Positions 1 through 64,000 of a DNA stretch of 64,000 nt are shown here, one piece after another. The first letter of the stretch is position 1. Each line of letters begins with the position of its first letter. Source of the stretch: Arthrobacter citreus (GTDB taxonomy: Bacteria; Actinomycetota; Actinomycetes; Actinomycetales; Micrococcaceae); NCBI RefSeq assembly GCF_038405225.1, contig NZ_CP151657.1, positions 3,348,001 to 3,412,000 of the forward strand, read 5' to 3'. The notes under the pieces were generated by a model. The model ran no database searches. It was not told the DNA's origin and was given only the letters and a program-made list of their open reading frames with translations. A program made the translations under genes and the position numbers.

Positions 1-466
1 ACGCTCCGGAGACTCCGGCGGCGAGCTTGTTCAGCGACTCCTCCAGGTCGTCCTTGGACACCATCGGGAAGGAGACCTTCTTGAGGGTCTCCTTGTCGGT
101 GACGTTGGACCAGTCATAGGTCAGCGTCACTTCGGTGGAGTCCGGGCCCTGGGGTTCGAGTTCCCAGACCCACTGCCAGCCCTTGGGCTCGGTGCCGGCC
201 GGAGCCGTCTGCCAGGCCAGGAGCTTGTTGTGGTCGTACCCGGTGACGGTGTTTTCCGTCTGGTAGTCGCCCATTTTTTCGTTGTTCATGTTCATGGTGA
301 AGACCTGCCCGGAGGCGGTGATGCGGTCGGTCTTCTCGTCCGAGATCACCATGCCGGAGCCGTCCAGCTCGGGGTGACGCTCGGGGTTGGACAGGAGGTT
401 GAAAATGTCTGCTGCTGAAGCATCGATGATTCGTGAGACAACAACACTGCTCTGATCAGTGGTCAA
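1..466 (-). CDS. SRPBCC family protein (3' part cut by window edge)
   Basis: About 155 codons are visible on the minus strand from a TTG start at 464-466, preceded by a GGAGAG ribosome site 4 nt away. The translation begins MTTDQSSVVVSRIIDASAADIF and continues with LLSNPERHPELDGSG and later VWELEPQGPDSTEVTLTYDW, the pattern of START/SRPBCC ligand-binding folds (polyketide cyclase or coenzyme Q-binding type). Members bind small hydrophobic ligands in a helix-grip cavity; no ligand can be named here. The C-terminus lies outside the window. It sits downstream of the phosphoketolase gene on the same strand with only 42 nt between, so it could be cotranscribed with it. Family call is good, function unknown. 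Confidence 0.75.
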   Translation of the reverse strand, partial: MTTDQSSVVVSRIIDASAADIFNLLSNPERHPELDGSGMVISDEKTDRITASGQVFTMNMNNEKMGDYQTENTVTGYDHNKLLAWQTAPAGTEPKGWQWVWELEPQGPDSTEVTLTYDWSNVTDKETLKKVSFPMVSKDDLEESLNKLAAGVSGA

Positions 467-508
467 TGAACTCTCCTTCGATAGATGGATCGTACGTACC
501 TGCGCGGG

Positions 509-2968
509 TCAGTCCGTGGTCTGCTCCGAGGCTTCCTGCAGTTCCCAGCCGGTGATGTACGGCGGGTCCTGCCCTTCGTCCCGGGTGTACTGCCGGCAGC
601 GTGCCCGTTCATCCTGCAGCCACTGCCGGAAACCGGCCTGCGTTGATCCCAGCGACGCTACCCGGTCCAGCACGTCGATGGCCAACTGGAACCGGTCGAT
701 CTGGTTCAGCATGGCCATGTCGAACGGCGTGGTGGTGGTGCCCTCTTCCTTGTAGCCGCGCACGTGCAGGTTCCCGTGGTTGGTGCGCCGGTAGGTCAGG
801 CGGTGGATCAGCCAGGGGTAGCCGTGGTAGGCGAAAATCACGGGCTTGTCCTGGGTGAAAAGGGTGTCAAAATCCCTGTCGGACAGCCCGTGCGGGTGCT
901 CCGCCTCGTCCTGCAGGCGCATTAGGTCCACCACGTTGACCACCCGGATTTTCAGGTCCGGCAACTGCTCTTTGAGCAGGGCGGCGGCGGCCACGGTTTC
1001 CAGGGTGGGCACGTCGCCGGCGCAGGCCATCACGACGTCGGGATCGGTCTTTTCCCCGGGCCCCGCTGTTTCGCTGCCGGCGAAGTCCCAGATGCCAATG
1101 CCGCGCTGCACGTGCAGCAGGGCTTCCTGCGGATCAAGCCAGGCGGGAGTGGGCTGCTTGCCCGAGACCACCACGTTCACGCGGTCCCGGGTGCCCAGGA
1201 TGTGCCGCGTGACGACGAGCATGGTGTTCACGTCCGGCGGCAGGTACACCCGGATGACGTCGGCCTTTTTGTTCACCACGTGGTCGATGAAGCCCGGGTC
1301 CTGGTGCGAGAACCCGTTGTGGTCCTGCTGCCAGACGTGGCTGGACAGCAGGTAGTTCAGCGACGCCACAGGCTGGCGCCAGGACAGTCCGCGGCTGACT
1401 TTCAGCCACTTGGCGTGCTGGTTGAACATGGAATCGACAATGTGGACAAAGGCTTCGTAGCAGTTGAACACTCCGTGCCGGCCGGTGAGCAGGTAGCCCT
1501 CCAGCCAGCCCTCGCAGAGGTGTTCGCTCAGGACTTCGGCCACGCGTCCGCTGCGGGCGAGGTTCTCGTCGATCTCGTCGATGCGCTGCTGCCAGGCCTT
1601 GTCCGTCACTTCGTACACGGCCTGCAGCCGGTTGGAGGCCGTCTCGTCCGGCCCGAAGATGCGGAAGTTGGAGGGGTTCTTCGAGATGACGTCCCGCAGG
1701 TAGCCGCCGGCGGTGATCATCGGGGAGATCCGCTGCGTGCCGGGTTTCTCCACATCCACGGCGTGCTCGGAGTAGGCCGGCAGTGCCAGGTCCTGCAGCA
1801 GCCGGCCGCCGTTCGCATACGGGGTGGCGCTCATCCGCAGGTCCCCCGCCGGTGCCAGGGCGGCGATTTCCGCGCGCAGCCGGCCGGCGTCGTCGAACAG
1901 TTCCTCCGGCCGGTAGGAAGCCAACCACTGTTCAAGCTGCGCCAGGTGCTCGGGGTTGTCATGGATTTCGGACAGCGGCACCTGGTGCGCGCGCCAGGTG
2001 CCCTCCACCTGCTTGCCGTCCACCACCGCGGGTCCGGTCCAGCCCTTGGGCGAGCGGAGGATGATCATCGGCCAGCGCGGGGCGTGGAGGTTGCGCTCGT
2101 CAGCGTCCGGTGCGTCGGCGGGCACGGCGGTACGCTCCCCGGAGCGGTAGGGCGCCTGGATGGCGTCGATTTCCGCGAGGCATGCCTCCAGCGCGGCGGC
2201 GAAATCGGCGTGCGCCTGCGCCGTGGACGCCGGGTCCTCCACGGTGACGAGGTGCGGGTGGTAGCCGTAGCCCTCCATCAGTTTCACCAGCTGCTCCTCG
2301 GGCATCCGCGCGAGGATCGTGGGGTTGGCAATCTTGTAGCCGTTCAGGTGCAGGATGGGCAGCACCGCGCCGTCCACGGCGGGATCCAGGAAGCTGTTGG
2401 AGTGCCAGCTGGCCGCGAGCGGCCCGGTTTCCGCCTCGCCGTCGCCAATCACGGTGGCGGCAATCAGGTTGGGGTTGTCGAACACCGCACCGTAGGCGTG
2501 GGCCAGGGAATAGCCCAGCTCGCCGCCCTCATGGATGGACCCGGGAGTTTCCGGGGCGGCGTGGCTGGGCACGCCGCCGGGGTAGGAGAACTGCTTGAAC
2601 AGAGTCCGCAAACCCTCCTCATCCTTGCCCACGTGACTGTAAATCTCCGAGTAGGTGCCCTCGAGCCAGGCGTTGGCGACGTTGGCGGGACCGCCGTGGC
2701 CGGGCCCGGTAATGAACAGGACTTCCCGCTCCTGCTCCCGGATCAGCCGGTTCAAGTGGGCGTAGATGAAGTTCAGCCCGGGCGTGGTGCCCCAGTGGCC
2801 CAGCAGCCGGGCCTTCACATCCGTTTTCTCCAGCGGCCGGCGCAGCAGCGGGTTGTCCCGCAGGTAGATCTGCCCGGCGGAGAGGTAATTGGCGGCGCGC
2901 CACCACGTGTCCACGTCTTTCAGGGTTTCGCTCAGGGGTTGTTCCGGTGCAACTGGCGCAGAGGTCAT
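509..2968 (-). CDS. xfp: phosphoketolase (Xfp)
   Basis: An 819-residue thiamine diphosphate enzyme of the usual phosphoketolase length. It splits xylulose 5-phosphate (and often fructose 6-phosphate) with phosphate into acetyl phosphate plus glyceraldehyde 3-phosphate (or erythrose 4-phosphate) in the cytosol. Both family signatures are visible: [19 protein letters not shown] near residue 145 and [19 protein letters not shown] near residue 175. The ATG start is supported by AAGGAGG 7 nt upstream. The next gene downstream is an SRPBCC protein; no acetate kinase or phosphotransacetylase gene is adjacent, so the fate of the acetyl phosphate must be settled elsewhere in the genome. Whether F6P is also a substrate cannot be read from sequence. 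Confidence 0.95.
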
Positions 2969-3021
2969 GCGGTGCCTCCTTGGCGGGGTTGGTTCATCGG
3001 GATCAGTTCAGCGCGGTTTCA

Positions 3022-3069
3022 GACGGCGGGATTTACGACGGCGGGACGGCGGCGGGCCCGACGGCGGGA
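3022..3069. repeat. short direct repeats, ACGGCGGGA-type
   Basis: Between the phosphoketolase start and the ligD stop the 9-mer ACGGCGGGA occurs three times exactly (3023-3031, 3038-3046, 3061-3069) and once in altered form near 3046-3056. No gene or promoter is apparent in this 128-nt gap. It looks like slippage-generated low-complexity sequence. Confidence 0.6.
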
Positions 3070-3096
3070 CGATGACGGTGGATTGTCGTCGATGTA

Positions 3097-5745
3097 TCAG
3101 GGAGCCTCCACCACAACGTCGGAGGGTTTTTTGTCCGGGCGCAGCCCCCGCCACGCGGGATGGCGCAGCTTGCCGGTGCCGGTGCGTTCAGAGTACGTCA
3201 CCTCACCCACGAGGACCGGGCGGACCCACTGCGCATCAGAGGCGTCGGCGCCGGGAACACCGTCCAGCGGAGCCGTTTTGCGGGCCAGCTTCTTGAGCTT
3301 GCCGCCCACCAGTGCCAGGTCCCGTTCGCTGAGCCCTGAGCCCACCCGGCCAATGTAGGCCAAATCATGCCCGTCCGGCACCGCCACGAGCAGGGAACCG
3401 ATCTTGGAGGCACGGTTGCCCTTGCCCGGACGCCAGCCAACAATCACCACTTCCTGGGTGAAGGAATTCTTGAGCTTGATCCAGCTCTTCGACCGGCGGC
3501 CGGGGGAATACGTGCTGTCCAGCCGCTTGGCCATCACTCCTTCAAGCCCGAGTTCCCTGCTGGAATCCACGGCCTCATCCATGGACATCTCCAGTGCCGG
3601 CGGGACCTGGACGTGCCCGTCCTCCCCCGCCGGTTCCACCGCCTGCTGCAGGATTTCCCGGCGCTGGGTGTACGGCAGCTCCAGCAGGGAATTGCCGTCC
3701 AGCCAGAGCAGGTCAAAGAGCATCAGGTGCACGGGGGTGCGGGCTGCGGCGGCATCTATGTCGCGCTTTTTGGTCAGGTGCATCCGGGGCTGCAGCAGCC
3801 CGAAGTCCGGCCGCCCAGCCTTATTGACGGCGATGATCTCCCCGTCGAGCACGGCGCGCTCCCCGTTCAGGTACCGGCCCAGTTCCTGCAGTTCGGGATA
3901 CGCCGCGGTCATGTCGTTGCCGTTGCGGCTGATCAGGCGGGTTCCCTCCGGCGTCACGTCCACGATGGCGCGCACACCGTCCCATTTCATCTCAAAGCCC
4001 CACTCGTCGTCGTCGTTGACGTCCGCCCGGGTGCCCAGCGTGGCGAGCATGGGTTCAATGGACGGCAGTCCGTGGTCGGCGGCGTCGGCGGCCACTGCCT
4101 TCACCACCGCGCCGGCATCCGGAAGTGCCGCGCGGGGCGCCGGTGCGGCAGCGGCGGCGGCCACCGTTTCCTCGGGCGACGCTGCGGCCTCGGCCTTCGG
4201 TGCTTCCTGCCCGGATTCCCTCTTCTTCGGCGCGCCCTTCGACTCCGCTTTTGGCGCCGCCTTCGACGCGGAATCCGCCTGCCCGTCCTCGTCGGGCTCC
4301 GCAGCGGGCTGGTGCTTCATCAAGTGGATGAGCCAGTTATTGGCTCCGCCCTTGCCTCCGGTGTGGATCAGCGCGAACCGCCGCACCGCACCGCCTTCGG
4401 AGGCGAGTCCGCCGTCGGGCTGCCCGTGCAGCACCGCGATGACTTCCTTGCCGTCGCGCCATTTTTCCTTCTCGTACGTGCCGTGGTCCCAGATCCGGAC
4501 TTCTCCGGCCCCGTACTCCCCTTTCGGGATGGTGCCTTCAAAGCTGCCGTAATCCAGCGGATGATCCTCGGTCTGGACGGCCAGGTGATTCTTGTCCGGC
4601 GAATCCGGCGGCCCCTTCGGCAGTGCCCAGGACACCAGGACGCCGTCGTGCTCCAGCCGGAAGTCCCAGTGCAGCCGCCGGGCATGATGTTCCTGGATCA
4701 CAAAGCTGTTGCCCTCCGAAGGTTCGGCGGGTTCCTCGGGCACCGGTTCCGGCGTTTTGGCCGCATCGCGCATGCTGCGGTATTTGCTGAGCCGGTCGGC
4801 GGCGGCTTCGTCCTCACCGAGAACATCCGCGTCCACTTCACCGGAATTCATCCCCGCCAGCAGATCGCCGTCGTCGGCCAGCCGCTGCATCACCGCTTCA
4901 TAATCCAGCTGTGCCAGGTCCGGATCGTCCAGCTCCTCCCAGGTGCGCGGAGCGGCAACCGTGGGGGTGAACCGCCCACGCAGGGAATACGGGCAAATGG
5001 TGGTTTTGTTGCGGTGGTTCTGGCTCCAGTCCAGCAGCACCTTCCCGGTGCGCCGGGACTTCTTCATGTCGGACACAATCAGGTCCGGGTGGTCCGCTTC
5101 CAGCGCCCGGGCCAGCTCGTGGGCCACGGCGCTGACCTCGTCGGACGTCTGCTGCCCGTCCAGGGCCGCGTACAGGTGAATGCCCTTGGATCCGCTGGTG
5201 ACCGGCCGGGCGTCGAGGCCCATGTCGGCGAGGATGCCGCGGGCCAGCCGCGCCACTTCGGCGCACTGGGCCAGGTCCGCGCCGTCCCCCGGGTCCAGAT
5301 CCAGCACCAGCCGGTCCGGGTTGTTGATCTTTCCGCGCGGGCCGAACCGCCACTGCGGAACATGGATTTCCAGGGCGGCGCTCTGGGCCAGCCAGGTGAG
5401 CGTGGCCAGGTCATTCACCAGCGGATAGATGTTGGTGGAGCTCTTGTGCTCAATCGCGAAGCGCTTCACCCAGGTGGGCGCGGAGGTTTCAATGTTTTTC
5501 TGGAAAAACACCTGCCCGGGCTCCTGCGGAGTTCCCACCCCGTGCACCCAGCGCTTCCGCGTGCACGGGCGGTCGCGGGAGTACGGCAGCAGCGCTTCGG
5601 CTACGGCGGCGTAATACGCCAGGACCTCCGCCTTGGTGGTTCCGGTCTCCGGATAGAGCACCTTGTCCAGGTTGGTCAGCCGCAGCCGGTGGCCGTCCAC
5701 ATTAACAGTCTCCTGCTGCTTCAGACCCGCTCCGCTGCTCGCCAT
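3097..5745 (-). CDS. ligD: multifunctional ATP-dependent DNA ligase LigD (Pol-PE-Lig)
   Basis: LigD repairs double-strand breaks with Ku by non-homologous end joining. Starting at ATG 5745 the protein is 882 residues. Domains in order: primase-type polymerase (about 10-300, metal-binding pair in VLDLDPGDG at 147-155); 3'-phosphoesterase (about 345-480, with QEHHARRLHWDFRLEHDG); a Lys/Ala/Glu-rich linker (about 480-560); and ATP-dependent ligase (565 to end) with nucleotidylated Lys587 in MKWDGVRA. This order matches mycobacterial LigD. The frame is open a further 53 codons upstream, but that stretch overlaps the divergent SDR start and lacks domain similarity, so M at 5745 is preferred although no strong ribosome site precedes it. 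The partner Ku is encoded at 13804. Confidence 0.93.
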   Translation of the reverse strand: MASSGAGLKQQETVNVDGHRLRLTNLDKVLYPETGTTKAEVLAYYAAVAEALLPYSRDRPCTRKRWVHGVGTPQEPGQVFFQKNIETSAPTWVKRFAIEHKSSTNIYPLVNDLATLTWLAQSAALEIHVPQWRFGPRGKINNPDRLVLDLDPGDGADLAQCAEVARLARGILADMGLDARPVTSGSKGIHLYAALDGQQTSDEVSAVAHELARALEADHPDLIVSDMKKSRRTGKVLLDWSQNHRNKTTICPYSLRGRFTPTVAAPRTWEELDDPDLAQLDYEAVMQRLADDGDLLAGMNSGEVDADVLGEDEAAADRLSKYRSMRDAAKTPEPVPEEPAEPSEGNSFVIQEHHARRLHWDFRLEHDGVLVSWALPKGPPDSPDKNHLAVQTEDHPLDYGSFEGTIPKGEYGAGEVRIWDHGTYEKEKWRDGKEVIAVLHGQPDGGLASEGGAVRRFALIHTGGKGGANNWLIHLMKHQPAAEPDEDGQADSASKAAPKAESKGAPKKRESGQEAPKAEAAASPEETVAAAAAAPAPRAALPDAGAVVKAVAADAADHGLPSIEPMLATLGTRADVNDDDEWGFEMKWDGVRAIVDVTPEGTRLISRNGNDMTAAYPELQELGRYLNGERAVLDGEIIAVNKAGRPDFGLLQPRMHLTKKRDIDAAAARTPVHLMLFDLLWLDGNSLLELPYTQRREILQQAVEPAGEDGHVQVPPALEMSMDEAVDSSRELGLEGVMAKRLDSTYSPGRRSKSWIKLKNSFTQEVVIVGWRPGKGNRASKIGSLLVAVPDGHDLAYIGRVGSGLSERDLALVGGKLKKLARKTAPLDGVPGADASDAQWVRPVLVGEVTYSERTGTGKLRHPAWRGLRPDKKPSDVVVEAP

Positions 5746-5867
5746 GGTCCCTAGTCTTACCGGGATTACCGGCCGATTTCCACTATTTGTCAGACTGCTG
5801 AGGGAATTACGCCGAGGGCGTTCCGCCTCCCCTCGGCCCCGTGGCGCAAACTGTGTAAGTTGGAAAA

Positions 5868-7346
5868 ATGAGTGAGCCGCAGCGGGTCTTGGTAACGGGT
5901 GCAACGGGCTACATCGGCGGACGGCTTGTTCCGCTCCTGATTCAGGACGGGCACAAGGTGCGGGTCCTGGTGCGGTCCCCGGAAAAGCTTAATGATGTGC
6001 CGTGGCACGACGACGTCGAGATTGTCCAGGGCGACCTGACGGACAAGGACTCCGTGGCCGGTGCCATGGCGGACACCGACACCGTGTACTTCCTGGTCCA
6101 TTCGATGGCCTCCGGCAAGGGTTTCGCCGCCCAGGAGGAGGACATCGCCAACATCGTGGCCCAGGCCGCCGAGGAGGCCGGCGTCTCGCGGATCGTCTAT
6201 CTGGGCGGCCTCCATCCGGAGGGCGAACTGTCCCCGCACATGCGCTCCCGCACCGAGGTGGGGCGGATCCTGCTGGAGGGCAAGGTTCCCGCCGTCGTGT
6301 ATCAGGCCGGAGTGGTCATCGGCTCCGGGTCTGCATCGTTCGAGATGATCCGGCACCTGACCGAAACCCTCCCGGTGATGCCGGCTCCGAGCTGGGTGCG
6401 CCGGCGGATCGAACCCATCGCCATCCGCGACGTGCTGCATTACCTGGTGCGCGCCGTCGATCTGCCCGCGGACATCAACCGCACCTTCGACATCGGCTCC
6501 CGCGAGGTGCTGACCTACGCGGAGATCATGAATGGCTATGCCGAGGAAGCGGGCCTGCCGCGGCGCCGGATTTACGCCCTGCCGCTGCCAGCCCCGCGGC
6601 TGGCCGGCATGTGGGTGGCCCTGGTGACCCCCATTCCACGGTCCATGTCGCTGCCGCTGGTCGAATCCCTCCAGCACGACGCCGTGGCCAAGGAACACGA
6701 CATTGATCAGTACCTGCCCCTGCCCGACGGCGGACTCACCGGATACTCGGAGGCGGTCAAGCGGGCGCTGGGCAAGGAGAAGCGCGGGGAAGTGGAAACC
6801 ACCTGGGCCGGAGCATCGCCGGCGGCGGACGAGGCGTCCTCGCCGCTTCCCAGCGACCCGGACTGGGCCGGCCAAACGGTTTACGTGGACTCCCGGCAGC
6901 GCCGGTCAGCCGTTGCCCCGGAGCATGTCTGGAAGGTGATCGAGGGCATCGGCGGCAAGAACGGCTGGTATTCGCTGCCCATGGCCTGGGCCATCCGCGG
7001 CGTGCTGGACAAGACCGTGGGCGGGGCGGGGCTGACCCGCGGCCGGCGGAACCCCACCACCCTCTTCACCGGCGACGTCGTGGACTGGTGGCGGGTGGAG
7101 CTCCTGGAGCGCGGAAGCCTGCTGCGGCTGCGTGCCGAAATGCGGGTTCCGGGCAAGGCCTGGCTGGAGCTGCGGGTGGATCCCGACGGCGACGGCAGCC
7201 TGTACCGGCAGCGCGCCATTTACTTCCCGAAGGGTCTGGGCGGAAGACTGTACTGGTGGCTGATCGCCCCGTTCCACGGACTGATTTTCCCGTCCATGGC
7301 CAAGAACATCACCAAGCACGCCGCCAGGCTGGCCGAAGAGACCTGA
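5868..7346 (+). CDS. NAD(P)-binding SDR/NmrA-like protein with DUF2867 C-terminus
   Basis: A 492-residue two-part protein. Residues 1-290 form an atypical SDR (NmrA-like) Rossmann domain starting with VLVTGATGYIGGRLVPLL, the extended-SDR TGxxGxxG nucleotide motif. Residues about 330-490 match the DUF2867 pattern (DKTVGGAGLTRGRRNP, then FHGLIFPSMAKNITKHAA at the end), a region often annotated as a ligand-binding or SRPBCC-like fold. The pair is widespread in actinobacteria as a putative oxidoreductase of unknown substrate. The gene is divergent from ligD with 122 nt between starts and ends one base before the pentapeptide gene stop on the other strand. Start ATG has only a weak GGAAA upstream. 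Confidence 0.8.
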   Translation: MSEPQRVLVTGATGYIGGRLVPLLIQDGHKVRVLVRSPEKLNDVPWHDDVEIVQGDLTDKDSVAGAMADTDTVYFLVHSMASGKGFAAQEEDIANIVAQAAEEAGVSRIVYLGGLHPEGELSPHMRSRTEVGRILLEGKVPAVVYQAGVVIGSGSASFEMIRHLTETLPVMPAPSWVRRRIEPIAIRDVLHYLVRAVDLPADINRTFDIGSREVLTYAEIMNGYAEEAGLPRRRIYALPLPAPRLAGMWVALVTPIPRSMSLPLVESLQHDAVAKEHDIDQYLPLPDGGLTGYSEAVKRALGKEKRGEVETTWAGASPAADEASSPLPSDPDWAGQTVYVDSRQRRSAVAPEHVWKVIEGIGGKNGWYSLPMAWAIRGVLDKTVGGAGLTRGRRNPTTLFTGDVVDWWRVELLERGSLLRLRAEMRVPGKAWLELRVDPDGDGSLYRQRAIYFPKGLGGRLYWWLIAPFHGLIFPSMAKNITKHAARLAEET

Positions 7347-7347
7347 G

Positions 7348-8034
7348 TCAGCCCTCCACACGCAGGCCCAGGTTGACCGCCAGCAGCGGGGCCAGCATCA
7401 TCAGCTGCGCCTCGTCCACGGTGGCTCCGCTGAGACCGGGGAGGTGCGTGATGGAACGGAACCCGGTGGTGCGCAGGTCAACGTCCTGCAGCACCGCGCC
7501 GGACAGGTTCAGGCTGCCGATGGTGCAGTCGCGGAACGCCACCCGGGTGGCGTGGACACCGTCCAGGTCCAGTTCCTCGATCCTGCAGTTGCTGAACAGC
7601 ACGTCGGTAAGCCGGGAACTGCGCAGGTTCACGAAGTCCAGCTTGCCGCCGTCCACATGCACCGAGTTCCAGCCGCTGTCGTAAAGCTCCGCCGACCCCA
7701 GCCTGCTGCCCTCCAGCACCACGTCCCTGAACGTGCTGCGCGGCGCCCGGAACACCGGGGCGTACAGGCCCGAAAACCGGCACTCCAGGAATCGGGCACC
7801 GCGCAGCCCGGTGTCCATCATGGAGACCGAGGCGAACTCGCACTCCAGGAAGGTGCTGCCCTGCAGGTCCCTTCCGTCGAAGGACTCGCCGTCGAAACGC
7901 AGCCCCTCGCAGGTGTCCCCGGCCTCCTGCGCCGGGGCGTCAGTCAGACCGTTCAGCCGCACCGGATCCAAAGCCGGGGCCCTGGTTTTTCCGGCGGATT
8001 TTGTGCTTCCGGACCGGCGGGCTGCCGAAGCCAC
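7348..8034 (-). CDS. pentapeptide repeat protein
   Basis: From GTG 8034 the product is 228 residues. The centre (about 40-205) shows the A(D/N)LxX-type five-residue periodicity of pentapeptide repeats: FDGRDLQGSTFLECEF, FLECRFSGLYAPVF, LDGVHATRVAFRDC and LNLSGAVLQDVDL. Such proteins fold as a right-handed quadrilateral beta-helix. Some (MfpA, Qnr) mimic DNA and protect gyrase, but nothing here singles out that role. The GTG start begins 3 nt below the stop of the small membrane gene at 8037-8255, hence probably the same transcript; the frame is open further upstream but that part overlaps the neighbour. Function unknown. Confidence 0.8.
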   Translation of the reverse strand: MASAARRSGSTKSAGKTRAPALDPVRLNGLTDAPAQEAGDTCEGLRFDGESFDGRDLQGSTFLECEFASVSMMDTGLRGARFLECRFSGLYAPVFRAPRSTFRDVVLEGSRLGSAELYDSGWNSVHVDGGKLDFVNLRSSRLTDVLFSNCRIEELDLDGVHATRVAFRDCTIGSLNLSGAVLQDVDLRTTGFRSITHLPGLSGATVDEAQLMMLAPLLAVNLGLRVEG

Positions 8035-8036
8035 GC

Positions 8037-8255
8037 CTACTTGCGCCGGCCGAAGATGAAGTAGGAGAGCGGGCCGACAAAGTTCACGGCACAGGCCGCC
8101 GACCACAGCGCCCGGGATCCGCGCACTTCCCCGGCCGGGCGCCGCCAGATGTCAGCCAGGGCCAGGCCGGCGAGAAGCACCTAGACGGTGGAGGCCACAC
8201 CCACCATCTTCTTCTGCTGGGCGGTGAGGTCCCTGATGGATTTTTTCTTAACCAA
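8037..8255 (-). pseudogene. small PLDc_N-like membrane protein with in-frame TAG
   Basis: Reading from TTG 8255 gives MVKKKSIRDLTAQQKKMVGV, then a TAG stop at codon 25 (8181-8183), then in the same frame VLLAGLALADIWRRPAGEV and, to the end, NFVGPLSYFIFGRRK before the true stop at 8037-8039. Length (72 codons), hydrophobic centre and the WRRPxxxVRGSR...NFVGPxxYFxFGR pattern match the phospholipase D nuclease N-terminal-like (PLDc_N) small membrane proteins of actinobacteria, where this position usually holds an amino acid. One C-to-T change from CAG (Gln) would explain the stop. Either a recent nonsense mutation, a sequencing error, or a restart downstream. Confidence 0.7.
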
Positions 8256-8279
8256 CGTGCTCTCGTTTCTGTCGGGGAC

Positions 8280-8311
8280 GCCGGGATGGAGGCTGCTGCC
8301 TCCATCCCGGC
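8280..8311 (-). terminator. hairpin after thiD-tenA
   Basis: A perfect 14-bp inverted repeat (arms 8280-8293 and 8298-8311, loop TGCT) lies 16 nt past the thiD/tenA stop and before the next minus-strand gene. There is no T-run, so it is a GC-only hairpin of the kind common at actinobacterial gene ends; termination is inferred. Confidence 0.6.
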
Positions 8312-8326
8312 ACCGAGTGCTTTTGA

Positions 8327-9958
8327 CTACGATTCTCCCGCACCAGCGGCGAAAAACTCATACTCCCGGTGCGCCGATTCGTGGAAGGCGGAGCGGGTGA
8401 GCTCTCTGACATCCTCGGGGCTGCGGTCCAGCACACGTTCCAGAATGTCCACCGCGGCTGTCGTGGATCCGGCAAAAGCCGGGTCGCTGTAGGTGTCCAG
8501 CCATTCGGCGTAGGGGTGGCCCGAATGGTTGGCATCCGACAGCCGGGTGCCCACATCCGCATAAATCCAGAAGCACGGCAGGAGCGCGCCAACCAGCCGT
8601 TCGTATTCGTTGGCTCCCCGGCCGGCGCCCGGGCCGGCAGCGTCGGCGCTGCCCAGCAGATGCTGCAGATATCCGCGGGTCACCGGTCCCGGCACGGCCT
8701 CCCGTCCCGCCAGCCCACCGTCAGTCCCTCCGCCGATCCCACCGCCGATCCCACCGTCCGGCAGCCACGAGGTGTGCAGCTCCATCTCGGTGGCCAGGGC
8801 ATCGTACGCTGCCTTGGCCCAGAACACCTGCTCGTCGAGGGCGGGCGCCAGTTCGCTGGCACGCGCCAGTGCCCGGGCGTAGCCGCGGAGGTACAGGGCA
8901 TCCTGGGCGAGGTAGAACTCGAAGGCTTCCCGGTTCAGGTGTCCGCTGCCCAGGGCCCGGACGAAGTCCAGCTCGTTGATGTCCGCCCGCACGGCGGCCG
9001 TCTGCTCCCACAGTGCCGCGGTGTGGGGGCCGGCCGCTTGGACCGGAGGAGCTTCCTTCATGGCTTCCGGCGCCGCCGCGGCTGCCCCAAGCGGTGCAAG
9101 CCCGCGTTCCCACACCCCGCGAAAATGGTGCACCGGGCCGTGGCCGGCGCCGACGTCGAGCTCGTCGGCGTATTCCAGCGCCTCCTGCAGCCACTCCTTG
9201 GTGGCCGTCAGCGCCAGGTCCCAGCGGCCCGTCCGGGCGTAACAGGTGGCCAGGGCCGCGGACATGGAGCATCCCGTTCCGTGGGTGTTGACCGTATCCA
9301 CCCGCGGCGTCCGCACCTGCAGCACCACAGGGTCCGCAGCGGCGGCGTCCACTAGGGCATCGGGGCACCACTGGCCCGCAAGATGGCCGCCCTTGACCAG
9401 CACCTGCACGCCGTAGGCCGCGGACAGGCGTTCACCCTGCGCCAGCGCCGAGCTCCAGTCCCGGGCAACGGGTTCCTGCACCAGCACCGCCAGTTCCGGA
9501 AGGTTCGGTGTCACCACGTCCACGCGGTGCAGCAGCTGCCGGAGGGCGGCTTCCGCGCCGTCGTCCAGCAGGCGGTCTCCGCTGGTGGCAATCATGACCG
9601 GATCCAGCACCACGGCGGGCACCTGGGCCTCAGCCAGCCAGGCGTCAACGGTGTGCGTGACGCCGGTGCTGCCCAGCATGCCGATCTTCACGGCGTCGAT
9701 AATGACGTCGTCGCTCACGGCGTCCAGCTGTTCACGCAGGAAACCGACGGGCGGAGTGTGCACCGAGCGCACGCCGCGGGTGTTCTGGGCGACGAGCGCG
9801 GTCACCACGGCCATCCCGTAGCCGCCGGTGGCCGCGATCGATTTCAGGTCCGCCTGGATACCGGCACCGCCGGCGGGATCAGTGCCGGCAATACTGAGGA
9901 TCCGGGGAACCCTGTGGATGCTGCCGAAGTCCGAGCCGGCGTTTGTGCCGGCGCTCAT
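8327..9958 (-). CDS. thiD: HMP/HMP-P kinase fused to TenA (ThiD-TenA)
   Basis: A 543-residue fusion. Residues 15-275 are ThiD, which phosphorylates hydroxymethylpyrimidine twice: ILSIAGTDPAGGAGIQADLK at 20-39 and the anion-hole GTGCSMSAALA near 227. Residues about 310-540 are TenA (thiaminase II/aminopyrimidine hydrolase), which salvages HMP from degraded thiamine: LLPCFWIYADVG retains the catalytic Cys, and ESAHREYEFF carries the C-terminal Glu. A Gly/Asp-rich insert (GGIGGGIGGGTDGG) interrupts TenA near residue 405. The gene overlaps thiE by 4 nt (ATGA) and is the last gene of the riboswitch-controlled operon. Fusion lets HMP released by TenA be phosphorylated at once (inference). thiC is absent nearby, so this locus is salvage only. 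Confidence 0.93.
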   Translation of the reverse strand: MSAGTNAGSDFGSIHRVPRILSIAGTDPAGGAGIQADLKSIAATGGYGMAVVTALVAQNTRGVRSVHTPPVGFLREQLDAVSDDVIIDAVKIGMLGSTGVTHTVDAWLAEAQVPAVVLDPVMIATSGDRLLDDGAEAALRQLLHRVDVVTPNLPELAVLVQEPVARDWSSALAQGERLSAAYGVQVLVKGGHLAGQWCPDALVDAAAADPVVLQVRTPRVDTVNTHGTGCSMSAALATCYARTGRWDLALTATKEWLQEALEYADELDVGAGHGPVHHFRGVWERGLAPLGAAAAAPEAMKEAPPVQAAGPHTAALWEQTAAVRADINELDFVRALGSGHLNREAFEFYLAQDALYLRGYARALARASELAPALDEQVFWAKAAYDALATEMELHTSWLPDGGIGGGIGGGTDGGLAGREAVPGPVTRGYLQHLLGSADAAGPGAGRGANEYERLVGALLPCFWIYADVGTRLSDANHSGHPYAEWLDTYSDPAFAGSTTAAVDILERVLDRSPEDVRELTRSAFHESAHREYEFFAAGAGES

Positions 9959-10650
9959 GCGGGAATCCCCGCATTCCAGGCCCGGACCAGGTCAGCTGCC
10001 GCCCGCTGCGGATCAGCTGCCGCGCAGATGGCCGAGACCACTGCGGCGCCGGTGGCTCCGGCGGCCCGCAGCGGTCCGACGTCGTGGTGCAGGATGCCGC
10101 CGATGGCCACCACCGGAAGCGGGGCCCGGGCAGCGAAGCCGGCAAAGCCCTCCACCCCCAGCGGCTCCGGATGGTCGGGCTTGGTGTGAGTGGGGCGGAT
10201 AACGCCGGCCCCGAGGTAATCCACGGTTCCCGGCGGCAGCACCGCGAGGGCGTCCAGATGCTCGGTGGTGTTGGCGGTCAGGCCGACAACGGCGTCCGGG
10301 CCCACCAGGGTGCGCACCAGTTCGGCGGGAAGATCCTTCTGGCCCACGTGCACGCCATGGACGTCGGCTCGCGCTGCCCGGGCGGCAAGATAAATATCAA
10401 CCCGGTCATCCACCAGCACGGTGGCCCGGCCGGCCGCGGCCTCGGCGACGGCGAGGACGAGGGCATAAAAGTCCGCGGCGGAGGCGTCTTTTTCCCGCAC
10501 CTGGATGGTTTCCACGCCGCCGGCCACGGCCGCCCGGACCGTTTCGACAACGCCGCGCGGCCCGCACAGGAGGGTGTCGGTCACCAGGTAGATGCCGCTG
10601 CTGCGGATACGCTCCCGGGAGCGGGACACGTCCGCCACTCCGGCCTTCAC
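9955..10650 (-). CDS. thiE: thiamine phosphate synthase (ThiE)
   Basis: A 231-residue TIM-barrel enzyme that condenses HMP-diphosphate with hydroxyethylthiazole phosphate to thiamine monophosphate. Visible motifs: [10 protein letters not shown] near the start, [16 protein letters not shown] (diphosphate-binding Arg/Lys), [16 protein letters not shown], and [11 protein letters not shown], the thiazole phosphate loop. Length is normal for the family. It overlaps thiM upstream and thiD/tenA downstream by 4 nt each, so the three are translationally coupled. The TPP riboswitch ahead of thiM controls the operon. Confidence 0.95.
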
Positions 10651-11456
10651 GCGGTCACCAGCCGCTGCTCCAGGTCCTGCCCGGTCAGGGAGGCAAGGGC
10701 ATCGAGGAATCCGGCGGCGAAGCTGCCCGGCCCGGAGGATGCCTGCGCGGCAGGTTCAGCGGCCACCGTGTAAACCGCTGTTGCCGCTGCCACGGCGGCC
10801 AGCGCGCCGCCGTCGTCGGCCACTGCGAGGAAGGCCGCGGTGACCGCACCCAGCGCACACCCGCCGCCGGTAACCCGTGTCAGGAGCGCATCCCCGTTGC
10901 TGATCCGGAGGGTCTGGACCCCGTCCGTGATCAGGTCTGTCGGTCCGGACACGGCCACCACGGAGCCATGCTTCTCCGCGAGCAGGAGCGCTGCGGGCAG
11001 AGCTGCTTCCGGGTCATCGGTCGCGTCGACGCCGCGGCCGCCGGTCCCCAGACCGGCGAGGGCGATGATCTCCGACGCGTTCCCGCGGATGGCCGTTGGC
11101 CGCAGGGCCAGCAGTTCCGCGGCCAGGGCGGTGCGCACGGGCAGGCTGCCCACGGCCACCGGATCCAGGACCCAGGGGGTTCCGGCGTCATTGGCGGCTT
11201 CGGCTGCCTCCAGCATGGCCCGGCGCTGTTCCTCGTGCGGGGTGCCCAAGTTGATCAGCACGCCGGAGGCAGCCCGGGCAAACGGTCCGGCCTCCCCCGG
11301 GATGTCGGTCATGGCCGGCGCCGCGCCCAGCGCCAGCAGCACGTTGGCGGTGAAGTTGGTGACCACGGCATTGGTCAGGCACTGCACCAGCGGCGGCTCG
11401 GTGCGCACGCGGTCCAGGAGGGTGGAAACAGTTAACGGTGTCAGGCGAATAGTCAT
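10647..11456 (-). CDS. thiM: hydroxyethylthiazole kinase (ThiM)
   Basis: ThiM phosphorylates salvaged 4-methyl-5-(2-hydroxyethyl)thiazole. The protein, 269 residues from ATG 11456, has the family N-terminus [28 protein letters not shown], written here in part as [11 protein letters not shown] and LALGAAPAM, and the catalytic loop [17 protein letters not shown] with its Cys. Two ATGs are possible: 11465 lies inside the riboswitch P1 strand with no room for a ribosome site, whereas 11456 has AAGGGA 9 nt upstream, so 11456 is chosen. First gene of thiM-thiE-thiD/tenA. ThiM makes HET-P and ThiD makes HMP-PP; ThiE joins them. Confidence 0.93.
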
Positions 11457-11460
11457 CCGC

Positions 11461-11531
11461 GACATCCCTTCGCTAGTTCGAACTAGATCAGGTTCAACGG
11501 GTCTTATCTCAGCCTTGCGGCACCCCGTGTC
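11461..11531 (-). promoter_or_regulatory. TPP riboswitch (THI element)
   Basis: On the minus strand the conserved THI-box elements follow in order: ACACGGGGTGCC, GCTGAGAT, ACCCGTTGAACCTGATC, a short variable stem (CTAG TTCGAA CTAG) and GAAGGGATGT. The ends GACA/TGTC can close P1. The final AAGGGA also serves as the thiM ribosome site, so TPP binding would probably block translation initiation. The riboswitch is immediately upstream of thiamine salvage genes, which fits. Confidence 0.95.
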
Positions 11532-11585
11532 ACTGCAGACGACTCTAGGCCATTTCCGTGCCCGTTCCCACCTGTGCGGGGAGCG

Positions 11586-12074
11586 TCAGAGCGTGGAGTG
11601 CTCTCCCAGACGGTGGTAGGTGCGGTTGTGGTAGACCAGCGGCTCGTCCGGCGCGCCGGGCGTCAGGACCTCCAGGACCTCGGCGGTGACCAGCACCGAT
11701 GAGCCGACGGCGGTGCGGCCCAGCACGCGGGAGCGGAGGGCACGCGGGACCTCGCGCAGCAGCGGTTCACCGGTGGGAAGCTGTTCCCAGGCCAGGGAGG
11801 AGGTGAAGCGGTCCGATCCCGGGCGGGCAAACAGGCCGGCGAGGCCGGCATTCCGGGCCCCCAGGAGGTGGACCACAATCGTTTCGGCGGAGGCGACCAC
11901 GCCGGCCGAGCCGGAGGCAGAAGCAAGCGAGAACACCAGGATGGCCGGGTCCGCGGAGACCGACGACACAGACGAAGCAGTGAGTCCCACCGGACCGGAC
12001 CCGCCGGCTGCGGTAATGACGGCCACTCCCGCGGGATGGGCACGGAAGGCGTCCTTGAAAAGGTCTGTGAGCAT
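11586..12074 (-). CDS. flavin reductase family protein (SoxR target)
   Basis: A 162-residue FMN-binding split-barrel protein: FRAHPAGVAVITAAG, GLTASSVSSVSADPAILVF, WEQLPTGEPLL and LVYHNRTYHRLG are typical of the DIM6/NTAB flavin reductase family, which uses NAD(P)H to reduce flavin for partner monooxygenases or quinones. No monooxygenase gene is adjacent. A perfect SoxR-type operator lies between a -35 and a -10 spaced 19 bp apart; the predicted transcript start coincides with the ATG, so the mRNA may be leaderless. soxR is the next gene upstream on the same strand. Role in handling redox-cycling compounds is inferred. Confidence 0.87.
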   Translation of the reverse strand: MLTDLFKDAFRAHPAGVAVITAAGGSGPVGLTASSVSSVSADPAILVFSLASASGSAGVVASAETIVVHLLGARNAGLAGLFARPGSDRFTSSLAWEQLPTGEPLLREVPRALRSRVLGRTAVGSSVLVTAEVLEVLTPGAPDEPLVYHNRTYHRLGEHSTL

Positions 12075-12079
12075 AGCTC

Positions 12080-12112
12080 TACGCTAGAACCTCAACAATG
12101 GTTGAGGTCAAA
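12080..12112 (-). promoter_or_regulatory. SoxR-type promoter/operator of the flavin reductase gene
   Basis: Perfect inverted repeat ACCTCAAC-N4-GTTGAGGT at 12089-12108, close to the known SoxR box CCTCAAG-N4-CTTGAGG. On the minus strand it is framed by TTGACC (-35, 12107-12112) and TAGCGT (-10, 12082-12087 region) with a 19-bp spacer, the over-long spacing typical of MerR-family activated promoters. Only about 6 nt separate the -10 from the ATG. Confidence 0.85.
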
Positions 12113-12182
12113 TCGGTGGTCCTCCGAACGCCGGATACACAGCGGATTGTTCTTCCCTTCCCGGCCGGAACCAGCCGGAACC

Positions 12183-12665
12183 TCAGTACTCCAGGAGCGG
12201 GGCCCCGGTTCCCCGGCCGGCCGACTCGTCACCGGGATTCACAAACCGGCATTCGGCCAGTGAGAGGCAGCCGCAGCCAATGCAGCCGCCGAGCCGGTCC
12301 CGCAGGGCCTCCAGGGAATGGATCCGGGCGTCCAGTTCCTCCCGCCAGGCGCGGGACAGCCGCTGCCAGTCGTTATGGTCCGGCACGGCGTCTTTCGGCA
12401 GTTCATCGAGGGCGCGGGCGATGGTGGCCAGCGGAACTCCGGCGCGCTGGGCGGCCCGGATGACCGCAACCCTGCGGAGCACCGACCGGTCAAAGCGGCG
12501 CTGGTTCCCTGCGGTGCGGCGGCTGACGATCAGCCCCTGCCGCTCATAAAAATGCAGGGCGGACACCGCCACTCCGCTGCGCTCGGCCACCTGGCCCACG
12601 GTCAGTTCGGACCGGGCCCACCCGCGTGCGTCAGCTACTCCGTCATTACCCACCGTCTTGCCCAT
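12183..12665 (-). CDS. soxR: redox-sensing transcriptional activator SoxR
   Basis: From ATG 12665 (GGAGGGGAAC ribosome site) the protein is 160 residues. A MerR helix-turn-helix occupies the N-terminus ([20 protein letters not shown], then YERQGLI), followed by the dimerisation helix ([20 protein letters not shown]) and the [2Fe-2S] motif [12 protein letters not shown], exactly C-x2-C-x-C-x5-C. In actinobacteria SoxR responds directly to redox-active metabolites rather than acting through SoxS. Its target here is evidently the next gene, which carries a SoxR box; soxR itself has no such box visible. An in-frame ATG further upstream at 12734 lacks a ribosome site. Confidence 0.95.
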
Positions 12666-12834
12666 GTTCCCCTCCGTTCCTCCATTATCGGCCCATGGGC
12701 ATTCCGCGCGCGCCCCCTTGCCAGCGTCAGCCATGATTTCACGGGCCGGGTTCTGGCTACTCCACCGCCGGCGTGCCTACAGTGGCGCACTAAACAGTGT
12801 CCGGGCACCTGTCCGGCCCGGAAAGGCACCCTCC

Positions 12835-13788
12835 GTGAGCGCTGCACCTCCTGAACCTCCGGCCGCCGGAACCCTGGTTTTCCTGCAGGGCGCCGGCGGT
12901 CCCGATCCTGTTCCCGCCCAGACCATCCGTGAGCAGCTGTCGTTGGAACCAGGCCTGGCCGATTACACGGTCCTGAATGTTGCCTGGGCCGCCGGAGCCG
13001 CTCCCGACATCAGCGTGGCGCCCGCCCTGCCCCCGCGCTACCGGGATTCCACCACCGCTGAGATACCCGGGGCCTACAGCGGCGGGCGGGGGATGGCACT
13101 GGTTGGAATGGATTTGCTGCGCGCATCAGCGGCGTGGCCGCCGGGCGCCGGTTCAGCCGCAGGGGCGGATGCAGCGGATGCAGAGAACCTGATGCTGGCC
13201 GGCAGCGTTCAGCGGCTGGTGCTGGGGCTGGTCACGGACGCCGCAGTCAACCGGCGCGTGCCGCTGATGGATGCTGCATCGGATTTTTCCCGCAGTATCA
13301 TCTATTACCTTCGCCGCGGAGCCGAGGCCCGGTCCGTCATAACCAATGCCCTGCGGATGATCCCGCAGGACGCCCCGGTCATCCTGTTCGGCCACAGCCT
13401 CGGCGGCGTGGCCGCCGTGGACCTGTTGACCGGGCCGGAGTGGGATGCGGCCGGAGCGCGCGTTGATCTGCTGGTCACCGCCGGCTCCCAGAGCCCCTGG
13501 CTCTTCCTGCTGAATGGACTGGAACATGTGGGCCCCGGAATTCCCGGGAACGTTCCGGTGCCCTGGCTGAACTTCTGGGATGAACGTGACCTGCTGTCCT
13601 TCTGCGCCGAAGAGGTCTTTTCCGGCAGAGGTGACTTCATCCGCGATGTTCAGATCACCTCGGGTGAACCATTCCCTGCCTCGCATGGTTCCTATTTCAC
13701 CGATCCGGTACTCTACGCGGCCATGCGCGAGCGGATGGCGGGCACGGATCCAGCCCGGGACGGCTCTGGTCCGGACACCGGGGTTTAG
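12835..13788 (+). CDS. alpha/beta hydrolase-like protein of unknown function
   Basis: From GTG 12835 (AAAGG 8 nt upstream) 317 residues. VILFGHSLGGVAAVDLL contains the nucleophile elbow G-H-S-L-G of alpha/beta hydrolases (lipase/esterase type); the N-terminus TLVFLQGAGGPDPV resembles the first strand and oxyanion loop. Candidate acid and His residues lie in NFWDERDLLSF and PASHGSY near the C-terminus. A long variable region (about residues 40-150) separates strand 1 from the elbow. No signal peptide. It lies 15 nt upstream of ku on the same strand, but a link to repair is not evident. Substrate unknown. Confidence 0.7.
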   Translation: MSAAPPEPPAAGTLVFLQGAGGPDPVPAQTIREQLSLEPGLADYTVLNVAWAAGAAPDISVAPALPPRYRDSTTAEIPGAYSGGRGMALVGMDLLRASAAWPPGAGSAAGADAADAENLMLAGSVQRLVLGLVTDAAVNRRVPLMDAASDFSRSIIYYLRRGAEARSVITNALRMIPQDAPVILFGHSLGGVAAVDLLTGPEWDAAGARVDLLVTAGSQSPWLFLLNGLEHVGPGIPGNVPVPWLNFWDERDLLSFCAEEVFSGRGDFIRDVQITSGEPFPASHGSYFTDPVLYAAMRERMAGTDPARDGSGPDTGV

Positions 13789-13803
13789 TGTTCACTGGAC
13801 TAC

Positions 13804-14718
13804 ATGAGAGCCATCTGGAAGGGCGCCATCGCCTTTGGACTGGTCAACGTGCCGGTTAAGGTTTACGCCGCCACGGAAGACCACGACGTCAGCCTGCATC
13901 AGGTCCACGAAAAGGACGGCGGGCGCATCCGCTACCAGCGGCGCTGCGAAGTGTGCGGCGAGGTGGTGGAGTACAAGGACATCGCCAAGGCGTACGACGA
14001 CGGTGAACAGACCGTGGTGCTCACTGATGAGGACCTGGCCTCCCTGCCGGTGGAAAAGAGCCGGGAAATCGACGTCGTTGAATTCGTGCCCAGCGAGCAG
14101 GTTGACCCGATCCTGTTCAACAAGACCTACTACCTGGAGCCGGACTCAAAATCCACAAAGTCCTACGTGCTGCTGCGCCGGACGCTGGAGGACACTGAGC
14201 GCACGGCCATTGTGCAGTTTTCGCTGCGCCAGAAGAGCCGGCTTGGGGCTTTGAGAGTCCGGGGAGACGTCCTGACCCTGCAGACGCTGCTGTGGGAGGA
14301 CGAAGTGCGCGAAGCGTCGTTCCCGTCGCTGGACGAGCGGGTTCGGATCAGCGCCAAGGAACTGGAAATGTCCTCGGCCCTCGTTGACTCCTTCAGCTCG
14401 GACTTCAACCCCGCCGAATTCACTGATGACTACCAGGAGCAGCTGAAGACGCTGATCGAAGCCAAGCTGGAAAAGGGCGAGGCGCTGGACACCGAGGAAA
14501 CCTTCGGTGCCGAGTCCGAAGACGAGGGCGGCAAGGTGCTGGACCTGATGGAGGCGCTGCGCCGCAGCGTGGAGAAAAACCGCGGCAAGAAATCCGGCGG
14601 GGCCACATCCGGCGGATCCGGGTCACGGTCATCGTCCCGCAAGGACGACGACGAAGAAGCAGGCGGAAAGAAGCCCGCGGCACGTAAAACGGCCGCCAAA
14701 ACCAAGAAGGGTGCCTAG
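13804..14718 (+). CDS. ku: Ku protein (bacterial NHEJ)
   Basis: A 304-residue homodimeric DNA-end-binding protein that recruits LigD. It begins with the family signature MRAIWKGAIAFGLVNVPVKV and contains CEVCGEVVEYKDIAKAY and KTYYLEPDSKSTKSYVLLR. The Ku core ends near residue 245; the rest is a Ser/Gly then Lys-rich tail (KKPAARKTAAKTKKGA), the basic extension seen in actinobacterial Ku that affects DNA binding. The ligD gene is 8 kb away on the opposite strand rather than adjacent. The gene downstream starts 3 nt after the stop. Confidence 0.96.
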   Translation: MRAIWKGAIAFGLVNVPVKVYAATEDHDVSLHQVHEKDGGRIRYQRRCEVCGEVVEYKDIAKAYDDGEQTVVLTDEDLASLPVEKSREIDVVEFVPSEQVDPILFNKTYYLEPDSKSTKSYVLLRRTLEDTERTAIVQFSLRQKSRLGALRVRGDVLTLQTLLWEDEVREASFPSLDERVRISAKELEMSSALVDSFSSDFNPAEFTDDYQEQLKTLIEAKLEKGEALDTEETFGAESEDEGGKVLDLMEALRRSVEKNRGKKSGGATSGGSGSRSSSRKDDDEEAGGKKPAARKTAAKTKKGA

Positions 14719-14721
14719 ACC

Positions 14722-14982
14722 ATGGCCATCACGAACTTCTTCCGGGACCGCAACGGGCGGATCCGGGTCTTTGAAGCACCCAACCTTCCCATCCTGGCCT
14801 GGGCCGGATTCGGTGCCGCTTCCATGATGGCCCTGACGCCGAAGTACCGTCAGCTCCTGGCCAGCCTCAGCAGAGGTTCGCTGGTGATCTGGGCGCTGTT
14901 GGAGGCGGCTACCGGCCGCAGTCCGTTCCGCCGGACCCTGGGCGCGGCAACCCTCGCACGGGAAGTCCTGCCCGGGGACTAA
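14722..14982 (+). CDS. small conserved protein next to ku, unknown function
   Basis: An 86-residue protein starting MAITNFFRDRNGRIRVFEAP, with one or two moderately hydrophobic stretches (PILAWAGFGAASMMALT and RGSLVIWALLEAATG) that could cross or lie on the membrane. It begins 3 nt after the ku stop, so the two are almost certainly cotranscribed. I do not recognise a named family. The coupling to Ku is the only functional hint. Confidence 0.65.
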   Translation: MAITNFFRDRNGRIRVFEAPNLPILAWAGFGAASMMALTPKYRQLLASLSRGSLVIWALLEAATGRSPFRRTLGAATLAREVLPGD

Positions 14983-15027
14983 GGAACTGCTCAGTCCATC
15001 GACCTGATCCGCGTCTGCCGCGCTCAG

Positions 15028-15267
15028 TTACTGCTTGTAGCCTTCGACTTCACCCACCGGGCGCACCGTGGCCGCGTCCGGGTTTTCGCCGGCGTCCAGA
15101 CGTGCCCGGCGCTGGCGCAGCAAATCCCAGCATTGGTCCAGCTGCTCCTCGACCCGGCGCAGCTGCTCCAACCGGTCCTCCGGATGGTCGCCGGCCGGCG
15201 AATCCCGCAGGGACTGTTCCTTCTCCACTAGTTCGGAAATACGGTGCTGAATTTCGCTGGCATCCAT
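15028..15267 (-). CDS. DUF2630 family protein
   Basis: A 79-residue helical, charged protein: MDASEIQHRISELVEKEQSL, EDRLEQLRRVEEQLDQCWDL and LRQRRARLDAGENPDAATV match the DUF2630 pattern of actinobacterial small proteins. Two long helices are expected, likely a helical hairpin. Function unknown. It is a lone gene convergent with the ku pair and upstream of nothing on its strand within 45 nt. Confidence 0.85.
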   Translation of the reverse strand: MDASEIQHRISELVEKEQSLRDSPAGDHPEDRLEQLRRVEEQLDQCWDLLRQRRARLDAGENPDAATVRPVGEVEGYKQ

Positions 15268-15329
15268 GCCCCTACGCTAGCCACCCGGCACGCCCGTGAC
15301 CAGTACCCGGCAGCCAACCGGAAGCGGCC

Positions 15330-16043
15330 CTACCCGGTGAGCAGCTGGCGCAGGAACCGGGAAAAGCCCTCAGGCGCCCGTCCGTCGCGGCGCCCCGAGG
15401 TCACCACCCGCATCGTGTCGGTGGCGGTCCACGCGGTTCCGGCCGCTTTGATCCGTGCCGCCAGATCCACGTCCTCGTGGGATGCCAGCGGTGCAAATCC
15501 CCCGGCCCGGTGGTACGCCCCGGCGCTGAACCCCATGCTGGCCCCATGGATGTGGGGGTGGCCTTCCCCCAGCGGATGCAGCTGCTGCCAGGCCCGGAGC
15601 TCATCATCGGTGAGATCCGCCGGATCGGGAACCGCGGTTCCCAGCACGAGGCCGTAGCCGGCGGACGCCAGGCGGTGCTGGTGGAGGAGCCAGTGTTCCG
15701 GAACCACGGTGTCGGCGTCGGTGTTGGCTATCCACAGGCCGGACCGCAGCGGTTGGGCGGCGATGCCGGCGGCGCGGGCGGCCCCCACCGTTCCAAAAGA
15801 CCCGGACAGGATCCGCAGGCCCAGTTCCGGCGCCCACAGGTCCCGAGCCCGGTACGCCTCCTCCTCGGAGCTGTCGGTGCAGGAATCAAGCACCACGGTG
15901 ACACTCACGCTCACCCGCCGGCCGTCCAAATCGGCGGCACCCAACGCCCGGGCGGCAGCGTGGACCGAGGACAGCGCGGCCGGCAGCAGCTCTTCTTCAT
16001 TTCGGGCCGGAAGAACAACAGCTATATGTTCCGGAGCGGTCAA
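15330..16043 (-). CDS. family 2 glycosyltransferase
   Basis: A 237-residue cytosolic GT-A enzyme without membrane segments. Motifs: IAVVLPARNEEELLPAAL at the N-terminus, VVLDSCTDSSEEEA, WIANTDADTVVPEHWL containing the metal-binding DxD, and HEDVDLAARI providing the ED catalytic base region. It starts 4 nt after the stop of the PIG-L/methyltransferase gene, making it the third gene of a compact operon with that gene and an acyl-CoA dehydrogenase-fold gene. It probably transfers a sugar to a small acceptor; donor and acceptor are unknown. Confidence 0.88.
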   Translation of the reverse strand: MTAPEHIAVVLPARNEEELLPAALSSVHAAARALGAADLDGRRVSVSVTVVLDSCTDSSEEEAYRARDLWAPELGLRILSGSFGTVGAARAAGIAAQPLRSGLWIANTDADTVVPEHWLLHQHRLASAGYGLVLGTAVPDPADLTDDELRAWQQLHPLGEGHPHIHGASMGFSAGAYHRAGGFAPLASHEDVDLAARIKAAGTAWTATDTMRVVTSGRRDGRAPEGFSRFLRQLLTG

Positions 16044-16047
16044 GCGG

Positions 16048-17400
16048 TCACCGCGGGTCCGCCTGCTGATCCATAACCGCCGAGGCCAGGGTCAGCACGT
16101 CAATGCGGAAATCCGCCTCGCGGTGTTCGGCAAGCACCCGCAGGCCCTTCCGCGCCCGGAAGGCTTCATGGACCTGGTCCCCCGTGAGTTCCCAGCCATC
16201 GTTGGGGTGCCGCCAGTGGCACAGCAGGACGACGCCGTCGTCCGTCAGGGACGCTTCGGTGCGGGCCGCCAGTTCCGAAAGGTCGCGGTGCTGGAGGAAG
16301 TAGCCGATTTCGGAAACAACCACCAGATCAAACCTGCCCTCCGGCCAGTCCTGCGGCACCGACCCCTGCGCCAGGGTGACATGCGGTGCCTCCGCCAGCC
16401 GCCGGCGGGCAAGGTCAAGGGCCCGGTCGCTGATGTCCGTCGCGGTCACCGCGTCAGCCCGGACGGCCAGCTCCCGGGTGAGGACACCAATGGAACACCC
16501 GGGCTCAAACACCGAGCCGAAACGTGCCCGCGGCAGCATTGCCAGGCTCAGCGCCCGTTTGCGGTGCTCGTAGAAACTGCTCTCAAACTCCCAGGGATCC
16601 GCCGAGCGCAGATAGAGATCCTCGAAGACCTCCCGCGGTGGGCGCGGGCGGGTCAACACGAAGGACTCAAACCGGCGTTCGAAATGGGCCAGGACCTCTT
16701 GGCTCAGCAGAGCCTCATCCCCGGGAGCAGCGGACAATGGTTCCACCTGGCTGACGTGCGTTGCCATCGCGCGGGCCTTTGCCGCCGCGGCGTCGTCCGC
16801 CAGTGGCAGAACCGCCAGATCGGACGGGAGATCCGCCGGGGTTCCCCAGTGCCACAGCCAGATGGGGTATTCCAGGAGCGGAAGTCCGAGGGTCCTGGCC
16901 AGCGCGGCAGCGGCCAGCCCGGCGGTGTCGTGGTCAGTGTGTCCGTCGGTCCGCCAGGGAGCCGCCAGGACGGTGTTCGCCGCCGCCGGCCCAATGATGG
17001 CGGCGAGGGCGGTGTCGAGTTCGCTCCGTGCGGCGGCGAGTCCGCCGTCGGGCAGGTCCAGGACATGGACAACGGCTTCGGGTGCCAGCTGCGCCACTGC
17101 GTTCCGCAGTTCCACCCGGCGGATCCGGGCCAGTTCGGCGCTGGTGTGGGTGGGTGATTCGGGATGGGATGCCTCCCCGGCGGTGGCCACGACAACGTCG
17201 ACGGCGGCGCCGAGGGCGGCCGCTGAGGCGATCAGTCCGCCGGCGCCGAGAGTTTCGTCGTCGGGATGAGCGGCCAGAACCACCAGGCGGCCGGAGCGCT
17301 CCGGGAAGAGCGCCGCCAGATCCAGAACGGGGCGGTCGGCCAGCGCATCGATCCATGCCGTTTCAGGCATGGATTCATCCATGTGACTGAAACTCACCAC
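16048..17400 (-). CDS. PIG-L deacetylase fused to NodS-like SAM methyltransferase
   Basis: A 450-residue bifunctional protein. Residues about 38-215 are a PIG-L/LmbE zinc deacetylase: VVLAAHPDDETLGAGGLIAS and later DGHTDHDTAGLAA supply the metal-binding residues. Members such as MshB remove acetyl from N-acetylglucosaminyl groups. Residues about 250-430 are a NodS-like class I methyltransferase: DPWEFESSFYEHRKRALS, then FEPGCSIGVLTREL (SAM loop) and FDLVVVSEIGYFL. NodS N-methylates deacetylated chitooligosaccharide, so the fusion suggests deacetylation followed by methylation of the freed amine (inference). Its start overlaps the upstream acyl-CoA dehydrogenase gene by 7 nt; M at 17382 is an alternative start. 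The glycosyltransferase follows after 4 nt. Confidence 0.88.
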   Translation of the reverse strand: MVSFSHMDESMPETAWIDALADRPVLDLAALFPERSGRLVVLAAHPDDETLGAGGLIASAAALGAAVDVVVATAGEASHPESPTHTSAELARIRRVELRNAVAQLAPEAVVHVLDLPDGGLAAARSELDTALAAIIGPAAANTVLAAPWRTDGHTDHDTAGLAAAALARTLGLPLLEYPIWLWHWGTPADLPSDLAVLPLADDAAAAKARAMATHVSQVEPLSAAPGDEALLSQEVLAHFERRFESFVLTRPRPPREVFEDLYLRSADPWEFESSFYEHRKRALSLAMLPRARFGSVFEPGCSIGVLTRELAVRADAVTATDISDRALDLARRRLAEAPHVTLAQGSVPQDWPEGRFDLVVVSEIGYFLQHRDLSELAARTEASLTDDGVVLLCHWRHPNDGWELTGDQVHEAFRARKGLRVLAEHREADFRIDVLTLASAVMDQQADPR

Positions 17401-18434
17401 GGAACATCCTCTCCCTGCAGCAGTGCGGAACCCAGAGCGGCATAGTCGCGTTCGGCATGGTGCTGGCGAAGGTAGATCCTCAAGTCCGCGGTACGGCGGG
17501 CGTGTTCCTCTTCCAAGGCCAGTGGTCCGGGTCCGAGTCCGTGGTCCGCAAGGGCCAGGACCTCTTCGGCGGCGTCGGCCACGATACTGCGCACCCGGCT
17601 GGCGAGCAGCGCGCCCTGCCGGCCTTCGGCCCTGCCCCCGTCCACTTCATGAGCGGCGAAATCCAGCGCGGCCCGCGCGGCTTGAAGCCGTGCGTCGGCT
17701 TTACCCAGCAGCATGTGGGCAATCTGGTCCGGTTCCCGTTCCCGCGCGGCGGCCATCATCCTGCGGGCAACACCCACCGCTCCTCCGTACCAGCAGGCGG
17801 CCACGCCGATGCCTCCCCAGGCGAAACCCGGCCGCTGCAGGTACCAGTTGTCGGCACCGACCGGACGCGCGGCAACCTTGTGGAAATCCACCGGACCACT
17901 GTCCACTTCGGACAGGCCGCGGCTGACCCAGGTTCCGGACATCGGGCTCACTCCGGGCTGGCGAAGATCAAGGGCAAAGGCCCTGCGGAGGCCTTCACCG
18001 GTATGCGCGGTGACCACGGCATGGTCAAGGCTCCCGGCGAGCGAGCACCATGGCTTGCGTCCGGACAGTTCCCAGCCGGAAGGCGTCCGGGTGGCCGTCA
18101 ACGCGGTTCCGGGTCCCTCCGCCGCGAAAACTCCCCAAGTGCCGGGTTCCGGAGTTTCCCCGGCCTGCTCCATGATGGCGAGGGCGTCCAGGTGGGGTTC
18201 CACGGTGCGGGCCGCCGCCAGATCAGCGGCGGCCACGACGGCGAGAAGGGACCACAGCCGCTTTGTGCTTCCCTGCCCGGGGAGCGGCGCCGCTGCCGCG
18301 ACGCTTTCCGCCATGTTCAGTGCCGCAGCGGCCGAACCGCGGACGGCAGCGGCCTGACGGGAAAGTTCCGCCAGTTCCGGCGTCTCCTGCGCTCCGAAGC
18401 CCGGATTAAGTGCCGGAATAACTAAGGTGTTCAC
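17394..18434 (-). CDS. acyl-CoA dehydrogenase-fold flavoprotein
   Basis: About 346 residues from GTG 18434, which has AAGGA upstream; a TTG at 18452 has none. The middle beta region (WSLLAVVAAADLAAARTVEP, GTALTATRTPSGWELSGRKPWCSLAG) and helical C-terminal region (GGAVGVARRMMAAARER, ADLRIYLRQHHAERDYAALG) follow the acyl-CoA dehydrogenase plan. WxLxGxKxWCS is the flavin/substrate loop. The protein is shorter than typical enzymes (about 380) and the usual catalytic Glu is not obvious; the RQHHAERD segment recalls flavin monooxygenases of this fold, so it may oxygenate or oxidise a non-CoA substrate. First gene of the operon with the PIG-L/methyltransferase and glycosyltransferase. Confidence 0.8.
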   Translation of the reverse strand: MNTLVIPALNPGFGAQETPELAELSRQAAAVRGSAAAALNMAESVAAAAPLPGQGSTKRLWSLLAVVAAADLAAARTVEPHLDALAIMEQAGETPEPGTWGVFAAEGPGTALTATRTPSGWELSGRKPWCSLAGSLDHAVVTAHTGEGLRRAFALDLRQPGVSPMSGTWVSRGLSEVDSGPVDFHKVAARPVGADNWYLQRPGFAWGGIGVAACWYGGAVGVARRMMAAAREREPDQIAHMLLGKADARLQAARAALDFAAHEVDGGRAEGRQGALLASRVRSIVADAAEEVLALADHGLGPGPLALEEEHARRTADLRIYLRQHHAERDYAALGSALLQGEDVPW

Positions 18435-18591
18435 CGCGTCCTTACTCTCCAAGGATGGGTCAACAACCGGTCCAAGGTGCCTGTGTGGAAACTTTGCCCC
18501 CAGTTTGCCAGCTTTGCGGAACCATTTCCTCTTCGAGGCTTCCGCCGCTCCTGAGGATCTGCCTGAAAACGCCGTAACCCCCGGACACGGA

Positions 18592-18619
18592 AAAGGACCG
18601 GGGCAGCCCCCGGTCCTTT
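18592..18619 (-). terminator. hairpin terminator after the DUF4383 gene
   Basis: A 12-bp perfect stem (18592-18603 and 18608-18619, loop CAGC) just past the minus-strand stop at 18637; on that strand it is followed by TTTTCC. It separates the DUF4383 gene from the acyl-CoA dehydrogenase operon downstream. Confidence 0.75.
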
Positions 18620-18636
18620 CCCTGAACCCGCGAACC

Positions 18637-19101
18637 CTAGGCCGGGGATGTCCTCTGCGCAGGCGCCGAGCGGCTGCCGAACAACAGTCCCAGGCCCACC
18701 ATCACCACACCCAAAACCAGGTGCAGCCAATTGTCCGCGTTGTTGACCGGGACAAAGTTCCCCGCCGAATGGTGCGGCACGATCAATCCGTAGATCCACA
18801 GCAGCAGGTAAACAATCCCGCCGCCGATAAGGAAGATCCGGGCCGTGTTGTGGGCCCTGGCCAGAATCAGACCCAGGAAGCCGAACAACAGATGGACTAT
18901 GTTATGCAGGATTGACACTTGGAAAACACCGAGAAGGACTGCCTCCGAAGTGTTTCCGGCGAAATAGAGAGCCTCATAGTTCTGGGTAATTCCCGGAACG
19001 AACCCCAGAACGCCTATCACGATGAAGATCAGGCCGAAATACCAGGACGCCCGTTGGGCATTGCTGCGGCGAAGTGATCTGCCGCCGGTGGGATAGGACA
19101 T
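18637..19101 (-). CDS. DUF4383 family membrane protein
   Basis: From ATG 19101 (AAAGGAG 7 nt upstream) 154 residues with four membrane segments: WYFGLIFIVIGVLGFVPGI, ILHNIVHLLFGFLGLILA, IFLIGGGIVYLLLWIYGLI and WLHLVLGVVMVGLGLLFG. The HNxVHLLFG motif and ADNWLHLVLG near the C-terminus are hallmarks of DUF4383, a common actinobacterial integral membrane family of unknown function. Divergent from an SDR gene; the shared promoter region contains an AAGCATACTTAG element also found ahead of dps. The frame is open upstream but without similarity. Confidence 0.88.
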   Translation of the reverse strand: MSYPTGGRSLRRSNAQRASWYFGLIFIVIGVLGFVPGITQNYEALYFAGNTSEAVLLGVFQVSILHNIVHLLFGFLGLILARAHNTARIFLIGGGIVYLLLWIYGLIVPHHSAGNFVPVNNADNWLHLVLGVVMVGLGLLFGSRSAPAQRTSPA

Positions 19102-19226
19102 AGCGAACTCCTTTGCTTTGCCGAACTCCTTGCCTTGCCGGTTGTCCCCCGGCCGCGGCCGATACCCGAGACATATTCCCCGGGACGAATGGCTCTTCAA
19201 CTGTTGCACAATCCCCTGAAGATGGG

Positions 19227-19238
19227 AAGCATACTTAG
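19227..19238 (+). promoter_or_regulatory. AAGCATACTTAG element between divergent stress-type genes
   Basis: This 12-mer recurs with one change at 22286-22297. Here it lies 27 nt before the SDR start and 126 nt before the divergent DUF4383 start. Its palindromic core and repeated position between divergent gene pairs suggest a regulator or sigma-factor site; no regulator is assigned. Confidence 0.4.
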
Positions 19239-19265
19239 CATCACCGATTTGAAGGGATTGAAGTC

Positions 19266-20063
19266 ATGGTTTTTGCCCCCAGCACAGCGATCGTCACCGG
19301 CTCGGACTCCGGGATAGGACGCGCCACGGCAGTGGCGCTGGCAGCCGCCGGAATGGATGTCGGTATCACGTGGAACACCGATGAGGAGGGGGCAAAGGAA
19401 ACCGCTGAAGAGGTCCGTGCCTCCGGCCGGAAGGCCTTCACCGCCCGGCTGGACACCACCGACCTGCCCGGTTGCGGTGCTGTCATTGATGACCTCGTCA
19501 GGCAACTCGGTTCCTTGGACGTGTTTGTCAACAACGCCGGCACCGGTGACGGAAAGCCATTCCTGGACCTGGACTACGAAACGTGGATGGAGACCCTGGA
19601 CACCAACCTCAACGGGGCGTTTGTCTGCCTGCAGCATGCGGCCCGGACGATGGTAAGCGCCGGCACGGAGGGCCGGCTGATCGCTGTCACCAGTGTCCAC
19701 GAAACCCAGCCGCGGGTGGGATCGTCCGCCTACACAGCCTCCAAGCACGGGCTGGGCGGGCTGATGAAGGTCATGGCGCTTGAACTGGGCCGGCATGGAA
19801 TCACTGTCAACTCGGTGGCACCGGGGGAAATTGCCACCCCCATGACGGATCAGCACAACGAGGATCCGCATGAAGCCGACCGGCCGGGCATTCCCCTGGG
19901 CAGGCCCGGAGATGCCCGGGAGATTGCCGCCGTCGTGGCCTTCCTCGCTTCCCCGGCCGCCAGCTATGTCACCGGCGCCTCCTGGCCGGTGGACGGCGGG
20001 ATGCTGCAGATGGGGCCGCAGGCCGGCTCGCACATCACCTCCACCGACTGGCTGGAGGCTTAG
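19266..20063 (+). CDS. SDR family oxidoreductase
   Basis: A 265-residue classical short-chain dehydrogenase. Cofactor motif TGSDSGIG at 11-18, NNAG at 89-92, and catalytic Ser143, Tyr156 and Lys160 (SAYTASKHG) are all present; the C-terminus GASWPVDGGM is typical. N-terminal TGxxxGIG with TWNTDE after strand 2 suggests NADP preference (inference). Substrate unknown. It is separated by 3 nt from the downstream FAD/Rieske oxidoreductase, so the two are cotranscribed. The frequent presence of such SDRs (YghA/general stress type) near Dps and DUF4383 genes suggests a stress role. Confidence 0.9.
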   Translation: MVFAPSTAIVTGSDSGIGRATAVALAAAGMDVGITWNTDEEGAKETAEEVRASGRKAFTARLDTTDLPGCGAVIDDLVRQLGSLDVFVNNAGTGDGKPFLDLDYETWMETLDTNLNGAFVCLQHAARTMVSAGTEGRLIAVTSVHETQPRVGSSAYTASKHGLGGLMKVMALELGRHGITVNSVAPGEIATPMTDQHNEDPHEADRPGIPLGRPGDAREIAAVVAFLASPAASYVTGASWPVDGGMLQMGPQAGSHITSTDWLEA

Positions 20064-20066
20064 CCC

Positions 20067-21551
20067 GTGGAATCACTGTGGCTGGCGACTGCGCCGCCGA
20101 TCCCCGTTGATGCCTTTACCCCGGGCAGTTCCTACGACACAGTGGTGGTGGGTGCCGGTCTGACCGGGCTCACAACGGCCCTGCTCCTGGCCCGCCGCGG
20201 CCAGAAGGTGGCTGTGTTGGAAGCCCGCCAAACCGGAGCCGTCACCACCGGAAACACCACGGCCAAGGTGTCCCTGCTCCAGGGCCTGCAGCTGTCCAGC
20301 ATTTCCTCCCATCAGGGAGCGGACGGCGTCCGGAGTTACGTGGAAGCGAACCGGGCAGGCCAGGACTGGCTGCTGGAATTCTGCCGGGATCACGGCGTGG
20401 ACCACGAGGTCCGCACCGCCTACACCTACGCGAACAGTGACAACGGCAGGCAAAGCCTGGAAAAGGAACTGTCCGCAGCCACGGCCGCGGGGCTTCCGGT
20501 GCGCATGACCAAGGACACCGAACTGCCTTTTGAGGTCTCCGGCGCCCTTGAACTTGCCGGGCAGGCACAGATTCATCCGCTGCAGGCCCTGGCCTCGCTC
20601 GCGGGCGAATTCCGGGCGAACGGCGGAACCCTGGTGCACGACGTCCGCGTTACCGGTGCGGGCTCCGCTGACGGGGACCTGGTCCGGGTGATCACCTCGT
20701 CCGGGTCGGTGACCGCGCGGCAGCTGGTCCTGGCCACCGGCATTCCCGTGCTGGACCGCGGCGGTTACTTCGCCAGGCTCCTGCCGCTGCGGTCCTACGC
20801 GGCCGCGCATCCCCTCCGGGGAGACGTGCCACAGGGAATGTACCTGTCCATCGATGCCCCGTCCCGGTCCCTGCGCACGGCCCGGGTGGACGGGATGGAT
20901 TATCTCGTCTCGGGCGGCAACGGCCACGCCGTCGGGCGCCATCCGCATCCGCAGGCGCTGGTGGATGATTTGGCGGAGTGGACGGTACGGCATTTTCCGG
21001 TGGCGGCGGCGGCTTATGCATGGTCGGCGCAGGACTATGAGCCGGCAGCCGGCCTGCCCTATGTGGGACAAGTTCCGTTTGGCAACGGGAACATCTTTGC
21101 CGCCACCGGCTTCAACAAGTGGGGGATGACCAATGCGGTGGCCGCGGGGCTGGCCATGAGCGAGGCGATAGCTCCGGACCGCGACGGCGGCGGCGCCCGG
21201 AACTGGTACCAGCCAAAGCTGTCATCGCGGGACGTCCTGACTGCTGTGCGGGACAACGCAGAGGTGGGGTTGGAGATGCTGGCCGGCTGGGCGTCGTCAA
21301 TGGCCGACACCAGCGAGTCCGCGCCCCCGGAAGGGCAGGGGAAGGTGGTGCGGCGGAACCTTAAGCCGGTGGGCGTATGCACCGTGGACGGCAGCGTGTC
21401 CCGGGTATCGGCCATCTGCCCGCATCTGGGCGGAGTGCTGTCCTGGAATGATGCCGAATCATCCTGGGACTGCCCGCTGCACGGCTCCCGTTTTGCCGCC
21501 GACGGAACCCTGCTGGAGGGACCCGCCGTTCGCGGGCTGGACCGGGCCTAA
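20067..21551 (+). CDS. FAD-dependent oxidoreductase with C-terminal Rieske domain
   Basis: A 494-residue protein from GTG 20067. Residues 20-390 are a DAO-type FAD oxidoreductase (VVVGAGLTGLTTALLLARRG and VAVLEARQTGAVTTGNTTAK). Residues about 425-490 are a Rieske [2Fe-2S] domain: CPHLGGVLSWND and CPLHGSRFAADGTLLEGPA give the C-x-H and C-x2-H cluster ligands. Members of this fusion family are annotated as gamma-glutamylputrescine oxidase-like or YhfW-like proteins; the electron path from FAD to the Rieske centre implies an external acceptor. Substrate unknown. Cotranscribed with the SDR gene upstream; followed by a strong hairpin. Confidence 0.9.
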   Translation: MESLWLATAPPIPVDAFTPGSSYDTVVVGAGLTGLTTALLLARRGQKVAVLEARQTGAVTTGNTTAKVSLLQGLQLSSISSHQGADGVRSYVEANRAGQDWLLEFCRDHGVDHEVRTAYTYANSDNGRQSLEKELSAATAAGLPVRMTKDTELPFEVSGALELAGQAQIHPLQALASLAGEFRANGGTLVHDVRVTGAGSADGDLVRVITSSGSVTARQLVLATGIPVLDRGGYFARLLPLRSYAAAHPLRGDVPQGMYLSIDAPSRSLRTARVDGMDYLVSGGNGHAVGRHPHPQALVDDLAEWTVRHFPVAAAAYAWSAQDYEPAAGLPYVGQVPFGNGNIFAATGFNKWGMTNAVAAGLAMSEAIAPDRDGGGARNWYQPKLSSRDVLTAVRDNAEVGLEMLAGWASSMADTSESAPPEGQGKVVRRNLKPVGVCTVDGSVSRVSAICPHLGGVLSWNDAESSWDCPLHGSRFAADGTLLEGPAVRGLDRA

Positions 21552-21561
21552 GGGTCCGTTC

Positions 21562-21601
21562 AAGACCTGCGGCGCCCCACATGTGAGGCGCCGCAGGTCT
21601 T
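21562..21601. terminator. bidirectional hairpin between convergent genes
   Basis: A perfect 15-bp inverted repeat (AAGACCTGCGGCGCC and its complement, 10-nt loop) lies between the convergent FAD/Rieske and SRPBCC genes and could end transcription from both sides. T-runs are short. Confidence 0.8.
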
Positions 21602-21628
21602 GGCGGAAGGCGGCAGGTGCCCTGCCGG

Positions 21629-22204
21629 TCAGACTCCGGCGCGGGGACCGCCGGATTCAGGATCATCCATCGCGGGATCGGACTCCGGTGCCGCTGCCAG
21701 GTTCGATGTGGACGTCGCAGCTGCTGCCGCCGGGGCGCTGTCGGCCGTTGGCGGAGCATCAACATTTCCGCGCCATGCGCCCGTCGCGGAACCCTTGCTC
21801 TCGATGAATTCCTTGAAGCGCTTGAGGTCGGACTTGACCTGCCGGTCGTCTGCTCCGACCACATGCCCGACCTTCTCCATGAAGGTTTCCGGATCCCAGT
21901 CCAGCTGGACTGTTACCCGGGTTTCGGAATCCCCCAGCCGGTGGAACGTCACCACTCCGGCGTGTGAGGTGCCGTCGGTGCTCTTCCAGGCCACCCGCTC
22001 GTCCGGGTGCTGTTCAGTGATTTCCGTGTCGAAAACCCGCTCCACACCGCCGATCTTGGTGACCCAATGGCTGGCAGTTTCAGAAGTTTGGGTGATGGAT
22101 TCCACGCCGCCCATAAACTGGGGAAATGATTCAAACTGCGTCCACTGGTTGTACGCCGTGGAAACGGGAACAGCAACATCAATTGATTCTTCTACGGTGG
22201 TCAT
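21629..22204 (-). CDS. SRPBCC family protein
   Basis: From ATG 22204 (AGGGAC upstream) 191 residues. Residues 1-145 follow the START/SRPBCC plan: VEESIDVAVPVSTAYNQWTQ, FPQFMGGVESI, EITEQHPDERVAWKSTDG and a final long helix DLKRFKEFIESKG. The C-terminal 45 residues are an Ala/Pro/Asp-rich disordered tail. This subgroup (polyketide cyclase/dehydrase-like, often called cyclase/dehydrase family) is frequently stress-induced in actinobacteria; ligand unknown. It is divergent from dps. Confidence 0.85.
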   Translation of the reverse strand: MTTVEESIDVAVPVSTAYNQWTQFESFPQFMGGVESITQTSETASHWVTKIGGVERVFDTEITEQHPDERVAWKSTDGTSHAGVVTFHRLGDSETRVTVQLDWDPETFMEKVGHVVGADDRQVKSDLKRFKEFIESKGSATGAWRGNVDAPPTADSAPAAAAATSTSNLAAAPESDPAMDDPESGGPRAGV

Positions 22205-22285
22205 GAAAGTCCCTACGGTAGTCGGATCGTGCGTCATTCAGGTGTTCACGCTACCCAACGGACCTGCGGACTTCAACCGGAAGGT

Positions 22286-22297
22286 AAGCTTACTTAG
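22286..22297 (+). promoter_or_regulatory. AAGCTTACTTAG element ahead of dps
   Basis: Second copy of the AAGCWTACTTAG element (first at 19227-19238). It sits within the 180-nt gap between dps and the divergent SRPBCC gene, inside the near-palindrome AAGGTAAGCTTACTTAGG. It partly resembles a DtxR/IdeR iron box but lacks one central base, so that reading is not favoured. Confidence 0.4.
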
Positions 22298-22384
22298 GTT
22301 GATGGCTGCTTCCCCTCTCTGAGGGACAGTTCAAAACTGCGCAGACGTCTCTCGTCAACATATTTCGTCAACATTGGAGGAAAC

Positions 22385-22882
22385 GTGAAGGCATCCAAGG
22401 AACTGACAACCAATCTGCAGGCCGTGCTCGTGGACCTCATCGAACTGCATTTGCAAGGCAAGCAGGCGCACTGGAACGTTGTGGGCAAGAACTTCCGCGA
22501 CCTTCACCTGCAGCTCGATGAAATCATCGAGGACGCCCGCCTCTTCGCTGATGAGCTGGCCGAGCGCATGCGCGCCCTGGAGGCCATCCCGGACGGCCGC
22601 AGCGTGGCCGTCGCCGAGGGAACCTCACTGCCGCCCTTCCCTGCGGGCCTGGTGGACACCAAGGACACGGTGACGCTCACCGTCGGCATGCTGAACGCCG
22701 CCGTCGGAACCATGCGGAAGGTTCACGACCAGGTGGATGAGGAAGATCCCACCACCGCCGACATCCTGCACGGCTTCATCAGCAAGCTGGAGCAGTACGC
22801 GTGGATGGTCAACGCCGAAAACGTGCTGCCCACAGCCACGGTGGTCACCCCCGACAACGCCAATTCGCAGGCGACTCTGTAA
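22385..22882 (+). CDS. dps: Dps-like DNA protection / ferritin-like protein
   Basis: A 165-residue Dps: a dodecameric ferritin-like cage that binds DNA and oxidises Fe(II) with peroxide. Start is GTG with GGAGG 4-5 nt upstream. The ferroxidase residues are in LQGKQAHWNVVGKNFRDLHL and LDEIIEDARLFADELAERM. The N-terminus is short and carries Lys residues (MKASKELTTN). Divergent from the SRPBCC gene and followed by a GC hairpin. Confidence 0.92.
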   Translation: MKASKELTTNLQAVLVDLIELHLQGKQAHWNVVGKNFRDLHLQLDEIIEDARLFADELAERMRALEAIPDGRSVAVAEGTSLPPFPAGLVDTKDTVTLTVGMLNAAVGTMRKVHDQVDEEDPTTADILHGFISKLEQYAWMVNAENVLPTATVVTPDNANSQATL

Positions 22883-22899
22883 GGTTGCGGCGCCTTGTA

Positions 22900-22928
22900 C
22901 GGCCGGCCTGCCCCCTCGGGGCCGGCCG
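22900..22928. terminator. GC hairpin between dps and gntR
   Basis: CGGCCGGC (22900-22907) can pair with GCCGGCCG (22921-22928), with CCC/GGG pairing inside. It lies between two convergent genes and is followed by three imperfect copies of GTTAAGCCCCA (about 22937-22970). Confidence 0.55.
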
Positions 22929-23004
22929 GCCGGGGAGGTTAAGCCCCAGTTAAGCCCCAGGTAAGGCCCCCAGCCATCCCGGATTCACCGAGGGCCCTGG
23001 CAGC

Positions 23005-23712
23005 CTAGGCCACTGCGGCCCGCACCTCTTCAAGCAGTGCGGTCATCTGCAGCATCGCCTCATCGCCGTCGCCGCCGGCAACGGCCCTGGCCACCTGCTC
23101 ATGACCCCGCAGCGCCACTTCCCGCGGATGATCCGGCATGAGTCCCTGCACGGTGCGCCCGGTCAAAACTTCAGCCACCACGGAATCCAGCGAAGCAAAC
23201 ATTTCATTTCCGCTGGTGCGCAGCAGGAGGGTGTGGAAGGCGATGTCCGCGGCCAGGAAGTCATCCAGCCGCCCTTCCTCCCCCAGCAGCCGCAGGCGCG
23301 CGGCCAGCTCCACCAGCGCCTTCCGGTCGTCCTCGCCGGCATGCCGTGCCGCCCCGCAGGCCGCCATCGGCTCCACGGCCACGCGCAGTTCCGTCAGTGT
23401 CCGGTACTGCTCGTCGCGCCCCGGACCGTTGAGGCGCCAGCGGATAATGCGGGCGTCGAACCAGTTCCAGTGCCGCGATTCCTGCACCACAATGCCAATC
23501 CGCCGCTTGGAATAGACCAGGTTCATTGATTCCAGGATCCGCATGCAGTCCCGGACCACAGTGCGGGACACGCCAAAGGTCTCCTGGAGCCCCTCAAGGG
23601 TCAGCCGGCTCCCCGGCTGGAGGACGCCGGAGATGATGTCGGCACCAATGGCGTCGATGATGGCGCCGTTCATGACGGTTGCCGCCGGCCGCGGCGAAAC
23701 GCTGCGCTCCAT
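23005..23712 (-). CDS. FadR-type (GntR/FCD) transcriptional regulator of gluconate genes
   Basis: From ATG 23712 (AGGGGG upstream) 235 residues. N-terminal winged helix: LQPGSRLTLEGLQETFGVSR, then TVVRDCMRILESMNLV. C-terminal FCD ligand domain with the metal/ligand motif DIAFHTLLLRTSGN (D-x3-H) and a later His in ALRGHEQVARAV. Divergent from gntK-gntP; the intergenic region holds the inverted repeat ATCACC-N5-GGTGAT. By position it should repress gluconate uptake and phosphorylation, with gluconate or 6-phosphogluconate as inducer (inference). Confidence 0.9.
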   Translation of the reverse strand: MERSVSPRPAATVMNGAIIDAIGADIISGVLQPGSRLTLEGLQETFGVSRTVVRDCMRILESMNLVYSKRRIGIVVQESRHWNWFDARIIRWRLNGPGRDEQYRTLTELRVAVEPMAACGAARHAGEDDRKALVELAARLRLLGEEGRLDDFLAADIAFHTLLLRTSGNEMFASLDSVVAEVLTGRTVQGLMPDHPREVALRGHEQVARAVAGGDGDEAMLQMTALLEEVRAAVA

Positions 23713-23772
23713 GTTGTCCCCCTGGCTGCTGATTGCGGCAGAATCTACAACAGCCAAGCCTAGCGCGGCATT

Positions 23773-23803
23773 GGTGTTATCAATCACCTATATGGTGATA
23801 CCT
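23773..23803 (+). promoter_or_regulatory. operator of the gluconate regulator
   Basis: Perfect inverted repeat ATCACC-TATAT-GGTGAT at 23783-23799, with an additional GGTG half-site at 23773-23776. It lies between the divergent regulator and gntK, the expected place for a GntR/FCD operator. Confidence 0.65.
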
Positions 23804-23870
23804 TTGTGCTCAGATTACTTCGGAGGGGGCCCGCCCGCTTCGGCGACAACGGCGTCCAAGGAGAGAGAAA

Positions 23871-24389
23871 ATGAGCCCCACCCCCCAGCACCTCGTCATC
23901 ATGGGTGTTTCCGGTTCCGGCAAGACCACCATTTCAACCCTGCTGTCCGAGCATCTGGGCTGGATTGCCGCAGAAGCCGATGAATTCCACCCCGAAGCCA
24001 ACATCGCCAAGATGTCCTCCGGCACCCCGCTGACCGATGAGGACCGCTGGCCCTGGCTGGACTCGATCCGGAACTGGATGGACTCCCAGGCCGGGAACGG
24101 ACGCTCCACCATCGTCACCTGCTCCGCCCTCAAGCGCACCTACCGTGACATCCTGGCCACGGCGTCGGGCGAGGTCCACTTTGTGCACCTCAACGGGGAC
24201 ACCGCAGTGCTGCAGGAACGGATGAAGACCCGCAGCGGCCATTTCATGCCCGCTTCCCTGCTGCCGTCCCAGCTGAGCACTTTGGAGCCGCTGGCCGGGG
24301 ATGAGCCAGGCATCGTCGTCGACATCCTCAAAACACCCGCGGACATCGCCTCGGACATCCTGACCCGCCTGGATCTTCCCACCAACTAA
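23871..24389 (+). CDS. gntK: gluconokinase
   Basis: A 172-residue P-loop kinase that converts gluconate to 6-phosphogluconate. Walker A is GVSGSGKTTIS at about 12-22; AEADEFHPEANIAKMSSGTPLTDEDRWPW (seen as ADEFHPEANIAKM and PLTDEDRWPW) is the gluconokinase substrate region, and TCSALKRTYRD and GHFMPASLLPSQLSTLEPL follow. Length is normal. GAGAGA precedes the ATG. It is cotranscribed with gntP; its product feeds the pentose phosphate pathway, where Gnd at 55049 acts. Confidence 0.96.
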   Translation: MSPTPQHLVIMGVSGSGKTTISTLLSEHLGWIAAEADEFHPEANIAKMSSGTPLTDEDRWPWLDSIRNWMDSQAGNGRSTIVTCSALKRTYRDILATASGEVHFVHLNGDTAVLQERMKTRSGHFMPASLLPSQLSTLEPLAGDEPGIVVDILKTPADIASDILTRLDLPTN

Positions 24390-24464
24390 CATCTCAGGGC
24401 TCCGGCGCCCTGCCGACGCAGCCATTTCCCCAGCAAGAGTTTCCATGAGCAACGGAGCTAATCC

Positions 24465-25865
24465 ATGACAATTGAAGGCTGGTCCCCGACCCTCGGAGCG
24501 GGACCCCTCCTCCTGATCGCGGCAGGAGCCATTGCGCTGCTGCTGTTCCTGATCCTGAAACTGCGCCTGCATGCGTTTGTTTCGCTGATTCTGGTGAGCC
24601 TGGTGACGGCTTTTGCCACCGGCATTCCCACCGCAAGCGTGGTCACCGTCCTTACCGGCAGCTTCGGCAATACGCTGGCAACCGTGGCCCTGCTCGTCGG
24701 CCTCGGCGCCATGCTCGGCCGGCTGGTGGAAACCAGCGGCGGCGCCAAGGTCCTGGCCGAAACCCTGATCCGGGCCTTCGGTGAGAAGCGCGCCCCCTTC
24801 GCCCTGGGCGTCGCGTCGCTGATCTTCGGTTTCCCCATCTTCTTTGACGCGGGCCTTGTGGTCATGCTCCCCGTGATCTTCTCCGTGGCCCGCCGCCTCG
24901 GCGGCGGTGTGCTGCGTTACGGGCTGCCGGCCGCCGGCGCGTTCTCCGTCATGCACGTCTTCGTTCCCCCGCATCCCGGCCCCGTCACCGCCTCCGGCTT
25001 CTTTGAAGCCAACATTGGCGTTGTGCTGATCGTCGGCCTCATCATTGCCCTGCCCACCTGGTACGTCACGTCCTACCTGTTCGGTCTGTGGGCCGGCCGG
25101 AAGTTCGTTCTGCCCGTTCCCGCGGTGCTCGGCGAGCTCGACGGCGAAGAGATCAAGAATCCTCCGAAGTTCGGAACCGTGGTGGCTGTGCTGCTGCTGC
25201 CCCTGATCCTGATCTTCCTGAACACCGGCCTCAACACGCTGGCGTCAGCCGGAGTGGTTTCCGCCGAAGCGGCGGAACAGCCGTGGTTCGCCTTCCTGCG
25301 CACGCTGGGTGAAACACCGGTGGCACTGCTGATTTCCCTCCTGGTGGCCTGCGTGGTCCTGGGCACCCGGCGCGGCGAATCCAAGACCGCCATTGAAAAA
25401 GTGCTCGAATCCGCATTGGGCCCGGTGTGCTCGGTCATCCTGATCACCGGCGCCGGCGGAATGTTCGGCGGCGTCCTGCGCACCTCCGGCATTGGCGACG
25501 CGCTGGGCGACGTCCTCAGCGACCTCGGCGTTCCGCTGATCCTCGCCGGCTTCCTGATTGCCGCCATCCTCCGCATCGCGCAGGGCTCGGCCACGGTGGC
25601 CCTGACCACCGCCGCTGCCCTGATCGCCCCGGGTGTGCTGGAGGGCGGGTACAACACGCTGCAGACAGCATCCATGGTGGTGGCCGTTGCCGCCGGCTCC
25701 GTGGTGGTCAGCCACGTGAATGACTCCGGTTTCTGGCTGGTGGGCCGGTTCATGGGCATGGACGTGAAAACCACGCTGAAGACGTGGACCGTGCTCGAAA
25801 CACTGATCGGCGTCATGGGCTTCGCCCTCGCCGCAGTGGTCTTCGGGCTGGCGTCACTGCTCTAA
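24465..25865 (+). CDS. gntP: gluconate:H+ symporter, GntP family
   Basis: A 466-residue membrane carrier with 12 or more hydrophobic segments. It has the GntP features GFPIFFDAGLVVMLPVIFS and VFVPPHPGPVTASGFF, and near the C-terminus RIAQGSATVALTTAAALIA plus SHVNDSGFWLVGRFMGM, which are highly conserved in gluconate permeases. It imports gluconate with protons. Second gene of the gntK-gntP operon (75 nt apart); followed by a strong GC hairpin. Confidence 0.95.
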   Translation: MTIEGWSPTLGAGPLLLIAAGAIALLLFLILKLRLHAFVSLILVSLVTAFATGIPTASVVTVLTGSFGNTLATVALLVGLGAMLGRLVETSGGAKVLAETLIRAFGEKRAPFALGVASLIFGFPIFFDAGLVVMLPVIFSVARRLGGGVLRYGLPAAGAFSVMHVFVPPHPGPVTASGFFEANIGVVLIVGLIIALPTWYVTSYLFGLWAGRKFVLPVPAVLGELDGEEIKNPPKFGTVVAVLLLPLILIFLNTGLNTLASAGVVSAEAAEQPWFAFLRTLGETPVALLISLLVACVVLGTRRGESKTAIEKVLESALGPVCSVILITGAGGMFGGVLRTSGIGDALGDVLSDLGVPLILAGFLIAAILRIAQGSATVALTTAAALIAPGVLEGGYNTLQTASMVVAVAAGSVVVSHVNDSGFWLVGRFMGMDVKTTLKTWTVLETLIGVMGFALAAVVFGLASLL

Positions 25866-25880
25866 CCAACGCACGACGAC

Positions 25881-25908
25881 GGCGGGGCACCTGTGCGGGT
25901 GCCCCGCC
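25881..25908 (+). terminator. terminator after gntP
   Basis: An 11-bp stem (GGCGGGGCACC and complement) with a short TGTGCG loop, 15 nt past the gntP stop. No T-run follows. Confidence 0.75.
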
Positions 25909-25928
25909 ATCGCTGTGCCTGCGGGTGG

Positions 25929-25975
25929 TCTGCGGCGGGGCTGCGACGGGGCTGCGGCGGGGCTGCGCTGCGCGC
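25929..25975. repeat. short tandem GGGGCTGCG repeats
   Basis: Three near-identical units of about 12 nt (CTGCGGCGGGG, CTGCGACGGGG, CTGCGGCGGGG) lie in the gap after the gntP terminator. No gene; low-complexity sequence. Confidence 0.6.
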
Positions 25976-26087
25976 CCGCTGTGTCCGGCAGGCCAGTGGT
26001 GCAGGAGTGTCAGAAGCGCGTGAAAGCATAAGAAGTTACGAAAGTTTTCGGTGCTTTACACCGCCCTAGGGAAGGACCCCACGCACC

Positions 26088-26861
26088 ATGATGGGTGGTC
26101 ATCACGCAGCATCAGGCGCCGCAGCCTGGATAGCTGTTGCTTCAACCGCACCGCACGCCCTCGGCTGGTATCCGGTCACGCCGCTGGGGGTAGTGACCGG
26201 CGCCCTCCTTACCGCCGGCGCCGCCCTGCTCCCGGACCTGGACCACCACAGCGGAACAATCGCGCATTCGCTGCCTCCGGTCACCAAGATCCTGGCCCGT
26301 GCCACCGAGAAAGTCAGCGGCGGGCACCGCCGGGGCACGCATTCACTGCTGGGGCTGGCGGTGTTCGTGGCCTTATCCACCGCACTGGGCAAGGTCACCG
26401 CCGTCGTCCCGTTCTTTGGCTCGGTGGCGGTCGGAGCCGGCCTGCTGTCGGTCCTGCTGATGGGGTTTGCGCTGAAGGCGCTGAAGATCGCCGGCGGCCC
26501 CGGGCGCAGCTGGCTTTTTGCGCTGGGCCTCTCGGCCTTCATCGCCGTTTATGCGCCGGAAAACAATGACTGGCTTCCGGTGGCCGTGGGGTTGGGAGTC
26601 GCCGTGCACATTGTCGGGGACCTGCTGACCCATCAGGGCGTCATGATCTTTTGGCCGCTGCGGATCAAGCGTCCGCGTTCCCTGGCCGGCATGCCGGTGC
26701 TCAACAAGCTGTGGCGCAGCAGCGGCGCCATGTCGCTGCCGCTGATCGGGGCTGCGGGGTCCTGGCGGGAGTGGGCGCTCATGGTTCCGGTAACTGTCTA
26801 TGCCATCTACGGCGTGGTCCATGCCGCGTTCCTGACACTGACGCAGTGGGCGGCGGCCTAG
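26088..26861 (+). CDS. YdjM-type (DUF457) membrane-bound putative metal-dependent hydrolase
   Basis: A 257-residue membrane protein. The family motifs are visible: N-terminal GGHHAASGAAAWIAV, LLPDLDHHSGTIAHSLP and GGHRRGTHSLLGLAVF with clustered His/Asp, and VHIVGDLLTHQGVMIFWPL. Seven or so hydrophobic segments follow. Family members are inner-membrane proteins, LexA-regulated in E. coli, with a fold suggesting metal-dependent phospholipid or phosphate ester hydrolysis; activity is not established. GGAAGGAC precedes the start. A lone gene between gntP and a CPA1 antiporter. Confidence 0.85.
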   Translation: MMGGHHAASGAAAWIAVASTAPHALGWYPVTPLGVVTGALLTAGAALLPDLDHHSGTIAHSLPPVTKILARATEKVSGGHRRGTHSLLGLAVFVALSTALGKVTAVVPFFGSVAVGAGLLSVLLMGFALKALKIAGGPGRSWLFALGLSAFIAVYAPENNDWLPVAVGLGVAVHIVGDLLTHQGVMIFWPLRIKRPRSLAGMPVLNKLWRSSGAMSLPLIGAAGSWREWALMVPVTVYAIYGVVHAAFLTLTQWAAA

Positions 26862-26872
26862 CGGTTCAGCCG

Positions 26873-26926
26873 CGGCCCGCGGCCCGCGGCCCGCGACCCG
26901 GGACCCGGGGCCCGGGGCCCGGGGCC
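26873..26926. repeat. GC-only heptamer tandem repeat
   Basis: Seven and a half tandem 7-mers: three CGGCCCG, then CGACCCG, GGACCCG, two GGGCCCG and a partial GGGCC. The units drift in order along the array. It fills the gap between the YdjM-type gene and the antiporter promoter and can also fold into GC hairpins that might end transcription of the upstream gene. Confidence 0.85.
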
Positions 26927-26963
26927 AGCGGCATCACCGGGTGTGACACCGTGAGGCCCCAAC

Positions 26964-26991
26964 TGGACAGTTCACTACTGTGAACGATAAT
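26964..26991 (+). promoter_or_regulatory. antiporter promoter with internal palindrome
   Basis: TGGACA (26964-26969) and GATAAT (26986-26991) form a -35/-10 pair with a 16-bp spacer filled exactly by the perfect palindrome GTTCAC-TACT-GTGAAC (26970-26985). The predicted start of transcription, 7-8 nt past the -10, falls on the in-frame GTG at 26999. A repressor binding the spacer would block RNA polymerase. Confidence 0.55.
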
Positions 26992-28726
26992 GGCAGGTGT
27001 GGAACTAGCCCTTTTTGCTGTCATCGGCGTGGCTGTCATAGTCACCGTCGCCGCTTTCTCCAAGCGGCTGGGCATTGCCGCGCCGCTGATCCTGGTGGTG
27101 GTGGGGCTCGGGCTGTCCTATCTTCCCGGGCTGCCGACGTTCACCGTTCCACATGAACTAATCCTGATGGGCGTGCTGCCGCCGCTTCTCTACGCCGCAG
27201 CGGTGAACGTTCCCGTGGTGGACTTCCGGCGGAATTTCGGCGCCATTTCGAGCCTGTCCGTCTTCCTCGTCCTGGTTTCCGCCTTTGCCACCGGGTGGCT
27301 GCTCTACGTTCTGCTGCCGGACCTGAACCTCGCCGCGGCCATCGCCCTGGGCGCCGTGGTCAGCCCTCCGGACGCCGTGGCCGCCACATCCATCGGCAAG
27401 AAACTCGGCCTGCCTCCGCGGCTCGTCACTGTCCTCGAGGGCGAGGGCCTGGTCAACGACGCCACCGCACTGGTGCTGCTGCGCTCGGCAATTGCGGCCA
27501 GCGCCGGCGGCCTGGCCAGTATTTGGGACGGGATCGCGGACTTCGGCTTCGCCGTGGTGGCTGCCGTCGCCGTCGGGCTGCTGGTGGGAATTGCCACCGT
27601 GTACATCCGGTCCAAGCTCCATGATCCCGTGTTGGACACCGCCATTTCCTTTGTGGTGCCCTTCCTGGCCTTCATACCGGCCGAGGAAATGCACGCATCG
27701 GGTGTGCTGGCCGTGGTGGTTGCCGGACTGTACACCGGGCACCGGAGCGGATCCGCCTTCAGCGCCCAGGCGCGGATCAATGACAGCGTCAACTGGCACA
27801 CGGTCCAGTTCCTGCTCGAAAACGGCGTCTTCCTGCTGATGGGCCTGGAAATCCGCTACCTCGTCGAGGAGATCAATCCGGAACTGCTCACCGTGGGCGA
27901 GTCGGTCGTCATTGGACTGGCGGTCACCGCCCTGCTCATCATGATCCGCTTCGTGTGGATGGGTCCGCTGATCCTGCTGCTGCGTGCCAAGGTGGGATAC
28001 CAGGAACGGCGGACCAACCGCTTCCGGGCTGCCCTGGACCGCCTCAAGCTGCAGGAACCCGGGGATGAACGCGCCCAGCGCCGGGCCAACCGCGGAGAGC
28101 AGATCTACCGCCGCCGCAAAACGGACATCATGCAGCTGCGCGCCGAGGGCCTGGACTGGCGCGGCGGGGTGGTGATCGGCTGGTCCGGGATGCGCGGTGT
28201 GGTGACGCTGGCCGCCGCGCAGTCCCTGCCGGAGGCTACGCCGTACCGGGAGCAACTGGTGCTGATCGCCTTCACCGTTGCCGTGGTGACGCTGCTGCTG
28301 CAGGGCGGAACCCTTCCCTGGGTGATCCGGGCCCTGGAGGTCCGCGGCATTAATGCAGCCGCGGACCAGCGCAGCCTGGCCACCCTGCTGGACCAGATCA
28401 GCGATGCCGGCCTGCGGGTGCTGGAAAACCCGGGAGCCTGCCTCGATCATGCCGATGTGGATCCCGATGTGGTGGAGCGGGTGCGGCAGAGCACCTTCCT
28501 GCGCAGCGAACTGGCCTGGGAACGGGTTAAGGCGCTGGGTGTGGGGGCATCCCCCACCCCGCAGCTGCAGTACCGGGAGCTGCGCCGCGCCGTCGTCGAC
28601 GCCGAACGCGAGGCGCTGCTGCTCGCACGCAGGGAAGGGCACTTCCCCTCGCGGACCCTCGCCGACGCCCAGCGCCTGCTGGACCTGGAGGAATCCCGGC
28701 TCAAACCCCGGCTGGGCGAGCACTAG
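26990..28726 (+). CDS. Na+/H+ antiporter, CPA1 family
   Basis: A 578-residue cation:proton antiporter. Twelve or so membrane segments fill residues 1-415; GAVVSPPDAVAATSIGKKL and LEGEGLVNDATALVLLRSA hold the family's transport residues (ND motif). The C-terminal part (about 440-578) is a charged cytoplasmic regulatory region with LRVLENPGACLDHADVD and a helical end. ATG 26990 overlaps the promoter -10; GTG 26999, three codons in, coincides with the predicted transcript start, so translation may begin there on a leaderless mRNA. Role: pH and sodium homeostasis. Confidence 0.92.
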   Translation: MAGVELALFAVIGVAVIVTVAAFSKRLGIAAPLILVVVGLGLSYLPGLPTFTVPHELILMGVLPPLLYAAAVNVPVVDFRRNFGAISSLSVFLVLVSAFATGWLLYVLLPDLNLAAAIALGAVVSPPDAVAATSIGKKLGLPPRLVTVLEGEGLVNDATALVLLRSAIAASAGGLASIWDGIADFGFAVVAAVAVGLLVGIATVYIRSKLHDPVLDTAISFVVPFLAFIPAEEMHASGVLAVVVAGLYTGHRSGSAFSAQARINDSVNWHTVQFLLENGVFLLMGLEIRYLVEEINPELLTVGESVVIGLAVTALLIMIRFVWMGPLILLLRAKVGYQERRTNRFRAALDRLKLQEPGDERAQRRANRGEQIYRRRKTDIMQLRAEGLDWRGGVVIGWSGMRGVVTLAAAQSLPEATPYREQLVLIAFTVAVVTLLLQGGTLPWVIRALEVRGINAAADQRSLATLLDQISDAGLRVLENPGACLDHADVDPDVVERVRQSTFLRSELAWERVKALGVGASPTPQLQYRELRRAVVDAEREALLLARREGHFPSRTLADAQRLLDLEESRLKPRLGEH

Positions 28727-28774
28727 CGGCGGCTTCAGCGCCGGCACCGGGCGCCCGTTGAGCCTGGAGGAAGC

Positions 28775-29152
28775 TCAGTCCTGGTGCAGCTGCAGGTAGT
28801 TTCCGCAGCCGTCATCAAACACGGCCTGGGTTCCCATCGCGTCAGTGGACGGCGGCCCGGTGAAGCGGACGCCGAGGCCGCTCAGCCGCTCCATCTCCGC
28901 GGCCACGTCCTCCACTCCCAGCACGAGGGCGGGCAGGCCCATCCCATACAGTCCGCTGCGGTAGGCCTCGGCCAGGGGATTGTCGCTGGGTTCCAGCAGC
29001 AGGCCGGGGCCGTCCGGAATATCGCGGGCACGGACAATGAACAGGTTGTACTCCGGCATCACCATCAGCGGCTCAAAACCCAGCGTGCCGGTGTAGAAGT
29101 CGAAGGCGGCAGCCGGATCAAGGACGTGGATGCTGCTCATCTTTACGCGCAT
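28775..29152 (-). CDS. VOC family (glyoxalase-like) protein
   Basis: A 125-residue vicinal oxygen chelate fold protein: VLDPAAAFDFYTGTLGFEPL opens the first module, and GTQAVFDDGCGNYLQLHQD closes the second. Metal-binding positions include His near residue 9 and the final Gln/Glu-type positions are replaced by Gln, so catalysis is uncertain. Often annotated as glyoxalase/bleomycin resistance protein. Substrate unknown. Lone gene convergent with the antiporter. M at 29140 is an alternative start. Confidence 0.85.
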   Translation of the reverse strand: MRVKMSSIHVLDPAAAFDFYTGTLGFEPLMVMPEYNLFIVRARDIPDGPGLLLEPSDNPLAEAYRSGLYGMGLPALVLGVEDVAAEMERLSGLGVRFTGPPSTDAMGTQAVFDDGCGNYLQLHQD

Positions 29153-29198
29153 GGGCGAAAGGCTACTCCGTCAACGGCCGCCGGCGGCACCCCTTCGC

Positions 29199-29999
29199 CT
29201 ACCGGCTTCCGCGCGGCTTTCCACCCTTGCGGCCGCCCTTGGTCTTATTGGCTGTCTTCTGGGCCTGGCCGCCCTTGCTGCCCGCGGCACCCTTGCCGCC
29301 GCCCTTGGCAGCGGGCCGGCCGCCCGACTTCGCTGTCCCCTTGTCCGCGCTCCTGCTCTGACGTTCCTTGGTGCGCTGCCGGGCCGTCAACTTTTGTTCC
29401 GCCTGCACCGAGGGCTGGCGTGAACTGTTGGCCGTCCGTCCGCGCACAATTCCCACCAGCTCTTCGATTCCCGGATCCGCGCTGCCGTCAAGCCAGGCAA
29501 CGGCGATCCGGGTTCCGGGAACACCCGCCAGGGGGCGTGCCACCACGTCGCGGCGTGAGTACAGCTTGGCCACTGACATGGGGAGGATCAGAAGGCCGGC
29601 GCCGGAGGCCACCACTTCCATGCCGGTCTCCACACCGCCCATTTCGTGAAGGTCCAGGAAAGTCTCGCCCGCCAGGTCAGCAAGGTCCAGTTCGTCGAAG
29701 GCCGCGACGGCGGAATCCTTGGCAGCAGCCACCACCGGGAGTTCCTCGTAAAGGGTGATGACGCTCAGGTCCGCCGGACGGATGAATCCCTCGTCCGGAA
29801 CACGGATAAACACCACGTCGGCGCGGCCCGCACGCAGGTCATCCACAACCTCGTCTTCGGGGCGCTGAAAAGCCTGCAGCTCACGGTCCTGCCGCTCGTT
29901 CCACCTGCCGATCCACTTTCCGGGCGTCACACCGGGAACGTACGCCAGCTTCAGCGGCTGGGCTGGACGGGGCTTGTGGGAGGGGTCATCAATTGGCAC
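29199..29999 (-). CDS. LysR-type effector-binding domain protein without HTH, basic C-terminal tail
   Basis: A 266-residue protein. Residues 15-205 match the periplasmic-binding-like effector domain of LysR regulators (LKLAYVPGVTPGKWIGRW, LRAGRADVVFIRVPDEGF, LPVVAAAKDSAVAAFDELDL, SGAGLLILPMSVAKLYSRRD). The usual N-terminal helix-turn-helix is absent and instead the last 60 residues are a Lys/Arg/Gly/Ala-rich tail (KGTAKSGGRPAAKGGGKG and similar) that could bind nucleic acid. Divergent from a DUF5997 gene with 112 nt between, a pairing I associate with other actinobacteria. It may sense a ligand and act with its neighbour; function unknown. Confidence 0.87.
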   Translation of the reverse strand: MPIDDPSHKPRPAQPLKLAYVPGVTPGKWIGRWNERQDRELQAFQRPEDEVVDDLRAGRADVVFIRVPDEGFIRPADLSVITLYEELPVVAAAKDSAVAAFDELDLADLAGETFLDLHEMGGVETGMEVVASGAGLLILPMSVAKLYSRRDVVARPLAGVPGTRIAVAWLDGSADPGIEELVGIVRGRTANSSRQPSVQAEQKLTARQRTKERQSRSADKGTAKSGGRPAAKGGGKGAAGSKGGQAQKTANKTKGGRKGGKPRGSR

Positions 30000-30111
30000 C
30001 TTTTCAGGTTAGCCCAGCATGGTCTGCCTTCTTCGCGCCCGTTCGTTGCGGATCCAGGCTGCAGCAGCGGAGCGGGATACCCTTGCCTCCCGCTCCGGAT
30101 ACCCTTATTAG

Positions 30112-30543
30112 ATGACTTCCGAGAAATCCCAATCCATGAAACCTGCCACGGCAGCCAAGAAACTGGGCATCTATCTGCCCGCCGCGCCGCAGGAGTTCCA
30201 GGACGGGCCTATTTCCCGGGCCCAGTTTGATGAACTTCAGGCCAATCCCCCGCAGTGGCTGATTGATCTGCGCCGCAACGGACCCCACCCGCGTCCTGTC
30301 GTGGCACAAAAACTGAATATCTCCATCAGCGGCCTGACCCGCTCCGGAATCACCGAGGCCCTGACCACGGAGGAGATCACCGCGCTGCTGGCTGCTCCCC
30401 CCGCTTGGCTCGTTGAGGAACGGGCCAGCTTCGCCGCCGTGCGTGAGGAGGCCAAACGCGTGAAGGAAGCCGAAGCCAAGAAGGAGCGCAAGGCGCAGGA
30501 GGCAGCCCATATTGCGGCTAAGGAACCCAAACAGCGCCGCTAA
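30112..30543 (+). CDS. DUF5997 family protein
   Basis: A 143-residue cytosolic protein: AKKLGIYLPAAPQEFQDGPI, LQANPPQWLIDLRRNGPHPR, VVAQKLNISISGLTRSGITE and a Lys/Glu/Ala-rich C-terminal helix (KEAEAKKERKAQEAAHIAAK). NISxSGLxRxG looks like a small helix-turn-helix, so a nucleic-acid-binding role is possible. Divergent from the HTH-less LysR effector-domain gene. If the two proteins work together, this one could supply the DNA-binding half (inference). Confidence 0.8.
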   Translation: MTSEKSQSMKPATAAKKLGIYLPAAPQEFQDGPISRAQFDELQANPPQWLIDLRRNGPHPRPVVAQKLNISISGLTRSGITEALTTEEITALLAAPPAWLVEERASFAAVREEAKRVKEAEAKKERKAQEAAHIAAKEPKQRR

Positions 30544-30611
30544 GTTTTCGCTGTCCCCTGTCATGCCTCCTTAATGGCGGGGCGGGCGGGGGCCGGCTGC
30601 GGGCATAAAAA

Positions 30612-30641
30612 AATCACCCCGGTCTTTCAACCGGGGTGATT
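30612..30641 (-). terminator. rho-independent terminator of tRNA-Leu
   Basis: An 11-bp perfect stem (AATCACCCCGG and complement, 8-nt loop) followed on the minus strand by a run of seven T. It lies 8 nt past the tRNA-Leu 3' end and also faces the DUF5997 gene from the other side. Confidence 0.93.
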
Positions 30642-30648
30642 CATTTTG

Positions 30649-30731
30649 TGCGCGAGGGGGGATTTGAACCCCCACGCCCTCTCGGACACTGGCACCTGAA
30701 GCCAGCGCGTCTGCCGTTCCGCCACTCGCGC
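30649..30731 (-). tRNA. tRNA-Leu (CAG)
   Basis: An 83-nt class II tRNA. Acceptor GCGCGAG/CTCGCGC plus discriminator A, anticodon stem CTGGC/GCCAG with loop TTCAGGT giving anticodon CAG (reads CUG), a long variable arm (TGTCCGAGAGGGCG region) and TGGGGGTTCAAATCCCCC T-arm. CCA is not encoded. Confidence 0.97.
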
Positions 30732-30858
30732 CTAAATGGTTTCCCGAAGAGAGTGTGCCTTCCGTCTCACGACTGTCGGCGTCTCGATTCCTCGGGAACA
30801 GCAGAATCAAGCATACCCACATTTTGGGAAAACACCTAAACGGCTGCTGCACGGCATT

Positions 30859-30884
30859 AAAAACCGCGCCAGGACGCGGTTTTT
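30859..30884 (+). terminator. orphan terminator-like hairpin
   Basis: AAAAACCGCG-CCAGGA-CGCGGTTTTT, a 10-bp perfect stem with A- and T-rich ends, able to terminate in either direction. It lies in the 443-nt gene-free gap between tRNA-Leu and fhaA, where no gene reads into it from either side. The rest of the gap holds a likely promoter near 31005 and nothing else recognised. Confidence 0.6.
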
Positions 30885-30976
30885 GCGTCTCCCGAACAGG
30901 GCGGGCAACGCGGTCTCCACCTGCCCGCGTGGCTCAGGCGGACCTTCCGACACCTCGAGGCGCTCCACCCGCGTTA

Positions 30977-31005
30977 GGACATTTTTCAGCTGTCCCCAGT
31001 ACTAT
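30977..31005 (+). promoter_or_regulatory. candidate promoter of the fhaA-pknB operon
   Basis: GGACAT (30977-30982) and TACTAT (31000-31005) with 17 nt between form a plausible housekeeping promoter, giving a 5' leader of about 160 nt before fhaA. No stronger pair was seen in the gap. Confidence 0.4.
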
Positions 31006-31174
31006 CGAAGTGGACCTGTGCACCTTTGGCCTGCCTTGCCGCTGCGCCGGAATTGCCCCTGCGGGCACTGCCGGAGCGGATTCCGGGCTTGCCGCAGGCG
31101 TGCACGGGCCAGATATCCACCGGAGTATCCGCCGGACATCCGGACAGAAGCAGGACCTAGGGAAGGAGGCGAAC

Positions 31175-31903
31175 ATGGGCTTACTCGATAACGTCGAACG
31201 CGGAATCGAAAAAGTAGTGCGAGGTGCCTTCTCCTCGGGCGGTTCCGGCCGGGTGGAACCCCTTGAACTGGCGATCGCCATGAGGCGTGAACTGGACGAG
31301 CGTTCCTTCACCGTGGGACAGGGCCGCACCCTGGCCCCAAACGTCTTTACTGCCCGGCTGTCTGATTCGGACTTCAAACGCGCGCAGGAATGGGGCGCTC
31401 CGTTGGCCGAAGAACTCTGCGATGTGGTGATCAAGCACGCCCGAAGCCAGTCCTACACGCTCCAGGGGCCGGTCCGGGTTTCCTTCACCCGCGATTCCTC
31501 GCTCAAGCCGGGCGTCCTGGAAGTTGATTCGTCAACCGAGAAGGCGGGAGCCCCCGCACCCCGGCAGGCTGCCCCGCCCGCTCCGCGTCAGGGTCCGGGA
31601 CGCATGCAGCCCGTTTTGGACATCGACGGCCAGCGATATTCACTAAATGCGCCATCGGTGGTTCTCGGGCGGTCCTCCGAGGCGGATATCCTCGTTGATG
31701 ACACCGGCGTTTCCCGCCGCCACCTGGAAATCCGCACTGAAAACGGTGTTAGCCGCGCCATCGACCTCGGTTCCACCAACGGAAGCTTCGTCAACGGCCA
31801 GAAAGTACAAGGGGAAGCAGATCTTACGGATGGTTCCACTATTGCCATGGGTCGAACCCGCATCACGTTCCGGCTTCTGCCGTATCGGACCGGGGGACGT
31901 TAG
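31175..31903 (+). CDS. fhaA: FhaA, DUF3662/FHA domain protein
   Basis: From ATG 31175 (GGAAGGAGG ribosome site) 242 residues. Residues 1-115 are the DUF3662 region (MGLLDNVERGIEKVVRGAFS, LELAIAMRRELDERS); a Pro/Ala linker follows; residues about 145-240 are an FHA phosphothreonine-binding domain with VVLGRSSEADILVDDTGVSR and GSTNGSFVNGQ. In mycobacteria FhaA binds phosphorylated MviN/Wag31-type partners and links the PknA/PknB kinases to peptidoglycan synthesis. First gene of the fhaA-fhaB-pstP-rodA-pbpA-pknA-pknB operon. The open frame upstream is not conserved. Confidence 0.95.
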   Translation: MGLLDNVERGIEKVVRGAFSSGGSGRVEPLELAIAMRRELDERSFTVGQGRTLAPNVFTARLSDSDFKRAQEWGAPLAEELCDVVIKHARSQSYTLQGPVRVSFTRDSSLKPGVLEVDSSTEKAGAPAPRQAAPPAPRQGPGRMQPVLDIDGQRYSLNAPSVVLGRSSEADILVDDTGVSRRHLEIRTENGVSRAIDLGSTNGSFVNGQKVQGEADLTDGSTIAMGRTRITFRLLPYRTGGR

Positions 31904-32388
31904 TGGACAGTGAACTCATTGTGACCCTGCTGCGCTACGGGTTCCTGATCCTGCTGTGGTTAATGGTCATCAGTGTCGTCGGTGCCATCCGGCGTGACCT
32001 GGTAGTCGGCAGCCGCAACCGGACCGGCACGCCCAGCGCCCGGCAGATCCGCCGAAATCCCGCCCTTGAGAAGCAGGTGCCCGCCCCGGCCAGGGTTCCC
32101 GCCCGCCAGGTGGTTGTCACCGAGGGTCCCCTGCGCGGAACCACCCTGGACCTGGCGTCCAGCCCCATTCTGCTCGGCCGCGCGCAGGAGGCCACGCTCG
32201 TCCTCGACGACGACTATGCCTCCGGCCGCCATGCCCGTCTCTTCCCGCAGGGCAGCCGTTGGTTCATCGAGGACCTCGGCTCCACCAATGGCACGTTCCT
32301 CGGCGGAAGCCAGCTGACCCGGGCCCTGCCCGTGGAGCCCGGTGTTCCGATCCGCATCGGCAAGACGGTCCTTGAGTTGAGGCCTTAG
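31903..32388 (+). CDS. fhaB: FhaB (FipA-type), membrane-anchored FHA protein
   Basis: A 161-residue protein from GTG 31903, which shares its first base with the fhaA stop. One N-terminal membrane segment (YGFLILLWLMVISVVGAI, about 9-27), a basic linker, and a C-terminal FHA domain (ILLGRAQEATLVLDDDYASG, RHARLFPQG, GSTNGTFLGG). It would bring phosphothreonine recognition to the membrane at the division site. Cotranscribed with pstP 2 nt downstream. Confidence 0.95.
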   Translation: MDSELIVTLLRYGFLILLWLMVISVVGAIRRDLVVGSRNRTGTPSARQIRRNPALEKQVPAPARVPARQVVVTEGPLRGTTLDLASSPILLGRAQEATLVLDDDYASGRHARLFPQGSRWFIEDLGSTNGTFLGGSQLTRALPVEPGVPIRIGKTVLELRP

Positions 32389-32390
32389 CC

Positions 32391-33899
32391 GTGGCCCTGG
32401 TGCTCAACTACGCAGCACGGTCCGACGTCGGCATGGTTCGTTTAAAGAATGACGACTCAGCCTACGTCGGCCGATATTTGGCCGTTGTCGCCGACGGCAT
32501 GGGTGGTCATGCCGGCGGCAACGTCGCCTCAGCCTCGACCGTGCTGGATCTGGTGCATCTGGACAGCGGAACCCACGACGACGAACCCCTCACCGTCCTG
32601 GCGGATGAAATCCAGGCGGCGAACTCCCTCCTGTCCGAGCTCGTGACCACCAGCCCGCAGCTGTCCGGTATGGGCACCACGGTCACGGCCCTCCTGCTGA
32701 ACGGCAACCGGTTTGCGTTCGCCCATATTGGGGACTCACGCGCCTACCGCCTCAAGAACGGTGTCTTCGAGCAAATCAGCATCGATCACACCTTTGTCCA
32801 GCGGCTCATCGACGAAGGCCGGCTGCGCCCCGACGAAGCTGAAGTGCATCCGCACAAGAACGTGCTCATGAGGGTGCTGGGCGATGTGGACGCCAGCCCG
32901 GAACTTGATCTTGCCTCCTTCGAAGTTGAACCCGGCGAAAAATGGCTGCTGTGTTCAGACGGTTTGACCGCTGTCCTGCGGGACTCGGACATCGAAACTG
33001 TCCTTCGGGAGACCTCTGACCTGCAGCGCTGCGTCGACATCCTGGTTGAACTCACCCTTGCCGGCGGTTCCCCGGACAACGTCACGGTGGCGGTCATCGA
33101 GATTGCAGAGGTCCCGGACGATTCCCTGCCGGTGGAAGCTTCCTCAGCCCGGGTTTCCCTGCCCGGCGGACCGGTTCTGCCCGCAGTGGTGTCCGCTCCC
33201 GCGCCGGAGTCTTCCCCTGCCGGCGGGCCGGACAATGCACCCTCCGCAGACGATGAACCCGTCCGGGCGGACCTCATCCGGCAGGACCTCTCCTCACGGC
33301 CGCACGTTCTTGTTGGCGCAGCGTCACTGGCCACTGAAACCGGACAAATCCCCATCGTCACCAAACGGACGGCCGAACGCCGCGCTGCCCGTTTGCTGAC
33401 CCACAAGGCAGCACCGGAAACGGAAACCGCGCAGGAACAGGAGCCGCCCAAGCAACGGCGCCGGCCGCGCTGGCTGGTGCCCACCGCACTGGCCGTGATT
33501 GCTGTTCTGCTGGCCGCTGTCCTTTGGGTCGGCTACACCTGGACGCAAACCCGCTACTACGTGGGGTCCAGCGACAACAACGTTGCCATCTACAACGGTG
33601 TCTCGCAGTCCCTGGGTCCAATCCGGCTGTCCACCGTCACCGAACGGACCGACATCACCGTGGACAGCCTGCCCGAATACCAGCGCAACCGGGTCCAGGG
33701 CACCATTCCCGCCAAGGACCTGCTGCACGCCGAGCAAATCGTTGAGGACCTGCGGGGTACGGCCCGCACCGCTGCCTGTGATCCCGCCGAGCCCGCCACA
33801 CCGGCCGCCGGCGCCACGGCTGCCAAGCCCTCGGCTGCGCCATCACCCCCGGCATCAGCGAATCCGGCTGACCCCAGTGAATGCGAGGGGCAGAAGTAA
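32391..33899 (+). CDS. pstP: PstP, PP2C-type Ser/Thr phosphatase
   Basis: A 502-residue membrane phosphatase from GTG 32391. Residues 1-240 are PP2C: ARSDVGMVRLKNDDSAYVG, VVADGMGGHAGG (metal-binding Asp36), LTGMG-type segment LSGMGTTVTALL, HIGDSRAYRL and GGSPDNVTVAVIEI. A Pro/Ala-rich cytosolic linker leads to one membrane helix (WLVPTALAVIAVLLAAVLWV, about 365-385) and an extracellular tail. It reverses the action of PknA/PknB on cell-wall and division proteins. Its stop overlaps the rodA start (TAATG). Confidence 0.96.
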   Translation: MALVLNYAARSDVGMVRLKNDDSAYVGRYLAVVADGMGGHAGGNVASASTVLDLVHLDSGTHDDEPLTVLADEIQAANSLLSELVTTSPQLSGMGTTVTALLLNGNRFAFAHIGDSRAYRLKNGVFEQISIDHTFVQRLIDEGRLRPDEAEVHPHKNVLMRVLGDVDASPELDLASFEVEPGEKWLLCSDGLTAVLRDSDIETVLRETSDLQRCVDILVELTLAGGSPDNVTVAVIEIAEVPDDSLPVEASSARVSLPGGPVLPAVVSAPAPESSPAGGPDNAPSADDEPVRADLIRQDLSSRPHVLVGAASLATETGQIPIVTKRTAERRAARLLTHKAAPETETAQEQEPPKQRRRPRWLVPTALAVIAVLLAAVLWVGYTWTQTRYYVGSSDNNVAIYNGVSQSLGPIRLSTVTERTDITVDSLPEYQRNRVQGTIPAKDLLHAEQIVEDLRGTARTAACDPAEPATPAAGATAAKPSAAPSPPASANPADPSECEGQK

Positions 33900-35323
33900 T
33901 GTCCGACGTTCTGACGGTTCCCAAATCACGGCGCAACGTTGAAGCCGTGCTCCTGCTGCTTGCCCTCCTGGTGGGTATCGGGGCGAACTTCGTTGTGGGA
34001 TTGGACCAGGACCGCGCCTTCGACGCTGATTTCTGGACACAGGGGGCCACCCTTGTGGCCCTGGTGCTGGCCTTCCACATTGTGCTCCGCTTCCGCGCTA
34101 AATATGCCGATCCGGTAATACTTCCGATCGTGACCGCTCTGAACGGCATCGGGCTGGCCATGATCCACCGCTTGGACATCTCGGACGGCACCAATGCCGC
34201 GGACCGGCAGCTGTTGTGGAGTGCCCTTGCCGTCGCTGCGGCAATTGCCGTTCTCTTCCTCATCAAGGACCACCGGATCCTGCGCCGGTACACCTACATC
34301 TCGCTCATCGTGAGTGCGATCCTGCTGCTGCTTCCGTTGACTCCGCTTGGTGTGGAAATCAACGGCGCGCGGATCTGGGTCAGTATCGGCGGCGACAGGA
34401 CCTTCCAGCCGGGCGAAATCGCCAAAATCACCCTGGCTATATTCTTCGCGGGGTATCTATCCACGAACCGCGACCTGATCCTGCTGGCCGGACGCAAGGT
34501 CGGCCCCCTCCAGCTGCCGCGCCTGAAGGACCTGGGGCCCATGATGGCAGCCTGGATCGTCAGCATCGGCGTGCTCGTCTTCCAGCGGGACCTCGGGTCC
34601 TCGATCCTGTTCTTCGGACTGTTCATGGCCATGATCTACGTGGCCACGAGCCGGGTCAGCTGGGTCCTGATCGGGGTTGCCCTGCTGACGGCCGGCGGCC
34701 TGGTCGCGATGCAGCTGTTCAGCCACGTGGCACTGCGGATTGACGGGTGGCTCAATGCCTTCGATCCTGAGGTCTACAACCGATCCGGTGGCGGCAGCTA
34801 CCAAGTGGTACAGGGCCTCTTTGGCCTCGCCAGCGGAGGTCTTGCCGGAACGGGGCTCGGCCAGGGCCGTCCGGATCTGGTGGCCTACGCCAACTCCGAC
34901 ATGATCATTGCCGCCCTCGGTGAAGAACTGGGCCTGATCGGCATCTTCGCCATTGTCCTGATGTACGTGCTGCTGGTGTCGCGCGGCTTCCGTGCAGCAC
35001 TGGGCACCCGTGACGGATTCGGCAAGCTGCTCGCCTGCGGACTGTCCTTCACGATCGCCCTGCAGTGTTTCGTGGTGATTGGCGGGGTGACGCGGTTGAT
35101 CCCCCTCACCGGCCTCACCACACCCTTCATGTCAGCCGGCGGTTCCTCGCTGCTGGCCAACTGGATCATCGTCGCGCTGCTGCTGCTGATCTCCGAGGCG
35201 GCCCGCCGGCCGGCGGCCACCGGGCCGCTGACCGGCCCCATGGTGCCGGCCATGCAGGAATCACCGGTGGGATCAGCCCCACGCAAGTCATCACAGCGCG
35301 AACAGGAGGTACGCGGCGCATGA
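33899..35323 (+). CDS. rodA: RodA/FtsW-type peptidoglycan glycosyltransferase
   Basis: From ATG 33899 (GAGGGG upstream) 474 residues with about 10-12 membrane segments. SEDS features: GVEINGARIWVSIGGDRTFQPGEIAK, seen here in parts as GARIWVSIGG and FQPGEIAKIT, then FQRDLGSSILFFGLFMA and LIPLTGLTTPFMSAGGSSLL. SEDS proteins polymerise glycan strands from lipid II together with a class B PBP; the partner pbpA starts inside this gene's stop codon (ATGA). In mycobacteria this position is rodA. Lateral/polar wall growth is expected. Confidence 0.94.
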   Translation: MSDVLTVPKSRRNVEAVLLLLALLVGIGANFVVGLDQDRAFDADFWTQGATLVALVLAFHIVLRFRAKYADPVILPIVTALNGIGLAMIHRLDISDGTNAADRQLLWSALAVAAAIAVLFLIKDHRILRRYTYISLIVSAILLLLPLTPLGVEINGARIWVSIGGDRTFQPGEIAKITLAIFFAGYLSTNRDLILLAGRKVGPLQLPRLKDLGPMMAAWIVSIGVLVFQRDLGSSILFFGLFMAMIYVATSRVSWVLIGVALLTAGGLVAMQLFSHVALRIDGWLNAFDPEVYNRSGGGSYQVVQGLFGLASGGLAGTGLGQGRPDLVAYANSDMIIAALGEELGLIGIFAIVLMYVLLVSRGFRAALGTRDGFGKLLACGLSFTIALQCFVVIGGVTRLIPLTGLTTPFMSAGGSSLLANWIIVALLLLISEAARRPAATGPLTGPMVPAMQESPVGSAPRKSSQREQEVRGA

Positions 35324-36774
35324 ATCAAGCCATTCGCAACAGCTGGATCGTGGCCCTGTCCATGTTCGTCCTCATTCTCGGGTCCCTGACCTATGTCCAG
35401 TTCATTTCCGCCGACAAGCTCAACGCGGATCCGAATAACAACCGGACCATTTACCAGGACTTCGGCCAGAACCGCGGCTCGATCCTGGTGGACGGGGTTC
35501 CGATTGCCGAATCCGTGCCGTCGGACGATCAGTTCAACTTCCAGCGCGTCTACCACCAGCCGGAGCTGTACTCGCAGCTGACCGGGTTCTTCTCCCTTGG
35601 CAGCGGTATCACCCAGCTGGAACAGGTGATGAACGAGGAACTCACCGGCAACAGTGACCAGCAGTTTTTTGACCGGCTGGTCCAACTGGTCTCCGGCAGC
35701 CCTGTCCAGGGTGCCTCGGTCGAGCTGACAATCGATTCCGAACTGCAGCAGCTGGCCTATGACCTGATCCCCGAGGGCCAGAAGGGCTCCATTGTCATGA
35801 TGGAGCCGAAAACCGGAAACATTCTGGCCATGGTTTCCAAGCCCAGCTACGACACCAATCTGCTGGCCGTCCATGACACGGAGGTAGTTGCGAAGAACAT
35901 GGAGGCGCTGCTCACGGTCGACGGGCTCTCGCCCTACCGCAACGCAGCCACCCAGTCCCTGCTGGCCCCCGGCTCGGTCTTCAAGCTGGTGGATGCCGCG
36001 GCCGCCCTCGAGTCAGGCGATTACGACGCCGATTCACTCGTGGACAATCCCAGCGAACTTCCGCTGCCGGGCACGAATATCTCCCTGCCGAACTACACCA
36101 ACGGCAACTGTGCCGCCCGGTCCGAGGCCACCATCGGTTTCGCCCTGGAGCAGTCCTGCAACACCGTCTTTGCCCAGATTGCGTGGGACGTCGGCGAGGA
36201 CGCCATCGCGTCGCAGGCGGAGAAGTTCGGTTTCAACAAGGCGCTGAGCCTGCCCGAGCGGGGCATGTACGAGGTGGTGGCCAGCGGCTTCCCCACCGGC
36301 ATGGACCAGGCCCAGCTGGCGCAGGCGGCCATCGGGCAGTACAGCGTCACCGCCACTCCGCTGGAAATTGCCCTGATGTCCTCAGCCATCGCCAACAACG
36401 GCGTGCAGATGACCCCCAACCTGATTCGCAACGTCAGGGACGCCGATTTGTCGATCATCGATGAACCGGAACCGGAGGTCCTGAACACCTCGGTCAGCCC
36501 GGAAACCGCACGTCAGCTCACCAACTGGATGGTCGGCGTCGTTAACAACGGCACCGCCTCCGCGGCGCGGATCCCCGGCGTCGAGGTGGCAGGCAAGACC
36601 GGCACCGCTGAAGTGCAGGGCAAGGGCGACAATGCCTGGTTCACCGGCTTCGCACCCGCCAACGACCCCCAAGTGGCTATCTCCATCGTCATGGAAGACG
36701 TGGATCTGGCCACCGGATCACAACTGACCACTCCAAGCGCGCAGAAACTCCTAGAGGCGGTGTTAAATAAGTGA
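35320..36774 (+). CDS. pbpA: PbpA, class B penicillin-binding protein
   Basis: A 484-residue D,D-transpeptidase. One N-terminal membrane anchor ([20 protein letters not shown], about 9-28), a dimerisation-like region, then the transpeptidase with SVFK at 219-222 (active Ser219), SCN at 279-281 and KTG at 426-428. Cross-links peptidoglycan together with the RodA encoded immediately upstream (4-nt overlap). In mycobacteria PbpA is a PknB substrate; pknA follows with a GTGA overlap. Confidence 0.96.
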
Positions 36775-38615
36775 GGCCTACATCAGGAATCACCTTAGGC
36801 GGCAGATTCCAGCTCACTGACCGTATCGCCATCGGCGGTATGGGTGAAGTGTGGAAGGCACGGGACCTCGTCCTGGGCCGCATTGTTGCCATCAAGATCC
36901 TCAAGGAGGAGTACACCGGGGATCCGGGCTTCCTGAACCGGTTCCGGGCCGAAGCGCGCCACACCGCGCTGCTGAACCACGAGGGCATCGCCAACGTCTT
37001 CGATTACGGCGAGGAAGAGGGCTCCGCCTACCTCGTGATGGAGCTCGTTCCGGGCCTGCCCCTGTCCTCCATCATTGAGCGCGACAAGAGCCTCACTCCG
37101 GACCGCACCCTTTCCATCATCGGCCAGACCGCCACCGCGCTGGCCGCGGCGCATAAGCAGGGACTCGTCCACCGCGACGTGAAGCCCGGCAATCTCCTGA
37201 TCCTGCCTGACGGCCGGGTCAAAATCACCGACTTCGGCATCGCCCGCCTGGCCGACCAGGTGCCTCTGACCGCCACCGGCCAGGTGATGGGAACAGCGCA
37301 GTACCTGGCTCCGGAACAGGCCACCGGCCAGCAGGCCACCGGTTCCAGCGACATTTATGCCCTCGGCGTCATTGGCTATGAGCTCCTGGCCGGCACCCGC
37401 CCCTTCTCCGGCGAGTCACAGATTGCCATTGCCCTGGCCCAGGTCAACGACACACCGCCGCCGCTGCCTGAGAGCATTCCGGTGCCGGTCCGCGCCCTGA
37501 TCATGTCCATGCTGGCCAAAGATCCGGCCGACCGCCCGGCTGACGCCGAAGCACTGGCCCGGGCCGTTGCCGCCATCCGGCGTGGCGACATTGCCGCTGC
37601 CGAGGCCGCCGTGCCCGGCATGCTGCTCTTCGGCGGCGGCGCCACTGCCGTGAACGACGCCGTCACCGCACCGGTGCCCACCACCGGAACCTCAGCCACC
37701 CGTGTGGTCAACACCGCGCCGTCCACCTCGGCGCTTCCCACTGTTGCAGGGGCGGCAGTGGGAGCGGAGTCCCCGGCAACCGGTGAACTGGCCGCGTCAC
37801 GGGAATGGACCGATGAGGACGTTGACGACGCCGACGGCGGCGTTGTCGGAAACGGCGGGGATGGCGGGGACGACGCCCCCGACAAGCGTCGCCGCCCGTG
37901 GATCATTCCCCTTGTGGTCGTGCTGGCACTGCTAGCCGCCGCCGCTGTTGTCTGGGCCCTGGTGTCCGGGAACAGCAGTGATAACCCCGAGCCCAAGCCC
38001 TCGGCCACCACCACTCAGCCGAGCCCGAGCCCCAGCCGCACCAGCCAGTCTCCCTCCCCGACGCCGTCGGAGGATGCAGACGAGATCACCATCAACGCCG
38101 CCAGCTTTGAAGGCCGCAGTTACAACGATGTGGAAGCCGAACTGATCAACCTCGGCCTCGCCGTCAACGGTGTGGGCGCATCGTCCTCGGACGTCCCCGA
38201 GGGCACCGTGATGGATGTCAACCCGGTGGGGACACTCCAGCGCGGAACCCTGGTCACGGTCACCTATTCGACCGGCCCGGAGCCGACGCAGTCCCCCTCC
38301 ATGACCACGGTTCCCTCCGGCATCACGGGCCAGAACGCATCCGCCGCGGAACAGCGGATCAAGGATGCGGGCCTGGTGCCGGTCAACGGCGGCACACAGG
38401 CCTCCAGCCAGCCTCAGGGCACCGTGGTGGCCGTCAACCCGTCCGAGGGCGCACCCCTTCCCGAGGGCTCGACGGTGACGTACTTTACGTCCGAGGGACC
38501 GGCAGCTGTTGAACCGGCCCCCGCCCCCACCAGCGCTCCGGAGCCAACGCCCACAGTGACTTCGGAGTCCTCTGTTCCCGCGGCGCCCAACGGCACGAAT
38601 CCAACGGCCGGGTAA
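36771..38615 (+). CDS. pknA: PknA-like Ser/Thr protein kinase with two PASTA repeats
   Basis: A 614-residue membrane kinase from GTG 36771. Kinase domain 12-270: glycine loop [10 protein letters not shown], Lys42, catalytic HRDVKPGN at 134-141, DFG at 154-156. A linker rich in Ala/Thr/Asp precedes the membrane helix (about 377-399). The outside part carries two PASTA-like units (about 440-507 and 513-580), and a Pro-rich end. Mycobacterial PknA lacks PASTA domains, so here both kinases may read peptidoglycan fragments. Overlaps pbpA by 4 nt; pknB follows 6 nt later. Confidence 0.93.
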
Positions 38616-38621
38616 GCACTC

Positions 38622-40541
38622 ATGAGCGCAGAATTCCTCAAAGGACACCCCACCTTGAACACCGAACGGGTGTTGAACGGCCGCTACGAGATCGGTGAGC
38701 TCATTGGCCGCGGCGGCATGGCCGACGTGTACCTTGGCCGTGACATTCGGCTGGGCCGTTCCGTGGCCATTAAGGTGCTGCGCCCCGATCTTGCCCGCGA
38801 TCCGCTGTTCCAATCACGGTTTCGCCGGGAGGCGCAGGCGGTGGCAGGCCTGAACCATCCGGCGATTGTGTCCGTCTACGACACCGGCGACCAGGAGTCC
38901 CCGGGGTCTTCGCCGGAAGATGTCCGGCTGCCGTTCATCGTGATGGAATATGTCCCCGGCCGCACCCTCCGGGACTTGGTCAAAGCAGGAGAAATCACCA
39001 CGGACAAAGCCGTGGAATACATCCTTGGAGTCCTTTCGGCGCTGGAATACAGCCACCGGTCCGGAATTGTGCACCGCGACATCAAGCCCGCCAACGTCAT
39101 GGTGACCGCCGACGGCGGCGTCAAGGTCATGGACTTCGGCATTGCCCGGGCCATGGCCGATTCGGCCGCCACCATGACCCAGACCCAGGCTGTCATTGGA
39201 ACGGCGCAGTATCTCTCGCCGGAGCAGGCCCGCGGTGAAACCGTTGATGCCAGGAGCGACCTCTATTCGGCAGCCTGCCTGCTGTTCGAAATGCTGGCAG
39301 GACGGCCTCCGTTTATTGGCGACAGCCCTGTATCGGTGGCCTACCAGCATGTCCGGGAGGCACCGCCGAAGGCCAGCAGCTTCAATGCGGAGATTCCAGC
39401 CGCACTGGATGCCGTGCTCGAGCGGGGGCTGGCGAAGGACCGCGCCGATCGTTACCAGGATGCCCATGCTTTCCGTGACGCCCTGTTGGCGGTCCGCAGC
39501 GGGGTGCCCGCAGCTGACCCGGCCCCTGCCACCGACGCCACGGAGGCCCTGACCGTTTCAGCCCCGGCCCGCCCGGCAGTCGACGTCAGCCCCATTGAAG
39601 ACGAGCCGCGCACCCGGGCCATGGCGCGGGTGCGCTCCGGCGGTCCACTGACCACATCCGCCCACGAAGAAGAAGATGACGACGACGGCGAGCTGACCAT
39701 CGGAGCCACCGGTGACCGGGATCCGGAGCAGAAGGCGCGGCGGCGGGCCTGGATCACCACCCTGTTCATTGTCCTGATACTCCTGCTGGGTGCCGGATCC
39801 GTGCTGGCCTATAACCTGATGAATCCCAAGGAAGTCGCTCCGGTGACCGCCACGATGCCCAACGTGGAATCCAAAAGCCAGACAGATGCGCTGAATATCA
39901 TCATGGATGCCGGATTCGGACCGCCAACCATCGAACCCGAGTACAGCGACACCGTAGCCAGCGGCCTTGCCATCCGCACTGACCCCGCGGGTGGATCGGT
40001 GGTTCCGCTGGAGGAGAACGTCATCCTCTACCTGTCACAGGGACCGTCGAGCGTCACCGTGCCTGGAAACCTTGCCGGCATGACCGAACCGGAGGCCCGC
40101 GACGAACTGCGCAGGGCGGGGCTGCAGGGAGGAACCACGGCCGAGGCGAACAGTGCCACGGTTCCGGCCGGGCGGGTCCTTTCCAGCAGCCCGGCGCCCG
40201 GAGCGGCTGTTCCGGTCAGTTCCACGGTTAACCTTGTGCTGTCCACCGGCAATGTCACCGTTCCGGATCTGGTGGGCAGCACTATGGAGGATGCCCGGGC
40301 AATCCTTTCCAGTGAGATGGTCGGGCTGGGGATCACTGTGAACGAGGTCGAGAATTCCACGGTTGCTCCGGGGCTGGTCATCGAGCAGAGTGTCCCCGCG
40401 GGCATGGATGTGGAACAGGGTTCCACGATATCCGTGACCGTGGCCAAGGCCCCGGTGGAACCCACGGAGGAACCCGAGCCCAGCCCGAGTGCGTCTCCGG
40501 AGCCGTCCGAAACGGCGAAGGGCAAGAAGAAGGACGACTAG
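38622..40541 (+). CDS. pknB: PknB Ser/Thr protein kinase with three PASTA repeats
   Basis: A 639-residue kinase that senses muropeptides/lipid II and phosphorylates wall-growth and division proteins. Kinase domain 20-285: IGRGGMADVYLGRD, Lys51, HRDIKPANVM at 151-160, DFG 171-173, activation loop with TMTQTQAVIGTAQYLSPEQA (two Thr candidates for autophosphorylation). Membrane helix about 377-397. Three PASTA units: 411-475, 476-542, 543-610; then a Glu/Pro/Ser tail ending in Lys/Asp. TTG 38655, with AAAGGA upstream, is an alternative start that would align better with family N-termini. Its stop overlaps the stop of convergent trpG. Confidence 0.95.
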   Translation: MSAEFLKGHPTLNTERVLNGRYEIGELIGRGGMADVYLGRDIRLGRSVAIKVLRPDLARDPLFQSRFRREAQAVAGLNHPAIVSVYDTGDQESPGSSPEDVRLPFIVMEYVPGRTLRDLVKAGEITTDKAVEYILGVLSALEYSHRSGIVHRDIKPANVMVTADGGVKVMDFGIARAMADSAATMTQTQAVIGTAQYLSPEQARGETVDARSDLYSAACLLFEMLAGRPPFIGDSPVSVAYQHVREAPPKASSFNAEIPAALDAVLERGLAKDRADRYQDAHAFRDALLAVRSGVPAADPAPATDATEALTVSAPARPAVDVSPIEDEPRTRAMARVRSGGPLTTSAHEEEDDDDGELTIGATGDRDPEQKARRRAWITTLFIVLILLLGAGSVLAYNLMNPKEVAPVTATMPNVESKSQTDALNIIMDAGFGPPTIEPEYSDTVASGLAIRTDPAGGSVVPLEENVILYLSQGPSSVTVPGNLAGMTEPEARDELRRAGLQGGTTAEANSATVPAGRVLSSSPAPGAAVPVSSTVNLVLSTGNVTVPDLVGSTMEDARAILSSEMVGLGITVNEVENSTVAPGLVIEQSVPAGMDVEQGSTISVTVAKAPVEPTEEPEPSPSASPEPSETAKGKKKDD

Positions 40542-41197
40542 CGCGGCAGTGTGCCTGCTGCGGTCGACATGAGCGGACTGAGCGTGGCGGCGTGGGCTGC
40601 CGCGCCGGTCAGGCCCAAGCCTTCCAGCCAGTTGCCCAGCATCTGGTAGCCGCCTTCGGTAAGCACCGATTCCGGATGGAACTGCACCCCGGACAGGGGA
40701 GCCGTGGAGTGGCGCAGTCCCATGATGATTCCGCTGTCGGTTCGCGCGGTGACCTGCAGTTCCTTCGGAATGGTGTCAGCCACTGCAGCGAGTGAGTGGT
40801 AGCGGGTGGCGGTGACCGGGCTGGGCAGGCCAGCAAACACATCGGTGCCTTCGTGCCGGACCAGCGACGTTTTGCCGTGCATAAGCTCGGGGGCATGCGT
40901 CACTGTGCCGCCGTAGGCCTCCGCCAGGGCCTGGTGGCCCAAGCAGATCCCCAGCATGGCCTTGTTGTTTTCTCCGCACCAGCGGATCAGGTCAACACAC
41001 ACTCCCGCCTCGGCCGGAGCCCCCGGGCCCGGAGATACCAGCACACCGTCGCGTGCGGCGGCTAATTCAACCGCTTCGGCGAGCGTGACGTCGTCGTTGC
41101 GCACCACGGTGGTCTCGGCACCGAGCTGCTGCAGGTATCCCACCAGCGTGTAGACAAAGCTGTCGTAGTTGTCGACGACCAGGATTCGAATGCTCAT
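40538..41197 (-). CDS. trpG: glutamine amidotransferase TrpG/PabA
   Basis: A 219-residue class I amidotransferase (component II of anthranilate or aminodeoxychorismate synthase) that supplies ammonia from glutamine. RILVVDNYDSFVYTLVGYL at the start, GVLVSPGPGAPAEAGV, GICLGHQALAEAYGG with the catalytic Cys, and GVQFHPESVLTEGG with His/Glu are all visible. In actinobacteria this trpG next to pknB is conserved; which chorismate enzyme it serves (TrpE or PabB) is not encoded here. Start chosen at the ATG matching family N-termini; an upstream open frame overlaps the small membrane gene. Confidence 0.94.
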   Translation of the reverse strand: MSIRILVVDNYDSFVYTLVGYLQQLGAETTVVRNDDVTLAEAVELAAARDGVLVSPGPGAPAEAGVCVDLIRWCGENNKAMLGICLGHQALAEAYGGTVTHAPELMHGKTSLVRHEGTDVFAGLPSPVTATRYHSLAAVADTIPKELQVTARTDSGIIMGLRHSTAPLSGVQFHPESVLTEGGYQMLGNWLEGLGLTGAAAHAATLSPLMSTAAGTLPR

Positions 41198-41202
41198 GTG
41201 TT

Positions 41203-41373
41203 CTAGGAACCGCCAATCGTGGAATCGGTGAAGGGACTGAGGAAGCTGTATTCGGAGAACCACGGGAAAACGTAGTTCATGAGAAGCAGCACCACGCCGG
41301 CAATCAGCACGAGCGCGGTAAGGATGCGCACCCAGAGCGGACCCGGCAGGTTCCTGAAGATCCAAGCGTACAT
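41203..41373 (-). CDS. small membrane protein between sortase and trpG
   Basis: From ATG 41373 a 56-residue protein, MYAWIFRNLPGPLWVRILTA followed by a hydrophobic helix (LVLIAGVVLLLMNYVFPWF) and a short outside tail ending STIGGS. The LPGPxWVRxL and FPWF motifs recur in short proteins next to actinobacterial sortase/trpG genes as far as I recall; function unknown. It starts 1 nt after the sortase stop and ends 5 nt before trpG, so the three form an operon. Confidence 0.75.
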   Translation of the reverse strand: MYAWIFRNLPGPLWVRILTALVLIAGVVLLLMNYVFPWFSEYSFLSPFTDSTIGGS

Positions 41374-41374
41374 T

Positions 41375-42178
41375 TTACTTTGCCCCTTCCGCATTTTGGG
41401 CTACTTGAGCGGCAATCTCGGCAGGCGGTCCCGCTGACAGCGGCTGCCAGGAGTCCATGACCGCGTAGGCGATGATCCGCTCTTCAGCGCCGAACCGGGG
41501 GTTGCAGCTGGTCAACGTCAAAAAGCGCTCGGTGGGTATGGCTGCCGGCTGGGTGGGAACCGGAGCAATGACGTCCACCCGGTCCGGCAGCACAATCTGG
41601 TTGTTCCGGTACACGTAGCTGTAGTAGCCGTCTTTGGTCTGCACATAGACCTTGTCCCCGGGCACGAGGGTGTGGATGGCATCCAGGACCTGCCCGTGTG
41701 TCTGACGGTGACCTGCCAAAGCAAAATTGCCGACCTCGCCGGGCATGGCCGTGGAGGGGTAATGACCCAGGCCGAGGGAATCCAGTACGGCTGTTCCCAC
41801 GCCGCTGGTGACGGGGCGGGAATAGGACTCCCCGAACCGGGGAATGTACACCACGCCAAACGTACGGCCTTCTTCGGCGATGGGCGGCATGACAACGGGG
41901 TCGCCGTAGTCGGGCTCCGCAGCGGTTTCCGGCGCCGGTGCAACGGGCGCGTCGAATTCCTGGAACAGGTTTCCCACGGCCTGCTCCTGCTTGTTGTTGG
42001 CGTCAATGTTGGTCCACCACAACTCCCACACCACATACAGCACCAGCAGCAGCCCAAGGGTGATCAGGAGCTCGCCGATCACCTGGATGATCAGCTGGCC
42101 GGCACTTCGCCGGCGGCGGCCGGAGCCGGGCGGCGCGGATCCCCTGCGCGAGTGTGCTGCCCTGCTGGAGGTAGCCAT
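41375..42178 (-). CDS. class E sortase
   Basis: A 267-residue transpeptidase from ATG 42178 (AGGGAACT upstream). Arg-rich cytosolic N-terminus, membrane helix at about 29-53 (LIIQVIGELLITLGLLLVLY), a linker, then the sortase barrel: GVVYIPRFGESYSRPV, His157 (LAGHRQTHG), Cys225 in TLTSCNPRFG and Arg234. TLTxC is the class E signature; class E enzymes anchor LAXTG-type proteins to peptidoglycan. No substrate gene with a LAXTG signal is in this window. First gene of sortase-small membrane protein-trpG, divergent from crgA. Confidence 0.94.
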   Translation of the reverse strand: MATSSRAAHSRRGSAPPGSGRRRRSAGQLIIQVIGELLITLGLLLVLYVVWELWWTNIDANNKQEQAVGNLFQEFDAPVAPAPETAAEPDYGDPVVMPPIAEEGRTFGVVYIPRFGESYSRPVTSGVGTAVLDSLGLGHYPSTAMPGEVGNFALAGHRQTHGQVLDAIHTLVPGDKVYVQTKDGYYSYVYRNNQIVLPDRVDVIAPVPTQPAAIPTERFLTLTSCNPRFGAEERIIAYAVMDSWQPLSAGPPAEIAAQVAQNAEGAK

Positions 42179-42393
42179 AGTTCCCTTTTCCTTCGAGACC
42201 GGACTGTTGCGGGGGCGGCGCCGGGAGGTGCCGCCATTCGCTACGATGAGTACAAGGGAAACAGCCAGGTGCGGTGGCAGCCCCAAGTCAGGATACAGCC
42301 GGGCCATGGCCCGCTGCGGCAGCACTGCACCCCCGTCCCCGCCATGACCGTCTATACCGGCGCTCCACAGAGCCGGTTCCGCCAGGAGGATCC

Positions 42394-42648
42394 GTGCCCG
42401 AGTCGAAGTCCCGCAAGAAGCCCGCAGCAACCTCACCGGCTGCCGCAAAGACCCCCTCTGCGCCCAAGCCCAATCCGGTGTGGTACAAACCGGTGATGTT
42501 CGGCCTGATGATCATTGGCCTGCTGTGGATCATTGTCTTTTATATTTCGGAATCCCGCTTTCCGATTCCGGCGCTCGGTGCCGGTAATATCCTGGCCGGC
42601 TTCGGGATCGCCATTGTCGGGTTCCTCATGACCACCCGCTGGCGCTGA
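42394..42648 (+). CDS. crgA: cell division protein CrgA
   Basis: An 84-residue protein from GTG 42394 (AGGAGGA ribosome site). Basic N-terminus (SKSRKKPAATSPAAAK), then two membrane helices: PVMFGLMIIGLLWIIVFYIS and LGAGNILAGFGIAIVGFLMT, ending TRWR, the pattern of CrgA. CrgA recruits division proteins (FtsI, FtsQ, CwsA) at the septum in actinobacteria. Position between the pknB region and ppiA is conserved with mycobacteria. Upstream open sequence overlaps the sortase promoter region and is not coding. Confidence 0.95.
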   Translation: MPESKSRKKPAATSPAAAKTPSAPKPNPVWYKPVMFGLMIIGLLWIIVFYISESRFPIPALGAGNILAGFGIAIVGFLMTTRWR

Positions 42649-43265
42649 GGATAACTCCCCGCACTCCAGCGAGCGGTATCCGGCCGGGCCAAGGGAACGT
42701 GACTGGCCCGCAGGCCACCCCCTCTGCCTTCCTCCCCCGCAGCCGCGGCATCCACCCTTCCCCAGAGTCAGCGGGGAACGGTTGTGGATGTCCGCGGCTT
42801 TTCATCGTGTCCCCACCCGGTGTCCCACCCTGTGTCCCAGCCTGTGCAGAACTTTTGTACACACACTGTGCACAGAGTTATCCACAGGTGTGTGTAACTT
42901 TTCGGGCCCGTCGGCAAAAATTACCGCCAGCATAGGCACAGGAGTTATCCACAGCTGTGGAATTACATGTGTGTAACTCGGTTTTGCCTCTGGATAACCT
43001 GTTCACAGCTACCCCAACAGCCTGTGGATAACTCCCAGCGCGCGCGGGCAAACAGCGCATTTAGTGTGGCTGGACCGCCGCACGGACAGCGTCCGCGGTG
43101 CCGGCCCGTCCCGGTCCCGCCCTTAAGCAGACCGGATTTCCGCCCCAAATTGCGATCGTCGAACCCATCGGAGCCCGCAGTGCCTCCGCGAGTTATTAAC
43201 ACTGTGGGTATCCCTGTGGAAAACATTTCGATGCTTGTGGACAGTGCGGGCAGCATACCGGCGGG
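42649..43265. other. gene-free interval with a DnaA-box cluster
   Basis: The 617 nt between crgA and the rhomboid gene show no credible gene. The centre (42842-43031) is AT-richer than its surroundings and contains three perfect TTATCCACA boxes (42878-42886 +, 42945-42953 +, 43023-43031 -) and one single-mismatch box (42989-42997 -, TTATCCAGA), arranged + + - -. The 11-mer TGTGTGTAACT occurs at 42889-42899 and a matching GTGTGTAACT near 42969-42978, each following a box. Two weaker boxes, TTTTCCACA (43215-43223, -) and CTGTCCACA (43236-43244, -), lie closer to the rhomboid stop. The true oriC is 14 kb away. Confidence 0.8.
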
Positions 43266-44123
43266 TTACAGGAGCAGCAGCCCCTTTGCTCCTGCCAGCA
43301 CCGCGGTGAGGACGCACAGGACAACGACGATGACGGCCAGGCCGCCAAACTGGACCAGGGCCCGTTTATTGCCCTTGGGTGCGTACACGAGGACCGCCGC
43401 GCAGGCGGCGCCGGTCAACAGGCCGCCCAGATGGGCCTGCCAGGCAATGTTGGGGATAAAGAATCCCAGGGCGAAGTTGGCCGCGAGCAGGATCAGCACT
43501 GACCGGACACTGGCGCGGCGCTGCAGCAGGACCACCAGGAGGGCGCCGAACAGGCCGAAGATCGCTCCGGAGGCTCCCACGACGGCCTGGTTGATCGGGC
43601 TGAGGGCCAGTACACCCACGGAGCCGCCCAGTGCCGATACCAAGTACAGCAGGGCAAACCGGAGCCGGCCCAGTTGGGGTTCAAGTCCCTGCCCCAGGAA
43701 CCAGAGCGCATAGAGATTGAAGAGAATGTGCAGGATCGAACCGGGCGAATGCAGGAAGGCAGCGGACAGCATCCGCCATGGTTCAACCCCAGTGTAGAGC
43801 GGGGCATACAGCAGTTCGCGAGTGAAGGCGGGGTTCAGGTACTGAATCACAAAAAACACCGCGCAGATGACCATCAGCGTGATGGTGACCACGGGCTTAC
43901 CCTGCACGGCTTTTCCACCGTACGGGGTCCGGTATGCGGGCGCGGAACGCCGGCTTTCCTGGAAGCAGTCCACGCACTGAATGCCTACCGGGGCAGCGTG
44001 CTGGCATTCGGGGCAGGCTGCCCGGCCGCAGCGCTGGCAGCGGATGTAGCTGACCCGGTCCGGGTGCCGCGGGCAGACAGGAACCTGTGAGGCTGGTGTT
44101 TCAGCAGGCACTCCATACGACAT
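43266..44123 (-). CDS. rhomboid family intramembrane serine protease
   Basis: A 285-residue membrane protease with an N-terminal cytosolic zinc-finger-like segment (Cys17, Cys29, Cys32, Cys37, Cys40, Cys50, Cys53 with nearby His), then six membrane segments. Catalytic Ser185 is in GASGAIFGLFG and His231 in WQAHLGGLLTG; LYAxWxxGxxLE appears as LYALWFLGQGLEP. Rhomboids cut substrate membrane helices; the target is unknown. The B-box-like finger is a common actinobacterial addition. Gene position beside ppiA and crgA is conserved. GGGAG precedes the start. Confidence 0.93.
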   Translation of the reverse strand: MSYGVPAETPASQVPVCPRHPDRVSYIRCQRCGRAACPECQHAAPVGIQCVDCFQESRRSAPAYRTPYGGKAVQGKPVVTITLMVICAVFFVIQYLNPAFTRELLYAPLYTGVEPWRMLSAAFLHSPGSILHILFNLYALWFLGQGLEPQLGRLRFALLYLVSALGGSVGVLALSPINQAVVGASGAIFGLFGALLVVLLQRRASVRSVLILLAANFALGFFIPNIAWQAHLGGLLTGAACAAVLVYAPKGNKRALVQFGGLAVIVVVLCVLTAVLAGAKGLLLL

Positions 44124-44164
44124 TGCGGTACTCCCAAAGAGAAATGAGGCCAGATGGACGAAAG

Positions 44165-44191
44165 GCCCCGGCCGGAGATTCCGGCCGGGGC
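44165..44191 (-). terminator. hairpin after ppiA
   Basis: A 12-bp perfect GC stem (44165-44176 and 44180-44191, loop GAT), 14 nt past the ppiA stop and followed on the minus strand by CTTT. It separates ppiA from the rhomboid gene. Confidence 0.75.
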
Positions 44192-44204
44192 ATCCGTGAA
44201 CGGG

Positions 44205-44756
44205 CTAGAGCTGCTCGACGGTGATGCTGTTGATGACCACGTCTTCGGCCGGCTTGTCGCGCATGTCGGTGGCGACGGCGTTGAGCTGGTCAACCAAGGC
44301 GCGCGACTCATCGTCGGCTACCTCGCCGAAGATGGTGTGCTTGCCCTGGAGCCAGGTGGTGGGAACGGAGGTGATGAAGAACTGCGATCCGTTGGTTCCG
44401 CGGCCCATCTGGATTCCGGCGTTGGCCATGGCCAGCTTGTACGGGGTGGAGAAGTCCAGATCGGGGTTGATCTCGTCGTCGAACTGGTAGCCCGGTCCGC
44501 CGGTGCCGCGGCCCAGGGGATCGCCGCCCTGGATCATGAAGTCCTTGATGATGCGGTGGAAGATGGTGCCGTCGTACAGCGGGCGGCTGGTCTTCTCTCC
44601 TGTTGCCGGGTCGGTCCACTCGATCTCGCCGGTGGCCAGGCCAACAAAGTTCTTAACCGTCTTGGGCGCGTGGTTGCCGAAGAGGTTGACCTTGATGTCG
44701 CCAAGGGAAGTGTGGATGGTTGCAATTGCGGTAGGAATAGCAGTCATATATTTCAT
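44205..44756 (-). CDS. ppiA: cyclophilin-type peptidyl-prolyl isomerase
   Basis: A 183-residue cytosolic cyclophilin from ATG 44756 (another ATG lies 3 codons in). It catalyses cis-trans isomerisation of Xaa-Pro bonds. Family motifs: APKTVKNFVGLATG, YDGTIFHRIIKDFMIQGGDP (with catalytic Arg), GPGYQFDDEI, LAMANAGIQMGRGTNGSQFF and HTIFGEV. No signal peptide. Conserved neighbour of rhomboid and crgA in actinobacteria. Confidence 0.96.
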   Translation of the reverse strand: MKYMTAIPTAIATIHTSLGDIKVNLFGNHAPKTVKNFVGLATGEIEWTDPATGEKTSRPLYDGTIFHRIIKDFMIQGGDPLGRGTGGPGYQFDDEINPDLDFSTPYKLAMANAGIQMGRGTNGSQFFITSVPTTWLQGKHTIFGEVADDESRALVDQLNAVATDMRDKPAEDVVINSITVEQL

Positions 44757-44900
44757 TGTTCCACGGCGGCGGGCCATGCGGGCGGAATTCGCCCGGTTCA
44801 GCGCACAGTGAAAAGTCCGCCCCGCCCGGGGTATCAATGGCACGCACTTGCCATCTCAACGTAGGGTAAGGATGAACCGTCACTATCCCGGGAGGTAGTT

Positions 44901-45872
44901 TTGAAGAAGAAGGACCGCATGGCCCGTGACTTTGAAGCCAATGTCACTGCAGGCGTAGAGACCGCACGTGACTGGGCTGCACCGAAGGTGGAAGCCGCCC
45001 GCGACTGGGCAGTGCCCCGTATCGAAAAGGGCATCGAAACCGCTTCACCCAAGATCCAGGAAGGCCTCAAGCGTGCCGGCGACGGCGTTGCCGCGGGAGT
45101 AGCAACGGTCACCCCCCGCATCCAGGAAGGCCTGCAGAAGGTCGGCCCAAGGATCAGCCACGCTGTGGATGAAGCAGCGCCCCGCATCCAGCACACCCTG
45201 GACCGCGCCACTCCGGTGATCACCGGCGCGCGGGACAAAGTGGTGGACGACTACATCCCGGGCCTCTCCACGCGGATTGGAGACGCTTCCGCCACGGTAA
45301 CCCGCAGCTTGGGCGCCGCTTCCGTACCGGTGCAGACGGCTGTCGCCAAGGCGACCGGCAACAAGAAGGCTCTGAAGAAGGCACAGAAGGCTGCCGCACA
45401 GGCTGCCAAGGCTGCCGGCAGGAACCGGAAGGGCCGCGGCAAGGGCTGGCTGATCTTCGGCATCCTCGCCGCTGCCGTCACCGCCGGTGTTGCTGCCTGG
45501 CGCGCGTCGCGTCCGGTGGAGGACCCGTGGAAGACTCCTGCTCCGGCCAAGCCCGAAACCATCAAGGTTCCCGAGCCCAAGCCCGCAGCAACCTCCCCGG
45601 CCGCTCCCGCCGCCCCCACGGCTCCTGCTCCCACCGCCGTCAAGCCCGAAAGCGACGTTTCCAAGGCGTCCTCCAACGGCAAGGAATCCGTGAAGGAAAC
45701 CAAGGAGACTGTTGCCAGCATCAAGGAGGCTGCCGAGCGCGCAGCAGCCCGCAGCGGTGAGAAGGTTGCCGAAGCTGCCAAGCACAGCAAGGAAGCAGCA
45801 GCCAAGGCCACTGACGCTGCCAAGGCATCCGGCGCCCACGCCGACAAGTCCGCGGAGAAGACCGGAGAATAA
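44901..45872 (+). CDS. membrane-anchored protein with eight 11-residue repeats
   Basis: A 323-residue protein from TTG 44901 (GGGAGG ribosome site). Residues 27-114 are eight contiguous 11-mers of the form x-P-[KR]-[IV]-x6-[AV]: APKVEAARDWA, VPRIEKGIETA, SPKIQEGLKRA, GDGVAAGVATV, TPRIQEGLQKV, GPRISHAVDEA, APRIQHTLDRA, TPVITGARDKV. Eleven-residue amphipathic repeats recall LEA proteins and apolipoproteins. A Lys/Ala-rich stretch (150-180), one membrane helix (WLIFGILAAAVTAGVAAW, about 187-205), a Pro/Ala linker and a second LEA-like helical tail rich in Lys, Glu and Ala follow. I do not recognise a named family. It stands alone between ppiA (divergent) and a strong terminator. Confidence 0.8.
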   Translation: MKKKDRMARDFEANVTAGVETARDWAAPKVEAARDWAVPRIEKGIETASPKIQEGLKRAGDGVAAGVATVTPRIQEGLQKVGPRISHAVDEAAPRIQHTLDRATPVITGARDKVVDDYIPGLSTRIGDASATVTRSLGAASVPVQTAVAKATGNKKALKKAQKAAAQAAKAAGRNRKGRGKGWLIFGILAAAVTAGVAAWRASRPVEDPWKTPAPAKPETIKVPEPKPAATSPAAPAAPTAPAPTAVKPESDVSKASSNGKESVKETKETVASIKEAAERAAARSGEKVAEAAKHSKEAAAKATDAAKASGAHADKSAEKTGE

Positions 45873-45890
45873 CCCGGCCTTTTAGCGCAA

Positions 45891-45927
45891 CGGAGGGTTC
45901 CCGCATCAGCGGGAACCCTCCGTTTTT
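45891..45927 (+). terminator. rho-independent terminator after the 11-mer repeat gene
   Basis: A 14-bp perfect stem (45891-45904 and 45909-45922, loop ATCA) followed by five T, 19 nt past the stop codon. The strongest terminator in the window. Confidence 0.95.
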
Positions 45928-45944
45928 GTCTGCCTGCGGGTCCC

Positions 45945-46856
45945 TTAGTTTCCCGGGCCGCCGCCCAGGGCGGGCGGCGCCGGAGGCAACGCCTGGGACC
46001 GGTTGCGCCGTCCCTGTCCCGTCACGACTACGGCCAGGCCGGCAAGGATAAGGCCCAGCCCGGCGTACGTTCCCGCCGGCAGCTGTTCGTTGAGGAAGAC
46101 GGCGGCAAGAATCGCGGCTCCCGGAATCTCCAGCAGGATGATCATGGAGACCACCAGCGGTGAGATGACGGCCAGCAGGTGGTTGAACACGCTGTGTCCC
46201 AGGAGCTGGGCCACCACGGTGACAGCCAAGATTCCGGCCCATGCCGCCGGTTCAAACCCCACCAGCGGCTGGCCGAACGCCAGGCACATCACCAGCAGCA
46301 GGACCGAGCACAGGCCGTAGCAGAGGGACGTGTAGGTCCCCGTGCTCATCGTGGCCCGGGCCTTGCCTCCGGCAATGGTGTAGAGCCCGGCCAGCGCCCC
46401 TCCGGCCACGGCGAGCAGGTCCCCGATAAGTGCCTCCCGGGACAGGGCAAGGTCAAAGCCCGTAATGATGACGACGCCGATCAGGGAGGCACCCAGCCCG
46501 GCCAGCACCCGCGGGGCTACGGCAATGCCCCGAAACAGGTTGAAAAGCGCGATCCAGCCCGCCTGGAGGCACACCAGCGCCGTGGCCGCAGCCACCGAGG
46601 TGAGCTGCAGGGACGTAATGAAGCAGGCAAAGTGCAGGGCGAGGGCCACCGATGCCAGAGCCGTCCATTTGGTCTCTGACCTGGTCAGCCGGGTAAAGGT
46701 CCCGGGCCGCCGCAGCGCTGCCGGTGCGCCCATGACCACGGCACCAATGGCATTGCGCCAGAACGCAATGGCGAGGGCGGGGGCGGCCGTTGCGGCCATG
46801 ATGGGACCGGAGGCCGAAACTCCGAGGACGCCGACCACGGCGAGGAAAACAATCAC
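45945..46856 (-). CDS. EamA/DMT superfamily transporter
   Basis: A 303-residue membrane protein with ten hydrophobic segments in two EamA halves. FWRNAIGAVVMGAPAALRRP and LQLTSVAAATALVCLQAGWI in the first half, and HSVFNHLLAVISPLVVSMII with LLEIPGAAILAAVFLNEQLP in the second half, are typical drug/metabolite exporter motifs. Substrate unknown. Start is GTG. The C-terminus ends in a short Pro/Gly tail. It converges on the 11-mer repeat gene's terminator. Confidence 0.9.
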   Translation of the reverse strand: MIVFLAVVGVLGVSASGPIMAATAAPALAIAFWRNAIGAVVMGAPAALRRPGTFTRLTRSETKWTALASVALALHFACFITSLQLTSVAAATALVCLQAGWIALFNLFRGIAVAPRVLAGLGASLIGVVIITGFDLALSREALIGDLLAVAGGALAGLYTIAGGKARATMSTGTYTSLCYGLCSVLLLVMCLAFGQPLVGFEPAAWAGILAVTVVAQLLGHSVFNHLLAVISPLVVSMIILLEIPGAAILAAVFLNEQLPAGTYAGLGLILAGLAVVVTGQGRRNRSQALPPAPPALGGGPGN

Positions 46857-46895
46857 ACAGCAACAATAGGTGACCGCGGAGAGCCGGCCCGTCCA

Positions 46896-46994
46896 CAGGA
46901 CCGGTCAGGGCCGGACAGGACCGGACAGGACAGGACCGGACAGGACAGGACCGGACAGGACCGGACAGGACCGGACAGGACCGGTCAGGGCCGG
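46896..46994. repeat. 10-bp tandem repeat (CCGGACAGGA)n
   Basis: About nine units of CCGGACAGGA with two 5-bp CAGGA insertions and a variant unit CCGGTCAGGG near each end (46901-46910 and 46981-46990). It lies in the 234-nt gene-free stretch between the EamA gene and tRNA-Ala; the remainder of that stretch holds the tRNA terminator. Likely a copy-number-variable locus. No spacers, so not a CRISPR array. Confidence 0.92.
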
Positions 46995-47056
46995 CGCCGG
47001 CTGCCAGGCCCCCCGGCACGGGTTGGGTCCTCAACGCGGAAGGGTCTTAAACGCGG

Positions 47057-47083
47057 AAAGTCCCGGCCGATGGCCGGGACTTT
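47057..47083 (-). terminator. terminator of tRNA-Ala
   Basis: A 12-bp perfect stem AAAGTCCCGGCC and complement with a GAT loop, 8 nt past the tRNA-Ala 3' end. Confidence 0.85.
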
Positions 47084-47090
47084 CTTTCGG

Positions 47091-47163
47091 TGGAGGCACG
47101 GGGACTCGAACCCCGAACCCCCTGCTTGCAAAGCAGGTGCGCTACCAATTGCGCCATGCCCCC
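47091..47163 (-). tRNA. tRNA-Ala (TGC)
   Basis: A 73-nt cloverleaf: acceptor GGGGGCA/TGCCTCC plus discriminator A, anticodon arm CCTGC-TTTGCAA-GCAGG with anticodon TGC, T-arm GGTTCGAGTCC-type. CCA not encoded. Lies downstream of tRNA-Ile with the DLW-39 gene between. Confidence 0.97.
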
Positions 47164-47230
47164 GAAATGTGAACTCATCCAGTATAACCCACCCTGACCT
47201 GCGGTGGAACCGATTCATTCAGTATGGAAA

Positions 47231-47350
47231 TCAATCAACCTTGTCGGTGGCCGACTTCCAAATGGATTTCTCCGCGGCAGTTTCCTGCCATTTTTTTACC
47301 GCAAGGATTCCCGCGACTGCCGCTGCAGCTACTGCCAGCAACTTCTTCAC
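47231..47350 (-). CDS. DLW-39 family microprotein
   Basis: A 39-codon gene from GTG 47350 with an excellent AAGGAGG ribosome site: MKKLLAVAAAAVAGILAVKK, then WQETAAEKSIWKSATDKVD. One short hydrophobic helix with basic residues on each side predicts a single-pass membrane or peripheral peptide. Length of exactly 39 residues and the W..W..ATD pattern fit the actinobacterial DLW-39 family, which is conserved beside these origin-proximal tRNAs. Function unknown. Confidence 0.88.
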   Translation of the reverse strand: MKKLLAVAAAAVAGILAVKKWQETAAEKSIWKSATDKVD

Positions 47351-47372
47351 AGTGCCTCCTTGCCTAGTGGCT

Positions 47373-47390
47373 CATCACCTTGCGGTGATG
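47373..47390 (-). terminator. short hairpin between tRNA-Ile and the DLW-39 gene
   Basis: CATCACC-TTGC-GGTGATG, a 7-bp perfect stem 6 nt past the tRNA-Ile 3' end without a T-run. It may be a tRNA 3' processing or weak termination signal that still lets transcription enter the DLW-39 gene. Confidence 0.45.
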
Positions 47391-47395
47391 TTCCG

Positions 47396-47469
47396 TGGGC
47401 GCACCAGGACTTGAACCTGGGACCTCTTCGTTATCAGCGAAGCGCTCTAACCGCCTGAGCTATGCGCCC
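47396..47469 (-). tRNA. tRNA-Ile (GAT)
   Basis: A 74-nt cloverleaf: acceptor GGGCGCA/TGCGCCC plus discriminator A, anticodon arm with CTTCGCTGATAACGAAG-like stem-loop giving GAT, T-arm CCAGGTTCAAGTCCTGG. CCA not encoded. Confidence 0.97.
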
Positions 47470-47619
47470 CGATACCTTCTCGGGCCGAGATAAAACTTTA
47501 CCCCACCTCTGCCGGGAACCCAAATCAGGATCCGGATTCGGCTCCAATTTCCTGCCCGGCCGGCAATTTTGCGGCGCCGGCCGGGCAAAAAATCGGATTT
47601 TCCGCTGTTTTTTCAGGCT

Positions 47620-48125
47620 CTAGTCGTCCGTCAGGGTGACGCCGATGCCGCCCACCAGGGTGGAGGCAATGTTGTACAGCACCGAGGCGAGCATCGACAG
47701 CGCCGTCAGCAGGAGCACGTTGACGACGGCGATGATGGTCGCGAAGGACACCACCTGACCCAGGGAAGCGAACTCCCGCAGGTCAAAGCCGCCGGACTCG
47801 GTCCCGGCGATATCGCCGAGCAGCGTGTTAACCCGGTCGAAGATCCCCGTCAGGTCCAGCACTGTCCACAGGACGATGGCCGCCACCACGGTGACCACGC
47901 CGAGGGCGACGGAGAGCAGGAACGCCATCTTCAGCACGGACCAGGGATCAATCTTGCTGACGAGCAGGCGGGCCTTGCGGGCCTTGGCCTTTGGTGCCGG
48001 CTTGACGAGCGGCTGCCGGTTGGCCGGTGCGCTCTGACCACCCCCGGGGCGCTGGGCCGGGCGCGCGGGTGTCTTTACCCGAGGGCCCGCGCCCGACGTC
48101 GACCTGGGATTTGAGTTGGTCGAGC

Positions 48126-48129
<4 letters not shown>
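47620..48129 (-). CDS. DUF3566 membrane protein
   Basis: A 169-residue protein from GTG 48129, overlapping the gyrA stop by 4 nt (GTGA), hence in the gyrB-gyrA operon. A disordered Pro/Arg/Lys N-terminus (1-55) leads to [20 protein letters not shown], the DUF3566 signature, and two membrane segments (about 64-90 and 128-160; [20 protein letters not shown]). Conserved immediately after gyrA across actinobacteria; function not established. Confidence 0.93.
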
Positions 48130-50750
<2,621 letters not shown>

Positions 50751-50810
50751 TGGTTGTTCCGTTCTTCAAAAGCTCTGTAAATCCGCGGGCGCAGGGAGGT
50801 GGCGGTTTTC

Positions 50811-53170
<2,360 letters not shown>

Positions 53171-53776
53171 CTATCCGTAGGTGTCCCGCGGGCCGCGTCC
53201 CTTGACACTGCGCAGCCCCTTGCGCCAGTTTGGTGCGGCCGGGCCAATCACTTCGATTTTGGTGACGACGCCGGGGCCGAGTTCGGCGTCGAAGCGGCTG
53301 ATCAGTGAGCTGCGCAGCAGCCGCAGCTGAGTTGCCCACGCGGTGGAATCACAGCGCACCTGAACGGTCGTGTCCGAAAAGGACTCCGGTTTACAGTGGG
53401 CGCTGACCTCTGCTCCCACCAGTTCCTCCCAGCGGGAGATCACCGAACCGACGGCAACGGGGGAGTTCCAGCCGCGTTCACTGACAAAGCGGTTGAAGAC
53501 TTTGCCCACGCCCTGGGGATCCCGGCCGGTGTATTCGCCGGGAACGAACGGCAGGGCCGCGCGCCGGTGTCCGGCTTTGCGCCGGCCAGCGGGGATCCGC
53601 TGATTGCCCCGTGCCTGGGCCGCCTGCCGCATGCGGTTCAGCTGGGCCTGGGCCGCATCCTGCCGGACCTCGGTTTCCTCAGCCCCCTGCTTGTCCTTGG
53701 CTCCGGCGGGCGGAAGGCCGGCCCGGGGATCTGGTGTGGTGCCGCCTGCGCCGGTTCCGTCAGAGGGCGGGAACAC
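53171..53776 (-). CDS. dciA: DciA (DUF721) helicase-loading protein
   Basis: A 201-residue protein from GTG 53776, overlapping recF by 17 nt. The N-terminal 95 residues are disordered, Ala/Gln/Arg-rich; residues about 95-190 are the DUF721 domain: [40 protein letters not shown] and [13 protein letters not shown], with the WA(T/S)QL signature. DciA loads the replicative helicase DnaB in most bacteria lacking DnaC. Matches the Rv0004 position in mycobacteria. Confidence 0.94.
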
Positions 53777-54944
53777 TGATGCCTCCGGGAACCACCGTGA
53801 TGACTTCGCCCGCCAGCGCCTCAGGGATGTCTCCGGCCACGGCGGCGGTCACAAGGACCTGCTCGGCTCCCGACACGATGCCGGCCAGCCGGTTGCGCCG
53901 CTGTACATCGAGTTCGGCGAAAACATCGTCCAGGATCAGGATGGGTCCGGCGCCGGAACTCTCGTCGTCGCTGAGGAGCAGGTAATACGTTCCCAGGCGC
54001 AGCGCCAGCGCAAAGGACCAGGTTTCTCCGTGGGACGCATAGCCCTTGGCGGGAGCCTGGCCCAGGATGAGCTCCAGGTCATCGCGGTGCGGTCCCACCA
54101 GGGAGACTCCGCGTTCGATTTCCCGGCGGCGGTTGGCAAGGAAGGCGGCGAGGAAGCGTTCGGTAAGTTCCGCTTCCGTCAGCGCGTACAGCTCGTCCGG
54201 ATCGGAATCTCCGGTGACGGCGCCGTCGTCGTTCACTGCCCCCTGGAGCGTGGAGCGGTACACCGCCCGGGCGGTTTTGGTGCCGTCTGTCAGGTCCCGG
54301 TAAGCGCTCTGCAGATGCGGCTGCAGCCTGCTCAGGGCCTGCAGCCTGGCCGACAGGAGCCGGGCTCCGGCCACGGCCATGTGCTGGTCCCACACTTCAA
54401 GGGTGGCTTCGTGGGAAGAGGTGAACCGGCCTGCGGCCCTGGCTGATTTCAGCAGGGCATTGCGCTGTTTGAGGACCCGTTCATAATCGCTGCGCGTGGC
54501 GGAGTGGTGGGGCACCAGGGACACGATCAGATCGTCAATGAACTTGCGCCGGCTGGAGGGATCGCCCTTGACCAGGGTCAGGTCCTCGGGGGCGAAGAGC
54601 ACCGTTCGGCACAGCCCAAGGATGTCGCGTGCCCGCACCGGATTGGCCCGGTTAATCCGGGCCCGGTTGGTGCGTCCGGGATTCAGTTCAAGCTCAACGC
54701 TGGTGCGCTGGGTTCCCCTCACCAGGCGGGCACGGACCAGTGCCTGACCCGCGTCAAAGGCGACCAGGGGAGCATCAGTGCTGACCCGGTGGGAGGACAG
54801 CGACGCCAGATAGCCGATGGCTTCAACGATGTTGGTTTTCCCGGTTCCGTTCGGACCGACAAAAACCGTCACTCCGGGCTTGAGTTCCAGATCCAGCTGC
54901 GCATAGCTGCGAAAACCTGTCAGGGAGAGGTAATCAACGTACAA
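53760..54944 (-). CDS. recF: recombination protein RecF
   Basis: A 394-residue SMC-like ATPase that helps RecA load at gapped [23 protein letters not shown] at the start, Walker [12 protein letters not shown] at about 30-40, [14 protein letters not shown] (signature region) and the Walker [13 protein letters not shown] followed by NRLAGIVS near 350. Typical length. In the dnaN-gnd-recF-dciA series; 104 nt from gnd. Confidence 0.97.
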
Positions 54945-55048
54945 GCCTGCCCACCTTTGCCCTGCCTTTTTCCAGTGTTTGATCCTGCGTTCCCGTCCGG
55001 TGTGCCCGGTGGATCCGTTCTGTCTTCCAGCGTACTGCCGCCGGCAGA

Positions 55049-55999
55049 TTATTCCGGGCTGCCGGTGCCGTCAACGGCAGCCGGAGGCTGCACCCCGGAC
55101 TGCGTTCCGTCATTGTCGCCGGCCGGTTTTACCGCGTGCCCGCCGAATTGATTCCGCAGTGCGGCCACCATCTTCATCGCCGGCGATTCATCCTGCCGGG
55201 ACGCGAACCTGGCGTAGAGGGCCGCGGTTATGGCGGGCGCCGGAATACCGCCGGCCACCGCTTCCTCCACTGTCCACCGCCCGGCCCCGGAGTCCTCGGC
55301 ATAACCAGCTATCCGGCTCAGTTCGGGATCATCCTCCAGCGCGTTAACCACCAGATCCAGCAGCCACGACCGGATCACCGTGCCGTCCTGCCAGGCATGC
55401 ATGACGCCGGGAACGTTCGTGATGATGTCCTTGGCCGCCAGCAGTTCGTACCCTTCGGCGTAGGCCTGCATGAGGCCGTATTCGATGCCGTTGTGAATCA
55501 TCTTTGCGTAGTGTCCGGCACCGATGCTGCCCGCGTGCACAAAGCTCCGCTCTCGGCTTCCGCCTGGCCGCAGGGCGTCAAACACCGGCATGGCCAGCGC
55601 AATGTCCTCATCGCTGCCGCCCACCATCAGTGCGTAGCCGTTTTCCTGGCCCCAGACACCTCCGGAGACACCGCAGTCGACATAGCGGATACCGGCCGAA
55701 GCCAGCTTTTGCGCGTTCCGGAGGTCGGCGTCGTACCGGGAGTTGCCGCCGTCGATGATCAGATCACCGCTGGACAGCACCTCGGCCAGCTCCGCGATCA
55801 CCGCGTCAGTGACGGCTCCGGCCGGAACCATAACCCACACCACCCGTGGTGAGGGCAGATCCGCAGCCAGCTCCGTCAGCGACATCACATCGCTCACCAC
55901 CGGGTTGCGGTCGAATCCGGTGACGTCGATCCCGTTGCGCCGCAGCCGTTCCCGCATGTGGAAACCCATTTTGCCGAGTCCTATGAGGCCTACATGCAT
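55049..55999 (-). CDS. gnd: 6-phosphogluconate dehydrogenase, decarboxylating (short, NAD-type)
   Basis: A 316-residue enzyme that makes ribulose 5-phosphate from 6-phosphogluconate. [19 protein letters not shown] is the Rossmann start, [28 protein letters not shown] and [18 protein letters not shown] contain the substrate Lys and Asn residues. The length is that of the short, NAD-preferring class rather than the 470-residue NADP class; the ESPAMK segment near the end is intact. The last 25 residues are a variable tail. gnd between dnaN and recF is a conserved actinobacterial arrangement. Works on the product of gntK in this window. Confidence 0.95.
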
Positions 56000-56043
56000 A
56001 TCGGGTTCCTCTTTCCTGAGTCCTGGCGGGAACGGCCCCGCTG

Positions 56044-57168
56044 CTACTGGTTTGGCAGCCGGACCGGCATCAGCAGGTACCGGTAGTCTTCCCGGTCATC
56101 ACCGGTGAGTTCTTCCTGAGCTGAGATGACGGCGGGCTTGGGCGGTGTCGTAAAGGAGAACCGCACGTATTTGCTGGGGAATGCTCCCAGACCCTCGCTG
56201 AGGTAGTGCGGATTGAAGGCAACCGTGATGTCGTCGCCAATCAGGGACGCTTCCAGTGCCTCGGAAGCCTGTGCGTCCTCGCCCGTGCCTGCATCGAGCG
56301 TGACCTGGCCGTCGGTGAAGGCAAGGCGAACGGGGGTGTTCCGTTCGGCAACCAGGGATACGCGGCGGACGGCCTCCACGAGGGCACTTGTTTCCACGGT
56401 GGCGTGAATTGGCGTGTTGTCCGGGAACAGAGAGCGGATCTTGGGGTAATCCCCGTCCACGAGCAGCGACGTGGTGCGGCGGCCGCCGCTTTCGAAGCCA
56501 ATCAGCTCGCTGTCATCGGAGAACGCAATGTTCAGGTCTCCGCCGCCGCCGAGGGTCTTGGCCACTTCGTTCAGGGTCTTGGCTTTCACCAGCGCGCTGG
56601 TGGAGATTCCCGCGGTGGCCGGTTTCCAGGACAGCTCACGCAGCGCAAGGCGGTACCGGTCAGTGGCGAGGAAGGTGATGAGATCATCTTCGATTTCCAT
56701 CCGGACACCGGTCAGGATGGGCAGGGTGTCATCGCGGCTGGCGGCAATGATGACCTGTGACACGGCCTGGGCGAAGGCATCGCCGTCGACGACGCCGCTG
56801 ACCTCTGGAAGGGCCGGAAGTTCCGGATACTCGGCAACCGGCATGGTGGCCAGGTTGAAGCGGCTGTTCCGGCAGGTCAGCGTGACCTTGGAACCGTCGG
56901 TTTCAACTTCCACGGGTGCCGACGGCAGGCTGCGGCAAATTTCCGCCAGGAGCCGGCCGGAGACCAGGATGGTGCCCTCTTCCGCGATATCGGCGGCAAT
57001 CTGAAGCCGGGCAGAAATTTCGTAGTCGAAGCTGGCAATGCTCAGTGATCCGCTCTCCGCCCTGATCAGCAGGCCCGAGAGAACCGGGACCGGGGGACGC
57101 GGGGAGAGGGAACGCGCTGTCCATGTAACCGCTTCGGCCAGGACATCCCGCTCAACTCTGAACTTCAC
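56044..57168 (-). CDS. dnaN: DNA polymerase III beta clamp
   Basis: A 374-residue sliding clamp that tethers the polymerase. MKFRVERDVLAEAVTWTARS opens domain 1; the three repeated domains follow, with LSPRPPVPVLSGLLIRAE, VSQVIIAASRDDTLPILTGV and the C-terminal YRYLLMPVRLPNQ, the canonical MPxRL end. Lies next to oriC, 566 nt from dnaA. A GTACT-N4-AGTAC palindrome at 57192-57205 lies just upstream of its start and could be part of the promoter. Confidence 0.98.
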   Translation of the reverse strand: MKFRVERDVLAEAVTWTARSLSPRPPVPVLSGLLIRAESGSLSIASFDYEISARLQIAADIAEEGTILVSGRLLAEICRSLPSAPVEVETDGSKVTLTCRNSRFNLATMPVAEYPELPALPEVSGVVDGDAFAQAVSQVIIAASRDDTLPILTGVRMEIEDDLITFLATDRYRLALRELSWKPATAGISTSALVKAKTLNEVAKTLGGGGDLNIAFSDDSELIGFESGGRRTTSLLVDGDYPKIRSLFPDNTPIHATVETSALVEAVRRVSLVAERNTPVRLAFTDGQVTLDAGTGEDAQASEALEASLIGDDITVAFNPHYLSEGLGAFPSKYVRFSFTTPPKPAVISAQEELTGDDREDYRYLLMPVRLPNQ

Positions 57169-57439
57169 TGAAGGGTGCCGCCTTTCACAACGTACTTCTC
57201 AGTACAACTGAATCTTCATGACAAGTGAGGGAGCATCGCGGGCCCTGCAGCGCCGCAGCTGCGCCGCATTCGAGGCACCACCTTGGGATGGAGCCGCGGA
57301 TGACAACAATACTCTGTGTCAGCTTAGCTTCCGACCCGCTGTTCATGCACGGTCTTCGGCTCGCCGCTGATCCCGGGTCTGCTCTTTGCGGAAGACATCC
57401 GATGTTCGTTCAGTGGATGTGCGAGATGTGGTCCGGAAA

Positions 57440-57690
57440 GGTCAGATGTTATTTGGTGGAACTGAATTTCTTAAGGTTCGTAGTGTTAATAACTCCTGTG
57501 GATACTGTGGATAACCCAGCCCATCGTCGCATCATGGCGTTTTAAGCCTGTGGATAACCTGTGGGTCCACGCTGCGGCGAACTCGGCGGGCTGTGGGGAA
57601 CTTTTATGTAATTCCGCGTATCCACAGGGAACTGCTGCCTACAGGGAGTTATCCACCGGGTTATCCACAGCCTTGTCCACATCTGTTAAT
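57440..57690. other. oriC: chromosomal origin oriC
   Basis: In the 565-nt gene-free gap between dnaN and dnaA there are seven DnaA boxes: 57497-57505 (GTATCCACA, -), 57506-57514 (-), 57549-57557 (-), 57618-57626 (GTATCCACA, +), 57649-57657 (TTATCCACC, +), 57661-57669 (+) and 57673-57681 (TTGTCCACA, +). Three are perfect TTATCCACA. Orientation is - - - then + + + +. An AT-rich stretch at about 57440-57495 (GATGTTATTTGGTGGAACTG and TGTTAATAACTCC) is the likely unwinding element. The remaining dnaN-proximal 250 nt hold nothing recognised beyond a small palindrome. Confidence 0.93.
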
Positions 57691-57733
57691 TCGAAGCCCC
57701 TGCGGGGCTGTAAATCCCCGCCACTCCGCGGAT

Positions 57734-59152
57734 TTATGCCTCGCGCTGCTGCTGCTTGATCCGGTTGGTAAGTTCCGTGACCTGGTTGTAGATGGCCCGG
57801 CGCTCCGCCATGAGCTCACGGATTTTCCGGTCCGCGTGGATGACCGTGGTGTGATCCCTGCCCCCGAGCTCCTGTCCAATCTTGGGGAGCGACATGTCCG
57901 TCAGTTCGCGGCACAGGTACATGGCGATCTGCCGGGCGGTCACCAACGTCCGGGTCCGGGATTTCGAGCACAGTTCCTCCAGACTGATCTGGAAGTAGGC
58001 CGCCGTCTGCCCGAGGATCGACGCGGCGGTGATTTCCTGGGCGCCGTCGTCGGTAATCAGGTCCTTGAGGACAATTTCGGCCAACCCAACGTCCACCTGC
58101 TGCCGGTTCAGGCTGGCGAACGCCGTTACCCGGATCAGCGCGCCTTCCAGTTCCCGGATATTCGTGGAGATCTTGGACGCGATGTACTCCAACACATCGT
58201 CCGGGGCGCTGAGGCTGTCGCCGATGGCCTTCTTGCGCAGGATCGCAATCCGGGTTTCAAGCTCCGGCGGCTGGACATCGGTCAACAGGCCCCACTCGAA
58301 GCGGGAGCGCATGCGTTCTTCGAACCCGGAGAGCTGCTTGGGCGGCAGGTCGGAGGTGATGACGACCTGCTTGTTGTGGTTGTGCAGGGCATTAAAGGTG
58401 TGGAAGAACTCTTCCTGTGTGGCGTCCTTGTTGGCCAGGAACTGAATGTCGTCAATGAGCAGGATGTCCACATTGCGGTACAGCTGCTTGAAGCTGGCGC
58501 CTTCGTCATACCGGATCGAGTTGATGAAGTCGTTGGTGAACTCTTCGGAATTCACGTACCGGACGCGGATGCCGGTGTAGAGGTGGCGCGCGTAGTGTCC
58601 GATCGCGTGCAGCAGGTGGGTCTTGCCCAGCCCGGAGTCACCATAGATGAACAGCGGGTTGTAGGCCTTGGCCGGAGCCTCAGCCACCGCCACGGCGGCG
58701 GCGTGGGCAAACCGGTTGGAGGAACCGATGACGAAGGTTTCGAAGACGTACTTGGGGTTCAGCCGGCCAAACTCCTGGGACGTGCTGGGCGGAGTCGGCG
58801 ACGGAGCGCTTTCCCCGCTGGGGACCGGGCTGGGAGCAGGCTGCTCGGGTTCCGGCTCGGGATCCGCCTTCACCGCGGGGATCATGTCCGAGTCAATAAC
58901 GAAGGCACACTGAATGTCGGCCTGGAAGACGCCGCGGAGCACCTCGTCGAGGATGTGTTTGAGCTGGGTCTGGAGGACTTCGCGGGTGAGCTCGTTCGGA
59001 ACGGCCACCAGCAGTGTGGTTCCGATCAGCCCCTGAGCCTGGGCCAAAACCACGAAGCCGCGCTGCCTCGGGGAGACGCGGTCGTCGGTTTCCAGTGTCC
59101 GAATGACCTTGCGCCAGGAACTGCCGACGTCGTTGATTTCGTCCGTGCCCAC
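57734..59152 (-). CDS. dnaA: chromosomal replication initiator DnaA
   Basis: A 472-residue AAA+ initiator from GTG 59152 (GAGAGG upstream). Domain I 1-90; a Pro/Glu/Ser linker 95-128; AAA+ domain with [15 protein letters not shown], Walker [11 protein letters not shown] at 171-180 and Walker [10 protein letters not shown] at 231-239; DNA-binding domain IV with [20 protein letters not shown] and [15 protein letters not shown], the DnaA signature. Flanked by oriC downstream and by a second set of DnaA boxes in its own promoter region, suggesting autoregulation. Confidence 0.98.
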
Positions 59153-59630
59153 AAAAACCTCTCGTGATCGCCCTCAGCGGTCTCAGAAAACATGGAAGCC
59201 CGATCGGGGTTCCGGCGGTTCATCCACAGAGTTATACACAGTTGGTGGATAAAACGCCCGTGGCCAAGCCTAGAGGATGATTTACCCCGGTGGTAGCTGG
59301 ATTCCGGCTGTGGACAGCCGCTGGGACTGGGCTCACATGGCCCCGTGCCGAGGCCCGCGCACGGCAGTTGTCCACAGGTGTGGATGTAATTGTATAAACA
59401 GGGCATGGACGTGATGCCCTGCTGCCCGGTTTGACTGGCGGCGGTCCTGCCCCTAACGTGGAGTAGTCCTTTGTGTCTGCTATCTGCACTCATTCATGCC
59501 CATCAGGGTTCTGGGAATCAGGGTCCAGGTCCGGGTTGAGAGCAGTCAGAACACATGAAATAAGCGCCGCTTGTTCTTCCCCCTTGTCGTAGCAAGCCAG
59601 CGCAACTCAGATTGTCTTGGAGTAACTACC
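59153..59630. promoter_or_regulatory. dnaA-rpmH divergent promoter region with DnaA boxes
   Basis: A 478-nt gene-free interval. DnaA boxes: perfect TTGTCCACA at 59368-59376 (+); single-mismatch forms TCATCCACA 59220-59228 (+), TTATACACA 59232-59240 (+), TTATCCACC 59244-59252 (-) and CTGTCCACA 59309-59317 (-). They concentrate near dnaA, as expected for dnaA autoregulation. The rpmH promoter must lie between about 59440 and 59600 but no clear -35/-10 pair was fixed. Confidence 0.75.
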
Positions 59631-59768
59631 GTGAGCAAGCGGACTTTTCAGCCGAATAACCGCCGTCGTGCCAAGAAGCACGGCTTCCGCCTTCGCATGC
59701 GTACCCGTGCCGGCCGTGGAATCCTTTCCGCACGCCGCGCCAAGGGCCGTACCGAACTGTCGGCATAA
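59631..59768 (+). CDS. rpmH: ribosomal protein L34
   Basis: A 45-residue basic protein from GTG 59631 (GGAG 9 nt upstream): [20 protein letters not shown], then [21 protein letters not shown] textbook bL34 of the large subunit. First gene of rpmH-rnpA-yidD-yidC-jag-rsmG. The frame is open 20 codons further upstream but that part is not conserved. Confidence 0.98.
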
Positions 59769-59830
59769 ATAGCCTCAAGTTTGTCGATGCTGCCTACAAG
59801 CAGCCCCGTCTTCGATTCCAGGTGGTCTGA

Positions 59831-60199
59831 ATGCTGGCCGTAGGGAACCGGGTGCGGACATCGGCCGATTTTTCTTTTACTGTACGTTCCGGTGCCCGCA
59901 GTGGGCGCCGGAACGTCGTGTTATATGCGGTGTCCAAGGGGCCAGCCCCTACCCGCGTAGGCTTCATCGTCGCGAAAAGCGTCGGGAACGCCGTGACACG
60001 GAACCTCGTTAAGAGAAGACTGAGAGAAGCAGCTGCCCAAAGTCTGCGTGAGTATCCCACCGGGTTCGATATTGTCGTCCGTGCGTTGCCGCCGGCGGCA
60101 ACCGCGTCGTGGCAGGAGCTTCGCACGGATTACCTTGGTGCGCTGCGCACCTGTGCGGGGAAACTTGACCGCACCCGAACTCCGAGCCAGAAGGGGTGA
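59831..60199 (+). CDS. rnpA: ribonuclease P protein component
   Basis: A 122-residue basic protein that assists the RNase P RNA in cutting tRNA 5' leaders. [40 protein letters not shown] and RRLREAA give the RNR-type motif (here [11 protein letters not shown]), and [14 protein letters not shown] follows. Slightly unusual Leu in the R-N-x-V-K-R-R-L-R-E motif. 62 nt after rpmH. Confidence 0.96.
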
Positions 60200-60206
60200 A
60201 ACGCTG

Positions 60207-60578
60207 ATGAGCCGTTCCGGGACCGATCCGGTAAGGGCTGTTCCGGCGATTGCCCGCGGCGTATGGAATCTTCCACGCTTCCTTCTGATGGGCTTCTTAA
60301 TGGCCTACCGCAAAACCATTTCGCCTCTGTACGGACCGGTCTGCAGGTTTTTTCCCTCCTGTTCCGCATATGCTCTTGAAGCCGTAACTGTTCACGGTGC
60401 CGTCCGCGGCACCTGGTTGGCGGCGCGCCGGCTTGCCCGCTGCCATCCGTGGAACGACGGCGGCGTGGACCATGTCCCGCCTGGACACAGGATTTGGGAC
60501 CAGGAAAAGGTTCCGAGGATTATTGTGCTGAATCATCCCGTGATTCCAGCCGACGAAGACAGCCGCGAAGCGGCTTAG
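60207..60578 (+). CDS. yidD: membrane protein insertion efficiency factor YidD
   Basis: A 123-residue protein: [40 protein letters not shown] with the family's three Cys, and [15 protein letters not shown]. YidD lies on the inner face of the membrane by an amphipathic helix and aids YidC. It starts 7 nt after rnpA (AAGGGG ribosome site) and ends 8 nt before yidC. The C-terminal 25 residues are a variable extension. Confidence 0.95.
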
Positions 60579-60586
60579 GAGAGTAA

Positions 60587-61549
60587 ATGGGTTTCTTCGA
60601 GACGATACTGTTCCCCTTTAAGTGGGTAGTGTCCTGGATTATGTGGATCTTCCACGAGGGATTTGTCTTCCTCGGGATGGACGAAGCATCGGGCTGGACC
60701 TGGACGTTGTCCATCATCGGCCTCGTCATCGTGATCCGTGCCGCGCTGATTCCGGTCTTCGTGAAGCAGATCAAGGCCCAGCGCGGGATGCAGTCGCTGC
60801 AGCCGGACCTGAAGAAACTCCAGCAGAAGTACAAGGGCAAGACCGACCAGCTTTCGCGTCAGGCAATGACGCAGGAGCAGATGGCGCTCTACAAGAAGCA
60901 CGGGACCAACCCGTTTGCCGCCTGCCTGCCAATGCTGATCCAGATGCCGTTCTTCTTCGCCCTGTTCCAGGTGCTGAACGGTGTATCGAAGGCCAGCGAC
61001 AGCGGCGAAAAAATTGGTGCCCTGTCACCGGAAGCCATCCAGCAGTTTGATGCGGCCACCATTCTCGGCGCTCCGCTATCCTCCTCGCTGCTGCACGGCG
61101 GCGGCGGAGACGGCCAGGTGGCCGTCGTCATCCTCTCCATCATCATGATCCTGGCCATGACCGCTTCGCAGTTCATCACGCAGAAGCAGATCATGTCCAA
61201 GAACATGTCCGAGGAAGCCTTGGCCAGCCCGTTCATGCGGCAGCAGAAGATGATGCTCTACATCCTGCCGTTGGTCTTCGGCATCGGTGGCATCAACTTC
61301 CCGATCGGTGTGCTCATCTACTGGACCACCACCAACCTCTGGACCATGGGTCAGCAGTTCTTCGTTATCCGCCGGATGCCGACTCCCGGCTCCCCCGCAG
61401 CGAAGGCGCTGGCCGACCGCCGCGCCAAGAAGGGTCTGCCAATGACCCCGCTTCTGGGGGAGGCCAAGGGCGACGCCGCCGAGCCTGCGCCGGTGGCCAC
61501 TAAAACCCAGCGTCAGCAGCCCCAGCGGAAGAACAGGAAAAGGCGATGA
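60587..61549 (+). CDS. yidC: membrane protein insertase YidC
   Basis: A 320-residue Oxa1/YidC insertase with five membrane segments. WIMWIFHEGFVFLG, WTWTLSIIGLVIVIRAALIP with the conserved hydrophilic-groove Arg, the cytosolic loop LKKLQQKYKGKTDQLSRQAM, NPFAACLPMLIQMPFFFALF, and FPIGVLIYWTTTNLWTMGQQ are all typical. The C-terminus is basic (RKNRKRR), which can contact ribosomes. Overlaps jag by 4 nt (ATGA). Confidence 0.97.
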   Translation: MGFFETILFPFKWVVSWIMWIFHEGFVFLGMDEASGWTWTLSIIGLVIVIRAALIPVFVKQIKAQRGMQSLQPDLKKLQQKYKGKTDQLSRQAMTQEQMALYKKHGTNPFAACLPMLIQMPFFFALFQVLNGVSKASDSGEKIGALSPEAIQQFDAATILGAPLSSSLLHGGGGDGQVAVVILSIIMILAMTASQFITQKQIMSKNMSEEALASPFMRQQKMMLYILPLVFGIGGINFPIGVLIYWTTTNLWTMGQQFFVIRRMPTPGSPAAKALADRRAKKGLPMTPLLGEAKGDAAEPAPVATKTQRQQPQRKNRKRR

Positions 61550-62118
61550 CCTCCGAGCCCGTGGCGGAATCCTCTGACAATGCATCCGAGCTTGTGGAAG
61601 AAGCCCCGGTTGCTGCGGATGAGATGGCGGAACCGCGCGGTCCCGGACGCCTCGAAGAAGAGGGCGACGTAGCGGCGGACTATCTCGAGGAACTGCTTGA
61701 TATTGCCGATATTGACGGCGACATCGACATTGAGGTTCGTCACGGGCGGACCTACATTTCCATCGTTGCCGAAGAGGGTGACACCACGGGCCTGCAGGCC
61801 CTGGTGGGAGGGGACGGCGCAGTCCTCGAGGCATTGCAGGAGCTGACCCGGCTGGCGGTCCTCACGGCCACGGAGAGCCGTTCGCGGCTGGTCCTGGACA
61901 TCACCGGCTACCGCAGGGAGCGGGGCGCGCAGCTGCAGGTCATAGCCGAGCAGGCAGTGAGCAGGGCCAAGGAAGACGGACAGGACGTAGCGCTGCGTCC
62001 GATGAGCGCCTATGAACGCAAGATTGTCCACGACGCCGTTGCGGACCTGGGACTCGTCAGCGAGTCCGAGGGCGAAGGGGAAGAGCGCCACATAGTGGTG
62101 TCGCTGCCTGAATCGTAG
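61546..62118 (+). CDS. jag: Jag/KhpB RNA-binding protein (KH-R3H)
   Basis: A 190-residue protein. The first 40 residues are acidic and disordered; a KH-like domain spans about 45-120 (EELLDIADIDGDIDIEVRHG, then VGGDGAVLEALQELTRLAV with the GxxG-type loop GGDG) and R3H spans 125-190 (MSAYERKIVHDAV with the R-x3-H motif). Jag/KhpB binds RNA and affects cell division and elongation in Gram-positives. Cotranscribed with yidC. Confidence 0.94.
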   Translation: MTSEPVAESSDNASELVEEAPVAADEMAEPRGPGRLEEEGDVAADYLEELLDIADIDGDIDIEVRHGRTYISIVAEEGDTTGLQALVGGDGAVLEALQELTRLAVLTATESRSRLVLDITGYRRERGAQLQVIAEQAVSRAKEDGQDVALRPMSAYERKIVHDAVADLGLVSESEGEGEERHIVVSLPES

Positions 62119-62165
62119 GGCACATTCGTAGCTGGAAAACTGCACCGCAGACAAGGAATTACCAC

Positions 62166-62798
62166 GTGGTTGAAACAACGCCCGCTGAACGCACGGCGGC
62201 GGAAAAGATTTTTGGTTCCCGGCTTGAACTGGCCGAGCGCTACGTAGAACACCTGGCGACGTCCGGCATGGAACGCGGACTGTTGGGCCCGCGGGAGGTT
62301 CCCAGGCTGTGGAGCCGGCACGTCTTGAACTGCGCCGTCGTGGCTGACCTGATTGACGAAAACGCACGGGTGGCCGACGTCGGCAGCGGCGCCGGCCTGC
62401 CCGGGCTTTGCCTGGCGATTGCCCGCCCGGATCTGCAGCTGACCCTCATTGAACCGCTCGAGCGCCGGGTGATCTGGCTTAATGAGGTCGTTGAGGATCT
62501 GGGCCTGGAAAATGTCACTGTGATCCGCGGACGCGCCGAGCAGGTTATCGACGACGTCGAGGCGGATGTTGTCACGGCCCGCGCGGTTTCCGCCCTGGGC
62601 TCGCTGGCCGGACTGACGATTCCCCTGTTGAAGGGGAAGGGCGTGGTGCTGGCCATCAAGGGCCGAAGCGCGGAAGAAGAGATACAAAAGGCAGCCAAAG
62701 CCATCCGCAAGCTTGGGGGCAGGGAAACCTCGATCCTGACCGCGGGTGAGGGTCTGCTTGAGGAGCACACGACGGTGGTCCGCATCCGCGTCGGGTAG
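62166..62798 (+). CDS. rsmG: 16S rRNA (guanine-N7) methyltransferase RsmG
   Basis: A 210-residue SAM enzyme that methylates G527 of 16S rRNA. Start GTG 62166. RLWSRHVLNCAVVADLI, VADVGSGAGLPGLCLAIARP (SAM loop), LIEPLERRVIWLNEVVEDLG and VTARAVSALGSL are family motifs. Loss of RsmG gives low-level streptomycin resistance in many bacteria. 47 nt after jag. The start codon lies inside a perfect ACCACGTGGT palindrome (62161-62170). Confidence 0.97.
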   Translation: MVETTPAERTAAEKIFGSRLELAERYVEHLATSGMERGLLGPREVPRLWSRHVLNCAVVADLIDENARVADVGSGAGLPGLCLAIARPDLQLTLIEPLERRVIWLNEVVEDLGLENVTVIRGRAEQVIDDVEADVVTARAVSALGSLAGLTIPLLKGKGVVLAIKGRSAEEEIQKAAKAIRKLGGRETSILTAGEGLLEEHTTVVRIRVG

Positions 62799-62902
62799 CG
62801 GGCATGATCTTATGCACACACCGGGTGTGATCCGGGATATTTGCCGGGCACCGGATAGGCTAGATGAACTGATGCCTATGTTTGGAAAGTGAGCCTGTCC
62901 AG

Positions 62903-64000
62903 GTGAGTGCGCGCCGTGATTCCGCTGCAAAACGGATTCCACCCTTTGCAGCGTTGGGTTCTGCCCTCTCGGCACAGTTCTCCAGGATTCAACCCCAAAT
63001 GTTTGCAAACAACCAAACAGCGGTTCCGGCTGCTCAGCCTGAGCCGGTTCCGCAAGCGATAGAAGCTCCGATGGACAAAGCTGTTGTTCCCGAGCAGGTT
63101 GTCCCGGGGACCGTCCATCCGGAATCTGCTGCGGCAGGCTCAGTTAAGGTGGAGTCCGTTCCTCCGGCGCCTGCCCCAGTCGAGCTTCACACTGCGACGC
63201 CGGCACCTGATACGGCACAAACCGTTCCACGTGAAACATTGGACAGCGTTTTCACCCTGCCCGCAGCTGATGAAGCTGCCGGCCCCGAGGCTATCGAAGG
63301 TGGTGTATCTGACTCGGCGGTCGTGCCGTCGACGTCGGTGGACGTTATGGACCTAATGGACGAAAGCACTCCCCTTGCCCGGGAACTGGCACATGAAAAC
63401 CGCCGGCGTGAGAAATTACGCGGACGTGTTCTGCCGCGGCCCGCTGAAACCCGGATAATGACGGTCAGCAACCAAAAAGGCGGTGTCGGGAAGACGACCA
63501 CCACTGTTAACCTGGCGGCGGCTCTGGCCAGCGCCGGACTTAACGTGCTCGTCATCGACATTGACCCGCAGGGCAATGCCTCCACCGCACTCGGAATTGA
63601 TCACCACGCCGAGGTGGAGAGCATCTACGACGTTCTCATTGACGATCTGCCGCTGGCGAATGTTGTGGCTCAGTGCCCGGATATCTCGAATCTGATCTGT
63701 GCTCCCGCCACCATCCACCTGGCCGGCGCTGAAATTGAGCTGGTCTCCCTGGTGGCCAGGGAACAGCGGCTGCGGAGGGCGATTGATACATACGCCGCTG
63801 AGCGGGAGCGGCGTGGCGAGGAAAGGCTCGACTACATCTTCATTGACTGCCCCCCGAGTCTGGGGTTGCTGACCGTCAATGCTTTTGTTGCCGCCAAGGA
63901 AGTCCTCATCCCCATCCAGTGTGAGTACTACGCCCTGGAGGGGTTGAGCCAGCTGCTGAAGAACATTGAGATGATCCAGAAGCACCTGAACGCCGACTTG
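62903..64000 (+). CDS. parA: chromosome partitioning ATPase ParA (3' end outside window)
   Basis: Open from GTG 62903 to the window edge (366 codons). The ParA fold begins at about residue 186: MTVSNQKGGVGKTTTTVNLA (deviant Walker A KGGVGKTT), then VLVIDIDPQGNASTALGI, YIFIDCPPSLGLLTVNAF and ECEYYALEGL-type region QCEYYALEGLSQLL. The 185-residue N-terminal extension is Pro/Ala/Val-rich, presumably disordered, and includes TVPRETLDSV, encoded by a parS-like site, then ARELAHENRRREKLRG. A TGA six codons upstream of the GTG limits the frame. No good ribosome site precedes it; ATG 62999 is another candidate start. parB is expected just beyond the window. Confidence 0.92.
   Translation, partial: MSARRDSAAKRIPPFAALGSALSAQFSRIQPQMFANNQTAVPAAQPEPVPQAIEAPMDKAVVPEQVVPGTVHPESAAAGSVKVESVPPAPAPVELHTATPAPDTAQTVPRETLDSVFTLPAADEAAGPEAIEGGVSDSAVVPSTSVDVMDLMDESTPLARELAHENRRREKLRGRVLPRPAETRIMTVSNQKGGVGKTTTTVNLAAALASAGLNVLVIDIDPQGNASTALGIDHHAEVESIYDVLIDDLPLANVVAQCPDISNLICAPATIHLAGAEIELVSLVAREQRLRRAIDTYAAERERRGEERLDYIFIDCPPSLGLLTVNAFVAAKEVLIPIQCEYYALEGLSQLLKNIEMIQKHLNADL
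63223..63238. other. parS: parS-like centromere site inside parA
   Basis: CGTTCCACGTGAAACA matches the consensus TGTTTCACGTGAAACA at 14 of 16 positions. It is translated within the ParA N-terminal extension as V-P-R-E-T; mycobacterial ParA carries the equivalent V-S-R-E-T. Location 4-6 kb from oriC is where ParB-loading sites are expected. Confidence 0.85.

Follow-up and report, generated by a model that had tools for sequence, protein, structure and literature searches.

The gene-free interval between the convergent genes crgA and rhomboid in Arthrobacter carries a cluster of DnaA boxes together with a conserved palindrome. We read it as the Arthrobacter version of a DnaA control site that is ancient in the Actinomycetia and lies close to the origin, a sink of the datA/D78 kind with a second DNA-binding partner, and give this reading a probability of about 60%. 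Comparison of loci shows the boxes and the palindrome TNACA-N4-TGTNA kept together 3′ of crgA and/or rhomboid across genera and families, and DnaA would be expected to bind the Arthrobacter boxes. Actinobacteria, including Streptomyces, mycobacteria and soil Arthrobacter, start replication once per cycle under a control that is poorly known, and they are not known to possess the E. coli partners. With a DnaA site recognisable across the class, and beside it a second conserved motif that hints at a partner protein, this control becomes testable by finding the binder and removing the site; the mycobacterial site, for which selection in patients was known before, also gains a wider setting. What is new here is the breadth across the Micrococcaceae and other actinobacterial families; the mycobacterial site itself was already known.

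The DnaA-box cluster in its genomic context

All positions are those of the window, the 64-kb stretch of DNA analysed, unless the chromosome is named. The interval is 617 nt long (42649–43265). crgA, encoding the cell division protein CrgA (42403–42648, + strand; Pfam PF06781, E 5e-29), runs into it from the left with its stop at 42648, and the rhomboid protease gene (43266–44123, − strand; Pfam PF01694) ends at its right with the stop at 43266; no inserted gene lies between them. The initial annotation had described three perfect boxes and one single-mismatch box in + + − − order, which is borne out at 42878–43031: two perfect boxes (TTATCCACA) on the + strand, at 42878–42886 and, 67 nt further on, at 42945–42953, are followed on the − strand by the single-mismatch box TTATCCAGA (42989–42997) and the third perfect box (43023–43031), the fourth member of the set. 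A weaker box claimed further right is present as well (TTTTCCACA, 43215–43223, −), as is the GTGTGTAACT element after two of the boxes, at 42890–42899 (+) after box 1 and at 42969–42978 after box 2. The second of these overlaps the right half of an operator-like palindrome, TTACATGTGTGTAA (42963–42976), which contains part of it, was absent from that annotation and is more conserved than the boxes. An ultraconserved block of 33 nt, GTTATCCACANCTGTGGAATTACATGTGTGTAA, spans 42944–42976 (+) and is kept across genomes of the genus. The patch is indeed AT-richer, as had been noted, with 49.7% G+C in the box core against 65.1% in the window.

Six perfect boxes were observed in the window, against 0.11 expected by chance, and 27 in the complete 3.88-Mb chromosome, where at least three within 200 nt are found at two places only, the crgA/rhomboid site and oriC. 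Estimated from the chromosome-wide box density, the chance of three perfect boxes in 154 nt is about 1e-5 per genome. The earlier statement that the site equals oriC in perfect boxes holds, with three each; the oriC boxes, between dnaN and dnaA, occupy 57497–57681, the perfect ones 57506–57669, at a distance of some 14–14.5 kb from the site. GC skew was computed by 2 kb and 10 kb, together with third-position skew by strand, and over the surrounding 400 kb the cumulative minimum lies not at oriC but near the crgA site (window 36000–58000), where gene orientation switches too.

The four best DnaA-box clusters in 400 kb are oriC, rplI–dnaB (chromosome 3456049–3456296), crgA–rhomboid and rpmH–dnaA, the last consisting of four weak boxes between dnaA and rpmH (59220–59376). 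Four other genera likewise have the dnaB cluster upstream of that gene. The matching interval of M. tuberculosis lies between Rv0010c and Rv0011c, the latter being crgA. The initial annotation was not aware of an element described there; in fact, Hicks et al. (2020; PMC7738170) had mapped DnaA in vitro to five regions of M. tuberculosis DNA, Rv0010c–Rv0011c among them. Their peak upstream of dnaB is matched here by the rplI–dnaB cluster and their rpmH–dnaA peak by the boxes at 59220–59376. Since the ranking of clusters picks out four of the five regions that DnaA binds in mycobacteria (PMC7738170), it provides the best evidence that the crgA/rhomboid cluster is a real DnaA site.

Conservation within the genus and the Micrococcaceae

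When the alignment proposed in the initial annotation was run, boxes and spacing proved to be kept in relatives; unconserved boxes, the result that was to count against the claim, were not what was found. Each of the 23 Arthrobacter loci examined first has at least three perfect boxes, mostly at the 67-nt spacing, and in an alignment of 22 loci mean identity reaches 95% at box positions versus 66% at other columns. Box 1 is kept in 21 of the 22 aligned congeners, with TTGTCCACA in the remaining one, and the single-mismatch box reads TTATCCATA or TTATCCAGA. The GTGTGTAACT after box 1 drifts in congeners to GTGGGTAAC, GTGGATAAC and similar forms and amounts to a weak inverted DnaA box. The nearest named genomes to that of the window are Arthrobacter gandavensis and relatives.

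In a sample of 197 genomes, the 12 that represent the genus all have GTTATCCACANCTGTGGAATTACATGTGTGTAA without mismatch, and 44 genomes from 8 genera have it with at most two mismatches. The changes in those 44 genomes fall almost entirely in the DnaA box and its flank, and TGTGGAATTACATGTGTGTAA is unaltered in 43 of them; in the Micrococcaceae, the palindrome is more conserved than the adjoining box. In several genera of the family, crgA and the cluster are separated by other genes, amounting to about 5.5 kb at most, which marks the place as an insertion hot spot. A contig titled Vibrio cholerae strain 35D contains a crgA 70% identical to the Arthrobacter one along with a DnaA-box cluster, and this record looks mislabelled or contaminated.

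Conservation in other genera and families

Among 80 named loci, which were collected through CrgA using an alignment of its closer relatives, the 3 kb located 3′ of crgA contain 264 perfect boxes and the 5′ side contains one. Viewed from the other gene, 106 loci have, within 700 nt of rhomboid, 203 perfect boxes on its 3′ side versus none on its 5′ side. What stays next to the cluster is the 3′ end of rhomboid: several genera have genes between crgA and the cluster, which remains at the rhomboid 3′ end, and in 12 genomes with crgA and rhomboid apart or far apart, the boxes lie 3′ of rhomboid in all 12, some of them only as single-mismatch forms. In other families, a perfect box lies within 300 nt of the crgA stop in 19 of 40 loci, compared with a total of one in the upstream controls, and several high-GC families have weak boxes only, or none, at the corresponding place. 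The site is the largest or co-largest tight perfect-box cluster in each of five complete genomes of other genera. Streptomyces-like genomes, a label assigned by the relatedness of their sortase to PDB 5go5 alone, have two perfect boxes plus TTGTCCACA 3′ of crgA in 7/7 cases. Mycobacteria-like genomes, assigned solely by a CrgA close to PDB 2mmu, have one perfect box at about +111, 3′ of crgA.

The palindrome and its candidate binders

The class-wide form TNACA-N4-TGTNA was defined after some of the counted sequences had been viewed, and the sampled genomes are related, so that the loci are not independent and the counts are descriptive: in 123 of 138 loci the 700 nt 3′ of rhomboid contain it, with at most one mismatch, no more than 60 nt away from a DnaA box, and its density there is 1.87 per kb versus 0.067 elsewhere. 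Control DNA contains 8 box-plus-palindrome composites in 957 kb. Scored against ATTACACGCGTGTAAT, at least 12 of 16 positions agree in 16 of 40 crgA 3′ regions of other families and in 0 of 392 control stretches. The variants beside boxes include TCACACGCGTGTGA in mycobacteria-like genomes, TTACACGCGTGTAA in one further family (f32) and TGACGCCGGTGTGA in some Streptomyces-like genomes.

The mycobacteria-like palindrome beside the boxes, AATCACACGCGTGTGATTC, has GAATC at its edge. At the M. tuberculosis site, GAATC is the reported target of IS6110 insertion (PMC7738170), which is consistent with this being the palindrome described there. Hicks et al. read that palindrome as two DnaA-like boxes (PMC7738170). 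Contrary to their reading, the loci compared here make it look like a separate conserved element with counterparts across the class.

In its own genome, TTACANNNNTGTAA is found at two places, the crgA/rhomboid site and a position upstream of a gene that we assigned to the WhiB family by eye from the protein sequence, an NCBIfam search having returned no match. The copy upstream of this gene is a perfect palindrome, ATTACACGCGTGTAAT (chromosome 2349637–2349652), and in 6/6 loci checked the copy away from the crgA/rhomboid site precedes the same gene. At 0 mismatches the palindrome is absent from the oriC, dnaB and rpmH–dnaA sites of the genome.

The upstream copy suggests a link to the division programme. 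We tentatively propose that a dimeric regulator, so far unrecognised and present across the class, uses the palindrome as its operator; it would act with DnaA at this one origin-proximal site and at the whiB promoter and thereby tie replication control to that programme; this is possible, at somewhat worse than even odds. If so, the mycobacterial palindrome under convergent selection would be the site of this regulator and not a pair of DnaA boxes.

Three known regulators were considered as binders. The BldD box is 5′-TNAC(N)5GTNA-3′, and whiB is a BldD target (PMC4151990); the TNAC/GTNA half-sites are common to both, but the palindrome has a spacing of 6 instead of 5 in all families inspected (TTAC-N6-GTAA), and BldD was rejected. 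WhiA was rejected as well, GACAC being missing from the Arthrobacter and mycobacteria-like palindromes. MtrA is a possible binder: it recognises direct repeats spaced by about 11 nt, has whiB as a reported target in S. venezuelae, and binds the M. tuberculosis oriC (PMC6265350, PMC5650626). An nTnAC...GTnA pattern with an 11-nt spacing can be made out in the palindrome halves; however, the palindrome is symmetric, often perfectly so, and a direct-repeat binder needs no symmetry, which MtrA would leave unexplained.

A proposed DnaA sink with a partner

Lying 14.5 kb from oriC, the site would double soon after initiation and thereby supply more high-affinity boxes, which would draw DnaA from the new origins. 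We infer this role from the position of the site and from the precedent of Streptomyces and datA. In addition, a second dimeric protein, suggested by the conservation of the palindrome, may govern the timing or manner of DnaA occupancy. The proposal in the initial annotation of a non-promoter cluster of the datA or B. subtilis kind is supported.

Smulczyk-Krawczyszyn et al. in 2006 reportedly described the S. coelicolor DnaA-box clusters H69, H24 and D78, of which D78, located elsewhere, is said to have been tested in vivo and to act as a repressor. These share with our site the character of origin-proximal DnaA-box clusters. E. coli datA has several DnaA boxes outside oriC and is thought to lower active DnaA, but it includes an IHF site, whereas the partner position in Arthrobacter holds a different palindrome; we know of no usable sequence motif for an actinobacterial IHF. 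The feature common to datA and D78-like sinks, a cluster of high-affinity boxes outside oriC on the origin side of the chromosome, is found at the Arthrobacter site. For the S. coelicolor and B. subtilis clusters, a datA-like function in repressing untimely initiation has been described (PMC10950094).

The closest parallel is the Rv0010c–Rv0011c site, which shares the location 3′ of crgA and 13–15 kb from dnaA, as well as DnaA boxes and the palindrome; on the other hand, mycobacteria-like genomes have one perfect box, in contrast to three to six in Arthrobacter. Its homologue in M. smegmatis is bound by DnaA in vivo by ChIP-seq, and the authors saw no counterpart in other species (PMC7738170). 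In M. tuberculosis, point changes in the site lead to longer cells and a likeness to reduced-activity dnaA variants, while the initiation rate is unchanged (PMC7738170). The unchanged rate calls for caution against a plain sink and leaves room for DARS-like and coordination roles. A pure sink would not, on our analysis, predict this combination of longer cells, unchanged initiation and likeness to reduced-activity dnaA, nor would it need an exactly conserved block of 33 nt.

Alternative explanations

One alternative is a DARS-like function, in which ordered inverted DnaA boxes would promote nucleotide exchange on DnaA and so activate initiation. The constancy of the spacing and the lack of variation in the 33-nt block point to an ordered complex rather than a mere sink, and the mycobacterial mutants resemble reduced-activity dnaA variants (PMC7738170); yet their initiation rate is unchanged and D78 of Streptomyces reportedly works as a repressor (summarised in PMC10950094), and we regard this function as unlikely.

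It is quite unlikely that DnaA and the palindrome protein control the transcription of the neighbouring crgA or rhomboid gene or of some unannotated RNA. The M. tuberculosis interval is upstream of Rv0010c (PMC7738170), and the palindrome stands upstream of whiB as operators do, but in Arthrobacter both crgA and rhomboid end at the interval, and the boxes track the rhomboid 3′ end even without crgA. Expression of both Rv0010c and Rv0011c is unaltered in dnaA mutants (PMC7738170). An Rfam scan of 42300–44200 gave no match above threshold, and a structured RNA at the site was rejected on this result.

DnaA and its partner might instead serve segregation or division by organising or anchoring the origin region, leaving the level of DnaA unaffected. 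The site is origin-proximal and adjoins the division gene crgA, and the mycobacterial mutants are longer at an unchanged initiation rate (PMC7738170), but no segregation protein is known at the palindrome, and we hold such a role to be improbable. A second or relic replication origin, which the initial annotation had offered as part of a bipartite origin or as a relic moved by an insertion, is very improbable: the perfect-box number equal to that of oriC and the cumulative skew minimum near the site speak for it, but the skew switch coincides with the gene-orientation switch and third-position skew by strand does not settle the matter, the lowest-GC 40-mer has 38% against 33% at oriC, no gene has been inserted, and the site is not next to dnaA but holds the same place in much of the class, where dnaA–dnaN keep their own boxes.

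Apart from these alternatives, oriC itself carries ATGTAATTCC at 57598–57626; read on the opposite strand this is GGAATTACAT, a part of the conserved block. In M. tuberculosis, one of the strongest CRP ChIP peaks lies at 13474, inside Rv0010c and about 150 nt from the DnaA site (PMC4117774).
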